Shown here in pieces: positions 1 through 64,000 of a stretch of 64,000 nucleotides of DNA. Below the pieces are notes generated by a model that was given only the letters and a program-made list of their open reading frames with translations, searched no databases and had not been told where the DNA came from. The position numbers and the translations under genes were made by a program. How positions within the stretch are numbered: position 1 is the first letter of the stretch; each line of letters starts with the position of its first letter. Origin of the DNA: a virus; the IMG/VR virus record IMGVR_UViG_3300020472_000019, positions 1-64,000 of that record. One strand, written 5' to 3'.

Positions 1-306
1 TCACTTTCTCAATATATAGCCCACTCTGCTGGTGATAAAGTAACAGGTGGTTCTAAAATCTACTCCTTCCGAGCATCTGGTGGACAATTTGATTGGTCTA
101 CTGGTAAAATTCAGTCAAATTCTACTGACTTCAACTTGTCAGAATTATCTAACTTAGGTAACTCTATATTAGGTGGAAATAATACATTTCCAGATGGGCC
201 AGATATTATTACTATCACGGTTCGTCCTATTGATACTAACAACATTACTGCTGATGGTCAATTTTCTGTTTCTGGTAGACTTTCTTGGTCGGAGTCTCAA
301 GCATGA
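1..306 (+). CDS. C-terminal end of a virion structural protein (partial)
   Basis: An open frame enters from the left edge and ends at TGA 304-306; the next gene's ATG (303) overlaps that stop. The 101 visible residues are rich in Ser, Thr, Asn, Gly and Ile and read like a beta-rich tail or baseplate protein. No catalytic motif is visible. The neighbours (fibre-like and adhesin-like genes) support a tail or fibre role, but the family cannot be named from this fragment. Confidence 0.6.
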   Translation, partial: SLSQYIAHSAGDKVTGGSKIYSFRASGGQFDWSTGKIQSNSTDFNLSELSNLGNSILGGNNTFPDGPDIITITVRPIDTNNITADGQFSVSGRLSWSESQA

Positions 307-2057
307 CGGCACTTACATTTCCTAATTCTCCTACAACTGGTGATATTCATACTAGTGGAGAAATGACCTATCGGTATAATGGAACTGAATGGGATACTAT
401 CGGTCAGCCTAGGGCAATGACTACACTTGGAGGTGTTCTACCATTATCAAGAGGGGGTACTGCTGCTGTAAATGCAGCTGATGCTAGAACACAATTGGGT
501 TTAGTAATTGGTACTGATATTCAAGCTCAACACGCCACTCTTGCTGCTGTAGTAGGGGGAACATATACTGGTAATACTAATATTACTACTTTAGGTACGG
601 TTACTACAGGAACAATTTCTACAGGTGTTGTTGTTGCAGATGTAACTATGACTTTAGGAAGTGATGCTGATGGTGATGTTTATTATAGAAGTAGTAATAA
701 ATTAACTCGTTTAGCTAAAGGCACTGCTAATCAAACATTAACAATGAATGCTGGTGCTACAGCTCCAGAGTGGGCTAGTAGTTCTGTCCATATTGGAGAA
801 TCACCCCCTGGCTCTCCAACAGCTGGCGGGCTGTGGTGGGATTCTACCGATAATGATGGTGATTTAAAAATCTATTATACTGATGGTGATGCTACTAATC
901 AATGGGTATCCACAAATATTATGGGTGGATCAGTTGCTGGAAATGATACAGAACTTCAATATAATTATTCTGGAAAAGCTGGTTCTACAGCAGATTTAAC
1001 TTGGGATCGTAGTTCACATTTTTTATATGCTAAAAATATAAGAGTTGATAATAATGGAACTATTGGTTCTCCAACAACTGCTGATCTAATCAAACTAACA
1101 ACTAATAATGTAATTCTTAAAGGTAATCAGACTGATGATACTGATGCATTATTAGAATTACAAAGTGAAGAAACAGGAGCAAGCACTTCTCCAGATATTG
1201 CTTTGTATAGAAACTCTGCTTCTCCAGCTGCTCTTGATAATAGTGGCAAACTTTGTTTTATGGGAAATACTGTTAACGGAACAAAAGTTCTTTATTCTTC
1301 TATTTTTGGTAAGATAAATGATCCTTCAAACGCCGCACAAGATGGGTGTATATATCTTGCCTCAAAGACAAATGGAAATGATGCTAATTTTATTTTTGGG
1401 TATACTGGTAATGATTTTCGTGTTCCAGATGGAGGCACAGTTGGTTGTCATTCCAACGGCAATGGTTTATCAATTGCAGCCAGTGGCATAATTAATCTTA
1501 TACAGGCTGGTGCAACGGTAAATAGTGCAAAAATAAAAACAGTTGGTAAAGAAACTATTTGGATGCCTGGAAATGCAATGAGGCCAGCTAAAACAAATCC
1601 TTGTGCTAGTTTAACAGAAGTTGATTCTGGTGGAAACTCTGGGCCAGATTTACAGGTTTTAGATTTTGATGCCTCAACTGATGAGTTTGCTCAATTTAGT
1701 GTTGCTATGCCTAAATCTTGGGATGGTGGTAATATTACTTATAGTGTTTATTGGATCGGTAATGCAAGTACAGATGCTTGTATTTGGAATTTAGCTGTTA
1801 AAGCCTTAGGTGATGGTGAAGATATTAATGTTGCTTTTGGTGGTATTGTAGCTGTTACTGATAATTCTCAAAGTTCTGCTACAGAGATACTTGTTTCAGC
1901 TGAAAGTGGTGCTATTGCTTGTAGTGGTGCTGATGGTGATATTTTATATTTCCAAATATCAAGAGATGCAAATAATGGTAGTGATACTATGTCAGCTGAT
2001 GCTAGATTAGTCGGAGTTAAAATATTTTTTACGACAGATAAAACAAATGATGCTTAG
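303..2057 (+). CDS. Tail fibre-like structural protein A (584 aa)
   Basis: A low-complexity Thr/Gly/Asn/Asp-rich protein. The N terminus has the pattern ALTFPNSPTTGD followed by YRYNGTEWD, a short opening domain repeated in the paralogue at 3401. The middle is beta-repeat-like. The last ~150 residues (IWMPGNAMRPA, DEFAQFSVAMPK, ARLVGVKIFFTTDK) are clearly homologous to the C terminus of the 3401 gene. ATG 303 was chosen because it overlaps the upstream stop (ATGA); an in-frame TTG at 285 is possible but less likely. It is followed 11 bp later by a glycine-rich gene, as T-even gp37 is followed by the gp38 adhesin. A fibre or tail-spike role is inferred from composition and context. Confidence 0.7.
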   Translation: MTALTFPNSPTTGDIHTSGEMTYRYNGTEWDTIGQPRAMTTLGGVLPLSRGGTAAVNAADARTQLGLVIGTDIQAQHATLAAVVGGTYTGNTNITTLGTVTTGTISTGVVVADVTMTLGSDADGDVYYRSSNKLTRLAKGTANQTLTMNAGATAPEWASSSVHIGESPPGSPTAGGLWWDSTDNDGDLKIYYTDGDATNQWVSTNIMGGSVAGNDTELQYNYSGKAGSTADLTWDRSSHFLYAKNIRVDNNGTIGSPTTADLIKLTTNNVILKGNQTDDTDALLELQSEETGASTSPDIALYRNSASPAALDNSGKLCFMGNTVNGTKVLYSSIFGKINDPSNAAQDGCIYLASKTNGNDANFIFGYTGNDFRVPDGGTVGCHSNGNGLSIAASGIINLIQAGATVNSAKIKTVGKETIWMPGNAMRPAKTNPCASLTEVDSGGNSGPDLQVLDFDASTDEFAQFSVAMPKSWDGGNITYSVYWIGNASTDACIWNLAVKALGDGEDINVAFGGIVAVTDNSQSSATEILVSAESGAIACSGADGDILYFQISRDANNGSDTMSADARLVGVKIFFTTDKTNDA

Positions 2058-2068
2058 AGGAAATTGTG

Positions 2069-3139
2069 ATGGGATTGTATGGGGCTTATAGCGGATTTGG
2101 GGGTGGTCAAGTAGCAGCTCCAGAAACAGGACTTTATGCATTTACAGCACATACTTTTACCCATGCCAGCAAAGTTGGTAGAGAAGGTGGAGATTTAAAC
2201 GATTTTACAACGGAATATTCTGGTCAAACATGGGCTCAAGACACAGCTTACTTTAATGTTGCAACCGATGGGTTTCAGAGGTGGACTGTGCCAGATACGG
2301 CAAGTTATGATTTTATAGTGGCTGGAGCTCAAGGTGGAGGCGGTGGAGGTTATGGTGCAAAAATAACTTTTACGTTAGCTTTAACTGAAGGCGATAAACT
2401 TCTTTTAGCAGTTGGCCATCGTGGTGTTAACACTAATGGTACATATAGGCCAAGTTCTGGAGGCGGAGCTAGTGGTGTTTTTTCAAATGCAGCTGTGGGT
2501 GATGGGGAAGATTCAAGTGATACAGTTATAGCAGTTGCTGGAGGCGGTGGTGGAAGAAGTATTGGTACTACCAGTACCAATGTTACTAATATGTGTGGTT
2601 ATGATGGAACATCTGGCCGAAGTGGTATTTCTAGCCCTGCTTGGAATAACTATGCTGGTGGAGCAAATGGTAATGGTGGTGCAACTGGAAGTGGTACTGG
2701 AGGTGCTGGAACTGGTGGTGGTATTTTAACTGACGGTGGTGATAATAATGGTTCAAAAGGATATTCAAAATATAATGGATGGCTTGGTGGTAATACAAGA
2801 ACAAGTGGACAAGAAAAGTCTACTGGTGCTTTTGGCGGAAGTGGAGGAGCTTCTGTGAATGGTGGTAGGTATCGTGGCGGTGGCGGCGGTGGTGGTTATT
2901 CGGGCGGAGGTTCAGGCGTAGGTGATGGAGTAGCAAGTGCTGGTCGTGGCGGCGGTGGAGGAAGTTTTTGTGCTGCTGATGGAACTGTTTCGTGCAACTT
3001 TAAAGGTGTAAGTTCCAATAGAACACTTTCTAATAGAACAATATATGGTAATTCTTTTATTAATACAAATGGTAATTCTTTAAGTGCTGGTGATCACTCT
3101 GGAGCTGCCAATGGGTACATAACAATTACTAAGGTATAG
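2069..3139 (+). CDS. Glycine-rich adhesin-like protein A (356 aa)
   Basis: The protein has many poly-Gly runs (for example GGGGGG near residue 273) alternating with Ser, Thr and Asn, and ends in a short non-Gly tail (HSGAANGYITITKV). Glycine-rich loops of this kind are the hallmark of T-even gp38-type receptor-binding adhesins, and also of some fibre-tip domains in marine phages. ATG 2069 is preceded by AGAGG at 2056-2060 with good spacing; a GTG at 2066 is the alternative. It lies just after fibre-like protein A, so a tip adhesin or host-range determinant is a reasonable inference. Confidence 0.6.
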   Translation: MGLYGAYSGFGGGQVAAPETGLYAFTAHTFTHASKVGREGGDLNDFTTEYSGQTWAQDTAYFNVATDGFQRWTVPDTASYDFIVAGAQGGGGGGYGAKITFTLALTEGDKLLLAVGHRGVNTNGTYRPSSGGGASGVFSNAAVGDGEDSSDTVIAVAGGGGGRSIGTTSTNVTNMCGYDGTSGRSGISSPAWNNYAGGANGNGGATGSGTGGAGTGGGILTDGGDNNGSKGYSKYNGWLGGNTRTSGQEKSTGAFGGSGGASVNGGRYRGGGGGGGYSGGGSGVGDGVASAGRGGGGGSFCAADGTVSCNFKGVSSNRTLSNRTIYGNSFINTNGNSLSAGDHSGAANGYITITKV

Positions 3140-3149
3140 GAGAAAATAA

Positions 3150-3371
3150 ATGGGGGATATTGGAGATAATATAACAATAAAAGACGCAATGTGTAAAGAT
3201 ATTTATGGTGAAGATGCTAATCATGAAGACTATACTACTGAAAAAATAATCGCTAAATTAGAAGGTGATAAGGGCAGAAATGGATATGACCCTGATGAGA
3301 TTATATATACAGGCGGTGATAATGAAGACTATACTACTGAAGAAGTAATCGCTAAATTAAATCTTTTGTAA
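3150..3371 (+). CDS. Small acidic protein with an internal duplication (73 aa)
   Basis: It starts at ATG 3150 after AGGAGA. I do not recognise the family. The sequence holds two copies of the element EDYTTE(K/E)(I/V)IAKL, one near residues 26-38 and one near 59-71, separated by a Gly/Asp-rich linker. It is very acidic and lies between the two fibre/adhesin modules. It could be an assembly partner or an accessory virion protein; no function can be assigned. Confidence 0.6.
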   Translation: MGDIGDNITIKDAMCKDIYGEDANHEDYTTEKIIAKLEGDKGRNGYDPDEIIYTGGDNEDYTTEEVIAKLNLL

Positions 3372-3374
3372 TAT

Positions 3375-3382
3375 GATAAATA
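3375..3382 (+). promoter_or_regulatory. Candidate late promoter, variant (GATAAATA)
   Basis: GATAAATA differs by one base from the T4 late element TATAAATA. It lies 19 bp before ATG 3401, with the Shine-Dalgarno AAAGGGAGAG between them. It would start a transcript for the second fibre/adhesin module. Confidence 0.4.
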
Positions 3383-3400
3383 ACTTAAAGGGAGAGTCTT

Positions 3401-4744
3401 ATGGCTGCTTTAAATTTTCCAGCTGCACCTTCAGATGGTGATACTTATACACCAGTAGGGAGTAATATTACATATACCTATAGTTCAGCTAAGGGTAGTT
3501 GGAAAGGTAATGTTGGCTCTTCAGCAGCTACAAATACTTTAACTTCTACATTGGTTGCCACTAATACTACAGCTGCAACACATTATCCTGTTTTTGTTAA
3601 TTCTGCGACAGGTAACGAAGAAATGAGAACAGATACAGGATTAACTTATAATCCTTCAACTGGTGTTTTAACTGCTACTAGTTTCTCTGGCGCCATAGCT
3701 GGCATGGCGATAACTGCTCTTAATAATGCAACTGCAAATGAATTAGTTACAGTAGGTTCAACAACTACAGAATTAGATGCTGAATCAAATTTGACTTTTG
3801 ATGCTTCCTCTAATCAACTAGAAATTATTGGTACTAGTACTAATGATGCTTTAGGGCCGACAATTCAAACGTACAGAAATTCATCTTCCCCAGCTGATTG
3901 GGATTATATGGGAGCAATTGCGTTTTATGGTGAAACTGATACCGATGCTAAAATTTCATATATGAGTATACGTAGTAGAATAATGGATGCTACTAATGCT
4001 TCAGCTCAAGGACAACTTGAAATTTGGAACGCAACTAGTGGTACTGAAGTACAAACTTATGTATTTAAACCTGATCTTTTTCAACTATCAACTGAACAAC
4101 CTATTGAATGGAAAGATCATAAAGGTACAGCTTATGAATGTCGTTTAGATTGGATAACACCAACAGCTGGAAGAACTGTTAATTTGCCAGATGCAGATGG
4201 TACAGTTGCACTAATTGGTAAACAATCTATTTGGATTCCAGCAGCTTCAATGTATCCAGCAACAACAAATGGTTGTGCAGCTCTTGCTCAAGTAGAATTA
4301 GGAAATGGCCCTGAGTTAAAATGTTTAGATTTTGATACATCTAGTGATGAGTTTGCTCAATTTACAATAGCTATGCCTAAAGCATATAATGGAGGAACAG
4401 TTTCTTACAGAGCATATTTTACTGTAACTGGAACAAATACTGGAACAGTAGGTTGGAAATTAAGAGGTATTTCATTAAGTGATAATCATGACTTAAATAC
4501 TTCATTTGGAGCTTCAGTTGGCCCTAATCTCAAAGCACATTCTGGTACTTCTAATGATTTAAATATAACTGATGAAAGTGGTGGAGTACTTATAGCAGAT
4601 GGGGCTGGAGGAAGTAGCCCTGCTGTTGACGATTTAATTCTCTTTGAACTTTGGCGTGATGTATCTAGTGATAACCAAACTGGTGATGCAAGACTATTAG
4701 GTATAAAAATGTTTTTTACTACGGATAAAGCAAACGATGGGTAA
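3401..4744 (+). CDS. Tail fibre-like structural protein B (447 aa)
   Basis: Paralogue of the 303-2057 product. It shares the N-terminal pattern (ALNFPAAPSDGDTYT, then YTYSSAKGSWKG), a central stretch (YRNSSSPADWDYMGAIAFYG, compare YRNSASPAALDNSGKLCFMG) and the C-terminal domain (IWIPAASMYPA, DEFAQFTIAMPK, ARLLGIKMFFTTDKAND). It is shorter in the middle by more than 100 residues. ATG 3401 follows a strong AAAGGGAGAG site. It overlaps the following glycine-rich gene by 8 bp, which suggests translational coupling. A virion fibre role is inferred. Confidence 0.7.
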   Translation: MAALNFPAAPSDGDTYTPVGSNITYTYSSAKGSWKGNVGSSAATNTLTSTLVATNTTAATHYPVFVNSATGNEEMRTDTGLTYNPSTGVLTATSFSGAIAGMAITALNNATANELVTVGSTTTELDAESNLTFDASSNQLEIIGTSTNDALGPTIQTYRNSSSPADWDYMGAIAFYGETDTDAKISYMSIRSRIMDATNASAQGQLEIWNATSGTEVQTYVFKPDLFQLSTEQPIEWKDHKGTAYECRLDWITPTAGRTVNLPDADGTVALIGKQSIWIPAASMYPATTNGCAALAQVELGNGPELKCLDFDTSSDEFAQFTIAMPKAYNGGTVSYRAYFTVTGTNTGTVGWKLRGISLSDNHDLNTSFGASVGPNLKAHSGTSNDLNITDESGGVLIADGAGGSSPAVDDLILFELWRDVSSDNQTGDARLLGIKMFFTTDKANDG

Positions 4745-5690
4745 TTTTGGTTATCAAGTATTAGGATTTGGAGTCAATGCAAACCCCCCAGCTGCTGGCG
4801 GTGGAGACACAGCTTACGGTCAACAAGCTTACCTATCGCAAGGTTCATATTCTTGGACTGCACCAGCTGGTGTTACTTCTGTTCATGTAGTCTGCATAGG
4901 AGCAGGAGGTGGTACTGAGGCTGGAGGCGTATCAGACGGTTGTGGTGGAGGTGGCGGTGGCGGCCTCGGATGGAAAAATAATATTTCAGTAACGCCAGGA
5001 CAATCATATACAGTTGAGGTTGGGGTTAGCTTCAACTCTCAAGACGGTGGCGATAGTTATTTTATAGACGCAACTACTGTTAAAGGTGGTGGTGGTGGAG
5101 AAGGACTGCCTCAGTCTGGGGATACTGGTGTTGGCGGAGCAGGAGGAACATATGCTGGAGACGGCGGCGGCAACGGCGGTGCTGGTGGTAATGCATCAGC
5201 AAGCGCCACCAGTGGTGGTGGTGGCGCTGGCGGTGCTGGCGGTTATTCAGGCGCTGGCGGTGATGGTGGTAACAGTGGGCCTACTGGCGGTGGTTCGGCC
5301 CGTGGAGGCGGCGCTGGAGGCGGAACAGGAGTTATGGGTCAAGGTGCAAACGGAACAGGTGGTGATGCTGGATCCGTCAATTCTGAGGATGGGTTTGATG
5401 GCTCTGGCGGTGGTGCTGGTGGCGGTGGTGGTGGCGATACTAATGCAACTGCATCAGCAGCGCCCAATTATAATAAAGGACAAGGTGGCACTGGTGGTAG
5501 TGGCGGAAATGATGGGGCCCAAGGTGGAAGTACTGGCACCAATCCAAATGGAGCCACCTACGGTGGCGGCGGCGGTGGCGCTGGTAACTCCACTGATGAC
5601 ACTAAAGGCGGTGACGGTGCTGTTAGAATTATATGGGGAGATATAAGCGGAGCAAGAGCATTTCCAAGTACAAACACAGGAGATTTATAG
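4737..5690 (+). CDS. Glycine-rich adhesin-like protein B (317 aa)
   Basis: It is dominated by GG and GGG runs from about residue 55 to 290. The N-terminal part (YSWTAPAGVTSVHVVCIGAGGG, GQSYTVEVGV) resembles the small beta domain that opens many phage glycine-rich fibre-tip proteins, and GAVRIIWG closes the Gly region. It is the second glycine-rich partner, paired with fibre B by overlap. Protein A has the matching W-T-V-P...DFIVAGAQGGGGG start, so the two share architecture. The role in host recognition is an inference. Confidence 0.6.
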   Translation: MGNFGYQVLGFGVNANPPAAGGGDTAYGQQAYLSQGSYSWTAPAGVTSVHVVCIGAGGGTEAGGVSDGCGGGGGGGLGWKNNISVTPGQSYTVEVGVSFNSQDGGDSYFIDATTVKGGGGGEGLPQSGDTGVGGAGGTYAGDGGGNGGAGGNASASATSGGGGAGGAGGYSGAGGDGGNSGPTGGGSARGGGAGGGTGVMGQGANGTGGDAGSVNSEDGFDGSGGGAGGGGGGDTNATASAAPNYNKGQGGTGGSGGNDGAQGGSTGTNPNGATYGGGGGGAGNSTDDTKGGDGAVRIIWGDISGARAFPSTNTGDL

Positions 5691-5691
5691 T

Positions 5692-5699
5692 TATAAATA
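5692..5699 (+). promoter_or_regulatory. T4-type late promoter (TATAAATA)
   Basis: Exact TATAAATA, 18 bp before ATG 5718, with AAGGAG between. It would drive the neck/tail genes gp13-gp15. gp55, encoded at 23963, is the sigma factor expected to read it. Confidence 0.75.
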
Positions 5700-5717
5700 A
5701 TACTGAAGGAGTTTATA

Positions 5718-6533
5718 ATGGCTATACCAAATACAAAAGCAACATTTAAAGAGTATTGTCTTAGAGCTCTAGGAAAACCTGTAGTTGAAATTAATGTAGA
5801 TGATGATCAGGTAGATGACAGAATAGACGAAGCTTTACAATATTTTGCACAATATCATTACGATGGTGTTGAAAGAATGTATCTTAAACACCAAATTAGT
5901 TCATCTGATATTACAAGAGCAAAAACAAATACAACTGTAGCTGCAACTGATTTAGTTGATGGTTCTATTACAGCTAATTGGTTAGAGGGAAAAGGGTTTC
6001 TCCCTATGCCAGAATCAGTAATTTCTGTAGTAAATGTATGGCCTTTTGGTAATGCAATCACACGAAATATGTTTGATGTAAGATATCAATTACGATTAAA
6101 TGATATGTGGGATTTTGGTTCTATGGATATTTTAGATTATGAAATGACCATGAAAAATTTAGACCACATAGATAATTTGCTAGTCGGAGAACCACCTGTT
6201 AGATTTAATCAACATATGAATCGTCTTTATATAGATATGGATTGGTCAAATGATGTTGTGGAAAATGATTATATAGTTATTGAATGTTATCGTAAAATAG
6301 ACCCAACAACATATACTAACATATATGATGATTTGTATCTTAAAAGATATTCTGTAGCTCTAATTAAAAAACAATGGGGTGCGAATCTTATAAAGTTTCA
6401 AGGTGTAACTATGCTTGGAGGTGTTCAACTTAATGGAGAAACTTTATATACACAAGGACAAGAAGAACAAGAAAAATTAGAAGAATTAATTCAACAGTCT
6501 TTTGAACTAGCACCAGAATTTATGGTAGGATAA
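5718..6533 (+). CDS. gp13: Neck protein gp13
   Basis: The N terminus (YCLRALGKPVVEINVDDDQVDDRIDEAL, here abridged by positions 14-41) is the conserved opening of gp13-type neck proteins of marine T4-like phages. In T4, gp13 joins gp14 to complete the head neck after packaging, so that the tail can attach. The 271 aa length is in the range of gp13 (T4: about 309). It has a late promoter and a good RBS just upstream and is followed after 3 bp by gp14, then gp15, matching T4 gene order. Assignment rests on sequence feel and synteny. Confidence 0.75.
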   Translation: MAIPNTKATFKEYCLRALGKPVVEINVDDDQVDDRIDEALQYFAQYHYDGVERMYLKHQISSSDITRAKTNTTVAATDLVDGSITANWLEGKGFLPMPESVISVVNVWPFGNAITRNMFDVRYQLRLNDMWDFGSMDILDYEMTMKNLDHIDNLLVGEPPVRFNQHMNRLYIDMDWSNDVVENDYIVIECYRKIDPTTYTNIYDDLYLKRYSVALIKKQWGANLIKFQGVTMLGGVQLNGETLYTQGQEEQEKLEELIQQSFELAPEFMVG

Positions 6534-6536
6534 AAT

Positions 6537-7523
6537 ATGCCTACAAATTTTTATTTTGATATAGGCACAACACCAGAACAAAATCTTTACGAAGATTTAG
6601 TTATAGAGCAACTTAAAATTTTTGGTCAAGATGTATATTATCTTCCAAGAACACTTGTTGCTGAAGATACTGTTTTAGGTGAAGATGCTTTATCAAAATT
6701 TGATGATGCATATCTTATAGAAATGTATTTCCAGAATACCGAAGGGTTTGCTGGAGATAAAGAAATTATGAGCCAGTTTGGTTTAGAAAATAGAGAAGAT
6801 GCAACATTTATAGTTTCCCAAAGACGATTTGAAGATTTAGTTTCAGTTGATCAAAACCTAATATCAAAAACAAGACCAAATGAAGGAGATTTAATATGGT
6901 TTCCTTTAGTTGGTAAATTGTTTGAAATTGGGTTTGTAGACCATGATGAACCTTTCTATGAAATAGGTAATTTGCCTGTTTACAGATTAAGTGTTTCCAC
7001 ATTCCAGTATGCTAGTGAAGATTTGGATACTGGTATTTCAGAAATTGATGCTATTGAAACAAATCTGACTACAGATACATCTGCTGCTCAACTTACTTTG
7101 GAACAAACAGGAATATATAATGAAAGAGTGTCTATGGAAACAGCATTGCCTGATTTTGTTGGATTCTTAGAAGAAAATAGTGGAACAAATGTTTCTGGTT
7201 ATATAACTAATGAAGATGGAACTGGTGGATATTTTGAAAGTGAATCAATACCAACTGTAGGTTCTATTTTAATGAATGCTTCTTGGCCTAATACAGATGT
7301 AGGTTCATATATATTAGGTGAGAACCAAACAGGGGATGGAAGTATTATATTAGAAAATTCTGCTGATACAGGAACACCAGAATATATTATACAAGAAACA
7401 ATAATAGTCGGAGATATGGCCACAGATAAAACAGCTCAAAATGAATTATTTGATGAATTAGATGATACTATATTAGATTTTAGTGAGAGTAATCCATTTG
7501 GTGACGCTGGAACGAAAGGATAA
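6537..7523 (+). CDS. gp14: Neck protein gp14
   Basis: The N-terminal segment (LYEDLVIEQLKIFGQDVYYLPR, positions about 17-38) is characteristic of gp14 neck proteins, including the GQDVYY(L/V)PR core. In T4, gp14 sits below gp13 in the neck collar. The C-terminal half has Thr/Gly/Asp-rich insertions around residues 200-290. The gene lies 3 bp after gp13 and 2 bp before gp15, as in T4. Confidence 0.8.
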   Translation: MPTNFYFDIGTTPEQNLYEDLVIEQLKIFGQDVYYLPRTLVAEDTVLGEDALSKFDDAYLIEMYFQNTEGFAGDKEIMSQFGLENREDATFIVSQRRFEDLVSVDQNLISKTRPNEGDLIWFPLVGKLFEIGFVDHDEPFYEIGNLPVYRLSVSTFQYASEDLDTGISEIDAIETNLTTDTSAAQLTLEQTGIYNERVSMETALPDFVGFLEENSGTNVSGYITNEDGTGGYFESESIPTVGSILMNASWPNTDVGSYILGENQTGDGSIILENSADTGTPEYIIQETIIVGDMATDKTAQNELFDELDDTILDFSESNPFGDAGTKG

Positions 7524-7525
7524 TT

Positions 7526-8326
7526 ATGTTAGGACAACAATTTTACCATGAAACAATACGAAAAGTGATTGTTGCATTTGGAACAATGTTTAACAATATT
7601 AGTATTGTTAGAAAAGATAATTCTGGAGCTATTGTACAATCAATGAAAGTTCCTCTTGCTTATGGGCCCAGACAAAAATTTTTAACAAGGTTAAGAGATG
7701 ATCCAGACCTTGCAAAACAAGTGGCAGTTACTTTGCCTCGTATTGGTTTTGAAATACAAAATCTTACTTATGACCCAAGTAGAAAATTAAATCGTGTTCA
7801 AAAATTTAAGAAGATAAAAGGAAGTGATTCTAAAAGAATAGATTCACAATATATGCCTGTACCTTATAATTTGGGAATTGAACTTTATGTATTATCAAAA
7901 AGTTCTGATGATGCATTACAAATTGTAGAACAGATTCTTCCTTATTTTCAGCCTGATTATAGTATAACTATTCATGATATGCCTGATATGAGTATTAAAA
8001 GAGATGTTCCTATTATTCTAGAATCTATTAATTATACAGATGATTATCAAGGTGAGTTTGAAAGTCGTAGAGCAATTATTTACACTTTAGGGTTTACTGC
8101 AAAATTTTATCTATACGGGCCTGTTACATCACAAAAAATTATCAAAACTGCTCAAGTGGATCAATATACAGATATGCCTGATAAAACTCCACCTAGAGAA
8201 CAAAGATATACAGTTTCACCAGATCCTATGACTGCTGATGCTGATGACAATTTTGGATTTAATGAATCTACGTCTTTCTTTGAGGATGCAAAGAACTTTG
8301 ATCCAGAAACAGGTACAGATAAGTAG
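7526..8326 (+). CDS. gp15: Tail sheath stabiliser / completion protein gp15
   Basis: The start (MLGQQFYHETIRKVIVAFG) and the conserved DDP(D)LAKQVAVTLPRIGFE stretch match gp15-type proximal tail-sheath stabilisers. T4 gp15 caps the tail and provides the head-joining surface. The length, 266 aa, is normal (T4: 272). It is coupled to gp14. In T4, gp16 follows directly; here an FkbM methyltransferase is inserted instead. Confidence 0.8.
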   Translation: MLGQQFYHETIRKVIVAFGTMFNNISIVRKDNSGAIVQSMKVPLAYGPRQKFLTRLRDDPDLAKQVAVTLPRIGFEIQNLTYDPSRKLNRVQKFKKIKGSDSKRIDSQYMPVPYNLGIELYVLSKSSDDALQIVEQILPYFQPDYSITIHDMPDMSIKRDVPIILESINYTDDYQGEFESRRAIIYTLGFTAKFYLYGPVTSQKIIKTAQVDQYTDMPDKTPPREQRYTVSPDPMTADADDNFGFNESTSFFEDAKNFDPETGTDK

Positions 8327-8339
8327 GTGAAATAGAGAA

Positions 8340-8960
8340 GTGTTTCACAGTTTCACAGAATTAGAAGAAGTAAAAATGAAATGTTATGAAGCTACTTTAT
8401 TTTGGCCATTGCATATTCACAAAACTTATAATAGTAAATTTAGAAGATGTATTGACATAGGAGGTTACAAAGGTAAGTACAGTTCATTATATGCGAGCCT
8501 ATTTAAACGTGTTGAAACATTTGAACCTAACCAAAAAATTTGGCCAGAGTTTTATAGCAATACAAAATATTATACAAACATAACTCTCTATAAATTGGGA
8601 GTATCTAACTATATAGGATCTTCCGATTTTTTTTGTAATGATGTTAATAGCGGAATGTGTACTACAGTACCAAAATATGCAACACTATCAGATAATTTTA
8701 AATCACCAATTAAAATTAATGTAACAACCATAGATAGTATGAACTTCACTGATGTAGACTTTATTAAGATAGATGCTGAAGGTGCTGATAAAAAAATAAT
8801 TCTGGGTGCAATGGAAACTATCAATACCTACCACCCAACAATACAAATAGAGTATAGAGATACAAAACTTACAAATCAACTTGAAAAGAATGGATACAAA
8901 TTAATGAATACAAAAAAATTACAAAACCTTACTGATGAGGTATGGGTGTATAGTCAATGA
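8340..8960 (+). CDS. FkbM-family methyltransferase
   Basis: A SAM-dependent methyltransferase of the FkbM type. The SAM-binding loop is CIDIGGYKGKYS (about residues 37-48), followed by VETFEPN, and the family-typical IKIDAEGAD block lies near residue 143. FkbM enzymes O-methylate sugars or small molecules; the substrate here is unknown. Start choice is open: GTG 8340, or ATG 8376 preceded by AGAAGAAG. It ends with a 4 bp overlap into gp16 (ATGA). Its place in the middle of the gp15-gp16 morphogenesis string marks it as an acquired gene. It may modify host surface glycans. Confidence 0.8.
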   Translation: MFHSFTELEEVKMKCYEATLFWPLHIHKTYNSKFRRCIDIGGYKGKYSSLYASLFKRVETFEPNQKIWPEFYSNTKYYTNITLYKLGVSNYIGSSDFFCNDVNSGMCTTVPKYATLSDNFKSPIKINVTTIDSMNFTDVDFIKIDAEGADKKIILGAMETINTYHPTIQIEYRDTKLTNQLEKNGYKLMNTKKLQNLTDEVWVYSQ

Positions 8961-9373
8961 AAAAAGTAAGTGAGATTCTTGAAATAGATGATGAATATAC
9001 TCCAACAATAAAAGGCCCAGATAATTATATACGTCATAATGCAAGTAGAGATATAAAACCTTTTATTAAACACGAAGAAGATATTGATAATGACTATGAA
9101 TACCAAAGACAAAACTTTTATAACCTTGTTGAACGAGGAAACGATGCCATTGAAGGAATCTTGGAGTTGGCAAAGGAGTCTGAGCACCCAAGAACTTACG
9201 AAGTTGCAGGCAACCTCATCAAACAAGTCTCAGAAGTTACCGAAAAACTTGGAGATTTACAGGAGAAAATGAGGAAACTTAAAGAAGTTCCAGATAATGC
9301 TCCTAAAAATGTCACTAATGCATTATTTGTAGGGAGTACAGCAGAACTTCAAAAAATGCTCAAGGACAAATAA
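8957..9373 (+). CDS. gp16: Terminase small subunit gp16
   Basis: The central region (YEYQRQNFYNLVERGNDAIEGIL, by position about 44-66) and the helical EVTEKLGDLQEKMRKL segment are typical of gp16 small terminases of T4-like marine phages. It binds concatemeric DNA and regulates the gp17 motor during headful packaging. The length, 138 aa, is slightly below T4 (164). It overlaps the upstream methyltransferase by 4 bp and gp17 by 1 bp, so it is translationally coupled to both. Confidence 0.85.
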   Translation: MKKVSEILEIDDEYTPTIKGPDNYIRHNASRDIKPFIKHEEDIDNDYEYQRQNFYNLVERGNDAIEGILELAKESEHPRTYEVAGNLIKQVSEVTEKLGDLQEKMRKLKEVPDNAPKNVTNALFVGSTAELQKMLKDK

Positions 9374-11016
9374 TGTCAGAATCCGTATATCTTGGTAATC
9401 CCAATCTCAAAAAAGCTAATGTTGCTCAAGAGTGGACAAAGGAAGAAATAAAAGAATATGCTCTTTGTATGAAAGACCCTATTCATTTTATTCAAAATTA
9501 TATTAAAATTGTTTCTCTTGATGAAGGACTTGTTCCTTTTGAATTATATGATTTTCAAAAGGAGATGGTAGGAACATTCCATAAAAATCGTTTTACTATA
9601 TGTAAACTTCCTAGACAGTCTGGCAAGTCAACTACTATTATAGCCTATCTTCTTCATTATGTATTGTTTAATCCTACAGTAAATGTGGCAATACTTGCTA
9701 ACAAAGCTGCTACTGCAAGAGATTTGTTAGGACGTTTACAACTTGCATATGAACATTTACCAAAGTGGTTACAACAAGGAGTTATGTCTTGGAACAAAGG
9801 TTCTTTGGAGTTAGAGAATGGTTCAAAAATTCTTGCAAGTTCTACTAGTGCTAGTGCTGTTCGTGGTGGTAGTTATAACATTATATTTCTTGATGAATTT
9901 GCATACGTGCCATCAAATGTGGCAGAACAATTCTTCAGTTCAGTGTATCCTACTATTTCCTCTGGAAAAACAACTAAAGTTATGATCGTATCTACCCCAC
10001 ATGGTATGAATATGTTCTATAAGTTGTGGGTAGATGCAGAAGAACAAAGAAACTCTTATATACCTATTGAGGTTCATTGGAGTGAAGTTCCAGGCAGAGA
10101 TGAGAAGTGGAAAGCTGAAACTATAAAAAATACAAGTGAATCACAATTTAATACAGAATTTGAATGTGAGTTTCTTGGTTCTATTGATACTCTTATTACC
10201 CCAGCAAAACTTAAAACTCTTACATATCGTCAACCTATTCAAACAAATGCTGGGTTAGATATACATGAAAGACCAAAAGAAGAACATACTTATTTTATCA
10301 CTTGTGATGTTTCAAGAGGAACGTCAAATGATTATTCAGCATTTGTGATAGTAGATGTTACTGAAATCCCATATAGGATTGTTGCAAAATATAGAGATAA
10401 TGAAATTAAACCACTAGTTTTCCCTCAAAAAATATATGATTTGGCAAGAGCATATAATCAGGCTTTTGTTCTTATAGAAGTTAATGATATAGGTGAAGGT
10501 GTTGCAAATGCAATGCAATTTGATTTAGAATATGATAATTTGGTTATGGCATCTATGAGAGGTAGAGCTGGACAAGTTATGGGTGGTGGTTTTTCTGGTG
10601 GCAAAGCACAGCTGGGAGTACGAACAACAAAAGCAGTTAAAGCTGTTGGATGTTCAAATTTAAAACAATTAGTAGAAGATAATAAGATTATAGTTGAAGA
10701 TTATGATGTTATTAATGAATTATCAACCTTTATCGTAAAAGGTAGTTCTTTTGAAGCAGATGAGGGGTGTAATGATGATTTGGTATCTTGTTTATTTTTA
10801 TTTGCATGGTCTACAGACCAGACATATTTTAAAGAATTAACTAATAATGATATTAGAATGAGAATGATAAAAGAGAATGCTGACGCATTAGAACAGGATA
10901 TGGCTCCGTTTGGTTTTATTGTTGATGGTTTAGAAGATGAAAATATTGGTCAGATGGTAGATGAATATGGAACTAAATGGAATCCTGTAGTTCGTGATTA
11001 TAGTAATGATTGGTGA
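9373..11016 (+). CDS. gp17: Terminase large subunit gp17 (packaging ATPase/nuclease)
   Basis: Motor of DNA packaging. The Walker A-like motif is PRQSGKST (residues 80-87), Walker B is IIFLDEF (170-176) with the catalytic Glu, and a coupling motif STPHG follows at 207-211. The C-terminal RNase H-like nuclease begins at CDVSRG (Asp312). The length is 547 aa (T4: 610). The start overlaps the gp16 stop by one base. The downstream neighbour is on the opposite strand and converges on its stop codon. Confidence 0.95.
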   Translation: MSESVYLGNPNLKKANVAQEWTKEEIKEYALCMKDPIHFIQNYIKIVSLDEGLVPFELYDFQKEMVGTFHKNRFTICKLPRQSGKSTTIIAYLLHYVLFNPTVNVAILANKAATARDLLGRLQLAYEHLPKWLQQGVMSWNKGSLELENGSKILASSTSASAVRGGSYNIIFLDEFAYVPSNVAEQFFSSVYPTISSGKTTKVMIVSTPHGMNMFYKLWVDAEEQRNSYIPIEVHWSEVPGRDEKWKAETIKNTSESQFNTEFECEFLGSIDTLITPAKLKTLTYRQPIQTNAGLDIHERPKEEHTYFITCDVSRGTSNDYSAFVIVDVTEIPYRIVAKYRDNEIKPLVFPQKIYDLARAYNQAFVLIEVNDIGEGVANAMQFDLEYDNLVMASMRGRAGQVMGGGFSGGKAQLGVRTTKAVKAVGCSNLKQLVEDNKIIVEDYDVINELSTFIVKGSSFEADEGCNDDLVSCLFLFAWSTDQTYFKELTNNDIRMRMIKENADALEQDMAPFGFIVDGLEDENIGQMVDEYGTKWNPVVRDYSNDW

Positions 11017-11316
11017 TTATAATAGTTCTATCAAATCATTATCTAATTTAATTTTACAGTTATAACATAGTATTTTAGAGTTGTCAATGTATTTTTGTAC
11101 ACGTTCTCTACTTTTTTCATTTATACCAACTCTCCTAGACATACCTCTTATTACTAGATCATGAGGATAAAAGGCTAAACACATAGTTTCACTTTCACCA
11201 CAATGTTTACATGACTTATCTGCTAGATATTCATTTAACCAGATTTGTCTTTTCTGGTAATTCCTTTTTGTAGTACGTTTGATGGTTTCTTGATACTTAT
11301 TGTAGTGTTTGTTCAT
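11017..11316 (-). CDS. Degenerate HNH / zinc-ribbon protein, reverse strand
   Basis: A small basic protein (99 aa from ATG 11316; 107 aa from ATG 11340). It has a CKHCG pair, then AFYPHD, then a terminal CYNCK. This is the layout of small HNH endonucleases (C-x2-C ... H-D ... C-x2-C), but the usual final H after the second Cys pair is Lys here, so catalysis is doubtful. It lies antisense between gp17 and gp18 and ends at the gp17 stop. A minus-strand TATAAATA at 11329-11322 lies inside the longer reading frame, 5 bp before ATG 11316, which favours the shorter start. It is possibly a decayed homing endonuclease. Confidence 0.6.
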   Translation of the reverse strand: MNKHYNKYQETIKRTTKRNYQKRQIWLNEYLADKSCKHCGESETMCLAFYPHDLVIRGMSRRVGINEKSRERVQKYIDNSKILCYNCKIKLDNDLIELL

Positions 11317-11321
11317 ATTTT

Positions 11322-11329
11322 TATTTATA
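11322..11329 (-). promoter_or_regulatory. T4-type late promoter on the minus strand
   Basis: The plus strand reads TATTTATA, so TATAAATA faces left. With T4 spacing, transcription would begin at or next to ATG 11316, giving a leaderless mRNA for the HNH-like gene. Confidence 0.55.
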
Positions 11330-11371
11330 TGCTTTGGCACATATAAAAAAGTGTTTTAGGAATTGGTTTTT

Positions 11372-11379
11372 TATAAATA
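11372..11379 (+). promoter_or_regulatory. T4-type late promoter before the tail sheath gene
   Basis: Exact TATAAATA, 37 bp before ATG 11417. A strong site, AAAGGGAG, precedes the start. The spacing matches the promoter-gene distances seen before gp22 and gp23 here. Confidence 0.8.
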
Positions 11380-11416
11380 TTCGTATTAACTACTATAAAA
11401 GAAAGGGAGTAAAAAT

Positions 11417-13459
11417 ATGGGATTCTTAGTTTCTCCTGGCGTTCATGTAAAAGAGATTGATCTTACGAATGTCGTACCCTCTGTTGCAACTTCTATCGGT
11501 GCTATTGCTGGTGGGTTTGCAAAAGGGCCTTACGGTGAAATCGTAACGATTAGCTCAGAAGAAGAACTCGTAAAAATGTTTGGAAAGCCTGATACCACGA
11601 ATCAGGGTGTTCAAATAGAAACTTGGTTTGCAGCTGCCAATTTTCTCAAATATTCAGATACATTAAGAGTAGTACGTGCTGGTGGTTCATCCGTACTTAA
11701 AAATGCTTGTATCAGTGGTTCTGCTGTTATTATTCGTAATGATGACCATTATCAAGAATCATTTGCAACTGGACAAGCTTCAGTTGGTGAATGGGCTGCA
11801 AGACAACCAGGCACTCACGGAAATTCTATTGGTGTTTCTTATTGTGCAACAGCAGCTGCTTTTGAAGAAAAGTTGGGTGTTGGTAAACTTGTAAATGATG
11901 CTGATGCTCAGGCTGGTGAAACAACTATAACGGTTGATGCTGGTACTGATTTTGTTGCTGGTGATATAATTTCATTCTATACGGATGGAACATATAATAC
12001 AGGTTCAGTTGGTCATGAAGGTGTTGAATATGAAGTTGTAAGTATTGCAACACACGTTTTAACCATACGTAAGAAAGATGATGCAAACGGAACAGGTCTT
12101 GTTGCAGATTTAGGCAATGACCAATATATCAAAAGACGTTGGCAGTTTTATGACCTATTTGATAGTGCTCCAGGCACTTCAGCATGGGCCACACAAAACG
12201 GCCGAGGTGCTGGTGATGAAATGCACGTTGTTGTGTTTGATATTACTGGTGATATTACTGGATATGACCATAAAGTTGCTGGAAACAGAACATCTTCTGT
12301 TGTAGAAACATATCCAGCGATTTCTAAATGTCCTGTAGCAAAAACTGCTCAAGGTGGTACAAATTATGCTCCAGATGTAATTTTCTTGAAATCCGAATAT
12401 GTTTACTGGATGGATTGGAACGCAGCTGGTGGTGCTGGTAATTGGGGTACTGATACTTCAAGTGCTTATACTGCTGCTGGTACTGGTATTGTGAAACCAA
12501 CTGGAGGTGGCCCTACTGGTACAGAAGGTCATTTGGCTGTTGCTGGTGTAGATGATACAGCAATTTCGGCTGGTGATTTACAGGTTGCTTATGATTTATT
12601 TGCTGATACAGAATCAGTAGAGGTAAATTTAATTATAGGTGGACAGTGTGGAACTGACCAAGCTTCACATGATACTCATGTTACAATGATTACAGACCTT
12701 TGCGAATTACGTAAAGATTGTGTAGGATTTGTATCTCCATATCGTAATGCAACAGTAGATGTAACAAGTTCAATTACTCAAACAGATAATGTAATTACAG
12801 CATTTCAAGCTTGTCCTTCATCGTCATATATGGTTTTTGACAGTGGACACAAGTATATGTTTGATAAGTATAATGATGTTTATAGGTATGTACCACTTAA
12901 CGGTGATACTGCTGGACTTTGTGCAAATACTGATGCTGTAGCTGACCCTTGGTATTCTCCTGCTGGATATACTAGAGGAAACGTAAGAGGTGCAATTAAA
13001 CTTTCTTACAATCCTAAAAATTCTGAAAGGGATCAACTATATCGCCACCGAATCAACCCTGTAACAAACTTCCCAGGCCAAGGTGTGGTTCTCTTTGGAG
13101 ATAAAACTGCTCTGGCTAAACCAAGTGCATTTGACCGTATTAACGTAAGACGGTTATTCTTGGTTCTGGAAAAGGCAATTGCTACTGCTGCTAAATATCA
13201 ACTCTTTGAATTTAACGATGAATTTACAAGAGCACAATTTAGAGCAATGGTAGAACCTTTCTTGAGGGATGTTCAAGGTCGCCGAGGTATTTTTGATTTT
13301 AAAGTTGTCTGCGATGGTACTAACAATACTGGTGAAGTAATTGACCGAAATGAGTTTATTGGAGATATTTACATTAAACCTGCTAGGTCTATTAACTTCA
13401 TTACACTAAACTTTATTGCTGTGCGAACAGGAGTAAGCTTTAGTGAGGTAGGAGGTTAA
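11417..13459 (+). CDS. gp18: Tail sheath protein gp18
   Basis: The N terminus (FLVSPGVHVKEIDLTN, then IAGGFAKGPYGE) is the conserved opening of contractile tail sheaths. The C-terminal domain (FDRINVRRLFLVLEKAI, then FTRAQFRAMVEPFLRDVQ, and a final INFITLNFIAVRTG) is the conserved core that packs on the tube. It forms the contractile outer tail cylinder. The length is 680 aa (T4: 659). Gly/Thr-rich insertions around residues 160-230 and 300-380 are variable surface domains. It is followed after 2 bp by the tube gene. Confidence 0.95.
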   Translation: MGFLVSPGVHVKEIDLTNVVPSVATSIGAIAGGFAKGPYGEIVTISSEEELVKMFGKPDTTNQGVQIETWFAAANFLKYSDTLRVVRAGGSSVLKNACISGSAVIIRNDDHYQESFATGQASVGEWAARQPGTHGNSIGVSYCATAAAFEEKLGVGKLVNDADAQAGETTITVDAGTDFVAGDIISFYTDGTYNTGSVGHEGVEYEVVSIATHVLTIRKKDDANGTGLVADLGNDQYIKRRWQFYDLFDSAPGTSAWATQNGRGAGDEMHVVVFDITGDITGYDHKVAGNRTSSVVETYPAISKCPVAKTAQGGTNYAPDVIFLKSEYVYWMDWNAAGGAGNWGTDTSSAYTAAGTGIVKPTGGGPTGTEGHLAVAGVDDTAISAGDLQVAYDLFADTESVEVNLIIGGQCGTDQASHDTHVTMITDLCELRKDCVGFVSPYRNATVDVTSSITQTDNVITAFQACPSSSYMVFDSGHKYMFDKYNDVYRYVPLNGDTAGLCANTDAVADPWYSPAGYTRGNVRGAIKLSYNPKNSERDQLYRHRINPVTNFPGQGVVLFGDKTALAKPSAFDRINVRRLFLVLEKAIATAAKYQLFEFNDEFTRAQFRAMVEPFLRDVQGRRGIFDFKVVCDGTNNTGEVIDRNEFIGDIYIKPARSINFITLNFIAVRTGVSFSEVGG

Positions 13460-13461
13460 TC

Positions 13462-13992
13462 ATGGCTAATATAGACGATTTCAAAGCAAATTTAATTGGT
13501 GGTGGTGCTCGTGCTAACCAGTTTAGGGTAACAATCACTGCTCCTCCTGGCATTGCGATTGGTTTGGATGTTCGTAGAACTTCTTATCTAGTTACAACTT
13601 CATCTTTACCAGCAAGAACTTTAACAGAAATTCCTGTACCTTTTAGGGGCAGAAATATCTATATTGCTGGAGATAGTGGATTTGAAACTTGGACTACAAC
13701 TTTTTATAATGATACAGACTTTATGATCCGTAATGCTATGGAAAGATGGCAAAATGGTATCAATGACCTAGCAAATAATACTGGAGTTATTGACCCTGCT
13801 GATTATCAGACAGATTTGTTTGTAGAACAATTAGATAGGGATGATACTATATTAAAGTCTTATGTCTTTAAAAATTCATGGCCTACTACTGTGGCAGCTG
13901 TTGCATTAAGTAGTGCTGATGCTACATCTTTAGAGACATTTGATGTTACTTGGAGATTCCAACATTTTGAAGCTTCTGGCGTATCTTCTTAA
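13462..13992 (+). CDS. gp19: Tail tube protein gp19
   Basis: The start, ANIDDFKANLIGGGARANQF, and the IPVPFRGRNIYIAGD segment are typical of gp19 tubes of T4-like phages. It polymerises into the inner tail tube inside the gp18 sheath. The length is 176 aa (T4: 163). It lies directly after gp18, in T4 order, and is separated from gp20 by 36 bp holding a hairpin and a candidate late promoter. Confidence 0.95.
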   Translation: MANIDDFKANLIGGGARANQFRVTITAPPGIAIGLDVRRTSYLVTTSSLPARTLTEIPVPFRGRNIYIAGDSGFETWTTTFYNDTDFMIRNAMERWQNGINDLANNTGVIDPADYQTDLFVEQLDRDDTILKSYVFKNSWPTTVAAVALSSADATSLETFDVTWRFQHFEASGVSS

Positions 13993-13998
13993 TACAAA

Positions 13999-14021
13999 CC
14001 TACTAAATAATATTAAGTAGG
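13999..14021 (+). promoter_or_regulatory. Hairpin masking the gp20 RBS, overlapped by a late-promoter variant
   Basis: CCTACT (13999-14004) pairs with AGTAGG (14016-14021), and the second arm contains part of the gp20 Shine-Dalgarno (AGTAGGAG). ACTAAATA at 14002-14009 is a two-base variant of TATAAATA. A transcript from it would begin after the first arm and leave the RBS free, whereas read-through from gp18/gp19 would mask it. Confidence 0.4.
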
Positions 14022-14028
14022 AGATATT

Positions 14029-15714
14029 ATGGCAGAACTTTTTGGGTTTCGTATAACACGAAAGAAGGATGAGAAGGGTGAGTCATTCACCCTTCCCACT
14101 CCAGATGACGGCACAGTAGATATTGCTGGTGGTGGATTTTTTGGCTCTGTTCTTGATACAGATGGCCGAGAACGAAGTGAAATTGATTTAATAAAGAGAT
14201 ATAGGAATATATCTCAACAACCAGAATGTGATTCTGCAATTGAAGATATAGTAAATGAATCAATTGTAGCAAATGAATCAGATCAAGCAGTTATGGTAGT
14301 TTTAGATAGACTACCTTATCCAGAAAAAATTAAAAGAAAAATAAGAAATGAATTTTTTGAAGTTCTAAGACTTTTAGAATTTGATATAAAAGGTCATGAT
14401 ATTTTTCGTAGATGGTATGTAGATGGTAGAATTTTCTATCATAAAGTTATTGATCCAAAAAATCCAAGAAAAGGAATTACAGAACTTAGATGGATTGATG
14501 CTTTAAAAATTAAAAAAGTAAGAGAAGTACAGAAAAAGAAAAAAAATAATACTGGCATAGATATTATTGAAGGTATATCAGAATACTATATTTACAATGA
14601 AAAGGGTATTCAACATACACATGGCAGTGCCCAAGTCTCACAAGGAATTAAAATAGCTAACGATGCTATAACTTATGTTCCTTCTGGTGTAATGGATTCA
14701 AACTCTGGTAAAGTTATGTCTTATCTTCATAAGGCAATTAAATCAGTAAACCAACTAAGAATGATTGAGGATGCTGTAGTTATTTACAGAATTTCACGAG
14801 CACCAGAACGTAGAATTTTTTATATTGATGTTGGTAATTTACCTAAAGTAAAAGCAGAACAATATCTTAAAGATGTTATGAATCGTTATCGTAACAAACT
14901 GGTCTATGATGCAAGTACTGGTGAAATCCGTGACGATAGAAATCATATGAGTATGTTGGAAGATTTTTGGTTACCACGAAGAGAAGGTGGTAGAGGAACA
15001 GAGATTGATACTCTTGCTGGTGGTTCTAATCTAGGAGAAATTGACGATATTCAATATTTCCAAAAGAAATTATATAAGTCTTTAAATGTACCAATTTCTC
15101 GTTTAGAACCAGAACAATCTTTTAGTCTTGGTAGGTCTGATGAAATTACCAGAGATGAATTAAAATTTACGAAATTTGTTCAAAGAGTCCGTAAAAAATT
15201 TACTCCCCTTTTTACAGATGTACTTAAAACTCAATTACTGTTAAAGGGAATTATAACTCTTGATGATTGGGAACAAATGAGAGAACATATACAGTATGAT
15301 TTTTTACAAGATGGACACTTTACAGAACTAAAAGAACAACAACTTTTAAATGATAGAATAGAGTCTTTAGTTAATATTCAAGACTATATTGGTACATTCT
15401 TTAGTAAAGAATATGTATTAAAGAAAGTTTTACGTCTTAACGATGGTGAAATTGCTGAAATGCGTGACCAAATTAAAAGTGAAATCACTAAAGATCCAAT
15501 GGATGGTGGTATTGATACAGATGGTGGTGATGGTATTCAAAGAATCCCAACAGATCCAAGTGGTATGCCAACCGATCCAGATATGAATCCGAAAGATAGA
15601 ACAGCTCTTGCATATGGTATGGAGCCAAATCAAATACCAGATTCAGATGGTGGAAAAGAACCTACAGAAGATGAATTTGATAAAAGTTTAACAGTGAAAG
15701 GAAATAAAAAATGA
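14029..15714 (+). CDS. gp20: Portal protein gp20
   Basis: A 561 aa portal (T4: 524). Conserved blocks include DLIKRYRNISQQPECDSAIE (about 46-65), GRIFYHKVID near residue 136, and the VPISRLEPEQSFSLGRSDEI block near residue 355. It forms the dodecameric ring at the capsid vertex through which gp17 packages DNA. The C-terminal ~60 residues are Asp/Gly/Pro-rich and probably disordered. The stop overlaps the next small gene (ATGA). Confidence 0.95.
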   Translation: MAELFGFRITRKKDEKGESFTLPTPDDGTVDIAGGGFFGSVLDTDGRERSEIDLIKRYRNISQQPECDSAIEDIVNESIVANESDQAVMVVLDRLPYPEKIKRKIRNEFFEVLRLLEFDIKGHDIFRRWYVDGRIFYHKVIDPKNPRKGITELRWIDALKIKKVREVQKKKKNNTGIDIIEGISEYYIYNEKGIQHTHGSAQVSQGIKIANDAITYVPSGVMDSNSGKVMSYLHKAIKSVNQLRMIEDAVVIYRISRAPERRIFYIDVGNLPKVKAEQYLKDVMNRYRNKLVYDASTGEIRDDRNHMSMLEDFWLPRREGGRGTEIDTLAGGSNLGEIDDIQYFQKKLYKSLNVPISRLEPEQSFSLGRSDEITRDELKFTKFVQRVRKKFTPLFTDVLKTQLLLKGIITLDDWEQMREHIQYDFLQDGHFTELKEQQLLNDRIESLVNIQDYIGTFFSKEYVLKKVLRLNDGEIAEMRDQIKSEITKDPMDGGIDTDGGDGIQRIPTDPSGMPTDPDMNPKDRTALAYGMEPNQIPDSDGGKEPTEDEFDKSLTVKGNKK

Positions 15715-15887
15715 GTAGAGAATTTGTTGATGCAATAGCAGACGGAAATAATATTGAAGCTGAAAAAGCATTTAAACAAGGAATTGTCTCAAAAGTTGGA
15801 GACACATTAGAACTAAAAAGGAGAGAGGTTGCAAAAGACATAGCTTCGTCTTTACCAACCACAGAAGAGGAAAATGACCAAGTTTGA
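15711..15887 (+). CDS. Small prohead core protein (gp67-like, 58 aa)
   Basis: ATG 15711 overlaps the gp20 stop, and TGA ends at 15887. The product starts MSREFVDAIADGNNIEAEKA and continues with a charged helix containing KVGDTLELKRREVAKDIA. In T4, gp67, a small prohead core protein, follows gp20 directly. Position, size, helical charged composition and the phage-typical KVGD-LE-KR pattern support a core role. It overlaps the next gene by 14 bp. Confidence 0.65.
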   Translation: MSREFVDAIADGNNIEAEKAFKQGIVSKVGDTLELKRREVAKDIASSLPTTEEENDQV

Positions 15888-16119
15888 AGATTTGTATGAA
15901 TCTATACAAGAAAAAGATGAGCATAAAAAATCTCGGCAGTATAAAAAATTAACTCCGAAGATGAAGGATGCTGTTGACCAAATTTTTGCAAAAATGGATG
16001 CTAAACCTTCTGATTTCCTAAATAGTTTTGAGAAAAGTATAAAAGAAGTATCAAAAAAATTTAAAGTTTCAGAAAAGGAACTTATGGATTATTTTGAAAA
16101 AGAAATGTTATCAATCTAG
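15874..16119 (+). CDS. Small charged protein in the gp68 position (81 aa)
   Basis: It is lysine- and glutamate-rich and almost certainly all-helical (KKLTPKMKDAVDQIFAKM, FEKSIKEVSKKFKVSEKEL). In T4, gp68, another prohead core protein, occupies this place between gp67 and gp21. I cannot confirm homology from sequence alone. A role in prohead core assembly is inferred from position and composition. Confidence 0.6.
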   Translation: MTKFEDLYESIQEKDEHKKSRQYKKLTPKMKDAVDQIFAKMDAKPSDFLNSFEKSIKEVSKKFKVSEKELMDYFEKEMLSI

Positions 16120-16129
16120 GAGTTAAACA

Positions 16130-16696
16130 ATGGCATTTAAATTAATAAGACACGTTGGGCTGATAAATGCAACAACTTTGGGTGATGATGCAGCTCATTC
16201 TATTGATTGTGGAAAATTAAGTGCTGGGGCTGCATATAGAGTAACCTCATTAAATGCAAATGATGTTTGCATCAAAGTTTCAATGGAAGGAACAGCTGTA
16301 ACTGCCACTAATGGTATTACTATGAATGGTGGAAGTTCGTTGATGATAGTACCAGACGAAAAACCTACAGCCGTATCTGCTATATCAGCAACTAACGCAA
16401 ATCCAGCAGTTTTTACTGTAAATAATGGACATGGTTTTGTTGTTGGTGACCAAGTAGGTATGACAGATTGTGCTACAGCAGGATGGAATACACTAATCAC
16501 AAACGGAAATATTACAGCAGTTACAAACTATGAACATGGAAGAGATACAATAAGTGTAGATAAAAATTCAACATCTACTGGAGCATTCCCTGGCGGAACT
16601 TTGCATAAGAACTTTTCTATCTCTGCTATCAATCATACAGCAGGATCGGATGGATGGATTGTTGTAGAAGAGGTTGTACAGGTAGGAGCATTATAA
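16130..16696 (+). CDS. Beta-rich virion protein inserted before gp21 (188 aa)
   Basis: It has AGG plus 8 bp before ATG 16130. The composition is Thr/Ala/Asn/Gly-rich, as in structural proteins. Residues ~85-130 (NANPAVFTVNNGHGFVVGDQVG...) look like the FCCH-type beta module (NP-x-V-T-x3-HG-F-x2-GD-x-V) found in phage virion proteins; a related module occurs twice in the 62681 product. It ends one base into the gp21 ATG. It may be a capsid decoration or accessory head protein; this is inference. Confidence 0.6.
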   Translation: MAFKLIRHVGLINATTLGDDAAHSIDCGKLSAGAAYRVTSLNANDVCIKVSMEGTAVTATNGITMNGGSSLMIVPDEKPTAVSAISATNANPAVFTVNNGHGFVVGDQVGMTDCATAGWNTLITNGNITAVTNYEHGRDTISVDKNSTSTGAFPGGTLHKNFSISAINHTAGSDGWIVVEEVVQVGAL

Positions 16697-17352
16697 TGAA
16701 TAAATTAAAATTATTCTCTGAAGCAGTAGAAGAAGTAGAATATATCACAGAAAACAAAGAAGGTGGTGGAAAAAACTATAAAATTCGTGGTGTATTCATG
16801 CAAGCTGATATTAAGAACCGAAATGGTAGAGTATATCCTATGGAAGTTCTTGAGAAAGAGGTCGGTAAGTATAATAAAAACTTTATTCAACAAAAGAGAG
16901 CTTTTGGTGAATTAGGTCATCCAGACGGCCCTACGGTCAATCTGGAAAGGGTTTCTCATATGATTACGTCTTTGACGCCTGATGGTAAGAATTTTATGGG
17001 GGAAGCAAAAATTATGGACACACCTATGGGTAAGATAGTTAAAAATTTAATGGATGAGGGTGCAAAATTAGGAGTGTCATCTAGAGGTATGGGTAGTTTG
17101 AATCAAAAAGGTGGAACAAATTACGTAAGAGATGATTTTTATCTTGCTACGGCTGCTGATATTGTTGCAGACCCTTCCGCTCCAAATGCTTTTGTAGAAG
17201 GTATTATGGAAGGAAAGGAATGGGTTTGGGATAATGGTATCATTAAAGAGGCAGAAATAGCGGAGATGAAACAACGAATTGACGATAAATCTCGTCAAAA
17301 ACAGGCAAATATCGCAGCTTTAGAGTTTGCCAATTTCCTCAAAAAGCTATAA
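16696..17352 (+). CDS. gp21: Prohead maturation protease gp21
   Basis: A T4-type prohead serine protease, 218 aa (T4: 212). The catalytic His lies in GELGHPDGP (His75) and the nucleophile Ser in GVSSRGMG (Ser128/129), with the family motif NRNGRVYP at 41-48. It degrades the scaffold and trims capsid and internal proteins after Glu in L/I-x-E sites. ATG 16696 overlaps the previous stop; a longer in-frame extension to 16654 lies inside the upstream gene and is unlikely. Its substrates probably include gp22, gp23 and the internal proteins encoded at 53-62 kb. Confidence 0.92.
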   Translation: MNKLKLFSEAVEEVEYITENKEGGGKNYKIRGVFMQADIKNRNGRVYPMEVLEKEVGKYNKNFIQQKRAFGELGHPDGPTVNLERVSHMITSLTPDGKNFMGEAKIMDTPMGKIVKNLMDEGAKLGVSSRGMGSLNQKGGTNYVRDDFYLATAADIVADPSAPNAFVEGIMEGKEWVWDNGIIKEAEIAEMKQRIDDKSRQKQANIAALEFANFLKKL

Positions 17353-17353
17353 T

Positions 17354-17361
17354 TATAAATA
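17354..17361 (+). promoter_or_regulatory. T4-type late promoter before the scaffold gene
   Basis: Exact TATAAATA, 31 bp before ATG 17393, with AAGGAG in between. It would allow high scaffold expression independent of upstream genes. Confidence 0.8.
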
Positions 17362-17392
17362 AATAATACAATAAAAATAAGGAGAAATCCAT

Positions 17393-18757
17393 ATGTCAGA
17401 TACGCATAATGAATTAGACAAGTCTATTGAAGAGCTGGAACAAGAAGTTCTTAGGGAGCTTGAAGAGTCTGATGATGTTTCACAGATTAAAAAGCAAGAC
17501 GTAAAAACTAAGAAATCTTCCGAACCTTCAGCTGGTGGCGGACAAGCTGCCGAAGCAATGGACGAAAACCCAGAAGATTCTGGGAAAGAAGATTTGGGTG
17601 GTGCTACTCCAGAAGCAAAAGTAGAGAAAGGTGCTGATGAAGATCGTAATGAAAAAGCGATTGGTAAGAAAGCATCTGGTTCTGCAAAAGAAATTTCTGG
17701 TGACGCTCCTCAAAAATCAGAAGGAAAACCAATGTCAATAGTTAAAGGTCATGGTAAATCAGATGGAACGCCAACAGCAAATAAATCTCAAGCTATGGCT
17801 GCTGGTGACCAAGTAGATCATGATGGTGAAGAACTTAAAGAAGGTTCTAAATCATTAACTAAAGCACAACATATTGAAAATATCTCAAAAATGAAAAAAG
17901 CAGATATTGAAGAAATGATTGCTGCTCACAGTAATAAACTTGCAGAAGCTGAAAATGCAGAATCCGAAGCAGAACTCAAGAAACTTGAAGATGCTAAAGC
18001 AGAGATTGAAGAAAAAATTAAATCAATCAATGTTAAGGAAGATGTTGATGCTCTTACAGAAGGTGAAGATCTTTCAGAAGAGTTTAAGACAAAAGCTGCT
18101 ACAATTTTTGAAGCTGCTGTCAAATCAAAAATCCGTTCCGAAATTGAACGCATTGTTGAAGAAAGTAAATCTGAAAAAGAAGCCGAAATGGATGCTTATA
18201 AAGATGAACTTACTGAAAAAGTAGATACTTATCTCAACTATGTTGTTGAAGAGTGGACAAAGGATAATGAACTTGCCATTGAACGTGGTCTTAAAGGTGA
18301 AATCGCTGAAGATTTCATTGGTGGACTAAAACAATTGTTTGAAGATCATTACATTGATATTCCAGACGAAAAGTATGATGTTCTGGAAGCACAATCCGAA
18401 AAGATTGCTGAGTTAGAAGAAAAACTCAATGAAACTATTGAGAAGAATAAGGACTTACATAGTTCTAATTCTAATCTTGTACGTGAACAGGTTATGTCCG
18501 AAGTTTCTGAAGACTTAGCCGATACAGAAGTTGAAAAGTTTAAAGACCTTTCAAAAGATGTAGAATTTTCATCCGAAGATAATTTCCGTGAGAAACTTAA
18601 TACTCTCAAGGAAAGTTATTTTCCGAAAATGACTGCCTCAGAAGATAGTTCTACAGCTTCTGATGATGATGAAAACACTGGCCTCGCACAGGACATAGAT
18701 ACGACAGATGCTATGAAGGCATATATGTCTGCTATCAGTCGTGTCAAGAGTGCATAA
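17393..18757 (+). CDS. gp22: Prohead scaffold (core) protein gp22
   Basis: A very acidic, Glu/Lys/Ser-rich protein of 454 aa with long predicted coiled coils (residues ~180-330 and 350-400). The N-terminal ~140 residues are disordered and Gly/Lys/Glu-rich. The C terminus (TGLAQDIDTTDAMKAYMSAI) resembles the conserved end of gp22 scaffolds. It lies between gp21 and gp23 as in T4 (269 aa there), so it is notably enlarged. It carries several L-x-E sequences, expected targets of gp21. It forms the internal core around which the capsid assembles. Confidence 0.88.
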   Translation: MSDTHNELDKSIEELEQEVLRELEESDDVSQIKKQDVKTKKSSEPSAGGGQAAEAMDENPEDSGKEDLGGATPEAKVEKGADEDRNEKAIGKKASGSAKEISGDAPQKSEGKPMSIVKGHGKSDGTPTANKSQAMAAGDQVDHDGEELKEGSKSLTKAQHIENISKMKKADIEEMIAAHSNKLAEAENAESEAELKKLEDAKAEIEEKIKSINVKEDVDALTEGEDLSEEFKTKAATIFEAAVKSKIRSEIERIVEESKSEKEAEMDAYKDELTEKVDTYLNYVVEEWTKDNELAIERGLKGEIAEDFIGGLKQLFEDHYIDIPDEKYDVLEAQSEKIAELEEKLNETIEKNKDLHSSNSNLVREQVMSEVSEDLADTEVEKFKDLSKDVEFSSEDNFREKLNTLKESYFPKMTASEDSSTASDDDENTGLAQDIDTTDAMKAYMSAISRVKSA

Positions 18758-18769
18758 ATTATAAACTTT

Positions 18770-18777
18770 TATAAATA
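18770..18777 (+). promoter_or_regulatory. T4-type late promoter before the major capsid gene
   Basis: Exact TATAAATA, 31 bp before ATG 18809, with a strong AAAAAGGAG site. It is the counterpart of the strong T4 gene 23 promoter. Confidence 0.85.
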
Positions 18778-18808
18778 AATGTAGAAATATAAAAAAGGAG
18801 AAACAAAA

Positions 18809-20176
18809 ATGTTTCAGACAGAACATCTACAAGAAAAGTGGTCGCCAGTCCTAAAGCATCCTGATCTACCAGAGATTCAGGACTCTTACAAGAGGGCAGT
18901 GACCACTCTAATTCTAGAAAACCAAGAGAAGGCGCTTCGTGAAGATGCCGCTTTCTTGACGGAAGTAGCACCAACTAACGCAACTGGTGGTAACGTAATG
19001 AATTGGGATCCTATCCTTATTTCACTCGTTCGCCGTGCAATGCCTAACCTCATTGCTTATGATGTATGTGGTGTTCAACCAATGACTGGCCCAACTGGTC
19101 TTATCTTTGCAATGCGAGCTCGTCATGCTTCAATGGACGGACAAGAAGCTCTCGTTGATGAAGTAACTTCCGATGCTGCTCAAGGTTTTTCTGGTGACTT
19201 TTCTAACCAGAACAAAGCTGGCACTATCGGTGGTGGAGATATTGGTGCTTCTGAAAGTAACCCTGCTGTATTGAACGATACACCAGCTGGTACTTACACC
19301 GAAGCAACTGGTATGACTACTGGACAAGCAGAAGCTCTTGGTGACAGTGGTGGAAACCGTTTCGCAGAAATGGCTTTCAGTATTGAAAAGTCAAGCGTTG
19401 TAGCTGTTTCACGTGCCCTCAAAGCTGAGTACACGATGGAACTTGCTCAAGACCTTAAAGCTATTCATGGTCTAGATGCAGAAACCGAACTTGCTAACAT
19501 TCTTTCAACAGAAATTCTTGCTGAAATTAACCGTGAAGTAGTTCGTAACCTGTATATTACTGCTGTAAAAGGTGCTCAAAATAACACTACTGCAGCTGGT
19601 ATTTTTGACCTTGATACGGACTCTAATGGTCGTTGGTCGGTTGAGAAGTTCAAAGGACTTATGTTCCAAATTGAACGAGATGCTAATGCTATCGGTCAAC
19701 AGACTCGTAGGGGTAAAGGTAATATGATTATCTGCTCTGCCGATGTTGCTTCTGCAATGAATATGGCTGGTATGTTGGATCATACTCCTGCTCTTACTGC
19801 TAACCTTAACGTAGACGATACAACTACCACGTTTGCTGGTGTGTTGAATGGTCGTTATAAAGTGTATGTAGATCCTTATTCTGCTAACGTAGCTAACTCA
19901 CAGTACTATGTTGTTGGATATAAAGGTACTTCTCCATACGATGCTGGTTTCTTCTACTGCCCATATGTGCCTCTACAAATGGTACGTGCAGTTGGGGAAC
20001 ACACTTTCCAACCAAAAATTGGCTTTAAAACTCGTTACGGTATGGCTGCTAATCCTTTTGCTGCTGCTGGTGCAGCTGCAAATAACCATATTGGCGGTGG
20101 GTTTAATGATGATGCATCTCTTGATGCTAACACCAATGCCTACTACCGTAGGGTACAAGTCGCCAATCTTATGTAA
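18809..20176 (+). CDS. gp23: Major capsid protein gp23
   Basis: A 455 aa HK97-fold capsid protein. Conserved blocks include the central LVRRAMPNLIAYDVCGVQPMTG region (about residues 71-92), GLIFAMRAR (~96), and the C-terminal TFQPKIGFKTRYGMAANPF. An N-terminal propeptide of ~60 residues should be removed by gp21. The codon mix is more C/G-rich at third positions than in the neighbouring genes, as expected for a highly expressed gene. It is followed by a strong terminator. Confidence 0.97.
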   Translation: MFQTEHLQEKWSPVLKHPDLPEIQDSYKRAVTTLILENQEKALREDAAFLTEVAPTNATGGNVMNWDPILISLVRRAMPNLIAYDVCGVQPMTGPTGLIFAMRARHASMDGQEALVDEVTSDAAQGFSGDFSNQNKAGTIGGGDIGASESNPAVLNDTPAGTYTEATGMTTGQAEALGDSGGNRFAEMAFSIEKSSVVAVSRALKAEYTMELAQDLKAIHGLDAETELANILSTEILAEINREVVRNLYITAVKGAQNNTTAAGIFDLDTDSNGRWSVEKFKGLMFQIERDANAIGQQTRRGKGNMIICSADVASAMNMAGMLDHTPALTANLNVDDTTTTFAGVLNGRYKVYVDPYSANVANSQYYVVGYKGTSPYDAGFFYCPYVPLQMVRAVGEHTFQPKIGFKTRYGMAANPFAAAGAAANNHIGGGFNDDASLDANTNAYYRRVQVANLM

Positions 20177-20201
20177 TAATAAGAAAAGACTTATTAAACT
20201 T

Positions 20202-20229
20202 AGAGGGTGCTTCGGCACCCTCTTTTTTT
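20202..20229 (+). terminator. Rho-independent terminator after gp23
   Basis: AGAGGGTGC (20202-20210), loop TTCG, GCACCCTCT (20215-20223), then a T run. A 9 bp GC-rich stem with a stable UUCG tetraloop closes the capsid transcription unit. Confidence 0.93.
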
Positions 20230-20232
20230 CTT

Positions 20233-20240
20233 TATAAATA
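20233..20240 (+). promoter_or_regulatory. T4-type late promoter immediately before ATG 20246
   Basis: Exact TATAAATA with only 5 bp to the ATG. T4 late transcripts start about 6 nt after the final A of the element, so the mRNA would begin at the start codon. No Shine-Dalgarno is present. Confidence 0.7.
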
Positions 20241-20245
20241 ATTGT

Positions 20246-20860
20246 ATGGCTGAGAACAATTCCTTACAAAGACAACCAACTAAGTTGGACTATGCAAGCC
20301 CAACTCAATTTAAATTCGTAATTAATCAACTTCCAAAAGTTGAATACTTTGTTACGGCTGCAAATGTACCATCTATAGCAAATAGTAATGCTATTTTTCC
20401 AACACCATATAAAGAAATTCCAGTACAAGGTGACCAACTTACTTACGATAATTTAACTATTTCTTTTCTTGTAGATGAATATCTAGAAAATTATAGTAGT
20501 ATTTTAGATTGGTTAGCTGGAGTAGGTTTTCCAGAAGATAGAAGTCAGTTTAGGGATTTTAGAGGTTCAACATCTACAACACCTGTTCGTACACAATCTT
20601 CTGTATCAAGCTTAGCTGCTGGTAAAATGCCAGATGTTGGAATTGCAGAACCAGCAACTTCTTCTAGGCCTATGTATTCTGATATGACTCTTACTGTATT
20701 AAGTAACAAAAATAATCCAATAGTAGAAATTAGATTTGAAGATGCTTTTCCTGTAGCATTGGGTTCATTAGATTATAATCAAAATGCAACTGATGTAGAA
20801 TATTTGTCAGTAACAGCAGATTTTAAGTATAAGATTTTTAAGGTGGTAGCATTACCCTAA
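20246..20860 (+). CDS. Tail-tube-fold protein, candidate gp3 tail terminator or gp54-like initiator (204 aa)
   Basis: The segment LDYASPTQFKFVINQLPKVE, followed by NVPSIA, IPVQGDQLTYDNLTISFLVDEYLENY and WLAGVGFP, is typical of marine T4-like phage proteins with a gp19-like tube fold. In cyanophages, the gene after gp23 is often the tail completion protein gp3. The same sequence type also resembles gp54, the tail-tube initiator, so I leave the name open. The start is ATG 20246; the upstream in-frame codons lie within the terminator. It should be a late virion protein. Confidence 0.65.
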   Translation: MAENNSLQRQPTKLDYASPTQFKFVINQLPKVEYFVTAANVPSIANSNAIFPTPYKEIPVQGDQLTYDNLTISFLVDEYLENYSSILDWLAGVGFPEDRSQFRDFRGSTSTTPVRTQSSVSSLAAGKMPDVGIAEPATSSRPMYSDMTLTVLSNKNNPIVEIRFEDAFPVALGSLDYNQNATDVEYLSVTADFKYKIFKVVALP

Positions 20861-20861
20861 T

Positions 20862-20973
20862 TATAAATAAAACGAGCAGACACGATAAACTTTAACAGTT
20901 TTCACATTTTAGTCTTAGGACAATATAGAGATAAGAGAGTAATCAACTCTGCTCAACCTTTGAAGAGTATATA
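20862..20973 (+). promoter_or_regulatory. Late promoter and long leader of uvsY
   Basis: Exact TATAAATA at 20862-20869, then a ~100 nt untranslated leader up to ATG 20974. GAGCAGA (20874-20880) can pair with TCTGCTC (20948-20954), closing a 67 nt domain that also holds the small hairpin AAACT-TTAAC-AGTTT. The start has a weak GAAGAG site. The leader's role is unknown. Confidence 0.5.
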
Positions 20974-21405
20974 ATGAAATTAGAAGAATTACAAAGTGAA
21001 GCAAAACAAGACCTTCAAATAATAGACCAAGAACGTCTAGACCAAGAATCATATAAAAATCAAAACATAAAACCAAAGTGGTTGGAATACAGAACTAAGT
21101 ATGACCAATTACTTATTATGTCAAAAGCAAATCATCAAAGAATGTACCGTGAAAAATGGGAGTACTATGGTGGTAAGGCTGATGCAAAAGTTTATGCAGC
21201 TAAACCGTTTGATCTGAAGATATTGAAAACTGACCTTCAGATGTATATAAATTCTGATGAAGATATACTAAACTTGCAAGGTAAAATTGCATACTATGAG
21301 AGTATTATTAAATATATTGATGGTGTTATCAAGTCTATAGATAATCGTGGTTGGGATATACGTAATGCTACAGAATGGAAGAAGTTTGAAGCTGGGATGG
21401 TGTAG
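20974..21405 (+). CDS. uvsY: Recombination mediator UvsY
   Basis: A 143 aa protein (T4: 137) starting MKLEELQSEAKQDL, with the SKANHQRMYREKWEYYGGKAD region and the ending IRNATEWKKFEAG. T4 UvsY likewise starts MRLEDLQEELKKD and ends in RAFEAGK. UvsY loads UvsX on gp32-coated single-stranded DNA. The stop overlaps the GTG start of the next gene. It is grouped with uvsW, as in T4. Confidence 0.9.
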   Translation: MKLEELQSEAKQDLQIIDQERLDQESYKNQNIKPKWLEYRTKYDQLLIMSKANHQRMYREKWEYYGGKADAKVYAAKPFDLKILKTDLQMYINSDEDILNLQGKIAYYESIIKYIDGVIKSIDNRGWDIRNATEWKKFEAGMV

Positions 21406-21950
21406 TGGATAAATTAACTGATTATATTGGATATTATGAAGATATTGTTCCAGATATGTTATCTAAACAGTTAATGTGGTATACTTTTGACTTTAAACCA
21501 TCTAAGTTTGCAAATCATTATGGAGATGTGACAAAAGAAAGAAGTGAAGAACGTGTTAGAATGGATGATGTTTGGATTTCAGCTGAAAGTTCATTTCATA
21601 GAAAAATAGATAAATGTTTTGATAAAGTAATTGAAAATTATAATTATCCCCATTTGAATATAGAAAGAAAAACATATTTTAGACTTCATCGTTATAGTGG
21701 TACTGGTTATATGTCAGAACACGTAGATAGTATTCATCACAGTCATAAGCAGAAATATGGATTTCCACATTGCACAGCTTTATTATTTCTAAATGATGAT
21801 TATGAAGGTGGAGAATTTTTAGTAGCAAATAAAAAATTTAAAACTAAAAAAGGTTCTGCACTAATTTTTCCATCTAATTTTATGTATCCTCATAAAGTAA
21901 TGGAAATTACTAAAGGGGTACGTTGGAGCATAGTTACTTGGTTATTGTAA
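21405..21950 (+). CDS. 2OG-Fe(II) oxygenase, prolyl-4-hydroxylase type
   Basis: A 181 aa double-stranded beta-helix dioxygenase. The iron ligands are His and Asp in SEHVDSIHH (~residues 105-113), the distal His in YPHKVMEI, and the 2OG-binding Arg in GVRWSIVTWLL. YEGGEF is the typical strand before the distal His. It starts at GTG 21405, overlapping the uvsY stop, and ends right before the uvsW ATG. The substrate is unknown. It is one of six such enzymes in the window. Confidence 0.85.
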   Translation: MDKLTDYIGYYEDIVPDMLSKQLMWYTFDFKPSKFANHYGDVTKERSEERVRMDDVWISAESSFHRKIDKCFDKVIENYNYPHLNIERKTYFRLHRYSGTGYMSEHVDSIHHSHKQKYGFPHCTALLFLNDDYEGGEFLVANKKFKTKKGSALIFPSNFMYPHKVMEITKGVRWSIVTWLL

Positions 21951-23393
21951 ATGATTATATCAAAAAAGAATGAAGTACATTTAATACTTTCAGATTTATC
22001 CCCCTCAGAACAACAAGAATTATCAGATTTTTTTACATTTGAAGTACCAAATGCAAAATTTATGCCTATGGTACGTAATCGTATGTGGGATGGAAAAATA
22101 CGTTTATTTTCCCCTGCTACTGGTGAAATTTATGTTGGATTATTACCTTATATTAAAGAATATTGCAAATCTAAAAATGTTAAATATAGCATAGATAAAG
22201 GAGTAGAAGATGAGCGGAATGTTGTGGATACGATCGTTAGAGGCTTTATCAAAAGTCTCAAACCCAAGAGTAAAGGAAAAAGTCTCAAAATACGAGATTA
22301 TCAAATTTCGGCTGTTCAGATGGCCATTGCCAGAAATAGGAGTCTTATTGTTAGTCCTACTGCTTCTGGTAAGTCACTTATAATATATGCATTAGTTCGT
22401 TATTATCAAATGGGTGGAAATAAGACGTTGATTCTTGTTCCTACCACTTCATTAGTAGAACAAATGTATAGTGATTTTGAAGATTATGGATGGAGTTCTG
22501 GTACATACTGTCAAAAGGTGTATCAAGGATATACAACAAAAATAACTAAGGATGTTGTGATATCAACATGGCAATCTATTTACAAGATGCCTAAAAAATA
22601 TTTTGATCAATTTGATTGTGTAATTGGTGATGAGGCTCACTTTTTTAAAGCAAAATCTTTAACAAGTATTATGACCAAGTTACACCAATGTAAGTATAGG
22701 TTTGGATTTACAGGAACACTTGATGGTACAGAAACACACAGATTAGTTTTAGAAGGACTATTTGGTTCTGTAGAACAAGTTGTTAGTACAAAAGAACTTA
22801 TAGATAAAAAGACACTTGCTAATTTGAAAATAAAATGCATAACATTAAAACATCCAGAGAAAAGAGAAAGGATGGATTATGCTGAAGAAATGGATTATCT
22901 TGTTTCGCACGAATCCAGAAATAGGTTTATTTTGGGGTTGTGCAATACTATTAGTGGTAACACTTTATGCTTGTTCCAGTTAGTAGAGAAACACGGTAAA
23001 GTTTTATACGAGGGAATGAAAGGAAGTGAAAATGTTTATTTCGTATATGGTGGTACAGATACAGAGCAAAGGGAAAAGATTCGTGGATTGGTTGAGGAAC
23101 ATAAAAACTCCACAACCATTGCAAGTTATGGTACTTTTAGTACTGGTATTAATATTCGTAACATTCACAACATCGTGCTCGCAAGTCCATCTAAATCAAA
23201 AATACGAGTGCTTCAATCCATTGGACGAGGTTTGCGTACATCATCAACTAAAAATTCCATTTTAGTATTTGATATAGCAGATGATATTAGTTATAAAGGT
23301 AGACGTAATTTTACATTAAATCACTTTTTTGAAAGACTAAATATTTATAACGAAGAACAATTTAATTACGAAATTAGTAAGGTAAAACTATAA
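21951..23393 (+). CDS. uvsW: DNA/RNA helicase UvsW
   Basis: An SF2 helicase of 480 aa (T4: 503). Motif I is SPTASGKS (~134-141), motif II DEAHFF, motif III FTGTL, motif VI QSIGRGLR. The N-terminal ~100 residues contain the small UvsW DNA-binding domain (FTFEVPNAKFMP, WDGKIRLF). It processes branched recombination and R-loop intermediates and promotes the switch to recombination-dependent replication. It overlaps the following gene by 1 bp. Confidence 0.95.
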   Translation: MIISKKNEVHLILSDLSPSEQQELSDFFTFEVPNAKFMPMVRNRMWDGKIRLFSPATGEIYVGLLPYIKEYCKSKNVKYSIDKGVEDERNVVDTIVRGFIKSLKPKSKGKSLKIRDYQISAVQMAIARNRSLIVSPTASGKSLIIYALVRYYQMGGNKTLILVPTTSLVEQMYSDFEDYGWSSGTYCQKVYQGYTTKITKDVVISTWQSIYKMPKKYFDQFDCVIGDEAHFFKAKSLTSIMTKLHQCKYRFGFTGTLDGTETHRLVLEGLFGSVEQVVSTKELIDKKTLANLKIKCITLKHPEKRERMDYAEEMDYLVSHESRNRFILGLCNTISGNTLCLFQLVEKHGKVLYEGMKGSENVYFVYGGTDTEQREKIRGLVEEHKNSTTIASYGTFSTGINIRNIHNIVLASPSKSKIRVLQSIGRGLRTSSTKNSILVFDIADDISYKGRRNFTLNHFFERLNIYNEEQFNYEISKVKL

Positions 23394-23833
23394 TGCAAAC
23401 AGATGTTAGACTATTTAAATTAACAAATGGTGAAGACATTATTGCTCAAATAATTGAAAATAATAGTAATACATATAGTGTTAATAATCCTTTATTAATG
23501 AAAGTACATACTAGAGTTACAAATGATGGTATACAAGAAGGCCTCCACTTAAGCAGATGGTTACAACCTTTTTGTGAAGAAAAAAACTTTACAATAGAAA
23601 AGACACACGTACTACTTTCTCAAGAAGTAAGTATAGGACTTTCTAAATATTATGAATATTCATTAAAAAGCTTTGAACGTGATGAAAAAGAAATTCTATT
23701 ACCAGTTGCAAACCCTAGAACTGTAAAAGAATTAAAAGGCCCAGAGCCTACTAATAACGAATTAGAAGAAATACTAAAAGAAGAAGAAGAAGAATTTCTA
23801 TCTCTAGAAAGTCCATCTAAAGTATATCATTAA
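23393..23833 (+). CDS. Conserved small acidic phage protein (146 aa)
   Basis: It opens with VRLFKLTNGEDIIAQIIENN, a compact beta pattern with a LTNGE(D/E)IIA turn seen in short proteins of marine T4-like phages and reminiscent of Sm-like folds. The C-terminal 35 residues are strongly acidic (EEILKEEEEEF). It directly follows uvsW in the same unit. The function is unknown; nucleic-acid binding is only a suggestion from the fold-like pattern. Confidence 0.65.
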   Translation: MQTDVRLFKLTNGEDIIAQIIENNSNTYSVNNPLLMKVHTRVTNDGIQEGLHLSRWLQPFCEEKNFTIEKTHVLLSQEVSIGLSKYYEYSLKSFERDEKEILLPVANPRTVKELKGPEPTNNELEEILKEEEEEFLSLESPSKVYH

Positions 23834-23904
23834 CCCTGATCATAGATAAATATACAGGTTGTCAAGGGTAAAGTCAATACTCTTTTTTATTTTTTAAATG
23901 ACTC

Positions 23905-23933
23905 TTGACAATTACTGTTGTCTGGTGTACTAT
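23905..23933 (+). promoter_or_regulatory. Early-type promoter before gp55
   Basis: TTGACA (23905-23910), exactly 17 bp, TACTAT (23928-23933); ATG 23963 follows with AAAGGAGATATA. It would drive gp55-gp47-mom-gp46. The 130 bp gap 23834-23962 otherwise holds only an AT-rich tract. Confidence 0.7.
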
Positions 23934-23962
23934 GAATTTAATCTATACGTAAAGGAGATATA

Positions 23963-24499
23963 ATGGCTAGAAAAAAAGGTGCCCACTACGTAGATAACAA
24001 ATTATTTTTAAGTGCAATGATTGAATGGAAAGATAAATGTAAAATTGCTGAATCAAACGGAGAAATAACACCACCTGTAACTAATTACATAGGTGAATGT
24101 TTTTATAAAATTGCAAATCATTTATCTTTTAGACCCAATTTTATTAATTACACTTATAGAGATGAAATGATATCTGATGGTATAGAAAACTGTTTACAAT
24201 ATGTTAAAAATTTTAATCCAGACAAATCTAATAACCCATTTGCTTATTTTACACAAATAATCTATTATGCATTTTTACGAAGAATTGCTAAAGAGAAAAA
24301 ACAATCTCATGTAAAAAATAAAATAATAGAAAAAGCTAATGTAGAATTTTTTACTACAATGCCTAGTGATGAAAGAATTTATTCTATGCAAGGATTTGAT
24401 CCAAATGCATTTTTACCAGAAGAAGATGTATATAAACCCAAAAAGAAAATAGTAAAAAAGAAAAAAGGTTTAGAGGAATTTATGGAGAAAGATACTTGA
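23963..24499 (+). CDS. gp55: Late-promoter sigma factor gp55
   Basis: A 178 aa protein (T4: 185). It has a reduced sigma-2-like region: YRDEMISDGIENCLQYVKNFNPDK followed by NPFAYFTQIIYYAFLRRIAKEKK, which is the core-binding and -10-recognition part of phage late sigmas. It directs host RNA polymerase to TATAAATA promoters, with gp45 as activator. The C terminus is Lys-rich and ends EEFMEKDT, probably the clamp-binding tail. It overlaps gp47 (TTGA). Confidence 0.92.
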   Translation: MARKKGAHYVDNKLFLSAMIEWKDKCKIAESNGEITPPVTNYIGECFYKIANHLSFRPNFINYTYRDEMISDGIENCLQYVKNFNPDKSNNPFAYFTQIIYYAFLRRIAKEKKQSHVKNKIIEKANVEFFTTMPSDERIYSMQGFDPNAFLPEEDVYKPKKKIVKKKKGLEEFMEKDT

Positions 24500-25551
24500 A
24501 ATTAGCCATAATAACCGATACTCATTTTGGTGCAAGAAATGATAATCTTAATTTCAACGAATATTTTTACAAATTTTATGATGATGTATTTTTTCCTACT
24601 TTAAAAGAAAGAGGAATTACAACTTGTATCCATATGGGAGATGTTGTAGATAGACGTAAGTATATCAGTTATAGAATTGCAAATGATTTTCGTGAAAGGT
24701 TTGTTAATCGTTTTAAAGAAATGAATATTGATCTTCATATTATAATTGGTAATCACGATACTTATTATAAGAATACGAATGAAATAAATTCTATGGAAGA
24801 ACTTGTTGGTTCTGATAGGTTTAAAATTTATACAGGCCCAGAAGTTGTAGAGTTTGATGGTACTCCTATTTTGTTTGTTCCTTGGATTAATTCAAATAAT
24901 CACGAAATTTCAATGGATGCTTTAGAAACTGCAAATGCAGATATTCTTATGGGTCATCTTGAAGTAAATGGTTTTGATATGCATAAAGGACAACCAGCAG
25001 AAGGTAAGTTTGAAAAGAAACTTTTTCGTAGATTTGATACTGTATTCAGTGGTCATTTTCATCATAAATCTGATGATGGACAAATTTATTATCTTGGTAC
25101 ACCCTATGAATTATTCTGGAATGATTATCAAGATCCAAAAGGATTTCATATCTTTGATACTAGTACAAGAGAACTTGAACGTATTGTAAATCCACATACT
25201 CTTTTTGAAAAGATTTATTATAATGATGTAGATAATAATTATCAAAAACATGATGTATCAAAGTATAATGAAAAATATGTAAAGTTGATTGTAGTTAATA
25301 AGAAAGACTTATATCAGTTTGATATGTTTGTTGATAGACTATTAAAAGCTGATGCATATGAAGTTAAAATCATAGAAGATTTTTCAGAGTTAGATGCAAA
25401 GAATGTATCAGATGATATTGTAGAAAATACAGAAGATACTTTAACATTATTGGAAAAGTATATAGATGAATTAGATATTACTTTAGATAAGAAAAGATTA
25501 AAGAATACTATGAAGTCTTTATATAATGAAGCTCAAGATTTAGAACTGTGA
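24496..25551 (+). CDS. gp47: Recombination nuclease subunit gp47 (SbcD/Mre11-like)
   Basis: A metallophosphoesterase of 351 aa (T4: 339). Motifs: DTHFGARN (residues 7-14), HMGDVVDRR, GNHDTYY, and GHFHHK near residue 189. With gp46 it forms the Mre11-Rad50-type complex that resects DNA ends for recombination and degrades host DNA. The start is TTG 24496 within the gp55 stop. A Mom-like gene separates it from gp46. Confidence 0.95.
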   Translation: MKLAIITDTHFGARNDNLNFNEYFYKFYDDVFFPTLKERGITTCIHMGDVVDRRKYISYRIANDFRERFVNRFKEMNIDLHIIIGNHDTYYKNTNEINSMEELVGSDRFKIYTGPEVVEFDGTPILFVPWINSNNHEISMDALETANADILMGHLEVNGFDMHKGQPAEGKFEKKLFRRFDTVFSGHFHHKSDDGQIYYLGTPYELFWNDYQDPKGFHIFDTSTRELERIVNPHTLFEKIYYNDVDNNYQKHDVSKYNEKYVKLIVVNKKDLYQFDMFVDRLLKADAYEVKIIEDFSELDAKNVSDDIVENTEDTLTLLEKYIDELDITLDKKRLKNTMKSLYNEAQDLEL

Positions 25552-26324
25552 TTGTAAAAACTGTTGATTGGAGAGTAGCTACATTATTTGTACAAGAAAG
25601 GCATTATTCACCAGTAATGCCAAAACTAACTAAGCATTGGTTAGGTACTTATATAGATGATAAATTGATTGGAATTTTAACTTTAGGATGGGGAACACGG
25701 CCTGTACATACAATTAGAAAATTATTTCCAGAATTGGATACAAAAGATTATTATGAGATAGGAAAAATGTGTATGGATGAATCTATGCCTCGTAATTCTG
25801 AATCACAGATGTTATCCAAAACAATAGAATGGATGAAAAAAAATACACCAGATAGAAAATATCTCTACACTTGGGCAGATGGCATAGTTGGAAAGCCTGG
25901 GTATGTTTATCAATCTGCTAATTTTCTTTATGGTGGATTTATTTGGAGTGATGTATATGTTACAGAAGAAGGTGAAAAGATACATCCTAGAACTATGGGT
26001 AAATATATTAAAGGTGCAAGGCCAACTTTTGAAGAACGTAAGGAATTAAATATTTCTAGTGTATTTGGAAAACAGTTTAGGTATATTTACCCATTAAATA
26101 AAAAGGCAAGAAAATATTTGAAACAATCAACGTGTGAATGGAATACTAATTATCCTAAAGATAAAGATTTAGGATGGAAAATAAAACCAGTAGGTGAAAA
26201 GAGTTATGTTTATTCTGATACAATACCATTTGATTATGATGGTTCTAATACAAAATTTAATTCTCAAAATGTAGATAAAGTATCAGTAAAGTATGGAGTT
26301 GGAAATTTGGAGGCTTTTCTTTGA
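25548..26324 (+). CDS. Mom-like DNA-modification acetyltransferase homologue
   Basis: A 258 aa protein with the pattern VQERHYSPVMPKLTKHWLG, GWGTRP, YYEIGKMCMDESMPRNSESQ and YTWADGIVGKPGYVYQ. This matches my recollection of Mu Mom-type proteins (GNAT-related enzymes that alter adenine in phage DNA and block restriction). It overlaps both gp47 and gp46 by 4 bp, so it is embedded in the resection operon. It starts at GTG 25548. The enzymatic product is not deducible from sequence. Confidence in the family is moderate. Confidence 0.65.
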   Translation: MIVKTVDWRVATLFVQERHYSPVMPKLTKHWLGTYIDDKLIGILTLGWGTRPVHTIRKLFPELDTKDYYEIGKMCMDESMPRNSESQMLSKTIEWMKKNTPDRKYLYTWADGIVGKPGYVYQSANFLYGGFIWSDVYVTEEGEKIHPRTMGKYIKGARPTFEERKELNISSVFGKQFRYIYPLNKKARKYLKQSTCEWNTNYPKDKDLGWKIKPVGEKSYVYSDTIPFDYDGSNTKFNSQNVDKVSVKYGVGNLEAFL

Positions 26325-28030
26325 TAATTTTTAAGTATGTGAGGTGGAAGAATTTTCTTTCAACAGGAAATCAATTTACTGAAATTCAATTAGATAGAAA
26401 CAATACTACACTAGTTATTGGTGAAAACGGATCAGGAAAATCAACTATTCTTGATGCTTTATGTTTTGGTCTATTTGGAAAACCTTTTCGTAATATTTCC
26501 AAATCACAATTAGTTAACAGTATTAATAATGGTTCTTCTATTGTAGAAGTAGATTTTAAGATCGGTACAAAAACATTTAAGGTAATTCGTGGTATTAAAC
26601 CAAATATATTTGAAATTTACATTAATGGTAAAATGTATAATCAAGATGCAAATATGAGAGATTATCAAAAATATCTAGAACAACAAATTTTAAAATTGAA
26701 CTATAGAAGTTTTACACAAGTTGTTATTCTTGGTAGTTCTACATTCATTCCTTTTATGCAATTAAAGGCTCGTCAACGTAGGGAAGTTGTTGAGGATATT
26801 TTAGATATTCAAATTTTCTCATTGATGAATATGCTTCTTAAACAGAAATTAAAAACAATACAAGAACATCAAAGAGATGCAACTTATAACATAGATTTAA
26901 CAAGTGAAAAAATTAATTTACAAAATAAGTATATTGAAGATGTTAAAAAGAATAAGAAAAAATTAATTTCAGAGAAAAATTCTCTTTTAAATAGTAATGA
27001 AGAAGAAATTCATAAAAGACAAAAGAAAATAAAAGAACTTGAACAAGCTAATGTTGAATTGGGGTTTAACACTACACACTTAACTGATACTACAGAAAAG
27101 GTTCAAAAACTTAAAGGTATTGATGTTACTCTAAAAGAGAAACGATCCTCAACAAAGAAGTATATTAAATTCTTTGAAGAAAATGATGATTGTCCTACTT
27201 GTGAGCAACACATAGACGAAACATTCAAAGAAAATATGATTATTACCAAGAAAGGTGAACATGATAAATTTGATTCTGGTATACAGGAATTATCAGAAGA
27301 ATTGAAACGTCAAGAGGGTTTATTGGAAGCTATTAATAATTATATTGGTATGATACGAGAGAATGATGCTGAGATAGGGAAAATTGGTTATTCTATTAAA
27401 GAGTTAGAAAGATTTAATACTACTTTACAAGAAGAAATTAATAAATTACATATAGGTGAAGTTAATAAAGAAGATTTGGATAAAATTAAAGCTTTAAGGA
27501 AATCTTTAAAATCTTTTGAAAATCAACATCAAGGATTACGTGAAGAACAATCTTATGCTGAAGCAGCTCGTAATATGTTGATGGACACTGGTATTAAAAC
27601 TAAGATTATTAAACAGTATCTTCCTATTATGAACAAACTAATAAACACCTATCTTACTGCAATGGAGTTTTACGTAAACTTTACTTTGAATGAAAATTTT
27701 GAAGAAACTATTAAGTCTAGACATAGAGATGAATTTACTTATGCATCTTTCAGTGAAGGTGAGAAGATGCGTATTGACCTTGCACTACTCTTTACTTGGA
27801 GAGCAGTTGCAAAAATGAAGAACAGCACAAATACTAATCTGTTAATTTTAGATGAAATATTTGATAGTTCTTTAGACTCTACAGGTACAGATGAATTTCT
27901 AAAGATACTCAATACTTTAGATGGTGAGAATGTATTTGTAATTAGTCATAAACAAGATGTACTTGTAGACAAGTTTAGAAGTACAATAAGATTTGAGAAG
28001 GTGAAAAATTTTAGTCACGTGGCAGAGTAA
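26321..28030 (+). CDS. gp46: Recombination nuclease subunit gp46 (SbcC/Rad50-like)
   Basis: An ABC-type ATPase of 569 aa (T4: 560). Walker A is GENGSGKST (~37-45), the zinc hook CPTC lies near residue 291 between two coiled-coil arms, the signature is FSEGEKMRID, and Walker B is NLLILDEIFD with a VISHKQ D-loop/H-loop region. It is partner of gp47. It starts at TTG 26321, overlapping the previous gene, and its stop overlaps the next ATG. Confidence 0.95.
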   Translation: MIIFKYVRWKNFLSTGNQFTEIQLDRNNTTLVIGENGSGKSTILDALCFGLFGKPFRNISKSQLVNSINNGSSIVEVDFKIGTKTFKVIRGIKPNIFEIYINGKMYNQDANMRDYQKYLEQQILKLNYRSFTQVVILGSSTFIPFMQLKARQRREVVEDILDIQIFSLMNMLLKQKLKTIQEHQRDATYNIDLTSEKINLQNKYIEDVKKNKKKLISEKNSLLNSNEEEIHKRQKKIKELEQANVELGFNTTHLTDTTEKVQKLKGIDVTLKEKRSSTKKYIKFFEENDDCPTCEQHIDETFKENMIITKKGEHDKFDSGIQELSEELKRQEGLLEAINNYIGMIRENDAEIGKIGYSIKELERFNTTLQEEINKLHIGEVNKEDLDKIKALRKSLKSFENQHQGLREEQSYAEAARNMLMDTGIKTKIIKQYLPIMNKLINTYLTAMEFYVNFTLNENFEETIKSRHRDEFTYASFSEGEKMRIDLALLFTWRAVAKMKNSTNTNLLILDEIFDSSLDSTGTDEFLKILNTLDGENVFVISHKQDVLVDKFRSTIRFEKVKNFSHVAE

Positions 28031-28227
28031 TGATTTTATTTAGAATATTATTGATAACTATATTGAATGGTCAACCAGTTGATAAACAAGAAATTGCTAT
28101 CTATGAAATTGAATCTACAGTTGAACATTGTGAAAAACATATAAAACCAGCTTTTGATAGAGTTTATGTTTCTAAAGATTCTCATAAAATGGAACTAAGA
28201 ACAGTAACAGAATGTCTTAAATTATGA
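28030..28227 (+). CDS. Small hypothetical protein with hydrophobic N terminus (65 aa)
   Basis: It starts within the gp46 stop (TAATG) and ends with 4 bp overlap into the next gene, so it is expressed in the same operon. The N terminus ILFRILLITIL is hydrophobic but short; it could be a weak signal or membrane anchor. Two cysteines (about positions 34 and 62) are present. I do not recognise the family. Confidence 0.55.
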   Translation: MILFRILLITILNGQPVDKQEIAIYEIESTVEHCEKHIKPAFDRVYVSKDSHKMELRTVTECLKL

Positions 28228-28766
28228 TAGAGAATGAAATAAAACTGTTTATAAATGAAAATGTAAAACCTTATACAAGGTGGAAAGGAACTTGTATGGA
28301 AGGTTATCATAATTTAAGTAATAAAAAGAAAGGTGATTTAGGAGAAAAAATTGTATCTGATTTAATGGTTAGAAATAATATTTTGGTTTTGCCTTCAAAT
28401 AAAGGTTATAATGGTACAGATGATAGATATATTGGTGGTTATGATACAGAAATAAAATTTAGTTTGTCTCAAAAAAATGATGATGAATTTATGATTAATC
28501 ACGTTAAAAAAGATATTAAATGGGAGAGGTTTATTTTTTATGGTTGGAATTTAATTAAACCTCATAAAGTATATTGGTGTACAAGAAAAGATATGGAATT
28601 ATGTTGGAAAGGTACAAATTGGTGGGGAAACCAAAGTAGTGATGCTGAAAAAATGCTTACAGGAAAAAATCTTATAAAATGGTTAAATTCTCCATTTGTT
28701 AGAGAGATGAGTGAATGGGATTCAGAGTGTAAGGTATATAATGGTTTGGAGGATTTTTATGGGTAA
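28224..28766 (+). CDS. Putative PD-(D/E)XK-type nuclease (180 aa)
   Basis: The arrangement KKGDLGEKIVSDLM, then NGTDDRYIGGYDTEIKFSL, fits a restriction-type nuclease core: an N-terminal helix with Glu, then D-x(n)-E-I-K. Several conserved-looking Trp residues follow. It lies directly before, and overlaps by 8 bp, a DNA methyltransferase. That pairing hints at a restriction-modification-like unit, or a nuclease against host DNA. The family is not certain. Confidence 0.5.
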   Translation: MIENEIKLFINENVKPYTRWKGTCMEGYHNLSNKKKGDLGEKIVSDLMVRNNILVLPSNKGYNGTDDRYIGGYDTEIKFSLSQKNDDEFMINHVKKDIKWERFIFYGWNLIKPHKVYWCTRKDMELCWKGTNWWGNQSSDAEKMLTGKNLIKWLNSPFVREMSEWDSECKVYNGLEDFYG

Positions 28767-29277
28767 GAGATCTAACTTTAAAAGAATACCTAGAGACTTT
28801 TATCCTACACCGATAGAGGCTGTATATCCTCTTTTAGAACATCTAGAGGAAGATTTTCTATTTGCAGAACCATGTGCTGGTGATGGTGCTTTAATTGATC
28901 ATCTGGAACGTAAAGGTGTATGTATGTGGGCAAGTGATATTGAACCACAAGCTGAAGGAATATTTGCATATAACTATGATCAAATTACAGAAGAAGAGCT
29001 TATAGAAGCAGAATATATAATTACAAATCCGCCATGGGATAGAAAGATATTACATCCTATGATTGATTTTTTTACATTAAAGAGAAAAACTTGGTTATTG
29101 TTTGATGCCGATTGGATGCATACGAAACAGAGTAAAAGCTACATAAGTATGTGTAGTAAGATTGTAAGTGTAGGCCGTATTAAATGGTTTGGTAATATGA
29201 CAGGTAAAGATAATTGTGCTTGGTATCTATTTGATAAGAAAAATGAAAAACCTACAGAATTTTATGGAAGAATATAA
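28759..29277 (+). CDS. Adenine-specific DNA methyltransferase-like protein (172 aa)
   Basis: The SAM motif is EPCAGDGAL (~38-46) and the catalytic motif is NPPW (~90-93). These are motifs I and IV of gamma-type N6-adenine methyltransferases; the RDFYPTP opening is also typical. It is short for the class, with no clear target-recognition domain. ATG 28759 was chosen because GGAGG lies 7 bp upstream; a longer frame from 28711 overlaps the previous gene too deeply. It overlaps the peptide deformylase ATG. Confidence 0.8.
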   Translation: MGKRSNFKRIPRDFYPTPIEAVYPLLEHLEEDFLFAEPCAGDGALIDHLERKGVCMWASDIEPQAEGIFAYNYDQITEEELIEAEYIITNPPWDRKILHPMIDFFTLKRKTWLLFDADWMHTKQSKSYISMCSKIVSVGRIKWFGNMTGKDNCAWYLFDKKNEKPTEFYGRI

Positions 29278-29798
29278 TGGCAATTTATAAATTAACAGAT
29301 CCTAAAAACACAACTTTAACAATTCCTTTATCTGGAGTTAGTAAAGATCTAGATCGTCAAAAAATAAAAGATGATTTAATAGAAACTATGAAACATTATA
29401 GTGGTATAGGTCTATCTGCCAATCAATGTGGTATTTTAGAACGTGTTTTTGTAATGTATGGTGATTTCCAGAAAAGAGAAGCTATTGCTTGTTTTAATCC
29501 AAAAATTGTATACTCAAGTGTAGATACAGTTATTATGGATGAGGGCTGTTTGACATATCCTGGCCTGTGGTTAAAGGTTAAAAGACCAGCTACCATAGAA
29601 GTTGAATATGAAGATGAAAATGGTAAAGAATGGAAACATAAACTTGATGGTTTAGATGCCAGAGTATATCTTCACGAAATGGATCATATGGATGGTACGG
29701 ATTTCACAAAAAGAGTATCAAAACTTAGATTAGATATGGCCAAAAAACGTAGAGCAAAACAACAAAAAAAATTGCTTGACATTTCCAAAAATACGTGA
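29277..29798 (+). CDS. pdf: Peptide deformylase
   Basis: A 173 aa enzyme with all three motifs: GIGLSANQ (residues 43-50), EGCLTYP (89-95) and HEMDH (133-137), with Cys91, His133 and His137 as metal ligands. It removes the N-formyl group from nascent proteins. Phage versions are common in marine T4-like phages and are thought to speed turnover of host or phage membrane proteins during infection. The Lys/Arg-rich tail contains a promoter-like TTGACA. Confidence 0.95.
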   Translation: MAIYKLTDPKNTTLTIPLSGVSKDLDRQKIKDDLIETMKHYSGIGLSANQCGILERVFVMYGDFQKREAIACFNPKIVYSSVDTVIMDEGCLTYPGLWLKVKRPATIEVEYEDENGKEWKHKLDGLDARVYLHEMDHMDGTDFTKRVSKLRLDMAKKRRAKQQKKLLDISKNT

Positions 29799-29804
29799 TA
29801 GTAA
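29776..29804 (+). promoter_or_regulatory. Weak early-type promoter candidate
   Basis: TTGACA (29776-29781), 17 bp, TAGTAA (29799-29804), overlapping the end of the deformylase gene. Only ~20 bp later a terminator hairpin begins, so any transcript would be very short. It may be a coincidence or a small-RNA promoter. Confidence 0.3.
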
Positions 29805-29830
29805 AAATCGTTTAAAATCAATGACTTAGA

Positions 29831-29857
29831 AAAAAGTGACCGAATCTGTCACTTTTT
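29831..29857 (+). terminator. Terminator after the gp55-pdf unit
   Basis: AAAAAGTGAC (29831-29840) pairs with GTCACTTTTT (29848-29857) across a 7 nt loop. A T run forms the 3' arm. It is followed at once by the TTGACA of the next promoter. Confidence 0.75.
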
Positions 29858-29859
29858 GC

Positions 29860-29888
29860 TTGACAATCTCTCTTGAATATGAGATCAT
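29860..29888 (+). promoter_or_regulatory. Early promoter with GATCAT at -10 (small gene before cobT)
   Basis: TTGACA (29860-29865), 17 bp, GATCAT (29883-29888), then a purine-rich GAGAGAGGA RBS before ATG 29916. The flanking GCTTGACAAT and GATCATA sequences recur at 30082 and 32546. Confidence 0.65.
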
Positions 29889-29915
29889 ATAGATAATTGA
29901 GAGAGAGGATTCGTT

Positions 29916-30071
29916 ATGATTTTTGAGATTAAAAATAAATCTGGTGAAACGGTTGCTGTGGAATCAGATTTTGGTAATGCTGCTGAGCATGAAATGGTTC
30001 TATCTGAAATGCATCCAGACGAGAAATTTACCATTGTTAAAGTAATGGTGTCGGAACATCCGATTCCTTGA
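29916..30071 (+). CDS. Small hypothetical protein (51 aa) before cobT
   Basis: ATG 29916 follows GAGAGAGGA and ends at TGA 30069-30071. The product starts MIFEIKNKSGETVAVESD and ends VMVSEHPIP; it is mixed alpha/beta, acidic and cytosolic. I do not recognise it. It has its own early promoter and is followed by the cobT promoter. Confidence 0.6.
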   Translation: MIFEIKNKSGETVAVESDFGNAAEHEMVLSEMHPDEKFTIVKVMVSEHPIP

Positions 30072-30083
30072 TAAAAATAAAGC

Positions 30084-30112
30084 TTGACAATTCTTCCCCA
30101 ATGTGCGATCTT
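30084..30112 (+). promoter_or_regulatory. Early promoter with GATCTT at -10 (cobT)
   Basis: TTGACA (30084-30089), 17 bp, GATCTT (30107-30112), followed by AAGATCATA. ATG 30146 lies ~33 bp downstream. Same layout as the promoters at 29860 and 32548. Confidence 0.65.
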
Positions 30113-30145
30113 AAGATCATAGAGTGATTGATTCGGTGAAAAAAT

Positions 30146-32539
30146 ATGAAAACAAATAATGTTATAGAACGAAATTTGATTGCAAAACTTCTTGCTGAAG
30201 AAGATATTTTTGTGGTTCGTAAACAAATGCCTACTGCTTACTTTGATGTAAAAGCTCGTGAGTTGGGTCTTCCTATTTGGAAAGATAACACGATGGATGA
30301 CATTGAAGAAGAGTTGTTGATTTGTCACGAAATTGGTCACGCTCTTTGGACTCCGTTAGATATGCTTGAAAAGTCATCTTTACGGAAACTTGAACATTCT
30401 GTAGTTAATGTTCTTGAAGATGCTCGTATTGAAAAGAAAGTTATGAACAAGTATCTTGGTTCTGTTCGTATTTTTAAGGATGGTTATAATTCTCTTAGTG
30501 AAAAAGATTTTTTCTCCATTAAAGGTAAAAAGTTAAATGCAAAAACTTTTAACTTAATTGACCGAATCAACTTATTTTTTAAGTTAGGTGATACTTCAAT
30601 TGAGTTTCTTGAAAATGAAAAAATTTGGGTTAAGAAAGCTGGAGAAACAAAGACTCCAGAAGATGTTCTTGATCTTGCTGAAGAATTAATGAAATTTATG
30701 ACAGAGAATCCAGAGTCAATGGGTGATTCTAGTGAAGGTGATTCAGATGAGTCTGGAGATTTTTCTGATGCTTCACCTATGATGGGAAGTGGTAGTTCTT
30801 CTTCTGGTGAAGAAGGTGAAGAATCAGAAGATGTTGGTAAAGCACTTGCTGATGCCATTGCTGAGGGTGATGGTGAGAAAATTAACGAATTAACAGAAAC
30901 CTTAAAAGAATTAATGGAGAATGCTGAAAATGATGATAAGTCTGCTACTGATACTAACAGTAATGATGATGGTGACAACTTGGACTCTGATGGTACTTCT
31001 GGAAAAGAAGATGACGCTGAAGAAAGTTCCGATAAAGAAAACTTAGAAATTCCAGAAACAGATAATGATGTAATCACTGGTGGTGATAATAAATCTTCTG
31101 GTGCTGGTGAAATTCCGAAAGCAAAAACTGATTCTGCTTTTGGAGAAGCTTTGGAAAAAATTAGGGATAAAGATGCTTCAGATGTTGGATATGCTCGTAT
31201 TCCAGATACTATTATAAAAGAAGCTACAGTTCCTTATAAAACTGTTGTTCAAGAAATGGGTGAAATTTACGAACCTAAATCTTCTGAACTTTATTTCACT
31301 GCTACAAAAACTGAATTAGAAGAAATGAAAAAAACTTCTAAAAAAACAGTTGCCTATATGGTAAAAGAATTTGAAATGAAAAAGTCTGCTGATCAGTATG
31401 CTCGTGCGGCTGTTTCAAAAACTGGTTCTTTGGATATGGGTAAACTTCATACTTACAAGTACAATGAAGATTTATTCAAGAAAGTTACCACATTGCCTGG
31501 TGCTACTAATCACGGTTTGTTTATGATTGTAGATTGGTCTGGTTCAATGGCTAGTAACTTAAAATCTACTATTTCACAGTTGTTTAATCTTGTATGGTTT
31601 TGTCGTAGGACAAAAATTCCTTTTGAAGTTTATGCTTTTTCTGATCAGTATGTCGGTGGTTATAATGAAAGAGATGAGTTTAAAGGATTTTCCAAAAATT
31701 ATGGTGAAATGATTTTGACGCCAACTAAGATGTTAAATCTTTTTTCTTCTAAAATGTCTATTGATGAAGAAATGAAAGTTATGCATTATTTAATTATGTT
31801 TTCTAGTCAGTGGGGTTATCGTGATTGGAAAACTGAAGGATATCCTATCTATCATCGTGGAAAATATAATCTTGGTGGAACACCACTAAACGAGGCAATT
31901 ATTGCTTCAATGAAATTAATTCCAGAATTTGTTAAAGAAACTGGTGTTCAGAAAATTAATACAGTTTTCCTTACTGATGGTGCTGGACATTGTAATTATG
32001 AAAAATATGATCATGGTGTTGATACGTATGAGAGAAGCTCTACATATGGAGAACAGATTGACAAACATTCTACTTTTGCTGGTTATGGTCATAGTAGTTA
32101 TGTGATTACCGATCCTAAAACTAATAAAACAATTAGTAAAGAAAATCGTCATGACCAAACATCTGTATTTTTGGATTTATTAAGGCATCGTGTGCCAGAA
32201 ATGAACATTGTAGGTTTCTTCATTGCTGGTAGTGGTAAGTCTGGAAAGGTTTCTGGAGATACTTTGAGGTATCTTGGTGATGGTTATAAAACTTCTAGTG
32301 ATATTAAGAATATGTTAAAAACACTCAAGAAAGATAATGTTCTTGCTGTTAAAGAAAAAGGTTTTGATGAATATTACATCTTGCCAGGTGCTGGACAGTT
32401 AGAAGTTGAAAACTTTGAATTGGGAGAAGATTTAGTTGGTGCTTCAAAAGCAAAATTGAAAAGTGCTTTTTCAAAAAGTGCTAATGGAAGGATTTCAAGT
32501 CGCCCATTGTTAAATAAATTTATTTCAATGGTTGCTTAA
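30146..32539 (+). CDS. cobT: CobT-like protein: HExxH-type N terminus plus VWA domain (797 aa)
   Basis: The N-terminal part has CHEIGHALWTP (His ~61), a zinc-metallopeptidase-like HExxH. Residues ~190-330 are a long Ser/Asp/Glu-rich acidic linker. The C-terminal von Willebrand A domain has the MIDAS motif DWSGS (~463) and FLTDGAG. This layout matches phage proteins annotated as CobT-like cobaltochelatase subunits. MoxR/CobS-type ATPases usually act with such VWA partners, and a CobS-like gene follows. In the phage, the pair may remodel a protein complex rather than make cobalamin; the substrate is unknown. Confidence 0.8.
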   Translation: MKTNNVIERNLIAKLLAEEDIFVVRKQMPTAYFDVKARELGLPIWKDNTMDDIEEELLICHEIGHALWTPLDMLEKSSLRKLEHSVVNVLEDARIEKKVMNKYLGSVRIFKDGYNSLSEKDFFSIKGKKLNAKTFNLIDRINLFFKLGDTSIEFLENEKIWVKKAGETKTPEDVLDLAEELMKFMTENPESMGDSSEGDSDESGDFSDASPMMGSGSSSSGEEGEESEDVGKALADAIAEGDGEKINELTETLKELMENAENDDKSATDTNSNDDGDNLDSDGTSGKEDDAEESSDKENLEIPETDNDVITGGDNKSSGAGEIPKAKTDSAFGEALEKIRDKDASDVGYARIPDTIIKEATVPYKTVVQEMGEIYEPKSSELYFTATKTELEEMKKTSKKTVAYMVKEFEMKKSADQYARAAVSKTGSLDMGKLHTYKYNEDLFKKVTTLPGATNHGLFMIVDWSGSMASNLKSTISQLFNLVWFCRRTKIPFEVYAFSDQYVGGYNERDEFKGFSKNYGEMILTPTKMLNLFSSKMSIDEEMKVMHYLIMFSSQWGYRDWKTEGYPIYHRGKYNLGGTPLNEAIIASMKLIPEFVKETGVQKINTVFLTDGAGHCNYEKYDHGVDTYERSSTYGEQIDKHSTFAGYGHSSYVITDPKTNKTISKENRHDQTSVFLDLLRHRVPEMNIVGFFIAGSGKSGKVSGDTLRYLGDGYKTSSDIKNMLKTLKKDNVLAVKEKGFDEYYILPGAGQLEVENFELGEDLVGASKAKLKSAFSKSANGRISSRPLLNKFISMVA

Positions 32540-32547
32540 AATAATGC

Positions 32548-32576
32548 TTGACAATCCTTATTGGATATGCGATCAT
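32548..32576 (+). promoter_or_regulatory. Early promoter with GATCAT at -10 (cobS)
   Basis: TTGACA (32548-32553), 17 bp, GATCAT (32571-32576), with a second GATCATA at 32579-32585 and a GAGAGAAAGG RBS. It is closely related to the 29860 and 30084 promoters. Confidence 0.65.
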
Positions 32577-32605
32577 ACGATCATAATGAGAGAGAAAGGT
32601 AAATT

Positions 32606-33757
32606 ATGTATTTAAGTCCACGAAAAAAACTGTTTGTTGAAACTGCATCTAAGATGTTTGGTGTCAATGCAACAATTTCAAAACAAAATGTACGAGAAGC
32701 GGCAGCTGAAGCTGGTGTTCCGTTTCCTAGTTGGTTCATAAAAGGGTTCAAAGCCCATTATGGTCATTTTACATTACCATTATTTGAGGGTGCTGTTGCT
32801 CCTGCTTCTGCTGTTTCAGCTCCTACTGAGTCACTAAATACTACTGTGAACTTAGTTGCCTCAACAGAGATTGAAAATTTAGTTCCTACTAAATTTGAGG
32901 GTTTTGTAGAGTGGGGTCATTTTTCTACTCTAACTAAAATCATTAAATCTGGATTGTTCTATCCAGTGTTTATTACTGGCTTGTCTGGTAATGGTAAAAC
33001 TTTAATGGTTGAACAGATTCACGCTAAATTCAAAAAAGAATTGATTCGTGTGAACATCACTATTGAAACTGATGAAGATGATCTTCTAGGTGGTTTCCGA
33101 CTCGTTAATGGTGAAACCAAATTCGTTCCTGGCCCTGTGATTGAGGCAATGGAACGTGGATGCACTCTGCTCCTTGATGAGTGTGACCTTGGTTCTAACA
33201 AGTTGCTTGCATTGCAGCCTGTCCTTGAGGGTAAAGGTGTTTACCTCAAGAAAGTGAACAAGTGGGTTACTCCTAAAGAGGGTTTCAACGTCATTGCTAC
33301 TGCAAACACTAAAGGTAAAGGATCAGAAGATGGTCGGTTCATTGGAACTAACATTTTAAATGAGGCTTTCCTTGAGAGGTTTGCGATTACGATTGAACAG
33401 CCTTATCCTTCAGCTGCGATTGAAAAGAAAATCGTTGTTGGTGCTATGAAAAAGTACGGTAAAGAAGATGAAGCTTTTGCTACCAATCTTGTTACTTGGT
33501 CAGAAGTTATCCGTAAAACCTTTTTTGATGGTGGTGTTGATGAAGTTATCTCAACACGTAGGTTGGATCACATTGTAAAGGCATTTGCCATCTTTGGTGA
33601 TAAAATGAAATCTATTGAATTGTGTGTTGCACGTTTTGATGAAGATACCAAAGCTTCCTTCATTGACCTTTATACCAAGATTGATGCTGGAATTGATGTT
33701 TCTAAAACTTCTGAGGATGATGACCTTGATGATGTTGAAGATGAAGATGCTTTCTAA
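32606..33757 (+). CDS. cobS: CobS-like MoxR-type AAA+ ATPase (383 aa)
   Basis: The AAA+ core has Walker A GLSGNGKT (125-132), Walker B TLLLDECD (187-194) and sensor ATANTKG. The N-terminal ~60 residues (helix-turn-helix-like, VREAAAEAGVPFPSWF) are typical of phage CobS proteins. The C-terminal tail is acidic (EDDDLDDVEDEDAF). It is expected to work with the upstream VWA protein. CobS is common in T4-like marine phages; whether it inserts cobalt is unproven. A strong terminator follows. Confidence 0.88.
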   Translation: MYLSPRKKLFVETASKMFGVNATISKQNVREAAAEAGVPFPSWFIKGFKAHYGHFTLPLFEGAVAPASAVSAPTESLNTTVNLVASTEIENLVPTKFEGFVEWGHFSTLTKIIKSGLFYPVFITGLSGNGKTLMVEQIHAKFKKELIRVNITIETDEDDLLGGFRLVNGETKFVPGPVIEAMERGCTLLLDECDLGSNKLLALQPVLEGKGVYLKKVNKWVTPKEGFNVIATANTKGKGSEDGRFIGTNILNEAFLERFAITIEQPYPSAAIEKKIVVGAMKKYGKEDEAFATNLVTWSEVIRKTFFDGGVDEVISTRRLDHIVKAFAIFGDKMKSIELCVARFDEDTKASFIDLYTKIDAGIDVSKTSEDDDLDDVEDEDAF

Positions 33758-33787
33758 TAACTGACTCTCTCTCAAGTCAGCACTAAG

Positions 33788-33831
33788 GACTCTATTAACG
33801 AACTATCCAGTTGTTAATAGAGTCTTTTTTT
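33788..33831 (+). terminator. Strong terminator after cobS
   Basis: GACTCTATTAAC (33788-33799) pairs perfectly with GTTAATAGAGTC (33813-33824), followed by seven T. A 12 bp stem. Confidence 0.9.
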
Positions 33832-33885
33832 AATTTTCATTAAAGTTGTTCACGTTTTGTTCTACTATCACTTTTTGGGAAAAAA

Positions 33886-33893
33886 TATAAATA
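33886..33893 (+). promoter_or_regulatory. T4-type late promoter before the IPNS-like oxygenase
   Basis: Exact TATAAATA, 20 bp before ATG 33914, with TGGAGAA as RBS. It makes this metabolic-type enzyme a late gene. Confidence 0.75.
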
Positions 33894-33913
33894 AAAAGAA
33901 AAATGGAGAAAAT

Positions 33914-34825
33914 ATGATACCTGTAATTGACTTGAATGATAAAAATGTAGTGGAGAAATTTAAAGAAACTTATACTACTATAGGATTTGCTGTTTTAACA
34001 AATCATTTTACTAAAGATGAACAACAATTATATAATAGTTGGTTTAAGATTATAAAAGAGTTTTTTGACTTGGATTTGGAAATAAAAAACCAATATGAGT
34101 TTGATATTAATGTTATGTGTGGGTATGGTTCTTTAGCTTCACCGATCAATGGTTTGGATTTAAGTGAAACTTTTAATTTTGGAAGAGGAAGAATACCACT
34201 CCATTTCTGGCCAAAAGAAATCTTAAATTTTAAAGAAACAGCTTTAGAGGCTACAAGTATAGCTGATAGTTTAAACTTAAAAGTATTAAGTATTTTTGAT
34301 GAGGTAATAGGCAGACCAGATAAACCTCTGACAAATGCTCATAAAGAAAATTATACAACAACAAGACTTATACATTATCCAATTTATGATGGAGAACTTA
34401 GAGATGGCCAAGAAAGAATGGGTGAACATAATGATTATGGTACTTTAACTTTTTTATGGCAATTAGAAGATGTGCCTGGTTTAGAAGTTAAAGATTTAGA
34501 TGGCAATTGGCATCCTGTACCTTATATTGAAAATGGTGTTGTTTGTAATATAGCAGATTTACTTCAAAGATGGACTAATGATTTTTTAAAGAGTACAAGA
34601 CATAGAGTATTAAAATCTCATTTACATATACCACGATATAGTCTAACACATTTTATAGATCCTGCTCCTAATACAAGAATAGAAAATTTAATGAAAACTC
34701 CACCAATATATCCAGTTATAGAAGCATTAGATGTTACTGATTTATTTGCTGATAGATTATCAAAAGATGCTTCGGTTTTTGATTATAGGGGCAGAATAAA
34801 AGATGAAAATGGCTACTGGCTGTAA
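33914..34825 (+). CDS. Isopenicillin N synthase-like 2OG-Fe(II) oxygenase (303 aa)
   Basis: The N-terminal domain (MIPVIDLND, YTTIGFAVLTNH) is the DIOX_N type. The catalytic core has H-x-D in GEHNDYGTLTFL (~residues 174-185), the distal His in STRHRVL (~234) and the R-x-S 2OG site in RYSLTHF. It is full length for the family. The substrate is unknown: members oxidise small molecules, peptides or nucleic-acid bases. ATG 33914 was chosen by its RBS; an upstream in-frame ATG would lie before the late promoter. It lies between cobS and hsp20, near the radical-SAM operon. Confidence 0.88.
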   Translation: MIPVIDLNDKNVVEKFKETYTTIGFAVLTNHFTKDEQQLYNSWFKIIKEFFDLDLEIKNQYEFDINVMCGYGSLASPINGLDLSETFNFGRGRIPLHFWPKEILNFKETALEATSIADSLNLKVLSIFDEVIGRPDKPLTNAHKENYTTTRLIHYPIYDGELRDGQERMGEHNDYGTLTFLWQLEDVPGLEVKDLDGNWHPVPYIENGVVCNIADLLQRWTNDFLKSTRHRVLKSHLHIPRYSLTHFIDPAPNTRIENLMKTPPIYPVIEALDVTDLFADRLSKDASVFDYRGRIKDENGYWL

Positions 34826-34844
34826 TAAAAAAATTTAAAGGTAC

Positions 34845-34873
34845 TTGACTTTTTGGGTTAAAAGTATTATATA
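34845..34873 (+). promoter_or_regulatory. Early-type promoter of hsp20
   Basis: TTGACT (34845-34850), 17 bp, TATATA (34868-34873). The predicted start is near 34880, which gives a ~136 nt leader before the hsp20 start. Confidence 0.7.
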
Positions 34874-34879
34874 TAGATC

Positions 34880-35015
34880 ATAAAGGCAATTCGTAAGTCC
34901 TTTCCAACGTGCTTTTTCGGTGATTTTGTGCCCTTGGAAAAAACAAAATCACCAATTAACTGTATCGCCATTATGGGATACAAAATAAATCTTGCTTATA
35001 GTAAAAGGAGATAAA
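34880..35015 (+). promoter_or_regulatory. Structured 5' leader of hsp20 with an H-type pseudoknot
   Basis: GGTGATTTTGT (34919-34929) pairs perfectly with ACAAAATCACC (34943-34953). Its loop contains TTGGAAA (34934-34940), complementary to TTTCCAA upstream (34901-34907), so an H-type pseudoknot can form. TCCTTT (34898-34903), overlapping that 5' strand, is complementary to AAAGGA (35004-35009) of the hsp20 RBS, so the two pairings exclude each other. A smaller hairpin, TGTATC/GATACA, lies at 34961-34982. The layout suggests translational control; the trigger is unknown. Confidence 0.55.
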
Positions 35016-35459
35016 ATGATGGTAACTACTAAAGCACTTCCTTCCCTATGGGAAAATTTTAACACACTAACACCTCACGTAGTAGGTTTTGATCGTATGT
35101 TTGATATGTTGTCTAGAGACATAGATTCATATCATACAGGCGGCTTTCCACCTTACAATATCAGAAAAGAAGGCGAAAATATTCATGTAATTGAAATGGC
35201 TCTTGCTGGTTTCGGTAAAAAAGATGTTGAAGTGGAAATGTCAAATGGTACTTTAACAGTTCGTTCTGTTAAAGAAAAATCAGATGACGATGACTCTACT
35301 GTTTATCGTGGGATTGCATATCGCAAATTTGAACGTAAGTTTACAATTGCTGATGATGTAGTTGTTAATGATGCTAAATTAGAGAATGGTATGCTTCTAA
35401 TTAGTTTAGAACGTATCATTCCAGAGGAAAAGAAACCTCGTCTAATTGACGTTAAATAA
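35016..35459 (+). CDS. hsp20: Small heat-shock protein Hsp20 (IbpA-like)
   Basis: A 147 aa alpha-crystallin-type chaperone. The core begins PPYNIRKEGENIHVIEMALAG, and contains GFGKKDVEVEM, TVRSVK and the C-terminal ENGMLLISLER, with a short IIPEE extension in place of the I-x-I tail. It holds unfolded proteins, and in T4-like marine phages is thought to assist capsid or replication protein folding. ATG 35016 (or 35019) follows AAGGAG. It carries its own promoter and structured leader. Confidence 0.93.
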   Translation: MMVTTKALPSLWENFNTLTPHVVGFDRMFDMLSRDIDSYHTGGFPPYNIRKEGENIHVIEMALAGFGKKDVEVEMSNGTLTVRSVKEKSDDDDSTVYRGIAYRKFERKFTIADDVVVNDAKLENGMLLISLERIIPEEKKPRLIDVK

Positions 35460-35466
35460 TAAAAAC

Positions 35467-35495
35467 AAAAAAGGGAACATAAAGTTCCCTTTTTT
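35467..35495. terminator. Bidirectional terminator between hsp20 and the reverse operon
   Basis: AAAAAAGGGAAC (35467-35478), loop ATAAA, GTTCCCTTTTTT (35484-35495). The A run on one side and T run on the other let it act on both converging transcripts. Confidence 0.88.
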
Positions 35496-37141
35496 TATAT
35501 TTTATAGTTTCTATTTTCATCCCAAGATTTATTATAGAAATGTTCTTGACCTTCCATCCATTTTTCTATTATGTTCAAAACATGACTATCTTTATTTTTA
35601 AATTCCATATAGTCTTTTATAAAAGTAAATGAATTTCCAGATACCGTAGGTTTATCATATATTTTTCTTTGTTGAGCTTCATGTGCAAATATAAAAAATC
35701 TTTCAATTCTTTTTTTATAATCACTATATTTACCTTTCCATCGTAAATCAGAAGAAGGATGAGACGGCACCATTTCACCTAATGACTCTGTATCTACATA
35801 ATATCTTTCTGGATTCATAAAAACAGGCGTACCAGAAATTACAACCATTGGATGATCCATACCTACCATTCCTATTACATTTGGATATCTGGCAAACATA
35901 TCTAATATATCAATACTCTCTTGAAAATCTTTATCTGTTTCTGTTGGAAATCCTACAAACATTAAAGGTATCATTCTAAGTTTATTTTTATTCATTTCAT
36001 CTAAATGATATTCTATAGCTTCATTAGAAAAATACTTTCCTAATTCTTTTCTTACCTTTTCGCTACCAGATTCAATACCACAAGTTGGCTCTAAATAACC
36101 AGCTCCTTTCATTAATTCAAACATATTAGGTTTAATTTGATTTTTTTCTCTACATATAAATTGTCCATGAATTGAAAAACCAAAGCAATCTTGATAATTC
36201 TTATTATGTTTAGAAGATAAATAAGACTTAAATACTTTGAGAGAAGACCTATTCTTTTCTTTCCAATCACTTACTAGTTCCATCAATTTTAAAAATTCTT
36301 TATAATTACCATTTGTCAGACTATCAGTAAATTTAATTTGTTTTACATAAGGATATTTGTTATGTAAATATGTGATTTCTTCAAAAATTTTATCTGCACT
36401 TTTCCATTTAAATTTTTGCCATAATGTTGGTACATTACAAAATGCACATTTACGTACACAACCTCTGGAGCCTTTTATAAACAATGCAGGGCTTGGATAT
36501 TTTTCATAATCAATATCCTCATAATCTGGAGTTGGTATATTATCTTGGTTTTCTATTGGTTTATGATCATATGAATTGATGCCAGGGTAATCATAATTTC
36601 CTTTTAAATATTCAACAACACTAATTTCAGCATCACCAGAAATATAATCATCTATTAAATTTGATTCTTTCAGATCATCAAAGAAACTTTTTTTCGGTGG
36701 AGTTATGCCATGTGTATAAAATAATGCTTGCTTAGCATTTGATGCTATAACAGGCCCTCCTATAATAATTTTTACTTTTGGATTTATATTTCTTATTTCT
36801 CTAGTCACAATTAAGAGGTTTGGATATGTCCATGTAGAAAAAACAGATATACCTATAATTTTTGGATTGATTTTTTTAATTACTTCATCATAAAATTTGT
36901 GAAAATATAGGATATATATATCTTCAATATCTTTAATGTCATCTGATAATAGTGTTCTATCCATTATATCCCAAATATGACTCAAAGATGTATCTTTAGT
37001 TTGATTATATAACCACTCATTAAAGTCAATAGCTTTAGCAGAAAATCCAGCTTCCTTAGCACAAGCTGTTAATTGTGTTATTGCCAGAATAGGCCCTTTA
37101 ACTTCTAATTTGGGTATAGATAAAAATATGATATCTGTCAT
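35495..37141 (-). CDS. Radical-SAM enzyme with N-terminal cobalamin-type Rossmann domain (548 aa)
   Basis: The [4Fe-4S] motif is GCVRKCAFC (Cys228, Cys232, Cys235). The first ~185 residues form a Rossmann-like region (IIGISVFSTWTYPN, KVKIIIGGP) ending in SGDAEISVVEYLKG, the layout of B12-binding radical-SAM proteins; I see no DxHxxG cobalamin motif, so cofactor binding is uncertain. Downstream motifs GIESGSEKV and FVGFPTET are typical of the AdoMet barrel. It is the last gene of the five-gene minus-strand operon. Such enzymes methylate or rearrange unactivated carbons; the substrate is unknown. Confidence 0.85.
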   Translation of the reverse strand: MTDIIFLSIPKLEVKGPILAITQLTACAKEAGFSAKAIDFNEWLYNQTKDTSLSHIWDIMDRTLLSDDIKDIEDIYILYFHKFYDEVIKKINPKIIGISVFSTWTYPNLLIVTREIRNINPKVKIIIGGPVIASNAKQALFYTHGITPPKKSFFDDLKESNLIDDYISGDAEISVVEYLKGNYDYPGINSYDHKPIENQDNIPTPDYEDIDYEKYPSPALFIKGSRGCVRKCAFCNVPTLWQKFKWKSADKIFEEITYLHNKYPYVKQIKFTDSLTNGNYKEFLKLMELVSDWKEKNRSSLKVFKSYLSSKHNKNYQDCFGFSIHGQFICREKNQIKPNMFELMKGAGYLEPTCGIESGSEKVRKELGKYFSNEAIEYHLDEMNKNKLRMIPLMFVGFPTETDKDFQESIDILDMFARYPNVIGMVGMDHPMVVISGTPVFMNPERYYVDTESLGEMVPSHPSSDLRWKGKYSDYKKRIERFFIFAHEAQQRKIYDKPTVSGNSFTFIKDYMEFKNKDSHVLNIIEKWMEGQEHFYNKSWDENRNYKI

Positions 37142-37681
37142 TTAAATTCCAGAACTCAAATCTAAGAAATCTCTGACATGAATTTGCCATATGGTTTGTA
37201 AACAATTTTTATATTGTAATTCACTTAAATATGAAAATCTTGGATCATTGTTTACAATCCTTTTAAGATATTTATCTAATTTAACGCTGCCAGGATTTTT
37301 GGAGTCCAAAACAGAGACACTAGTTAAAAAACATATTCTTTTAGCACCTTGAGAAAATGCATAGTCTATTTGATAAGGTAGAGTGTAAGTTAGTAATCCA
37401 GAACCTTGTATTATTGTTTTGTTTTTTGGAAAGTATTTTCCTCTATATTTTTTAAGTGTTCCTGTTCTTTTAAAAACAAGATATGTATCTTCATAATAAT
37501 CACAAAAATTAACAGTATGACTTACCCCAGCTATTTCATCATCAACATAAACTAAAAATAAAGAGTTATTTAATGGATAATCATTTATATTTTTTTGATT
37601 CTGCATACTATCCATTTCTGCCTTTAAAGTAAATTTTAAAAGATCGTTATAATGATTATCGTTATACTGTACTACTTTCAT
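37142..37681 (-). CDS. GNAT-like protein of unknown function (179 aa)
   Basis: The N-terminal arrangement (MKVVQYNDNHYNDLLKF, then SLFLVYVDDEIAGVSHTVNF) and a following YLVFKRTGTLKKYRGK suggest an acetyltransferase-type fold. The acetyl-CoA loop (usually Q/RxxGxG/A) could be IIQGSGLL, but it is not canonical. It starts inside the stop of the upstream hydroxylase gene and ends directly before the radical-SAM ATG, so it is part of one operon. The function is unknown; a tailoring transferase is plausible. Confidence 0.5.
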   Translation of the reverse strand: MKVVQYNDNHYNDLLKFTLKAEMDSMQNQKNINDYPLNNSLFLVYVDDEIAGVSHTVNFCDYYEDTYLVFKRTGTLKKYRGKYFPKNKTIIQGSGLLTYTLPYQIDYAFSQGAKRICFLTSVSVLDSKNPGSVKLDKYLKRIVNNDPRFSYLSELQYKNCLQTIWQIHVRDFLDLSSGI

Positions 37682-38130
37682 CCTAATATTCCAACTATAT
37701 GTATTCTATCTTCTTTAGAAGCATTTAGTGCTGTATGCATTTTTGTTGTATCAACAATGTAAGAGTAACCATCAGCTGGTAAATGAAATTGAACACCATC
37801 TACTAGCAAGAAACAATGTGGGTTTGTTTTAATTGGTATATGGAGTCTCTTAGTTGTATCATTATGCCAATAATAACAATAGTGAGAAGGTAAACGCATT
37901 AGTCTTGTTCTTGTTAAAGATTCTTTTTTCATTAATTCATTTATATAAGGAATATCGTATAATGGAATATTATATTCATGCTCTTTATTATCTACATCCA
38001 AATAGTTTTCTGACATAGGATCACAACCTACTTCTTTTCCTTGTAGATAAATCTGTTTATCAAATTTTGGTAAAGTGTTTATTTCCTCTTTAATCCAATC
38101 AAGATCAATTTTTTTATGTTTTTCCCACAT
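37678..38130 (-). CDS. Aspartyl/asparaginyl beta-hydroxylase-like oxygenase (150 aa)
   Basis: A compact cupin-type dioxygenase. YYWHNDTTKRLHIPI supplies the H-x-D iron ligands (His89, Asp91) and the R-x-H-I-P family signature; the distal ligand is His132 (MHTALNAS) and Arg142 (DRIHIVG) fits the 2OG anchor. These residues match the Asp/Asn beta-hydroxylase family, which hydroxylates Asp or Asn side chains in proteins or peptides. It overlaps its neighbours on both sides by 1-4 bp. Confidence 0.8.
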   Translation of the reverse strand: MWEKHKKIDLDWIKEEINTLPKFDKQIYLQGKEVGCDPMSENYLDVDNKEHEYNIPLYDIPYINELMKKESLTRTRLMRLPSHYCYYWHNDTTKRLHIPIKTNPHCFLLVDGVQFHLPADGYSYIVDTTKMHTALNASKEDRIHIVGILG

Positions 38131-39455
38131 TATATTATTTTTTCCTTGTATTTTTCTATTACATTTTTAGTTCTTAATTCAATTTCTTTTCTATCATCAA
38201 TAGTAAGTTTTGATGTTTGTTCTGGTGTGTATCCTAGATTTCGTAATCTATTATAAAAAGTAAAACCAGAAATACTAGTTATTGGTGTATTTACAATATC
38301 TATAGCTTCATCATATGTTAGGTTGTCATTATACCATTTTCCATTCTTGTCTATAGTATAACCAAATTTTGAAGGATTAGAACCAAGAATACTTTTTTTA
38401 CCTAAAGAAAGAACTTGCATACTCCAGTTATCTATAGGACTATTTTTTAACCATTTTACAGAATCTTTTAAAGTTTCTTTTGTTTCATATGGTAGGCCTG
38501 CTATGAAGCCTAGTGAAATTTGTAATTCTGGATATTGTTTTTTAATATCTAGCAGCCCTTGCTTAATTTTATCTGGATGCATACCTTTACCTACAAATTT
38601 TCCAGATTTATGATTAAAACTTTCTATTCCAAAGAATACACTTTTCATACCACTTTCAATTAATTGTGGTAATGTTTCTGGTCTTGATAATATAAGATCA
38701 AGTCTTGCGTATGTGCTAAATTCAATATCAAATGGTAATTTTTTAATCATATTATTAAAAGAAGAAACTTTTTCTGGACTATCGTTATAAGTATCATCAC
38801 AAAACATATATCCTGTAGTTCCAAATTTAATCCAATTTTCCATCAATTCTTGTTTTACAACTTCTGGACTTTTGCAAAATTCCCATAACTTTTTACCATT
38901 TAAATTATATGAACAAAATTTACATTTAAAAATACAACCTCTTGCGATTTCTATAGGTAAATGTTCTCCTTCAAAAATATTATCTTTAGTTGTCCAATTT
39001 ATTTTACTTTGTGTAAAGTCAAAATTTTTGTTAAATTTTATTTCTCCCTCACCATAAATATTTTCAACATTAGAAAATTCATTTTTTACTTTTGATCCAC
39101 CTATGCAAATTTTTAAACCTAAACTTTTAATATAATCAAACAGTTCATCAGCTTCCACTTTTGATAAACCAATGCAAGTAGTTTCTTTTATTTTATTTGT
39201 AGTTTGAAATCTATTAAGAAAAACATCAAAGTTTCTAGGGGCTAGGAATGTACTACTAAATCCTACCCATTCGGTGTTTTTTCTTTTATGCTTTCTGATA
39301 ATATCTTTTAGTTCTTTAATAGTATATGACATCATATAGTCAATAATAGTAACCTCATTTCCACTATTTCTAAGTTCTGTAGCAAGTCTATATGTTCCAG
39401 CATATTTTCCTATGCCAAGACTACCATTAATGTCCGTAAATAATATGCAATGCAT
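38130..39455 (-). CDS. Radical-SAM enzyme, B12-type architecture (441 aa)
   Basis: The cluster motif is GCIFKCKFC (Cys174, Cys178, Cys181). The N-terminal Rossmann-like half (SLGIGKYAGTYRLATELR, then VTIIDY, VGFSSTF, KICIGG) ends with YGEGEIKF, as in cobalamin-binding radical-SAM proteins, but lacks a clear DxHxxG. Barrel motifs: ARLDLIL, FFGIESFN, LGFIAGLPYET. ATG 39455 is chosen because AGGAAAG lies just upstream; a longer frame starts at 39482. It shares only family-level similarity with the 35495 product. Confidence 0.83.
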   Translation of the reverse strand: MHCILFTDINGSLGIGKYAGTYRLATELRNSGNEVTIIDYMMSYTIKELKDIIRKHKRKNTEWVGFSSTFLAPRNFDVFLNRFQTTNKIKETTCIGLSKVEADELFDYIKSLGLKICIGGSKVKNEFSNVENIYGEGEIKFNKNFDFTQSKINWTTKDNIFEGEHLPIEIARGCIFKCKFCSYNLNGKKLWEFCKSPEVVKQELMENWIKFGTTGYMFCDDTYNDSPEKVSSFNNMIKKLPFDIEFSTYARLDLILSRPETLPQLIESGMKSVFFGIESFNHKSGKFVGKGMHPDKIKQGLLDIKKQYPELQISLGFIAGLPYETKETLKDSVKWLKNSPIDNWSMQVLSLGKKSILGSNPSKFGYTIDKNGKWYNDNLTYDEAIDIVNTPITSISGFTFYNRLRNLGYTPEQTSKLTIDDRKEIELRTKNVIEKYKEKII

Positions 39456-40125
39456 CACAATCTTTCCTAAAGGTGCCATCAAGTCTTAAACAAAAGGTAG
39501 CATCAGCTACACCATCACTTCCATGTTCTTGATTTTCATCAAACCAAGCACAAGTACAATCTGGATAATACTTTTTATCTCCATCTTTAATCCAAAAACG
39601 CATAGCATTTTTATCTATTGTTAACCATAACATATCTGGTTTGTTTGCATAGTTATCATCAATACTATCTCTATGTGCTGTTAATTTAGCAAAAGAATTT
39701 AAAATAAATAATTGTATTCTGCTCACTTCTTTAAACGGAGATTTATTTTCTATCCAATCAATTAGGTTTGGAAAATGTTTAGCATTTTCAGTATATTTAG
39801 AGCCAAGTTCTGTATGTCTAGTATGATATGTTTTTGGTATTTTAATATGCAAGTTCTCTACAGGGTAGTGTATCTTATAATAGTATTTAATATACTCTCT
39901 AATCTGATCATGATCTAAATCCTTTAAATAATCTGAATCTTGTTCTTTAAACAAATTCTCAAATTCATAAGGATGTTTTAAATCTGGATAGCCTTCTATT
40001 CCTGTTGCTCTACTGCCAGGATGGCACAATCCTTTTCTACCTTTACTAATACCTATACATATTTCTCTAGCAGCTGAAGAAATAAAGCTATCAATATCTA
40101 CGTATTCATCTAAATTTATAAACAT
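39427..40125 (-). CDS. 2OG-Fe(II) oxygenase-like protein, first gene of the reverse operon (232 aa)
   Basis: The C-terminal half has LTAHRDSID (His151, Asp153), AWFDENQEHGSDG (His201) and FCLRLDGTF (Arg214). This is the H-x-D...H...R set of beta-helix dioxygenases, with the ordering of asparaginyl-hydroxylase-like enzymes. The N-terminal 120 residues are unfamiliar. The start at 40125 has no Shine-Dalgarno; upstream lies CTAAATA on the minus strand, a weak late-promoter variant. It overlaps the next gene by 29 bp. Confidence 0.68.
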   Translation of the reverse strand: MFINLDEYVDIDSFISSAAREICIGISKGRKGLCHPGSRATGIEGYPDLKHPYEFENLFKEQDSDYLKDLDHDQIREYIKYYYKIHYPVENLHIKIPKTYHTRHTELGSKYTENAKHFPNLIDWIENKSPFKEVSRIQLFILNSFAKLTAHRDSIDDNYANKPDMLWLTIDKNAMRFWIKDGDKKYYPDCTCAWFDENQEHGSDGVADATFCLRLDGTFRKDCDALHIIYGH

Positions 40126-40167
40126 GGTTAAAAATATTTAGGGGGGTAAAGAAATAAAAAAAGGTAC

Positions 40168-40196
40168 TTGACAAATTAATTGAGTTAGTATAGTAT
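40168..40196 (+). promoter_or_regulatory. Early promoter next to the ATG of the DUF3310 gene
   Basis: TTGACA (40168-40173), 17 bp, TAGTAT (40191-40196), then only 7 bp to ATG 40204. Transcription should start at or just before the ATG, and no RBS is present. It drives the DUF3310-gp45-gp44 replication unit. Confidence 0.72.
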
Positions 40197-40203
40197 AAGT
40201 AAT

Positions 40204-40482
40204 ATGTACAAATACAGTGAAGACAAAACTCTTTCAGAATTGAAAGAATACATTGATTCTACCTATGAATCACATTACAGTAAAAATAAATTTCAGGCAA
40301 CTGAGTTCATCATTGATGGAGGCCACGGTGAAGGATTTTGTATAGGAAATATTTTGAAGTATGCTCAAAGGTATGGAAAAAAGAATGGCAAAGACCGAAA
40401 GGACTTGCTAAAAGTTATACACTATGGTATAATTGCACTACACATAAATGATATGGAGAATATAGATAATGAATCTAAGTGA
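40204..40482 (+). CDS. DUF3310 protein (92 aa)
   Basis: The sequence (YSKNKFQATEFIIDGGHGEG, FCIGNILKYAQRYGKKNG, DLLKVIHYGIIAL) matches the DUF3310 pattern of small phage proteins, often labelled nucleotide-kinase-like. The exact function is not established. It is the first gene of the clamp/clamp-loader unit, is apparently translated from a leaderless start, and overlaps gp45 by 14 bp. Confidence 0.85.
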   Translation: MYKYSEDKTLSELKEYIDSTYESHYSKNKFQATEFIIDGGHGEGFCIGNILKYAQRYGKKNGKDRKDLLKVIHYGIIALHINDMENIDNESK

Positions 40483-41143
40483 ACAAACAGTTTCTATTTT
40501 AAAGAACTTTTCATCAATAAATCAAAACCTCTTGGTAAAACAAGGTAAGGTTATTAATACAATGTCAGCAATGAAAAACATTGTTGCAAAGGCTGAAGTG
40601 GAAGAGGAATTTCCAGTTGAGTTTGCAATTTATGACTTAAATGAATTTTTGTCTTGTTTATCAATTTTTTCAAAACCAGAGTTAACTTTTGAAGATGGTT
40701 TTGTTATTATAAATGAAACAGGGTCAAAAGGTAAAAAACTCAAGTATTGGTTTTCAGATCCATCTGTAGTAACTTCCCCTAGTAAAGACCTTGTAATGCC
40801 TTCAGTAGATGTTACATTTCCTTTTTCTAGTGATATACTTTCTGAAATAACCAAGGCAGCAGCAGTTATTAATGCTCCAGATATGGTTTTGGATGGTGTA
40901 GAATTACGTGTTACAGATAAGAAAAACGATACTGCAAATAACTATTCAAGACAGTTAGATGTTTCTACTGTAACTTCTACAAATAGTGTATATAAATTTT
41001 GGTTTAAGGTTGAAAACTTAAAGGTTTTGCCTGGAAATTATGATGTAGAAGTTTCTGCCAAAAAAATAAGTCACTTTGTAAATTCAGTTTTACCAATACA
41101 ATATTGGATTGCCTTAGAACCAGAATCATCTTACGGAGAATAA
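40469..41143 (+). CDS. gp45: DNA polymerase sliding clamp gp45
   Basis: A 224 aa protein (T4: 228) with the clamp-type layout: FAIYDLNEFLSCLSIFSKPEL, an acidic strand region, and VLDGVELRVTDKK in the second domain. It is a trimeric ring that tethers gp43 to DNA and, when sliding, activates gp55-dependent late transcription. It precedes gp44, as in T4. Confidence 0.93.
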   Translation: MNLSEQTVSILKNFSSINQNLLVKQGKVINTMSAMKNIVAKAEVEEEFPVEFAIYDLNEFLSCLSIFSKPELTFEDGFVIINETGSKGKKLKYWFSDPSVVTSPSKDLVMPSVDVTFPFSSDILSEITKAAAVINAPDMVLDGVELRVTDKKNDTANNYSRQLDVSTVTSTNSVYKFWFKVENLKVLPGNYDVEVSAKKISHFVNSVLPIQYWIALEPESSYGE

Positions 41144-41147
41144 AATA

Positions 41148-42083
41148 ATGAGCTCATTTTTGTGGGTAGAGGAATATCGTCCTAAAGATGTAGAGTCCTG
41201 TATACTCCCTTTGGGCCTTAAAGATACCTTTAAGGAATTTATTAAACAAGGAAATATACCAAACTTAATATTGTCTGGTGGTTCTGGTGTAGGTAAAACA
41301 ACCATTGCAAAAGCAATGCTTGATGAATTAGGTTGTACCTATATAATGATAAATGGTTCTGAGGAATCAGGCATTGATGTTCTTAGAACTAAAATCAAAA
41401 ACTTTGCTTCTACGGTATCTCTAGAAGGTGGTCGTAAATACATTATTCTAGATGAAGCAGATTATTTAAATCCACAATCTACTCAACCAGCCTTACGTGG
41501 GTTCATGGAAGAGTTTCATAAAAATTGTGGATTTATTTTTACGTGTAACTATAAGAATCGTTTGATAGAACCTTTACACTCTCGTTGTAGTGTAATAGAG
41601 TTTATGATTCCTAATTCTGAAAAACCAAAACTCGCTTCTGAATTTATGAAAAGAGTTGTGGATATTTTAGAAAAAGAAAACGTCAAATTTGATGAAAGAG
41701 TTGTTGCAGAACTTATTAATAAATTCTTTCCAGATTGGAGAAGGGTATTAAATGAATTACAAAGATATGCTCCATCTGGTACAATTGATGCTGGTATACT
41801 AGTTAATATTGCCGAAATAAATATTAAAGAGTTAATGCACTCTATGAAAAATAAGGAGTTTACTAATGTTCGGAGATGGGTTGTTGATAATCTTGACATG
41901 GATCATGTACGTCTTTATCGCCATATTTACGATAGCTTGTATACTTTTCTTGACGGTAGTTCTATACCTCATGTTGTCGTTATATTGGCTGAGTACAGTC
42001 ACAAGGCAGCATTTTCCGCCGATCAAGAGATAAACCTTCTTGCTTGTTTGACAGAAATAATGGCAAGGGGAAAGTTTAAGTGA
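41148..42083 (+). CDS. gp44: Clamp loader large subunit gp44
   Basis: An AAA+ ATPase, 311 aa (T4: 319). Walker A GGSGVGKTT (~44-52), Walker B YIILDEADYL, sensor FIFTCNYKN, arginine finger LHSRC. It loads gp45 onto primer-template junctions together with gp62. In T4, gp62 follows directly; here three extra genes intervene. Confidence 0.95.
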   Translation: MSSFLWVEEYRPKDVESCILPLGLKDTFKEFIKQGNIPNLILSGGSGVGKTTIAKAMLDELGCTYIMINGSEESGIDVLRTKIKNFASTVSLEGGRKYIILDEADYLNPQSTQPALRGFMEEFHKNCGFIFTCNYKNRLIEPLHSRCSVIEFMIPNSEKPKLASEFMKRVVDILEKENVKFDERVVAELINKFFPDWRRVLNELQRYAPSGTIDAGILVNIAEINIKELMHSMKNKEFTNVRRWVVDNLDMDHVRLYRHIYDSLYTFLDGSSIPHVVVILAEYSHKAAFSADQEINLLACLTEIMARGKFK

Positions 42084-42610
42084 CCATAGATGTATATGAT
42101 GATGTTTTAGAAGAACATAATGCTATTTTGGTTGATGATTGTGTTAAACAAATATCTTGGAAATATGATTATCACTCCAATAATAAAAAGGTAAATAAAC
42201 ATTGGCACGTTTTATGTGGCCACAACAAAAAAGAATGTGAAGATTCTGGATTTGATTGGGCTCATAATATGTTTGAAATGTTTAGTCATACATTAGGATT
42301 TAATGAAAAATATTCTATAGAAGATTATGTGAGAATTTATTGCAATGCTCATACACACGGTATAGAACCACATTTACATAAAGATGATGGTGATTTTACT
42401 ATGATATTCTATCCTAGAATGTATTGGAATACAGATGAATGGGGTGGTGGTACATTAATTGATGGCCAACTAGTTCCATATAAGAGTAATAGGTTGGTAG
42501 TATTTGATGCTAAATTAGAACATAAAGCTATGTCAGTTTCTAGAGAGTGTTATGAACTTAGAACTTGTGTAGTTTTTAAATGTAATATAAAAGGAGCCAA
42601 TCATGTATGA
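42080..42610 (+). CDS. 2OG-Fe(II) oxygenase between gp44 and gp62 (176 aa)
   Basis: Iron ligands: H-x-D in HLHKDDGDF (~residues 96-104) and the distal His in AKLEHKAMSV; Arg in ELRTCVVFK. YPRMYWNTDEWGGGTL is the typical P4H-like core strand with a EWGGG turn. It begins at GTG 42080, overlapping the gp44 stop by 4 bp. The substrate is unknown. Confidence 0.82.
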   Translation: MTIDVYDDVLEEHNAILVDDCVKQISWKYDYHSNNKKVNKHWHVLCGHNKKECEDSGFDWAHNMFEMFSHTLGFNEKYSIEDYVRIYCNAHTHGIEPHLHKDDGDFTMIFYPRMYWNTDEWGGGTLIDGQLVPYKSNRLVVFDAKLEHKAMSVSRECYELRTCVVFKCNIKGANHV

Positions 42611-42722
42611 GTTAAAAGTTCCTAATGGAACATATAAATCCGATAATTTATTTTGGTTATTTGTAGCTGTATTTCGTCATAGATTCCACCATTTAATTAA
42701 AGATAGGAAATGGATGGACTAA
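42603..42722 (+). CDS. Small hypothetical protein (39 aa)
   Basis: ATG 42603 follows a good AAAGGAG site, and TAA ends at 42722. The product starts MYELKVPNGTYKSDNLFWLF and ends KDRKWMD: a short beta hairpin-like start followed by an amphipathic basic helix with three His. It overlaps the oxygenase upstream and the endonuclease downstream. It is small but has RBS and context support. Confidence 0.5.
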   Translation: MYELKVPNGTYKSDNLFWLFVAVFRHRFHHLIKDRKWMD

Positions 42723-43159
42723 TGTTAGTCCAAACTCTTTTTGGTCTTGAAGAAATAGAAGAAACTAAACAATGTATAAAATGTTTAGAAGTAAAACCTT
42801 TTGCAGAATTTCAAGCTAGATCTTATAATAGACAAGGAAATCCTTCTGAAATACGAAATGATTGCAAAAAATGTCAAAGAAAAGAAAGTAAAGTAGTTCA
42901 AAAATTAAAGAAATATCATTCTGTACCATCAGAAGATAAAGAATGTATTGGTTGTGGTGAAAAAGAAAAAGATAAACGGATGAGAATTAATCCTAGAAGA
43001 AAAACTTTATGGACTGCTGATCATGATCATAAAACTGGTAAATTTCGTGGCTATTTGTGTGATTATTGTAATACTATATTAGCAAGAGCTAATGATGATT
43101 CAGAAACACTAATAAGACTTGCAAAATATTTAGAGAAACATAAAAAATGTATGAATTAA
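42710..43159 (+). CDS. Endonuclease VII-type HNH nuclease (149 aa)
   Basis: The C-terminal domain has TADHDHKTGKFRGYLCDYCN, the signature of recombination endonuclease VII (DHDH-x2-TG-x-FRG-x-LC-x2-CN), preceded by a zinc pair CIGCG. A second zinc site, CIKC...CKKC, lies in the first 55 residues. T4 endo VII (gp49) resolves Holliday junctions, but stand-alone copies in phage genomes are often homing endonucleases. ATG 42722 (overlapping the 39 aa gene's stop) is an alternative start. It overlaps gp62 by 13 bp. Confidence 0.85.
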   Translation: MDGLMLVQTLFGLEEIEETKQCIKCLEVKPFAEFQARSYNRQGNPSEIRNDCKKCQRKESKVVQKLKKYHSVPSEDKECIGCGEKEKDKRMRINPRRKTLWTADHDHKTGKFRGYLCDYCNTILARANDDSETLIRLAKYLEKHKKCMN

Positions 43160-43542
43160 AAGATTATCTTAATTCCATTAATTATTCAAAAAAACCTATA
43201 ATGGATACCGAAGATGAACAGTGGGAAAAGAAATATCCTGCTTTTATCGTAAATAAATGTATTGCTCCATTTCCAGATACTATTCAATTAGTTAATGAAA
43301 TGAATATAAACCACCACCTAGATAAGAAACTCCAGTTTGATTTTTTACTAAATAGTATTAGACCAAGAAAAAGATATACTCCTTGGATGAAGGCGAAGAA
43401 ATTAAAGAATCTTGAGTATGTTAAAGAGTTTTATGGATATAATAATGCAAAAGCAAAGGTGGCTCTTAGTATACTAACCGATGATCAAATTTCTGCCATA
43501 AAACAAAAAATGAATAAAGGTGGAAGAAATGGAAGAAGTTAA
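43147..43542 (+). CDS. gp62: Clamp loader small subunit gp62
   Basis: A 131 aa protein (T4: 187, so short, as usual in marine relatives). Recognisable parts: DYLNSINYSKKPIMD, then YPAFIVNKCIAPFPDTI and RKRYTPWMKAKK. It pairs with gp44 in the clamp loader. It lies directly before regA, as in T4, and overlaps it by 14 bp. Confidence 0.85.
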   Translation: MYELKDYLNSINYSKKPIMDTEDEQWEKKYPAFIVNKCIAPFPDTIQLVNEMNINHHLDKKLQFDFLLNSIRPRKRYTPWMKAKKLKNLEYVKEFYGYNNAKAKVALSILTDDQISAIKQKMNKGGRNGRS

Positions 43543-43933
43543 TTGGACACAGGAGCAAATGTTAGAGGTCGGGCTCAAGGAGCCCGATGATTTTCTAAAG
43601 GTACGTGAGACACTATCACGTATCGGTGTAGCTTCAAGAAAAGAAAGAAAATTATATCAATCCTGCCATATACTACATAAGCAGGGAAAATATTTTATTG
43701 TGCATTTTAAAGAGTTATTTGCTCTTGATGGCAAGAAAACAAATTTATCAGAAAATGATATTGCACGTAGAAATACAATTGCTAAATTACTTAGTGATTG
43801 GGGTTTAATTATTGTTAAAGAAGAACCTAGTTTAGTGGCTCCATTAAGCCAAATAAAAATTTTAACCTTTCAAGAAAAGGATGAATGGGAGTTAGAAACC
43901 AAATATAATATTGGTAAAAAGAAAGAGGCCTAA
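43529..43933 (+). CDS. regA: Translational repressor RegA
   Basis: 134 aa. Conserved blocks: LKEPDDFLKVRETLSRIGVA, KLYQSCHILHKQGKYFIVHF and the ending WELETKYNIGKKK, closely following T4 RegA. It binds early phage mRNA start regions and represses their translation. ATG 43529 has AAAGG upstream at a good distance; GTG 43520 is an alternative. The stop overlaps the next ATG. Confidence 0.93.
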   Translation: MEEVNWTQEQMLEVGLKEPDDFLKVRETLSRIGVASRKERKLYQSCHILHKQGKYFIVHFKELFALDGKKTNLSENDIARRNTIAKLLSDWGLIIVKEEPSLVAPLSQIKILTFQEKDEWELETKYNIGKKKEA

Positions 43934-45348
43934 TGGAAAAGTTTAAGTCCTTTATTACGGAAGAAGTAAAAGATAAAATAACTGCTCTCATTTTAACAAG
44001 TTCTAAATCTAAAAAACCAGAACTTGTTACAGGAATGATATTGGAAGAATGTGGTAAATTAGGCCTGCCCTGTTACCCTGTTGTTGTGTCTGAAGCATGG
44101 ATTGCTGATAACGATATTGAAAGGGGTACGGTAAAAATAAAAAATTATGATGGTAATGAAAAAGACATTGATATTACAACTTCTGAAACTGTAGTATTTG
44201 TTCGTGCTGGTAGTTTAGAAACAGAAATTGGACTTGCACTTTTAGGAACACTACAAAATGCTGGATGTTTCATGATTAATGATCGTGATGGAATGTTAAC
44301 TTGTGATAATAAAATGTCAGCTTATACAGCATTTGAACGTAATGGTGTTAATACTCCACGAACATCATTAGTGAATAATGTTAAAAGTGTTGAAGATGCA
44401 CATAAACGTATTGGTGGTAGATTTCCAGTAATTATTAAAACAGTAACAGGAACACAAGGTATTGGTATATCTAAAGTTAATGATATGGAATCTATGGTAT
44501 CTGTTATTCAATCTCTTTGGAAATATAATGCATCACTTATTATTCAAGAATTTTTAAAGATGGATTTTGATGTTAGAACAATAGTTATAAATGGTCGTAT
44601 TTGTGCATCAACAAAGAGAATAAAACCTCCAAAAGATTTTCGTTCTAATAGACATAGAGGTGCTAAAACAGAACCATATAAATTGAGTGAAGAAGAAATA
44701 AAAGTTTTATTGTCAGCTGCTAGAGCTACTGGTGCTTATATGGTTGGAGTAGACCATGCTGTTGTAGGTAATAACATTTATGTTTTGGAGTGTAATGGTT
44801 CGCCAGGATTACGTTCTAATTTTCAAAGTTATGATATTACACAAATACCACAAGTTCCTTCAAAAGAAGAAAAGGTTGTTAAATTCATTTTACAATATTT
44901 ACAAAATCCAGTTCATCGTAAACATAAATTTAATTTAGAAGCTGGGTATCATGAAACATTAGATATTGAAGGATACGGGCCTATTCGTGCAAAATTTGAT
45001 ACTGGTAATGGTACAAAAGCATCTATGTTTGTTGTAGATAAAATGGATGTTTCTGGTAAAAATGTTAAGTGGGAAAAAGATGGTAAAAAATTTAATAGTA
45101 AAATTATTGGTGTTTCCCATCCACAACACGTAGATAAAATTGATGAACGTCCTATAGTAACTGTTAATATTAAGTTTAATAATATGAAATATATGGATGT
45201 ACCGATTGGTCTTACAACAAAAGATTCGGCTAGTACATTTCTTATTAATAGAGATTTGTTAACTAGATTTAGGGTTTCTGTCAATCCAAATAGAAAATTT
45301 GTTTTATCTAGTTGGAGTCCTAAAGGTGATATGACAGATAGTACTTGA
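43933..45348 (+). CDS. RimK-like ATP-grasp ligase fused to a RimB/retropepsin-like protease domain (471 aa)
   Basis: Residues ~110-315 form an ATP-grasp domain (FPVIIKTVTGTQGIGI, LIIQEFLKMDFDVR, YVLECNGSPGL), as in RimK, which adds glutamates to ribosomal protein S6. Residues ~335-460 match the ATP-dependent zinc protease/RimB type, with FDTGNGTKAS (Asp356) as the aspartic site. The N terminus MEKFKSFITEE resembles the T4 capsid-targeting signal. It lies between regA and gp43, where T4 has no such gene. Modification of a host protein is inferred. Confidence 0.82.
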   Translation: MEKFKSFITEEVKDKITALILTSSKSKKPELVTGMILEECGKLGLPCYPVVVSEAWIADNDIERGTVKIKNYDGNEKDIDITTSETVVFVRAGSLETEIGLALLGTLQNAGCFMINDRDGMLTCDNKMSAYTAFERNGVNTPRTSLVNNVKSVEDAHKRIGGRFPVIIKTVTGTQGIGISKVNDMESMVSVIQSLWKYNASLIIQEFLKMDFDVRTIVINGRICASTKRIKPPKDFRSNRHRGAKTEPYKLSEEEIKVLLSAARATGAYMVGVDHAVVGNNIYVLECNGSPGLRSNFQSYDITQIPQVPSKEEKVVKFILQYLQNPVHRKHKFNLEAGYHETLDIEGYGPIRAKFDTGNGTKASMFVVDKMDVSGKNVKWEKDGKKFNSKIIGVSHPQHVDKIDERPIVTVNIKFNNMKYMDVPIGLTTKDSASTFLINRDLLTRFRVSVNPNRKFVLSSWSPKGDMTDST

Positions 45349-45373
45349 CTTTTATTATATAATGTGATATAAA
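45345..45373 (+). promoter_or_regulatory. Early promoter ending at the gp43 start codon
   Basis: TTGACT (45345-45350), 17 bp, TATAAA (45368-45373), then 6 bp to ATG 45380. Transcription should start on or beside the ATG; no Shine-Dalgarno is present. Confidence 0.7.
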
Positions 45374-45379
45374 CATAAT

Positions 45380-47872
45380 ATGAACTTTTATACAAACGTG
45401 CTCCAATGGGGCAATCAACTCTTTATACGAGAAGTAAGAAACGGACAACGTATTAACCGAAAGGTTAGATATGAGCCGACATTATTTGTTCCTACTGCTC
45501 AAGAATCTCCATATAAAACATTAAATGGTGAAAATGTAGCACCTAGAAGTTTTCATTCTATAAAAGATGCAAAAGAGTTTATAGAAAGTAGAAAAAACCA
45601 GCCTGAATTGGTATATGGTAATAATCAATATGCCTATAATTATATTTCAGATAACAATTCTGGAGTAGTTGAATGGGATATGGAAAAACTTTTAATAGTT
45701 ACTCTTGATATAGAAGTTGAATGTGAAAATGGTTTTCCTGCTGTTAGTACAGCTATAGAACCAATGCTATCTATTACAATTAAAAATCATCAAAATAAAA
45801 AGATTATTGTTTGGGGATTAAACCCATTTAAAACTGATCGGAAAGATGTTGATTATAGATTGTGTAAAAATGAAGAAGATTTGCTCGGACAATTTCTAAA
45901 AGATTGGGAGTTATATTGTCCAGACATTATTACAGGTTGGAATACAGAATTTTTTGATATTCCATATCTCGTTAATCGTATTAAAAAGGTTTTAGGAGAA
46001 GATCAACTTAAACGTCTTTCACCTTGGAAAAGTGTACAACAACGAGAAGTTTATCAAATGGGCCGAAACCACCAGATTTATAATATACAAGGTATTTCTG
46101 CTTTAGATTATTTTGATTTGTATCGTAAGTTTACATACACAGCACAAGAATCTTACAGATTAGATCATATTGCAAAAGTTGAACTTGGAGAACAAAAAGA
46201 TGGAAACCCTTTTGATACTTTCCGTGAATGGTATACTAACGATTATCAATCTTTCATTGAATATAACATCAACGATGTTGAACTTGTTGATAAACTAGAA
46301 GATAAGATGAAGTTGATTGAATTGTGTCTTACAATGGCGTATGATGCAAAAGTCAACTTTGTTGATGTTCTTGGTACTGTTCGGTATTGGGATGTTTTAA
46401 TATATAATTATCTTAGGAGTAAAAACATTGTTATTCCTCAAAAACAAACAGCAGATAAATCTGCTCAGTATGAGGGAGCATATGTAAAAGATCCTATTGT
46501 TGGTATGCATAAGTGGGTAATGTCATTTGACTTAAATAGTCTTTATCCACATTTAATTATGCAATACAATATTTCACCAGAGACTCTTATTCCTTCTGAT
46601 AAAGAAGCACCAGAAAAAATGGTAGATAAGATTCTTGAAGGTAAAATTAAAAACGATACAAAGTATTGTATGGCCCCAAATGGTGCATTTTTTAGGAAGG
46701 ATAAAAGGGGGTTTTTACCAGAACTTATGGAGACAATTTACAATGACAGGGTTAAATATAAAACGCTATTATTGGAAGCTAAACAAAAATTTGAAGATAC
46801 TAAAGACGTTAGGTTTCTCAAAGACATCTCACGTTATAACAACATCCAAATGGCGAAGAAGATTTCACTCAATTCAGCGTATGGTGCTATTGGGAATAAT
46901 TGGTTTAGGTATTTTGATCTTAGAAATGCTGAAGCTATTACAACAAGTGGTCAGTTATCTATACGATGGATTGAAAAAGCTCTTAATGCCTATCTTAACA
47001 AAATTATGGAAACAGATAATGAAGATTATGTTATTGCTTCAGACACGGATTCAGTTTACATTACGTTTGAGAAATTTGTTAGCGTGGTCTTTAAGGAAGG
47101 AACGGCAACTGAAACAATCGTCAATTTCTTGGACAAAGTTGCAAAAGAGAAGCTTGAACCTTTTATTAATAAAAGTTATAAACTTCTCGCTGAACAAATG
47201 AATGCTTATGACCAGAAGATGTTTATGGCCCGTGAGGTTATTGCTGACAGAGGAATTTGGACTGCTAAGAAAAGATACGTTTTAAATTGCTGGGATATTG
47301 AGGGTGTAAGATATAAAGAACCAAAATTAAAAATAATGGGCATTGAAGCTGTTAAAAGTTCTACTCCTGCTCCTTGTAGAGAAAAGATTAGAGATGCAAT
47401 GAATATTATTATGAATGGTAATGAGAAAGAATTGAATACATTCATACAAGAGTTTAGAGAAGAATTTATGACTTTAGAACCAGAAGATGTTGCATATCCT
47501 AGAAGTTGTAATGGTGTAGGTAAATGGGAAGGTTCACATGAACTTTGGAAGAAGGGCGCTCCAATTCATGTTAAAGGCGCCTTGTTATATAATTATTTAA
47601 TTAAGAAAGAAAAGTTGCAGAATAAATATGTTAATATACAAGAAGGTGATAAAGTAAAATTTTTACATATGAAACAACCAAATCCCTTTCATGCAACTGC
47701 ATTTAGTTTTCCAGCAAAATTTCCAAAGGAACTTGACATTAGAACCAAAATAGATTATGATGTTCAATTTGAAAAGAGTTTCGTTGAACCTTTGAAATTT
47801 ATAACAGAAAAAATGAATTGGTTGATTGACTCAAGTTATGGAGCTCAAGGTAGTTTAGAGGATTTCTTTTAA
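45380..47872 (+). CDS. gp43: DNA polymerase gp43 (family B)
   Basis: 830 aa (T4: 898). Exonuclease motif I TLDIEVE, exo III-type YNINDVELVDKL, polymerase motif A FDLNSLYPHLIMQYNI, motif B KISLNSAYGAIGN and motif C ASDTDSVYI are all intact. The C-terminal end (GSLEDFF) is the clamp-binding tail. It is uninterrupted, with no intron or intein. The stop overlaps the next gene by 1 bp. Confidence 0.97.
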   Translation: MNFYTNVLQWGNQLFIREVRNGQRINRKVRYEPTLFVPTAQESPYKTLNGENVAPRSFHSIKDAKEFIESRKNQPELVYGNNQYAYNYISDNNSGVVEWDMEKLLIVTLDIEVECENGFPAVSTAIEPMLSITIKNHQNKKIIVWGLNPFKTDRKDVDYRLCKNEEDLLGQFLKDWELYCPDIITGWNTEFFDIPYLVNRIKKVLGEDQLKRLSPWKSVQQREVYQMGRNHQIYNIQGISALDYFDLYRKFTYTAQESYRLDHIAKVELGEQKDGNPFDTFREWYTNDYQSFIEYNINDVELVDKLEDKMKLIELCLTMAYDAKVNFVDVLGTVRYWDVLIYNYLRSKNIVIPQKQTADKSAQYEGAYVKDPIVGMHKWVMSFDLNSLYPHLIMQYNISPETLIPSDKEAPEKMVDKILEGKIKNDTKYCMAPNGAFFRKDKRGFLPELMETIYNDRVKYKTLLLEAKQKFEDTKDVRFLKDISRYNNIQMAKKISLNSAYGAIGNNWFRYFDLRNAEAITTSGQLSIRWIEKALNAYLNKIMETDNEDYVIASDTDSVYITFEKFVSVVFKEGTATETIVNFLDKVAKEKLEPFINKSYKLLAEQMNAYDQKMFMAREVIADRGIWTAKKRYVLNCWDIEGVRYKEPKLKIMGIEAVKSSTPAPCREKIRDAMNIIMNGNEKELNTFIQEFREEFMTLEPEDVAYPRSCNGVGKWEGSHELWKKGAPIHVKGALLYNYLIKKEKLQNKYVNIQEGDKVKFLHMKQPNPFHATAFSFPAKFPKELDIRTKIDYDVQFEKSFVEPLKFITEKMNWLIDSSYGAQGSLEDFF

Positions 47873-49128
47873 TGAGATTATATGATTTATTAAAAAATAG
47901 CGTTGACCATACAGGGTTGCCTGTAATGAATAGTTCACAGTTTATTGCAACTACTGAAAAATATGGCAAAGAAGAATTTAGGAAAGTCCTTGCAGAATTT
48001 ATAACTAAAGAAAAACCACCATATCCTCTTAAAAAATTCAATCAAGAAAAAGTTGTTCAGAATTTTCGCAAATTACAAAAAGCAGACTATACAAATTATA
48101 TTGACAAGTCTGGTAAAGAAGTTTTAGAAAAATATGATGATTATTCTTATCCCTATAGTAAATATGGATTAGGGGTTATTGATGCACCTTCCACATTTAA
48201 TTATGTAAGTGATTCTTTTATGAATGATTTACGTATGGCTTGTGGTTCATATGGTTTCAAATCTCCTATTGAAAGATGGAACGAAGGTGATAATATATGG
48301 GGTGTATTTGGGCCAATATGGAGAGGTGTTAATGATAGCAAATCTTTAATACCAGAAACATATACTATGGCATTTAGATTAGGAACATATATTGCTACAC
48401 AGTTTAAACCTATTGTTGCAAAAACCTTCTATGAAATGTGTGATGCAAAAACTGTACTAGATACATCTATGGGTTGGGGTGATAGACTTACTGCATTTTA
48501 TGCTTCAAATGCAACACATTATATTGGTTGTGATCCAAATCCAAACACATTTGAACGATATAAGAAAATGATAGAGTTTTATGATAAACTTACTGGTGGT
48601 AAAAAAACAGTACAAATGTATAGGTGTGGTGCAGAAGATTTGCCTTGGGATAAGATTAAAAATGTAGATTGTGCTTTTACAAGCCCACCATATTTTTCTA
48701 CAGAAAGATATAATGAGGGTGGAGAACACGAAGAAGATCAATCTTGGTCAAGATATGATACTTATGAGAAGTGGAGAGATAACTTTTATTTACCAGTTTC
48801 ACAAAAGAGTTTTGAATCTTTAAGTGATAAGGGATTTTTATTGGTTAATATTTTAGACCCAAAAGTTAAAGGAAAAAGATATCATTCTGGTGATGATTTG
48901 GTAAATTCCTTAAAGGAACATTTTATAGGCCAAATAGGTATGAGGATAATGCAAAGACCTCAAGGTAAAGCAGTATTTTCTGATGATGAAGGTAAGTTTG
49001 ATAAACAAAAATTAAATGAATTTATGAATAAAATTTATATAGAAAATGTATGGTGTTTTGGTAAAGATAAAAATTTTGATTTGTTTAGACACACTAAAAC
49101 TGGAACATTAGAGGAATTTTTTACATGA
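47872..49128 (+). CDS. Putative DNA methyltransferase (418 aa)
   Basis: SAM motif I is VLDTSMGWGDRL (~residue 199) and the catalytic motif is TSPPYF (~268), the S/T-P-P-Y form of N4-cytosine or N6-adenine enzymes. The N-terminal ~190 residues carry an unfamiliar domain (YSYPYSKYGLG, CGSYGFKSPIERW), perhaps target recognition. It starts within the gp43 stop and overlaps a second methyltransferase by 4 bp. Confidence 0.75.
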   Translation: MRLYDLLKNSVDHTGLPVMNSSQFIATTEKYGKEEFRKVLAEFITKEKPPYPLKKFNQEKVVQNFRKLQKADYTNYIDKSGKEVLEKYDDYSYPYSKYGLGVIDAPSTFNYVSDSFMNDLRMACGSYGFKSPIERWNEGDNIWGVFGPIWRGVNDSKSLIPETYTMAFRLGTYIATQFKPIVAKTFYEMCDAKTVLDTSMGWGDRLTAFYASNATHYIGCDPNPNTFERYKKMIEFYDKLTGGKKTVQMYRCGAEDLPWDKIKNVDCAFTSPPYFSTERYNEGGEHEEDQSWSRYDTYEKWRDNFYLPVSQKSFESLSDKGFLLVNILDPKVKGKRYHSGDDLVNSLKEHFIGQIGMRIMQRPQGKAVFSDDEGKFDKQKLNEFMNKIYIENVWCFGKDKNFDLFRHTKTGTLEEFFT

Positions 49129-49754
49129 TATATGAAGAAGATTGTCGGACTACATTAGAAAGAAATATAAAGTATGATTATGTATTGACTTCACCACCAG
49201 ATTATGCAGAATTAGATATTGACCCTAAGACAAATGCATGGGATTTATTTTTAAATGATTGGATGAGTCTACTGTCGCCAAAAAAGAATTTAGTTACTAT
49301 ATGTACAACGGATAGAAAAGCTGATGGAAAAATTTATCCTAAACATATAAAAATTATAGATGTTATGGAACAGAATGGATGGTTTCTAAAATCTAAAAAA
49401 ATATGGGTTAAATCATATAAAGTAAATATGTTTAGAATGAATTATATGAATTTACTTACTTTTGCCAAAAAACCTTTTAAAGTAAAAAACCCTCATGATC
49501 CAGATGTTATATACGATGAAAAATCTACAGTTATAAAAGGATTTAAATTTGGTATGTCTTTAGAGGTTTGTAAGAAATTAATATTAAACCATACAGAAGA
49601 AGGGGATATAGTATATGACCCATTTATGGGAAGTGGAACTACAGCTATAGCAAGCTTTGATACAAATAGAAAATGTTTTGGTAGTGAAATAAATCCAGAA
49701 TATGTTACAATAGTAGAAGAAAGAATAGGACTAGGAGAATTTATAAATGACTAA
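49125..49754 (+). CDS. Beta-class DNA methyltransferase (209 aa)
   Basis: The order of motifs is IV first (TSPPDY, ~22-27) then I (VYDPFMGSGTTAIA, ~165), which defines beta-class N6A/N4C methyltransferases. It ends with SEINPEYV, the SAM-adenine contact. The catalytic motif reads SPPD rather than SPPY, so activity should be tested. It forms a tandem pair with the upstream methyltransferase and overlaps the mazG-like gene by 8 bp. Confidence 0.83.
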   Translation: MIYEEDCRTTLERNIKYDYVLTSPPDYAELDIDPKTNAWDLFLNDWMSLLSPKKNLVTICTTDRKADGKIYPKHIKIIDVMEQNGWFLKSKKIWVKSYKVNMFRMNYMNLLTFAKKPFKVKNPHDPDVIYDEKSTVIKGFKFGMSLEVCKKLILNHTEEGDIVYDPFMGSGTTAIASFDTNRKCFGSEINPEYVTIVEERIGLGEFIND

Positions 49755-50127
49755 TTTTGATCGTGTACATGAATTTATGCAGACATTCGGCCAAGAAATA
49801 AAAACAAAAGCTGAGTGGCCAGATGAAAAGATATGTGACCTTAGAGTAGAATTAATTGCAGAGGAACTACGAGAATTATCAGATGCTATATATAATAAAG
49901 ATGGTACTTTGGTTGATGTTGCTGATGCACTTACTGACCTACTTGTTGTTGTATATGGTGCTGGTCATGCATTTGGTATAGACCTAAATGAATGTTTTAA
50001 GGAAGTACACCGTAGTAATATGAGTAAGTTGGGTGAAGATGGAAAACCAATTTATAGAGAGGACGGTAAAGTTCTCAAAGGCCCTAATTATAGTGAGCCT
50101 GATTTGAAGGAGATTGTGAATGAGTGA
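49747..50127 (+). CDS. mazG: MazG/HisE-like nucleotide pyrophosphohydrolase (126 aa)
   Basis: An all-alpha NTP-PPase. The metal-binding helices are [13 protein letters not shown] (E-x3-E pattern) and [23 protein letters not shown] (D-x3-D). The C-terminal [13 protein letters not shown] is typical of the phage family. It hydrolyses (d)NTPs or alarmone-like nucleotides; marine phage MazG proteins prefer dGTP/dCTP in reported work. It is embedded in the replication operon before uvsX. Confidence 0.85.
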
Positions 50128-51133
50128 TTTTTTAAAACAAATAATTAAAGAAACAGGTAATGAATTTGCTTCTATTGTAGAAGATGGAGTAGAGGCTGGT
50201 GATGTAGAGGACTTTATAGATACAGGTTCTTATATTCTAAATGGACTATTATCTGGTTCTATATATAAAGGATTGCCTGCAAATAAGATTACAGCATTTG
50301 CTGGTGAATCTGCTACAGGTAAAACTTTTTTTGTGATGGGGATTTGTAAGAATTTTCTAGATTCAAATCCAGATGCTGGTATTATCTATTTTGAATCAGA
50401 AAGTGCAATTACAAAACAGATGGTAGTTGATAGAGGAATTGATCCTAAAAGAATGGTTATTATGCCAGTAACTACTGTACAGGAATTTCGTACACAATCA
50501 TTGAAAGTTCTAGATTCTTATCTAGCACAAAATGAAGCAGATCGTAAACCTCTTTTTCTCTGTTTAGATTCTCTTGGGATGTTATCAACTACTAAAGAAG
50601 TGGAAGATACAGCTGATGGTAAAGAGACTAGAGATATGACAAGAGCTCAAGTTTTAAAAGCTGCATTTAGAGTTTTAACATTAAAACTAGGAAGGGCAAA
50701 GGTGCCAATGGTCGTAACTAATCATACTTACGATGTTGTTGGTAGTATGTTCCCCACAAAAGAAATGGGTGGTGGCTCTGGACTTAAATATGCTGCTTCG
50801 TCTATTATTTACTTATCTAAGAAAAAAGAAAAAGAAGGAACTGAGGTAATTGGTAATATCGTGCATTGTAAAAACCATAAATCTCGTTTGACAGTAGAGA
50901 ATAAAATGGTAGATGTTAAAATTACATATGATAAAGGTCTTGACAAATATTATGGACTTTTAGAACTTGCTGAAAAACACGGTATATTTAAAAAAGTTTC
51001 TACACGGTTTGAATTACCAGATGGTTCTAAACAATTTGGTAAAACAATTTTGAATGATCCAGAAACTTATTTTACTGATGAAATTATGGCACAGTTAGAG
51101 GATTGTGCTGGTATAGAGTTTAAATATGGGTGA
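50120..51133 (+). CDS. uvsX: RecA-like recombinase UvsX
   Basis: 337 aa (T4: 391). Walker [10 protein letters not shown] (~63-71), Walker [21 protein letters not shown] (loop L2 region). It forms filaments on single-stranded DNA with UvsY as mediator, for recombination-dependent replication. It overlaps the neighbouring genes by 8 bp on each side. Confidence 0.95.
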
Positions 51134-51776
51134 ATCTCAATTTATAAAAGTATATTCTGAGGTTTTAGAAAAATCATTATGTAATGATATTATCAATCTT
51201 TATGAAAAATTGTGGAAAGAGCAAACAGACTATATTAAACAAATGAGTCTATGTTATGATACAAAAGGAAATAAAACTTGTGGAGCTTGTGATTGTCAAA
51301 GATTAGACATAATGCAACACGAAGAATTTCAACCTATCATAAACAATGTAGTAAATTATTTACAACAACTCATAAATTTTTATAAAGAAGATTGTAATAT
51401 ACATTCAGCACAATGGCCTAAAAATTTTGGATTTGAAAATATAAGAGTAAAGAGATATATGCCAGATGGTATACAACAGCATGATGCACACGTTGATGTG
51501 GAAAATAAAGGTTCAGCTAAAAGATTTCTTTCAATTATATGTTATTTAAATGATGACTTTGAAGGTGGAGAAACATCCTTTCCACATTTCAATACTAGAA
51601 CTAAAGTTGCAACTGGAACTGTATTGTTGTTTCCTTGTTCATGGAGTTATCTACATAAAGGTAATCCTATTTCTAGTGGCAATCCAAAGTATGTTTTGGG
51701 CACATTTTTGAATTATGTTGATAGTCAAAAATTAAATAGAATTGGTGATAAAACTTTAGGAACAAAGGGAATATAA
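51126..51776 (+). CDS. 2OG-Fe(II) oxygenase, prolyl-4-hydroxylase type (216 aa)
   Basis: H-x-D in [10 protein letters not shown] (~residues 119-128), [13 protein letters not shown] as the central strand, and the distal His in YLHKGNPI; a Lys (PKYVLGTFL) replaces the usual 2OG-binding Arg/Lys position. An additional CGACDC motif near residue 55 may bind metal. It lies between uvsX and gp41. The substrate is unknown. Confidence 0.85.
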
Positions 51777-52084
51777 TGTCTGAAATTTTTAGTATACCAG
51801 ATAGTAATGTTGGTTATCAATATATTTATAGAGAGGATGACAAACATAGTTGTATAGGCATCAAGGGTGGAGAGTTTGAAGGTGTTGTTTATAAATATGG
51901 TAAAGTCACATTATCTGAAAAAGAAAATTCAGATGGAACATTGCCTTTTCGGTTTGAGTATGATATAGTAGATAATAACGGAATCAAAAGAGAAAATTTT
52001 TCTGATGAGTTTTTTAATCTTATTGGAGATATTTTAGTAGATATAATTGAAAGGGAAGATTTTGTTGGAAAACCAAACGATTGA
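51776..52084 (+). CDS. Small conserved protein before gp41 (102 aa)
   Basis: It starts within the upstream stop region (ATG 51776) and overlaps the gp41 start. The sequence (YQYIYREDDKHSCIGIKGGEF, VVYKYGKVTLSEKE, LPFRFEYDIV) is a compact beta protein with a C-terminal helix. Proteins of this look are often found at this place in marine T4-like phages, but I know no function for them. Confidence 0.6.
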   Translation: MSEIFSIPDSNVGYQYIYREDDKHSCIGIKGGEFEGVVYKYGKVTLSEKENSDGTLPFRFEYDIVDNNGIKRENFSDEFFNLIGDILVDIIEREDFVGKPND

Positions 52085-53447
52085 GAGAACAACACTAAGT
52101 CAATTAGTCTATAATGAAGAATATACTCGTAAAGTTTTACCTTTTTTAAAAGGAGAATATTTTTCTGATAAAATTGAAAGAACAATTTTTGAAGAAATTC
52201 AAACATTTGTAGAGAAGTATAAAAGTGTTCCTACACAAACTTCTTTAGAAATTGAAGTTCAAAATCGTAAAGATTTGAATGAGGGTGATTACAAGAAAGT
52301 AATTGATGTAATTAAGACATTGAAATCTACAGAAGTAGATTTTGATTGGTTGGTTGATACAACTGAAAAATTTTGTAAAGATAAGGCGATTTATAATGCG
52401 ATTGTTGAAGGTATTCAAATCATTGATGGAAAAGATAGAAATAGAGATGCTGGAGCTATACCGAGCCTTCTCACTGATGCCTTGGCTGTGGGTTTTGATA
52501 CTCACATTGGCCATGATTATGTGTTGGATTCAGATTCCAGATATGACTTTTACCACAAGGTAGAGGAAAAGATTCCATTTGATTTGGAATTTTTTAATAA
52601 GATAACAAAAGGTGGACTTCCACCTAAAACACTAAACATTGCTCTTGCTGGAACTGGTGTTGGTAAGAGTTTGTTTATGTGTCATATGGCTGCAAATTGT
52701 ATGTCACAAGGTAAGAATGTTTTATATATTACTTTGGAAATGGCAGAAGAAAGAATTGCAGAACGTATTGATGCAAACCTTATGAATATTTCTATGGAAG
52801 ATTTATATGCTCTTCCTAAAAAGATGTTTGAAGATAAAATAACTCGTATTCGTGAAAAGTCAACAGGAAAGATAATTATAAAAGAATATCCAACTGCTTC
52901 AGCACATTCTGGACATTTTAGGGGATTATTAAAAGAACTTGCAATTAAGAAATCTTTTAAACCAGATATTATCTTTATTGACTATTTGAATATATGTGCA
53001 TCTAGTAGGTTCAAAGGAGCAACTAATGTTAACTCTTATATGTATATTAAGTCAATTGCAGAAGAACTTAGGGGATTGGCAGTTGAGACAAATCTACCGA
53101 TTATGTCAGCAACACAAACCACTAGATCAGGTTTCGTATCTACGGATATTGGTCTTGAAGACACATCTGAAAGCTTTGGCCTGCCAGCAACAGCTGATCT
53201 GATGTTTGCACTCATATCTAACGAAGAATTAGATGAACTTAATCAAATTGCTGTAAAACAACTTAAAAACCGATATAATGATCCTACAATTAATAAGAGA
53301 TTTATTCTTGGTATAGATAGAGCAAAAATGCGTTTATTTGATGCAAAAGCTTCTGACCAAGATATTATTGATAGTGGCCAGGATGATGATTTTGCACAGC
53401 CTGTATTTGATAAGACAAGTTTTGGTGAACAAGATTGGAAAGTTTAG
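52065..53447 (+). CDS. gp41: Replicative helicase gp41 (DnaB-like)
   Basis: ~460 aa (T4: 475). Walker A LAGTGVGKSL (~residue 198), Walker B DIIFIDYLNI, and the arginine-finger region KNRYNDPTINKRFILGIDRAKMRL. The N-terminal domain is DnaB-like. No ATG is available: TTG 52065 follows AGGGAAG with good spacing (TTG 52062 and 52047 are alternatives), and it overlaps the preceding gene by 20 bp. It unwinds DNA and works with the primase. Confidence 0.93.
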   Translation: MENQTIERTTLSQLVYNEEYTRKVLPFLKGEYFSDKIERTIFEEIQTFVEKYKSVPTQTSLEIEVQNRKDLNEGDYKKVIDVIKTLKSTEVDFDWLVDTTEKFCKDKAIYNAIVEGIQIIDGKDRNRDAGAIPSLLTDALAVGFDTHIGHDYVLDSDSRYDFYHKVEEKIPFDLEFFNKITKGGLPPKTLNIALAGTGVGKSLFMCHMAANCMSQGKNVLYITLEMAEERIAERIDANLMNISMEDLYALPKKMFEDKITRIREKSTGKIIIKEYPTASAHSGHFRGLLKELAIKKSFKPDIIFIDYLNICASSRFKGATNVNSYMYIKSIAEELRGLAVETNLPIMSATQTTRSGFVSTDIGLEDTSESFGLPATADLMFALISNEELDELNQIAVKQLKNRYNDPTINKRFILGIDRAKMRLFDAKASDQDIIDSGQDDDFAQPVFDKTSFGEQDWKV

Positions 53448-53450
53448 TGC

Positions 53451-53483
53451 TTGACAAATAGTAAAACTTCTATTATATAAATA
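53451..53483 (+). promoter_or_regulatory. Overlapping early and late promoters
   Basis: TTGACA (53451-53456), 17 bp, TATATA (53474-53479) as an early promoter. An exact late element TATAAATA overlaps it at 53476-53483. Both would start transcription near 53488, at the edge of the structured RNA. The overlap would allow expression at both stages. Confidence 0.68.
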
Positions 53484-53490
53484 TAAACAT

Positions 53491-53583
53491 AGAAGTGGGG
53501 TTAGTCATTCTACTACTGTCTAAATTTAAGAATGGCAAGGGAAACTCCGATAGACAGCGCAGCCCGTCCAAAATCCCACTTCT
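53491..53583 (+). ncRNA. Candidate structured RNA with an enclosed pseudoknot
   Basis: P1: AGAAGTGGG (53491-53499) pairs with CCCACTTCT (53575-53583), 9 bp. P2: GTCATTCT (53504-53511) pairs with AGAATGGC (53529-53536), 8 bp with one G-U. P3: CTGTCTA (53516-53522), in the P2 loop, pairs with TAGACAG (53551-53557), 7 bp, forming a pseudoknot. A T-rich tract follows P1. It sits between the promoter pair and ATG 53613. It could be a riboswitch-like leader, a small RNA ending in a terminator, or a ribozyme; I recognise no known family. Confidence 0.6.
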
Positions 53584-53612
53584 TTTTATTTTTGATAAAA
53601 ATGGAGGTTTTG

Positions 53613-54935
53613 ATGAAAGCAACTGAGGCATATAAACAACTCAATTCTAGAACAGAATATCTATCCCCTGTAGATAAAATTCAAACAATATTATCAGAAG
53701 GTAAAGGTGCATCTACTTATTTTGAAGGTGTAATTGCCGCTTGTCATAATTTATCTAATCAAAAAGAAAAAGATTTTAAAAAGAATATTCTTAAAGATCC
53801 TACTGTCAAACAATTTCTTAAAGCTGCCGATTCTGGTGGAAAACCTCATTTTGCTACTAACGGTAAAAGTGATGAAGAAAAGTTAGATTTATTGTACAAC
53901 TTTTCTAAAGTGTGTAAGACTAGATTAGGTTCTGGTTCTTCTGATGCTGGTGCCGGCCAATCTAAAATGAAAGTTTCTATACCTTGGCAAGAAATGACAA
54001 CAAAAAAATTAGATACGTCAAAAGCAGATATTTCAGTAAATGGCCATCAAACTTCTGTAAAGGGCCCTTCTGCCCAACTAATGTCTGGAGAAAAAAAAGA
54101 AACTAAAGCAACTGTATTAGCAGCTTTAGAAATTTCTGGCACTGGAGGAAAATTACGAGATGAGTTACTTGGTCATGTTAATAATTTCGTAGAATCAGAA
54201 AGAACAATAGGTGCTGAAATTAATAGTAGAGTATTAAAATCTATGTCTCCAGAAGAAGCTAAAAAAACTGGAAATGAAAAGGCATATGAAGTTGTTCAGA
54301 AACAAGAGAAAATGAAAGTTGATATAACAAAAAGTTTTGAATCTGCTTTTAATGATCCAAAACTTGGTAGTGCTTTTGCAAAAGAAGCAATGACAGGTTG
54401 GGAAAAATTTGGTGGAAAAGCCTTTCCTAATAAACCAGCAGGAGATTCTAAAGCAGAAGCAACTCATATGCTTGTATGGGATTATAGAATGGATAGAATG
54501 AAGTTTCTAAAAATTGATGATTCTTTTATTTCAATGACTGCTAAAAAAATGAGAGTCAGACCAGATTTAAAAAGTAATTCTTATAAAGTAAAAGGTCAAA
54601 AATCTGGTTATTCTTTTTATCAAGCATTAAGAGTAAGTGTTGATGTATTATTAAATAAAACTGGTGAACTAGAAACTAATGTAAAAGAACATATAGAATA
54701 TAATAAAAATCTTCTTACTGAAGGAACTATAACAGAGGTTTCTTTTAAAAAACTAGTTTCCAAAGCTTGGAATTGGTTTAAAGAAAAAATTACACAATTA
54801 TGGAATTGGTTTTCAGAAAGAGTTAAAAAAATAGTAAATGTTGTTGTAGAAACAATAAACCAAGGAATATATTTTGCTTTACAAACTTTTGAATTAGATG
54901 TAGATGTAAAAGTACAAACAGAAATAAAATTATGA
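53613..54935 (+). CDS. Hypothetical protein opening the internal-protein block (440 aa)
   Basis: ATG 53613 has GGAGG 5 bp upstream; longer in-frame starts fall in the structured leader. The N-terminal 100 residues are helical and charged. The middle holds ATHMLVWDYRMDRMKF, FYQALRVSVDVLLNK. The C-terminal ~60 residues contain a Trp-rich amphipathic helix (KAWNWFKEKITQLWNWF), possibly membrane- or protein-binding. I do not recognise the family. A virion or packaged role is inferred from the following genes. Confidence 0.65.
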   Translation: MKATEAYKQLNSRTEYLSPVDKIQTILSEGKGASTYFEGVIAACHNLSNQKEKDFKKNILKDPTVKQFLKAADSGGKPHFATNGKSDEEKLDLLYNFSKVCKTRLGSGSSDAGAGQSKMKVSIPWQEMTTKKLDTSKADISVNGHQTSVKGPSAQLMSGEKKETKATVLAALEISGTGGKLRDELLGHVNNFVESERTIGAEINSRVLKSMSPEEAKKTGNEKAYEVVQKQEKMKVDITKSFESAFNDPKLGSAFAKEAMTGWEKFGGKAFPNKPAGDSKAEATHMLVWDYRMDRMKFLKIDDSFISMTAKKMRVRPDLKSNSYKVKGQKSGYSFYQALRVSVDVLLNKTGELETNVKEHIEYNKNLLTEGTITEVSFKKLVSKAWNWFKEKITQLWNWFSERVKKIVNVVVETINQGIYFALQTFELDVDVKVQTEIKL

Positions 54936-55795
54936 AAACATATAAAGAGTTGATAACAGAAGGTATAACAAAACCTGTACCTATTTCTACTGTAGAAAGA
55001 GATCTTAATTCAGCTCGGTCTAAGGTAGTAGGTAAGGTTATAAAGCCTGCTGTTTTAGCAAAAGAAATAGAAAAAACAGTCGGTAGAAAATATAGTATTG
55101 AAGTTTCTGTTCAATTTGCTCCTTCTCTTGGTAGAGGTGAAATGTCTGCAAATGCTTACTATGATCAGGAAGCAGATTTAGAGGGTGATCGTGCTATTGA
55201 GATAGAACTATTAATTAGTGATAAAGATAGAAAGGGTTTGGATATAGGAAATGAAGGGTTTGATGCTTTAATATCAAATCTTGCAAAAGTGATAGTACAC
55301 GAAATGTTACATAAAGCACAAGCAATGAAAAGAAGTTTTGTAAAACCAAAACGATTTCAAGTAGGTTCTTCCTTAGATCCTAAGATTGCACAAGCACAGG
55401 AATATATGGGTAATAGTGATGAAATAGAAGCATATGGACATAACATTGCTGTGGAGTTACTAAAAAGTTTTGGTTCAAGAAAAGATGCCTTGACAGCCCT
55501 TAGAAACTTTGTTAGAATATCACCAGATAAATCACCAGATTTGTTTGCATATTTAACAGTTTTTGGAATGGATAAAAATCATCCAGTATTGAAAAAATTA
55601 ATTAATAAAGTTATTTTGTATTTAAAAAAATTAGACGAAGCAATAACAATACCCATTGAAATAGGTGATACGGTTTTAGGTGGTAAATTTAAAAATAAAA
55701 AAACAGAAGTTAAAAAAATAGGTAAAAATGAAAAAGGCGATATTACTATTAATGATAGGCCTCTTTTGAAATTTAGGATAATAAAAGATGTTTAG
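54932..55795 (+). CDS. Putative zinc metallopeptidase with a capsid-targeting-like N terminus (287 aa)
   Basis: It starts MKTYKELITEG, close to the T4 internal-protein signal (MKTYQEFIAEA). HEMLHKAQ (His ~123) is an H-E-x2-H zinc site, with a Glu in SDEIEAYGHN ~45 residues later as possible third ligand. The C-terminal ~60 residues form a beta/KOW-like tail (IGDTVLGGKFKNKKTEVKKI). Inferred: a protease packaged in the head and injected. It overlaps its neighbours by 4 and 8 bp. Confidence 0.6.
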   Translation: MKTYKELITEGITKPVPISTVERDLNSARSKVVGKVIKPAVLAKEIEKTVGRKYSIEVSVQFAPSLGRGEMSANAYYDQEADLEGDRAIEIELLISDKDRKGLDIGNEGFDALISNLAKVIVHEMLHKAQAMKRSFVKPKRFQVGSSLDPKIAQAQEYMGNSDEIEAYGHNIAVELLKSFGSRKDALTALRNFVRISPDKSPDLFAYLTVFGMDKNHPVLKKLINKVILYLKKLDEAITIPIEIGDTVLGGKFKNKKTEVKKIGKNEKGDITINDRPLLKFRIIKDV

Positions 55796-57029
55796 TTTTA
55801 AAGAATTATTAGCAGAAGATAAAGGTGGTAAGAACTTACATCTTGAACATCTAGAAGATGAAATAATCAACTATGGAGTTGAAGGTGGTAGAGCTGCATT
55901 AAATTTTCTACGTTCTCTTAGAGATATGCTTGCTGGTGGAAGTCGGTCTAGTGTTAATATGACAGTTAAATGGGATGGTGCTCCAGCAATTTTTGCTGGT
56001 ATAGACCCTTCTGATGGAAAATTCTTTGTTGCAAAGAAAAGTGTGTTCAACGTCACACCTAAATTATATAAAACTACAGGAGATATTGATGACGATTTAT
56101 CTGGCACTCTTAATGCAAAATTTAAGATCGCTCTTAAAGAACTTTCAAAATTGGGGATTACAGGAGTCCTTCAAGGGGATCTTATGTTCACTGATGATAT
56201 TGAAACCCAAACAATTGATGGAGAAAAGTACTATACTTTTCAGCCTAATACTATCGTGTATGCTACACCTGTTTCTAGCAATCTTGGTAGTATTTTAAAG
56301 AAGGCAAAAATAGGTGTAGTTTGGCATACAACATACACTGGTAAAGAGTTACAAAGTATGAAAGCATCTTTTGGTGCAAATATATCAAACCTTAAAAAAC
56401 CATCTACTGTCTGGATGGATGATGCAACTTATAAAGATACTTCTGGTAAATCTACATTTACTTCTGCTGAAACAGATGCAATTACTAAGATATTGTCTCA
56501 AGTTGGAAGCACATTTCACAAAATTAATGCACCAAAGTTAAAAAGTTTTCTTGCGTGGCAAAATTCTTTAACTGGAAATTTATCTGGAGTATCACTTAAA
56601 ACATATAATAATAGTAAGGTACGTGCTGGAGAACCTATTTCCAATCCTTCTGCTCATGCAAAAGGATATGAACAATGGGTAATTGATTCAATTCAAAAAC
56701 AAATTGATAAAGTTAAGTCTGATGCTGGTAAAAAGAAATACCAGAATATTCAAAAAGAATATGCTCGTGAAGCTAAAAAACATTCAAGAAATTTAGAATT
56801 TGTTATTAGATTTCAAAATTTACTGGTTGAAGCAAAGATGCAAATCATCAAAAAACTAAATAGTGTTAAGAGTATTGGAACTTTTGTGCGAACATCTAAT
56901 GGATTTAAAGTTGTAAATCCAGAAGGTTATGTTGCTATTGATAGAGTGAGTGGTGGTGCTGTTAAACTAGTAGATCGTATGGAGTTCTCGTTTAACAATT
57001 TCACAGCTATAAAGGCATGGGATAAATGA
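55788..57029 (+). CDS. Ligase/nucleotidyltransferase-like protein, DUF6267-like (413 aa)
   Basis: It starts MFSFKELLAEDKGG (capsid-targeting-like). VKWDGAPAI (Lys61) resembles motif I K-x-D-G of the covalent nucleotidyltransferases (DNA/RNA ligases), FFVAKK follows at ~82, and LQGDLMF (~128-134) resembles motif III/IIIa. The remaining motifs IV-V are not clear. I recall this as a family of unknown function common in T4-like marine phages. A cryptic RNA/DNA ligase packaged in the virion is possible but unproven. Confidence 0.62.
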   Translation: MFSFKELLAEDKGGKNLHLEHLEDEIINYGVEGGRAALNFLRSLRDMLAGGSRSSVNMTVKWDGAPAIFAGIDPSDGKFFVAKKSVFNVTPKLYKTTGDIDDDLSGTLNAKFKIALKELSKLGITGVLQGDLMFTDDIETQTIDGEKYYTFQPNTIVYATPVSSNLGSILKKAKIGVVWHTTYTGKELQSMKASFGANISNLKKPSTVWMDDATYKDTSGKSTFTSAETDAITKILSQVGSTFHKINAPKLKSFLAWQNSLTGNLSGVSLKTYNNSKVRAGEPISNPSAHAKGYEQWVIDSIQKQIDKVKSDAGKKKYQNIQKEYAREAKKHSRNLEFVIRFQNLLVEAKMQIIKKLNSVKSIGTFVRTSNGFKVVNPEGYVAIDRVSGGAVKLVDRMEFSFNNFTAIKAWDK

Positions 57030-58642
57030 AAAAATTTAACGAATTAATAGAAGCCACAGGCAAACCAGCTGTTATTACTTTTGGTAGATTTAATCCACCC
57101 ACTATTGGACACGAAAAAGTTATTGATGTTTTAGCTAAACATCACTCTAAACATTCTGGTTCTAAAATGTATGTGTATCCTTCACATTCACAAGACCCTA
57201 AAAAGAATCCTCTACCCCATACAAAAAAAGTTGCATATATGCGAGCAATGTTTCCCAAATATAAAAGAAACATTGTTGCTGGCAAAGAACGTAATATTTT
57301 TGAAGTTGCTAATTCCCTCTATAAAAAAGGACACGATTCTGTAGTAATGGTCGTTGGTTCTGATAGAGTACAGGAATTTGATAAACTTTTAAACACATAT
57401 AATAATGTTAAAGGTAAACATGGATTTTATAATTTTAATAGTATTTCTATAGTATCTGCTGGAGAACGTGATCCAGATTCAGAAGGTGTTTCTGGTATGT
57501 CAGCTTCCAAAATGAGAGCTGCAGCCGCAGATGGTGATAAAAAGTCTTTCATGACAGGCCTTCCTACAACATTTAAAGATGGTGAAAAACTCTATCGTGA
57601 TATTCGTTCACAAATGGGTATTCGTGAAGAACGTAATATGGGTGATATGACCGATTATGAAACTGTTCGTGATATGTACCTTACAGGTAAGATTTGGAAT
57701 GCTGGTGATATTATAGAGGCAAAAGGTGTTACTGGTGAAGTAGTTCGTAAAGGTACAAACTACCTTTCATTTGTTGATGAAGAAGGTAAAGTACATAAAG
57801 CTTGGTTACATGAAATTACACTTAATGAAAGAGATTATAAAAAGGAATATGCTAACTATCAAGGTAAGCCAGAACAGATTGCAAGACGATCCTCACGAAA
57901 TAAGGCTCGTAGAATTATGGGAGATAAAGCTAAGGTGGGTATGGATGTAGGTCATAAAGACAACGATCCTATGAATAATGATCCTAAGAATTTACGTAAT
58001 GAAGATCCATCCAAGAATCGTAGAGAGCCACGATTGAGAGATAAGGAACTTGAAGAAGATTGGGGAGATACTATTCCTTGGTTAAAAAAATTAAAAAATA
58101 AAATTTTTGATAAAACTCATAAAAAGAGTTTAGATAATCTTTCATTTGCGTATGCAAAAAAGGCAGCTAAGGAATATGAAAAAGATAAAAGAATGAATCC
58201 TATTCATATAGTTCATGATTTAGCTAGAATGTATACTAATGTATCTGATAGAGTTTTACGTGATCATATTAATGGTTTGGTCAAGAAGGGGTTAATACCT
58301 CAAGAATTAAAAGCAGAATTTGAACCTTTAGATGAAAAGGGTAAACGTCCAAAATTAAGAGATTTTGATAGATTTAGAGATTCCATAGGAAAAAAGAAGA
58401 AACCAATTTTTCAGAAGCAACCAAAAGAAAAGGGTAGAAAGTACGGCAAGAAAAAACGAGTTGTTTCTCCGTTTAAAGAATTTGTAGACCAATTACAGGT
58501 AAATGAAAAACTTAGTAAAGATGCTACTGCTGGTGATTATATAGATGATTTTGAGAAATCAGATGCACCACAGTTTAAGGGTAAATCAAAGGATAAACGG
58601 AAGAAGATGGCTATTGCAGCTTTCTACGCTAATAAGAAATAG
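57026..58642 (+). CDS. NMNAT/cytidylyltransferase-like domain fused to an HNH-like domain (538 aa)
   Basis: It starts MKKFNELIEATG, a capsid-targeting-like signal. Residues 18-30 (TFGRFNPPTIGHE) give the H-x-G-H-type nucleotidyltransferase signature; GMSASKMRAA (~170) fits its second motif (S-x-T/S-x-x-R). A middle domain has VGHKDNDPMNNDPKNLR (~308-324), the HNH-like D-N-D-P-x-NN-D-P-x-NL core. The C-terminal end GDYIDDFEKSDAPQFKGKS is a module shared by many marine phage proteins. Possibly NAD or nucleotide metabolism delivered with the DNA; inference. Confidence 0.78.
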   Translation: MKKFNELIEATGKPAVITFGRFNPPTIGHEKVIDVLAKHHSKHSGSKMYVYPSHSQDPKKNPLPHTKKVAYMRAMFPKYKRNIVAGKERNIFEVANSLYKKGHDSVVMVVGSDRVQEFDKLLNTYNNVKGKHGFYNFNSISIVSAGERDPDSEGVSGMSASKMRAAAADGDKKSFMTGLPTTFKDGEKLYRDIRSQMGIREERNMGDMTDYETVRDMYLTGKIWNAGDIIEAKGVTGEVVRKGTNYLSFVDEEGKVHKAWLHEITLNERDYKKEYANYQGKPEQIARRSSRNKARRIMGDKAKVGMDVGHKDNDPMNNDPKNLRNEDPSKNRREPRLRDKELEEDWGDTIPWLKKLKNKIFDKTHKKSLDNLSFAYAKKAAKEYEKDKRMNPIHIVHDLARMYTNVSDRVLRDHINGLVKKGLIPQELKAEFEPLDEKGKRPKLRDFDRFRDSIGKKKKPIFQKQPKEKGRKYGKKKRVVSPFKEFVDQLQVNEKLSKDATAGDYIDDFEKSDAPQFKGKSKDKRKKMAIAAFYANKK

Positions 58643-58643
58643 T

Positions 58644-58651
58644 TATAAATA
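58644..58651 (+). promoter_or_regulatory. T4-type late promoter within the internal-protein block
   Basis: Exact TATAAATA, 22 bp before ATG 58673, with GAAAGG as RBS. It shows that the downstream genes are late, as expected for virion proteins. Confidence 0.78.
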
Positions 58652-58672
58652 ATAACAAAGAAAGGTTAAAAA

Positions 58673-60502
58673 ATGACCATATATACAAAAACAATGTCAG
58701 AAGCATACCAAGAAGTAAACTTGCAAAAAGAAAAGAAATATATTCTTACGCCAGGAGGCTTCCCCCTTCTTTTAGAGGATAATATGGATTTAATGAAAAA
58801 AGCTGCTGGTGGTGCTATGCAGACGATTAAATTTAAAGATGGTAAACTGAAAGTAGATTCGTTTACTGCTTCTGCTATCATGGCTGTTTACAAAGCAGTT
58901 AATCCCAAGAATAAAAAATCTATTGAACAGATGGTCAATACTGGAACTAAAGCTCAGATGATGAAATTACAATCTCTTGCAATGAAACAAATCAAGTCTG
59001 GTGATGAATTAGAACATGATGGAGAAGAACTTGATGAAGGATATTCCAAAAAAGAAATTAAGATGGCTATTGGAATTGCATCTGACCCAAGATATAAACA
59101 AGGAAATTATTCTGGTGCAGTAAAAGCGATTGAGAAAATTAAGAAAGGTTTATCACAAGAAAAACAAGTTGCAGCTGTTCTGAAAAAACAAAACGAAGAA
59201 GTTGAACTTGATGAAGAAGTAAGTGTAAAAGATTTTGATGCTTTAAAGAAGGGTGATACCATTACTGTTGAATATAAATCTGCTATGTCATCTGGTAAAG
59301 GAACATTTACTGTAACAGCTAAAAATAAAGTTGCCAAGGGTAAAGTAGAAAAAGTTACATTGAAAAGTGTTAAAAATCCTGGCGGTGTAAAACATTTTCT
59401 GTATAAGAGAGATGATAAGGTAAGTTTTGCTCAAGGTGATATGGGAGCATCTGTAGTAGGTTTCAAAAAAGAAGAAGTTGAACTTGAAGAAGGTAGGATG
59501 AAAGAACTTCAAGGTTATATTGATGATAAGAAATCTCCAGAATGGATCTCAAAGAAAATGAAAATAGATGTTAAAACTATTAAATCACTTATGGGAGAGG
59601 ATATAACTGTTACAGGAGCCACTAAAGGTGGAGAGATTACAGAAAAAGATATAAAATATGTGGAAAAGGAATTGCATCGTCTAGGAATAACGGATGCAAG
59701 GGTATCTCAAAATGAGATGGATTTTTCTAAAATCAATATAGAAACAAAACGTAGTGATAAAGACGTTAAGAAAGCTTTTGACCGTTCAAAAATGACTGTT
59801 ACTTATGTTGATGAAAAACGAGATATAGACCCTGCTGATATAGATCATGATGCTACGGATGATGATGTTAAGTCTGCTGATAAGAATATCATTATGCAAA
59901 TGAGAAAAGTTGTTTCTCTAAGAGGTAACTTTAAAGTAGAATTTCGTGATGGAAAGAAACAGAAAATTGATCCAAAGATTGCAATGGCTGTTCAAGATAA
60001 GTTTCAAAAGTTAAGAAAACCAGATGATAAAGAAAAGTTTATGAAAAAGGCAGCTGCTTCTTATAAAGAAATGTTATCTGCATTAAAAGAAAGTCTTGAA
60101 GAAGAGCAGAAACAGAGAATGGGTGCTGATGGTATTCCTTGCCGAAAAACTTGTTGGACACAAGGTGGTAAGAAACCAAAAGGTATAAAAGAAGGAACAT
60201 GGGCTCTACCAGACACACCAAAACTAAAGGCTGGTCTTAAAAAGTTAATGCAAAAACCAATTCCACTTGGTAAGGATGGTGATTCTGCTACAGATGCAAT
60301 TGGTAAATACATTGGTGACGATGGTTTATATGATGCATTGTATGATGCTGGTAAAAAGGATGGGCCAAAAGCTGATGCTCGTCCAGTTATTCGTGGGTGG
60401 ATGGATAGAGAATTTGTAGATTCTTGGAAAAAATATAGAATAGAATCAAGAACAATTTTGGATAGAATTGATAACAAAATACAGGCAAGGAAAAATGGGT
60501 AA
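58673..60502 (+). CDS. Modular internal virion protein with repeated L-x-E linkers (609 aa)
   Basis: Several compact modules are joined by acidic linkers containing L-x-E: EELDEG (~118-123), EEVELDEE (~175-182) and EEVELEEG (~267-274). Between them lie a helical domain (124-172), a beta domain (183-265: FDALKKGDTITVEYKS...) and a short helical hairpin (275-310). T4 gp21 protease cuts after L/I-x-E, so the linkers could be processing sites. The C-terminal part (ADGIPCRKTCW, ARPVIRGWMD) is unfamiliar. Late promoter upstream. A packaged, processed protein is the inferred role. Confidence 0.6.
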   Translation: MTIYTKTMSEAYQEVNLQKEKKYILTPGGFPLLLEDNMDLMKKAAGGAMQTIKFKDGKLKVDSFTASAIMAVYKAVNPKNKKSIEQMVNTGTKAQMMKLQSLAMKQIKSGDELEHDGEELDEGYSKKEIKMAIGIASDPRYKQGNYSGAVKAIEKIKKGLSQEKQVAAVLKKQNEEVELDEEVSVKDFDALKKGDTITVEYKSAMSSGKGTFTVTAKNKVAKGKVEKVTLKSVKNPGGVKHFLYKRDDKVSFAQGDMGASVVGFKKEEVELEEGRMKELQGYIDDKKSPEWISKKMKIDVKTIKSLMGEDITVTGATKGGEITEKDIKYVEKELHRLGITDARVSQNEMDFSKINIETKRSDKDVKKAFDRSKMTVTYVDEKRDIDPADIDHDATDDDVKSADKNIIMQMRKVVSLRGNFKVEFRDGKKQKIDPKIAMAVQDKFQKLRKPDDKEKFMKKAAASYKEMLSALKESLEEEQKQRMGADGIPCRKTCWTQGGKKPKGIKEGTWALPDTPKLKAGLKKLMQKPIPLGKDGDSATDAIGKYIGDDGLYDALYDAGKKDGPKADARPVIRGWMDREFVDSWKKYRIESRTILDRIDNKIQARKNG

Positions 60503-62114
60503 AAAATACCTTGAAACTAAAAAGGGTTCTATAGAAGAACAAGTATCGTTACTGGAGTATTATGATCCACAGTATGAAGGTATGACGGTAGCAGAAGTTG
60601 CAGCTCTTGATGAGGATGCCTTAGGTGTTAATATTGCCCAAGGATTAATGAAACACGCTAAAAAGGGTGGTTTTAAAATTGGTGGCAAAGCTTGGAATAG
60701 TTCTGCAATGCTTGGTATCAGAAAGAAAATAGGAACATCAGCATCAAAAGCACGAGCAGTTAAAACAGATTTAGAAAAACAAAAAACTAAAACTAAAGCA
60801 CAGGCAGCTGCAAATGCAGATAAGGCAGAATTAGATGCACGTAAAAAAGCAAAAAAAGATGGAAAATCACCAGAAGAAATTGATGCAGCTGGAGCAGATG
60901 GTAGAAAAGAACACGATAAAGAAATAAAAAAGACTTTATCTAAAGGTAAAGATAAAGATGATAAAGAAACCGATACTAAAGAACCAGAAGATAAAGATAA
61001 AGGAAGTGATGACACTGCTGCTCAGGCTACTAGTACAGATGCTGATGCATCAAAGTCTGACCAAGATAAAGAAACTGGTGATTCAGAAGGTGGAACTGCT
61101 CATACCAGTGGTGACACAGGTGCAGCTGCTTTAGGTAGTAAAGAGAAAGAAAATCCATTAGCTGGTGATGGAGATAAAGAAAAAACTGCTACACCAGAAC
61201 CAGAAAAGAGTGGTTCTGAAAAACCAAAAGAGCCTGAGAAAACAGGTGATAAACAACCAGAACCAACTAAACCAAAAGGCAAACATGGTGGTTCACGAAA
61301 AGGTTCTGGTAGAAAAGGTGGAGGAAAAAATCAGCCTAAGCCTGGTTCTCCAGCTAAACCAGATAAACCAACACCACCAAAACCAAAGACTGAGGGAGTA
61401 CTAAAAATGACTAGTCAAAGAATGCCTGATATGAGAGAAGCTCTCAAACAGGTTAGAGAAACAGAAACGAAAACACATATCGTGGAAGTTCATGAAATCG
61501 GTACAGATGAGTATCGTGAATATACTGAAAAGGTAACGCCTGGACAGAAAACAGAAAAACTTTCTGCAAAACAAAAGAAAATTGATGTAGATGGTGATGG
61601 AGAGATTGAAGGTTCTGACCTTGCAAAACTACGCAAGAAGAAAACTGAATCTCAAAAATCTTCTGTTCGTGAAATGTGGGCTCAAGCTTATAAAGAAGTT
61701 CTAGAGCATAAAGGTAATAAACCACACAAACATCCACACGAACCTGTAGAAGAAGATGATGAACTTGATGAAGGATATATTGAACTAACATTTAAAGATA
61801 AACAAACTGCTGAACAGGCATATAACTATATCAACAATGAGATTTGGGCTGGTGGTAATCCTCCTTATGATGATATTGCTCAAGAAGGAAATGAAATTCA
61901 GATTGATACGGATGGTAATTTAAATCGCCGTAATCAGATGCTTAAAGATTTAAAAGCTTTACCAAGAAATATGAAATTTAAGGTTTCTGCTAATGAAGAA
62001 ACTGAAAAAGATGAAAAAGAGGATAAAAAATTAACTATGACAGGTAAGAAAAAAGATTCTGTTGAAATTAATCCTAACATCAAAATGGAAAAGAAAAAAC
62101 AAAAAAATTGGTAA
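60495..62114 (+). CDS. Modular disordered virion protein with EF-hand-like loop (539 aa)
   Basis: ATG 60495 has AAGGA upstream and overlaps the previous gene by 8 bp. Residues ~95-300 are low-complexity Lys/Glu/Asp/Pro-rich. A calcium-type loop DVDGDGEIEGSDL (~357-369, pattern D-x-D-x-DG-x-I-x3-D) follows. A further L-x-E linker, DDELDEGYIEL (~427), precedes a small alpha/beta domain. The modules and linkers resemble those of the 58673 product, so the two probably share a fate in the head. The function is unknown. Confidence 0.6.
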   Translation: MGKKYLETKKGSIEEQVSLLEYYDPQYEGMTVAEVAALDEDALGVNIAQGLMKHAKKGGFKIGGKAWNSSAMLGIRKKIGTSASKARAVKTDLEKQKTKTKAQAAANADKAELDARKKAKKDGKSPEEIDAAGADGRKEHDKEIKKTLSKGKDKDDKETDTKEPEDKDKGSDDTAAQATSTDADASKSDQDKETGDSEGGTAHTSGDTGAAALGSKEKENPLAGDGDKEKTATPEPEKSGSEKPKEPEKTGDKQPEPTKPKGKHGGSRKGSGRKGGGKNQPKPGSPAKPDKPTPPKPKTEGVLKMTSQRMPDMREALKQVRETETKTHIVEVHEIGTDEYREYTEKVTPGQKTEKLSAKQKKIDVDGDGEIEGSDLAKLRKKKTESQKSSVREMWAQAYKEVLEHKGNKPHKHPHEPVEEDDELDEGYIELTFKDKQTAEQAYNYINNEIWAGGNPPYDDIAQEGNEIQIDTDGNLNRRNQMLKDLKALPRNMKFKVSANEETEKDEKEDKKLTMTGKKKDSVEINPNIKMEKKKQKNW

Positions 62115-62118
62115 TTAA

Positions 62119-62637
62119 ATGAAATCTTTTAGTTTGTTTGTAGAAGCTCCCTCTGGTCTGCCTGACATTTATTGTGATATGGATCAGGTACTTGTTGCAT
62201 TATTAAAAGGTGCAGACAAGGTTGTATCTGGCGGCTCATTTATTCATGCTGATAAAGAAGAAAGATGGAAGGCCATTAATCAAACTAAAAACTTTTGGGC
62301 TAATTTGGATTGGATGCCAAATGCAAAAAGGTTATATGATTTCATTATACGTTATGAACCACATATTTTATCTGCTTATACTACTAAAGATCCAAATTCT
62401 AAAACAGGTAAGATGAAATGGTTAAAAAAGCATACGAAGTTTAAAAGATCAAAAATACATTTAGTATTACGTTCTCAAAAACAAGCGTATGCAAAAAATA
62501 GAGATGGTCAACCTAATGTTTTAATTGATGATCATCAAAAAAATATTATGGAATGGGAAGCAAAAGGTGGAATTGGTATACATCATACCAATGTCGGTAA
62601 ATCTATTGCAAAATTAAAAAAGTTAGGTTTCAAATAA
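62119..62637 (+). CDS. HAD-type 5'-nucleotidase-like phosphatase (172 aa)
   Basis: It starts MKSFSLFVEAPSG (capsid-targeting-like). The catalytic motif is YCDMDQVL (Asp20, Asp22), motif II LSAYTT, motif III region KQAYA, motif IV NVLIDDHQKNI. This is the layout of 5'(3')-deoxyribonucleotidase-type HAD enzymes. It may hydrolyse nucleotides or nucleic-acid ends. It is the last gene of the internal-protein block, 4 bp after the previous one. Confidence 0.8.
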   Translation: MKSFSLFVEAPSGLPDIYCDMDQVLVALLKGADKVVSGGSFIHADKEERWKAINQTKNFWANLDWMPNAKRLYDFIIRYEPHILSAYTTKDPNSKTGKMKWLKKHTKFKRSKIHLVLRSQKQAYAKNRDGQPNVLIDDHQKNIMEWEAKGGIGIHHTNVGKSIAKLKKLGFK

Positions 62638-62638
62638 T

Positions 62639-62646
62639 AATAAATA
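62639..62646 (+). promoter_or_regulatory. Late-promoter variant (AATAAATA)
   Basis: AATAAATA, one base off TATAAATA, 34 bp before ATG 62681, with AAAGGAGAG as RBS. The spacing resembles the gp18, gp22 and gp23 promoters. Confidence 0.45.
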
Positions 62647-62680
62647 GAAAGAAACATTCTTTAATTAAAGGAGAGAAAAT

Positions 62681-63925
62681 ATGTCCTCATGGTCAATGTC
62701 TGATGGAACTACACTGACTCAGAATATTACCACAAACGGAACGACAGCATTGACTGCTGCTGGTGCATTGTTTACCACAGCAGGAAATTCAAGAGAAATT
62801 GATATTGGGGATGTTGTCGTAACAAATGGTGGAGAAAGTGTTAGAGTTCTTAGAATAACAAATTCAACAACTGCTGTATTAACGGTAGCCGCAGCTGGAT
62901 CGGAATCTGGTGTTGCTGGAACGGTTAGGAAACCCCCTACGAATGGTATGGTTGATTTGCCTGATTCAGAAGTTTATGGTATTGCTGTTGGTGAAGCAAA
63001 AGCTGGTGTAGATAACATCACTTCTATTGCTGTAAATTTTGCTGGTTCTGGTTATAAAGGTTCAGCTCCAGCTGTAACTGTTCCAGTGCCAACTGTTCAT
63101 ACAATTGCAATGGCTAATGTAACTCATGCATCTGATTCAATTACGATTACTAATCATAAAATGAGAACTGGTACAGAATTAAAATATCAAGACGGTGGTG
63201 GTGCTGTAATTACCAATCTTGTTGATAATACCTCTTATTTTGTAATCAGAATTGATGAAGATACTATTAAACTTGCAGCTAATTTGGCTCATGCAAATGC
63301 TGGTACAGTGAAAGCTATAGCTGGAACTGGTAACAATGCACAGACCCTTGAAGGTATTCAAGGTGTTGCAGCTGCAACAATTTCTGGTGGTATTATCACT
63401 GCTGTAACCGTATCCAATGTTGGTTCTGATTATCAAACTGTTCCTGCTATTACGATCGCAGCTCCTGCTGAACAAACATTTAATGCAGCTTCTGCTGTTA
63501 CTGGTGCCGCTATAGCGATTACAGCTCATCCTTATCTTACAGGTGATAAAGTCACTTATTCTGATAAAGGTGGTACTAAGATTGCAGAACTTACTGATGG
63601 TGGAACTTACTATACAGTCAAAGTTGATGCAAATACAGTAAATCTTGCAACTACTGAAGCAAATGCTGTTGCTGGAACTGTTCTTACATTAACTGATGGC
63701 CCTTCTGAAAATCATAGTTTAACTGGTGAAACTGCAACAGCTGTTGCTAATCTTGGTTTGGGTGACAGTGGAAATGTAACCTCTTCTGAAATTGCTCACG
63801 TTGGTTGGGTTAAGAGAACTGTAGGTACAGGAGGCCGTGCTGGTCGTGTACATTACGAAACTCTTGTTGCTGCTTCCAGTATTAGTGGTGATCACGAAGA
63901 TATTGCAACACCAGAAGACGCCTAA
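62681..63925 (+). CDS. Beta-repeat virion structural protein (414 aa)
   Basis: A Thr/Ala/Gly/Val-rich protein with a clear internal duplication: ITITNHKMRTGTELKYQDGGGA...TSYFVIRIDEDTIKLA (~150-210) and IAITAHPYLTGDKVTYSDKGGT...TYYTVKVDANTVNLA (~278-330). These are FCCH-type beta modules. Two further repeats, ITSIAVNFAGSGYKGSAPAVTV and ITAVTVSNVGSDYQTVPAITI, alternate with them. The repeat architecture fits a fibre or capsid decoration protein. Late-promoter variant and strong RBS upstream. Confidence 0.75.
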   Translation: MSSWSMSDGTTLTQNITTNGTTALTAAGALFTTAGNSREIDIGDVVVTNGGESVRVLRITNSTTAVLTVAAAGSESGVAGTVRKPPTNGMVDLPDSEVYGIAVGEAKAGVDNITSIAVNFAGSGYKGSAPAVTVPVPTVHTIAMANVTHASDSITITNHKMRTGTELKYQDGGGAVITNLVDNTSYFVIRIDEDTIKLAANLAHANAGTVKAIAGTGNNAQTLEGIQGVAAATISGGIITAVTVSNVGSDYQTVPAITIAAPAEQTFNAASAVTGAAIAITAHPYLTGDKVTYSDKGGTKIAELTDGGTYYTVKVDANTVNLATTEANAVAGTVLTLTDGPSENHSLTGETATAVANLGLGDSGNVTSSEIAHVGWVKRTVGTGGRAGRVHYETLVAASSISGDHEDIATPEDA

Positions 63926-63932
63926 AAACTAA

Positions 63933-63940
63933 TATAAATA
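63933..63940 (+). promoter_or_regulatory. T4-type late promoter near the right edge
   Basis: Exact TATAAATA, 34 bp before ATG 63975, with TGAGGTGA as RBS. Confidence 0.78.
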
Positions 63941-63974
63941 TAATTAATATATACTACTATTTGAGGTGATAAGT

Positions 63975-64000
63975 ATGTCTTTAGACAAAGAAATTATTGA
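63975..64000 (+). CDS. Start of a late gene (partial)
   Basis: ATG 63975 follows a good RBS and a late promoter; only MSLDKEII is visible before the window ends. Probably another virion protein from its promoter. Confidence 0.55.

Follow-up and report, generated by a model that had tools for sequence, protein, structure and literature searches.

A cassette of five minus-strand genes, each abutting or overlapping its neighbour, lies at positions 35495-40125 of the window, by which we mean the whole stretch of 64,000 nucleotides of viral DNA that was analysed. The cassette is flanked by hsp20 on one side and by DUF3310 and gp45 on the other, in a T4-like phage whose DNA polymerase shares 62% identity with that of OM43 phage Melnitz. 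The locus contains:

35467..35495, between hsp20 and P1: hairpin resembling a bidirectional intrinsic terminator, 12-pair stem, T runs on both strands
35495..37141, minus strand: P1, 548 aa, predicted B12-binding radical-SAM enzyme, CxxxCxxC within RGCVRKCAFC
37142..37681, minus strand: P2, 179 aa, protein predicted to adopt the GNAT fold
37678..38130, minus strand: P3, 150 aa, 2OG-Fe(II) oxygenase of the Asp/Asn-hydroxylase family; H89-x-D91, H132, R142
38130..39455, minus strand: P4, 441 aa from the ATG at 39455, radical-SAM protein with a degenerate N-terminal B12-type domain
39427..40125, minus strand: P5, 232 aa, putative new family of 2OG-Fe(II) oxygenases; H151-x-D153, H201, R214
40135..40141, minus strand: CTAAATA, possible T4-type late-promoter-like element from a motif scan, 9 nt before the P5 ATG

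The initial annotation had described five tightly overlapping genes forming the only multi-gene minus-strand block and closed by a bidirectional terminator. This description holds: the five open reading frames are in place, the other genes of the window that are large and plausible are on the plus strand, and the hairpin is flanked by T runs. For P4, translation might alternatively start from a TTG at 39482. The position of CTAAATA ahead of P5 is suggestive only of a late promoter; the same motif also occurs inside genes of this AT-rich window.

Both radical-SAM proteins had been credited with a CxxxCxxC motif and an N-terminal cobalamin-type region. For P1 this was borne out in full, with matches above the Pfam cut-offs to PF04055 (Radical_SAM, 4.1e-14) and to PF02310 (B12-binding, 6.6e-9, 36.1 bits against a cut-off of 32.1); as judged from its sequence, P1 has the architecture of a B12-dependent radical-SAM enzyme, a radical-SAM core joined to a cobalamin-binding domain. 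For P4 the radical-SAM assignment stands (PF04055, 2.6e-15), but the B12-binding domain falls below the cut-off (PF02310, E 0.033, 14.5 bits against 32.1). Matches to PF02310 at E≤0.1 are found in 7 of 12 members of the P4 family (best 2e-6), and the Cys motif is invariant in these 12 members. P4 shares 61%, 55% and 54% identity with its counterparts in the viral loci L002, L016 and L159, respectively; P1 is 41% identical to the rSAM1 protein of L002, again with an invariant Cys motif. Relatives of P1 and P5 were missed by a single-sequence scan of viral sequences and required alignment-based scans, while for P4 a two-sequence alignment found none and a three-sequence alignment worked. The best sub-threshold NCBIfam matches were to B12-dependent radical-SAM methyltransferases (PhpK, TIGR04479; rSAM_ocin_1, TIGR03975; HpnJ), which share with P1 the B12-binding and radical-SAM architecture and the CxxxCxxC motif, but whose curated cut-offs all lie far above the scores of the cassette proteins. 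A PhpK/BcpD P-methyltransferase identity was consequently rejected (TIGR04479, 93.8 and 87.4 bits against 600), as were TIGR03975 (78 against 282 bits) and the RimO and ArsL readings, all far under their curated cut-offs.

P3 and P5 had been singled out as carrying the H-x-D...H...R set of Asp/Asn hydroxylases. P3 does so by profile and by residues: it passes the gathering score of PF05118 (Asp_Arg_Hydrox; 7.2e-8, 32.9 bits against 22.6), and H89, D91, H132 and R142 are invariant in 17 relatives. Its best-matching solved relative is Cpz10, a 2OG beta-hydroxylase of caprazamycin biosynthesis (PDB 7V4F, PMC9814697). A phmmer search with P3 reached Cpz10 at 6.5e-15 and the P3-family profile matched it over its whole length at 1.5e-38, followed by L-proline cis-4-hydroxylase; the structure of human AspH was not matched by this profile. 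The two enzymes have the triad and Arg in the same order and at near-identical spacing (H115/D117/H160/R170 in Cpz10), although Cpz10 belongs to a Streptomyces nucleoside-antibiotic cluster and P3 to a phage, beside radical-SAM enzymes and P5. The substrates of the nearest solved relatives of P3 are an aminoacyl nucleoside and free proline. For P5, the claim stands by residues and fails by profile. H151, D153 and H201 are invariant among 13 diverse relatives, with R or K at 214, and residue conservation marks P5 as a putative 2OG-Fe(II) oxygenase. No Pfam family matched it; against PF05118, 3 of the 13 relatives gave hits (best E 0.037), below the gathering score. An early alignment found no support against AspH in hhalign, and the 13-member alignment gave a probability of 45%, a weak profile link to PF05118. 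The AlphaFold model of P5, built from three sequences, had a mean pLDDT of 41, and Foldseek returned no meaningful structural match for it.

The GNAT-like nature attributed to P2 was upheld by fold, not by Pfam profile or by the CoA motif. Its model, with a mean pLDDT of only 59, has GNATs as top Foldseek matches (E 1.3e-4), with 9mto, Naa50 and RimI-type N-terminal acetyltransferases among its neighbours. No Pfam family matched P2, and in place of R-x-x-G-x-G/A it has RGKYFP, with RGFGFP in L002 and RAKGFG in L016. This degenerate motif leaves the donor uncertain. Relatives of P2 adjoin P4 in L002, L016 and L159.

Several of these matches would suit enzymes that modify a protein, be it a component of the virion, a ribosomal protein of the host or a ribosomally synthesized peptide whose gene lies elsewhere. 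P3 and P5 would then hydroxylate Asp or Asn side chains, P1 and P4 would C-methylate or methylthiolate, and P2 would acetylate an N-terminus. The PF05118 family does include protein hydroxylases, in sequence searches the solved protein nearest to P1 is RimO, which methylthiolates ribosomal protein S12 (2.6e-6), P1 has RiPP-methyltransferase matches, all sub-threshold, and the fold neighbours of P2 include N-terminal acetyltransferases. We nevertheless regard this reading as unlikely, as these matches are all generic to their superfamilies and far under curated cut-offs, and the P3 family is nearest to small-molecule hydroxylases. In addition, a comparison of the free DNA around four core cassettes revealed no small ORF common to them, the only similarity being antisense of DUF932, in agreement with the initial annotation, which had seen no precursor peptide next to the genes. 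A distant or host-encoded precursor is compatible with this small-ORF result.

The P5-P4-P2 core is found again in three other viral lineages, each time accompanied by an AspH-type hydroxylase; in two of the three, B12-radical-SAM genes are present as well. Counting the window, AspH-type hydroxylases are present in all four core lineages and B12-radical-SAM genes in three. All five families are present in L002 and in L014-L017, and in L159 a GNAT-P5-P4 array is met by a convergent AspH gene. These cassettes sit in different backbones: the L016 contig encodes a T4 portal (2e-177) and a marine T4-like flanking protein, while the L002 flank gave only distant phage matches; a phage sheath marker had no match on six partial viral contigs, an absence that is uninformative for fragments. 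The initial annotation had made its proposal depend on the genes occurring together elsewhere, and they do so in divergent viruses. The ORFs are intact in all cassette lineages, and six genes compared between sister cassettes have dN/dS values of 0.035-0.108, so these copies are under strong purifying selection. The gene set is not accidental. One might still see in it a recently acquired passenger, or moron, that brings this phage no benefit: its GC content is 27.7% against 33.0% for the window, the second lowest among 119 windows, as foreign DNA would be, and the insertion site is variable, the cassette being absent in Melnitz and a different 2OG gene being present there in HTVC008M. The intact frames and the selection on sister copies make this very improbable.

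Cassette members appear to be exchanged. P3 of the window shares 60% identity with the AspH protein from a separate AspH and radical-SAM pair in L041, but 33-41% with its counterparts in the other core cassettes, which points to exchange of AspH. The wider P4 family has at least 486 matching stretches in viruses, and most of its loci have neither P5 nor P2. AspH genes are modestly enriched near P4, with 16 among the 346 genes located up to three genes away from P4 and 2 among the 202 located 10-14 genes away.

On Bdellovibrionota chromosomes, P4-like and, more rarely, P5-like genes are found beside hydroxylases, GNATs, SDRs, PP-loop proteins and desaturases, and clusters with P4 relatives also contain ACP and HTTM genes. 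Like the window cassette, these clusters combine a P4-like radical-SAM protein with AspH and GNAT proteins, and two of those examined have a P5-like gene; unlike it, they are larger, chromosomal and equipped with desaturases, ACP and PP-loop proteins. Orthologues of P2 were not detected in them with a P2 profile. In L056, a GNAT-AspH fusion ORF adjoins a P4 relative.

Fatty-acid desaturases are frequent neighbours of P4 relatives, the desaturase family being present in 25 of 56 distinct loci, and L161 and L163 have a UDP-glucose-dehydrogenase-like gene. Such neighbours are what one would expect if the cassette altered host lipopolysaccharide or a membrane lipid, excluding other phages or changing adsorption sites. 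P3 also weakly matches LpxO, another PF05118 member, at 1.8e-4, and the host-recognition island of pelagimyophages carries LPS genes and radical-SAM cassettes, according to the accessible part of PMC7029224. We consider an envelope cassette unlikely, given that glycosyltransferases, desaturases and sugar-nucleotide enzymes are all missing from the window cassette, that it sits beside replication genes, outside the tail-fibre island, and that Cpz10 is a far better match to P3 than LpxO.

A search for anti-phage defence systems with PADLOC gave only the generic PDC-M51A on the two radical-SAM proteins (32-43 bits) and a weak Cmr7 on P2, and a defence identity was rejected. Radical-SAM, GNAT and 2OG enzymes serve base hypermodification in phages, and a Mom-like gene lies elsewhere in the window (25548-26324, 1.2e-39). 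That the cassette belongs to a DNA or nucleotide hypermodification pathway shielding the phage genome is nevertheless highly improbable: it has no TET/JBP oxygenase or base-entry enzyme, its oxygenases are AspH-type, and its Bdellovibrionota relatives sit with lipid-type enzymes.

The presence of the same enzyme set in unrelated phages and on Bdellovibrio-like chromosomes indicates that the cassette probably represents a genuine pathway, hitherto undescribed, for building or decorating a small molecule. The phage-encoded tailoring pathway proposed initially is well supported, both by the recurrence of the genes among divergent viruses and by the purifying selection on them. The peptide, ribosomal or surface target proposed with it is only possible, as there is no shared precursor ORF, the nearest solved relatives of P3 act on small molecules and chromosomal P4 relatives lie with lipid and small-molecule enzymes; the first two of these points lead us to prefer a pathway acting on small molecules to one directed at a RiPP or the ribosome. 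Our preferred reading, to which we give close to an even chance, is that of a mobile set of enzymes by which a small molecule is made or tailored during infection. Since enzymes that form a scaffold or adenylate a substrate are missing from the cassette, its starting material must be present in the cell beforehand, and we infer from context a substrate of amino-acid or amino-lipid type. On such a substrate, P4 and P1 would perform radical chemistry at unactivated carbons, for example C-methylation, with S-adenosylmethionine and, in the case of P1, cobalamin; P3 and P5 would hydroxylate it using 2-oxoglutarate, Fe(II) and O2; and P2 would cap it by acyl transfer. The product might be released, or might alter the envelope or some metabolite of the host. 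The AspH and B12-radical-SAM members belong to different subfamilies in different phages, so that the scaffold is probably determined by the core and the decoration by these genes.

More tentatively, marine phages may carry and exchange an unrecognised class of biosynthetic gene clusters, centred on a P4-type radical-SAM protein accompanied by AspH and P5 hydroxylases and GNATs and related to the Bdellovibrionota clusters, whose product, made during infection, would be a new oxidised, radically alkylated molecule derived from an amino acid or a lipid. The 2OG oxygenase and radical-SAM genes of marine phages are abundant, annotated singly and left without function; a fixed P5-P4-P2 core with exchangeable decorating enzymes turns these scattered annotations into a testable pathway. 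It also delimits two protein families that had no name, P5 and the P4 clade, and leads us to expect that a new metabolite is produced while the phage infects its host. If this product acts on the envelope, it would matter for competition between phages; as a free metabolite, it would be a natural product encoded by a phage.

The initial annotation knew of no described T4-like system with this set, and within the reach of PHROG, INPHARED and literature searches we likewise found none. PHROG has no family for any of P1-P5, and a tblastn search of INPHARED with the five proteins returned nothing but, for P3, the Asp_Arg_Hydrox protein of Pelagibacter phage Mosig (38% identity over 94 residues), whose surroundings, over the 24 kb examined, contain neither radical-SAM genes nor P5 or P2. 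In the literature, phage radical-SAM cassettes receive one line in the accessible part of PMC7029224, without composition, conservation or function; the same part gives an AspH-family gene as core to pelagimyophages. As described there, the pelagimyophage cassettes resemble the present one in being variable, radical-SAM-containing and carried by marine T4-like phages, but they belong to the host-recognition cluster, whereas the window cassette lies between hsp20 and gp45.

The five minus-strand ORFs of the initial annotation, each abutting or overlapping its neighbour, were recovered by an ORF check of the window, in the following arrangement:

34992-35459: hsp20, one flank of the cassette
35495-37141, minus strand: P1, radical-SAM
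37142-37681, minus strand: P2, GNAT-fold
37678-38130, minus strand: P3, AspH-type (PF05118) hydroxylase
38130-39455, minus strand: P4, radical-SAM
39427-40125, minus strand: P5, hydroxylase-like

The P4 start may alternatively be a TTG at 39482. The large plausible genes elsewhere in the window are on the plus strand, and the bidirectional terminator-like hairpin was confirmed at 35467-35495. Opposite hsp20, the flank is made of DUF3310/gp45 genes. The source virus record is 70,671 bases long, and its DNA polymerase shares 62% identity with the polymerase of OM43 phage Melnitz. Nothing but small genes lies between hsp20 and gp45 in Melnitz, and in Pelagibacter phage HTVC008M this interval contains a different 2OG oxygenase, so the insertion site is variable. 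GC content of the cassette is 27.7% versus 33.0% for the window (second lowest among 119 windows); its GC3 is inside the range of other large genes. A 2OG-Fe(II) oxygenase of DIOX_N/isopenicillin-synthase type (33914-34825, plus strand; PF03171, 6.9e-18) lies directly upstream of hsp20, and a further 2OG oxygenase at 21405-21950. A Mom-like DNA modification gene (25548-26324, plus strand; phrog_1384, 1.2e-39), which suggests adenine modification of phage DNA, sits between SbcD-like and SbcC-like recombination nuclease genes.

The enzyme classes predicted earlier were borne out, that of P2 by fold and that of P5 by conserved residues though not by profile. P1 exceeded the Pfam cut-offs for both radical-SAM and B12-binding domains, whereas P4 was clearly radical-SAM with a sub-threshold B12 domain. 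NCBIfam gave many sub-threshold B12-radical-SAM matches for these proteins (PhpK, RiPP methyltransferases, HpnJ), none approaching the curated cut-offs. P3 passed PF05118. P2 and P5 had no Pfam match, and none of the five proteins matched a PHROG family at E 0.01. The GNAT assignment of P2 stands by fold: its AlphaFold model (pLDDT 59) has the GNAT strand/helix order and its top PDB matches are GNATs. Degeneracy of its CoA motif leaves the acyl donor uncertain. Across 13 aligned, diverse P5 relatives, H151, D153 and H201 were invariant and position 214 was R or K. An invariant H-x-D...H plus R/K is a 2OG-Fe(II) oxygenase signature. Because profile comparison ties it only weakly to PF05118, we consider P5 a putative new oxygenase family rather than a PF05118 member.

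Synteny comparison showed that the gene set recurs in other viruses. Viral contig L002 (IMGVR_UViG_3300025636_000716) carries an AspH (Asp/Asn-hydroxylase-family) gene, a P1-like gene, a second B12-radical-SAM, P5, P4 (61% identical to ours) and P2 in a single overlapping run. Four contigs of one lineage, L014-L017, have AspH-P5-P4-P2-SDR-B12-radical-SAM (L017 ends before AspH), and L159/L160 have P2-P5-P4 with a convergent AspH. Genes in these loci are longest-ORF calls, and L002 and L159 are fragments whose viral status is that of IMG/VR. Backbones differ: L016 has a T4-type portal and a flanking gene present in 408 phage records, mostly cyanophages, whereas all phage matches to the L002 flank are distant. 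A DUF932-type gene lies directly downstream of, or near, P4 cassettes of several marine phages (L016, L159, L161, L163), a possible insertion hot spot.

Identities between lineages were 51-61% for P4, 35-48% for P5 and 33-52% for P2. P3 behaved differently, with only 33-41% identity to AspH of other core cassettes and 60% to that of a separate two-gene AspH + B12-radical-SAM pair (L040-L048). This pattern suggests a co-inherited P5-P4-P2 core with exchangeable decorating enzymes. In one contig (L041, 7399-9095) tail-fibre-like genes lie close to the pair, as does a strip of SPASM-like, DegT, SGNH and glycosyltransferase-like genes. For all six genes of sister cassettes L155 and L156, dN/dS was 0.035-0.108, indicating purifying selection.

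A scan with a three-member P4 alignment found relatives encoded in 486 viral stretches. Neighbours were counted for the best 80 of these matches, and thus describe nearer relatives: the 56 distinct loci commonly contain desaturases, twitch/SPASM-type radical-SAM, PP-loop, AspH, P5 and P2-like GNATs. In this sample AspH is modestly enriched near P4, accounting for 4.6% of the genes no more than three positions away, about 2% of those 4-9 away and 1% of those 10-14 away. Viral contig L190 (4054-13649) has a cluster of about 12 genes, with GNATs, two AspH, a TauD-like gene, two PP-loop/AsnB-like genes, a desaturase, P4 and P5. Several viral loci (L216, 2761-4203, minus strand; L204; others) have two or three P4-family paralogues per cluster.

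Among 291 Bdellovibrionota genomes, 15 have P4-like genes at E<=1e-25, with 10 genomes scoring below 1e-90; Myxococcota gave one strong match. Bacterial neighbourhoods include AspH, GNATs, SDRs, PP-loop, desaturases, ACP and HTTM; P5-like genes adjoin a P4 paralogue in L134 and a radical-SAM gene in L136, and lie among desaturases in L152. In L056 a GNAT-AspH fusion ORF adjoins a P4 relative. The chromosomal clusters L134 (2285-16863) and L135 (4084-14974) combine radical-SAM, AspH, GNAT, desaturase, PP-loop, ACP and transketolase-like or HTTM genes, with no NRPS/PKS among the genes examined. An ADP-ribosyltransferase-exoenzyme domain (1066-2229, minus strand; PF03496, 1.4e-15) is at the edge of the former.

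Recurrence, co-inheritance and selection support the tailoring pathway proposed initially; its peptide, ribosomal or surface target is a less likely possibility. The P3-family profile matched the caprazamycin beta-hydroxylase Cpz10 over its whole length (1.5e-38), then L-proline cis-4-hydroxylase; human AspH structure was absent from its matches. Cpz10 hydroxylates the beta-carbon of aminoacyl-glycyluridine, with iron ligands H115, D117 and H160, and R170 near 2OG (PMC9814697); P3 has H89, D91, H132 and R142 at the corresponding places. No small ORF common to the cassettes was found in the surroundings compared. Together with the lipid/small-molecule neighbours, these results favour a small, probably amine-bearing substrate.

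In the open-licence literature, no published account of the cassette's composition or function was found. It belongs to a known kind, the phage-borne metabolic cassette, but may represent a class of phage biosynthetic cluster that is new. What is established comprises enzyme classes, co-inheritance and selection only. We infer substrate, reaction order and benefit: P4 and P1 would perform radical C-modification of a small substrate, P3 and P5 would hydroxylate it, and P2 would acylate it. P1 needs cobalamin. Since btuB is controlled by a cobalamin riboswitch in the Melnitz host (PMC9004378), hosts of this kind could plausibly import cobalamin.
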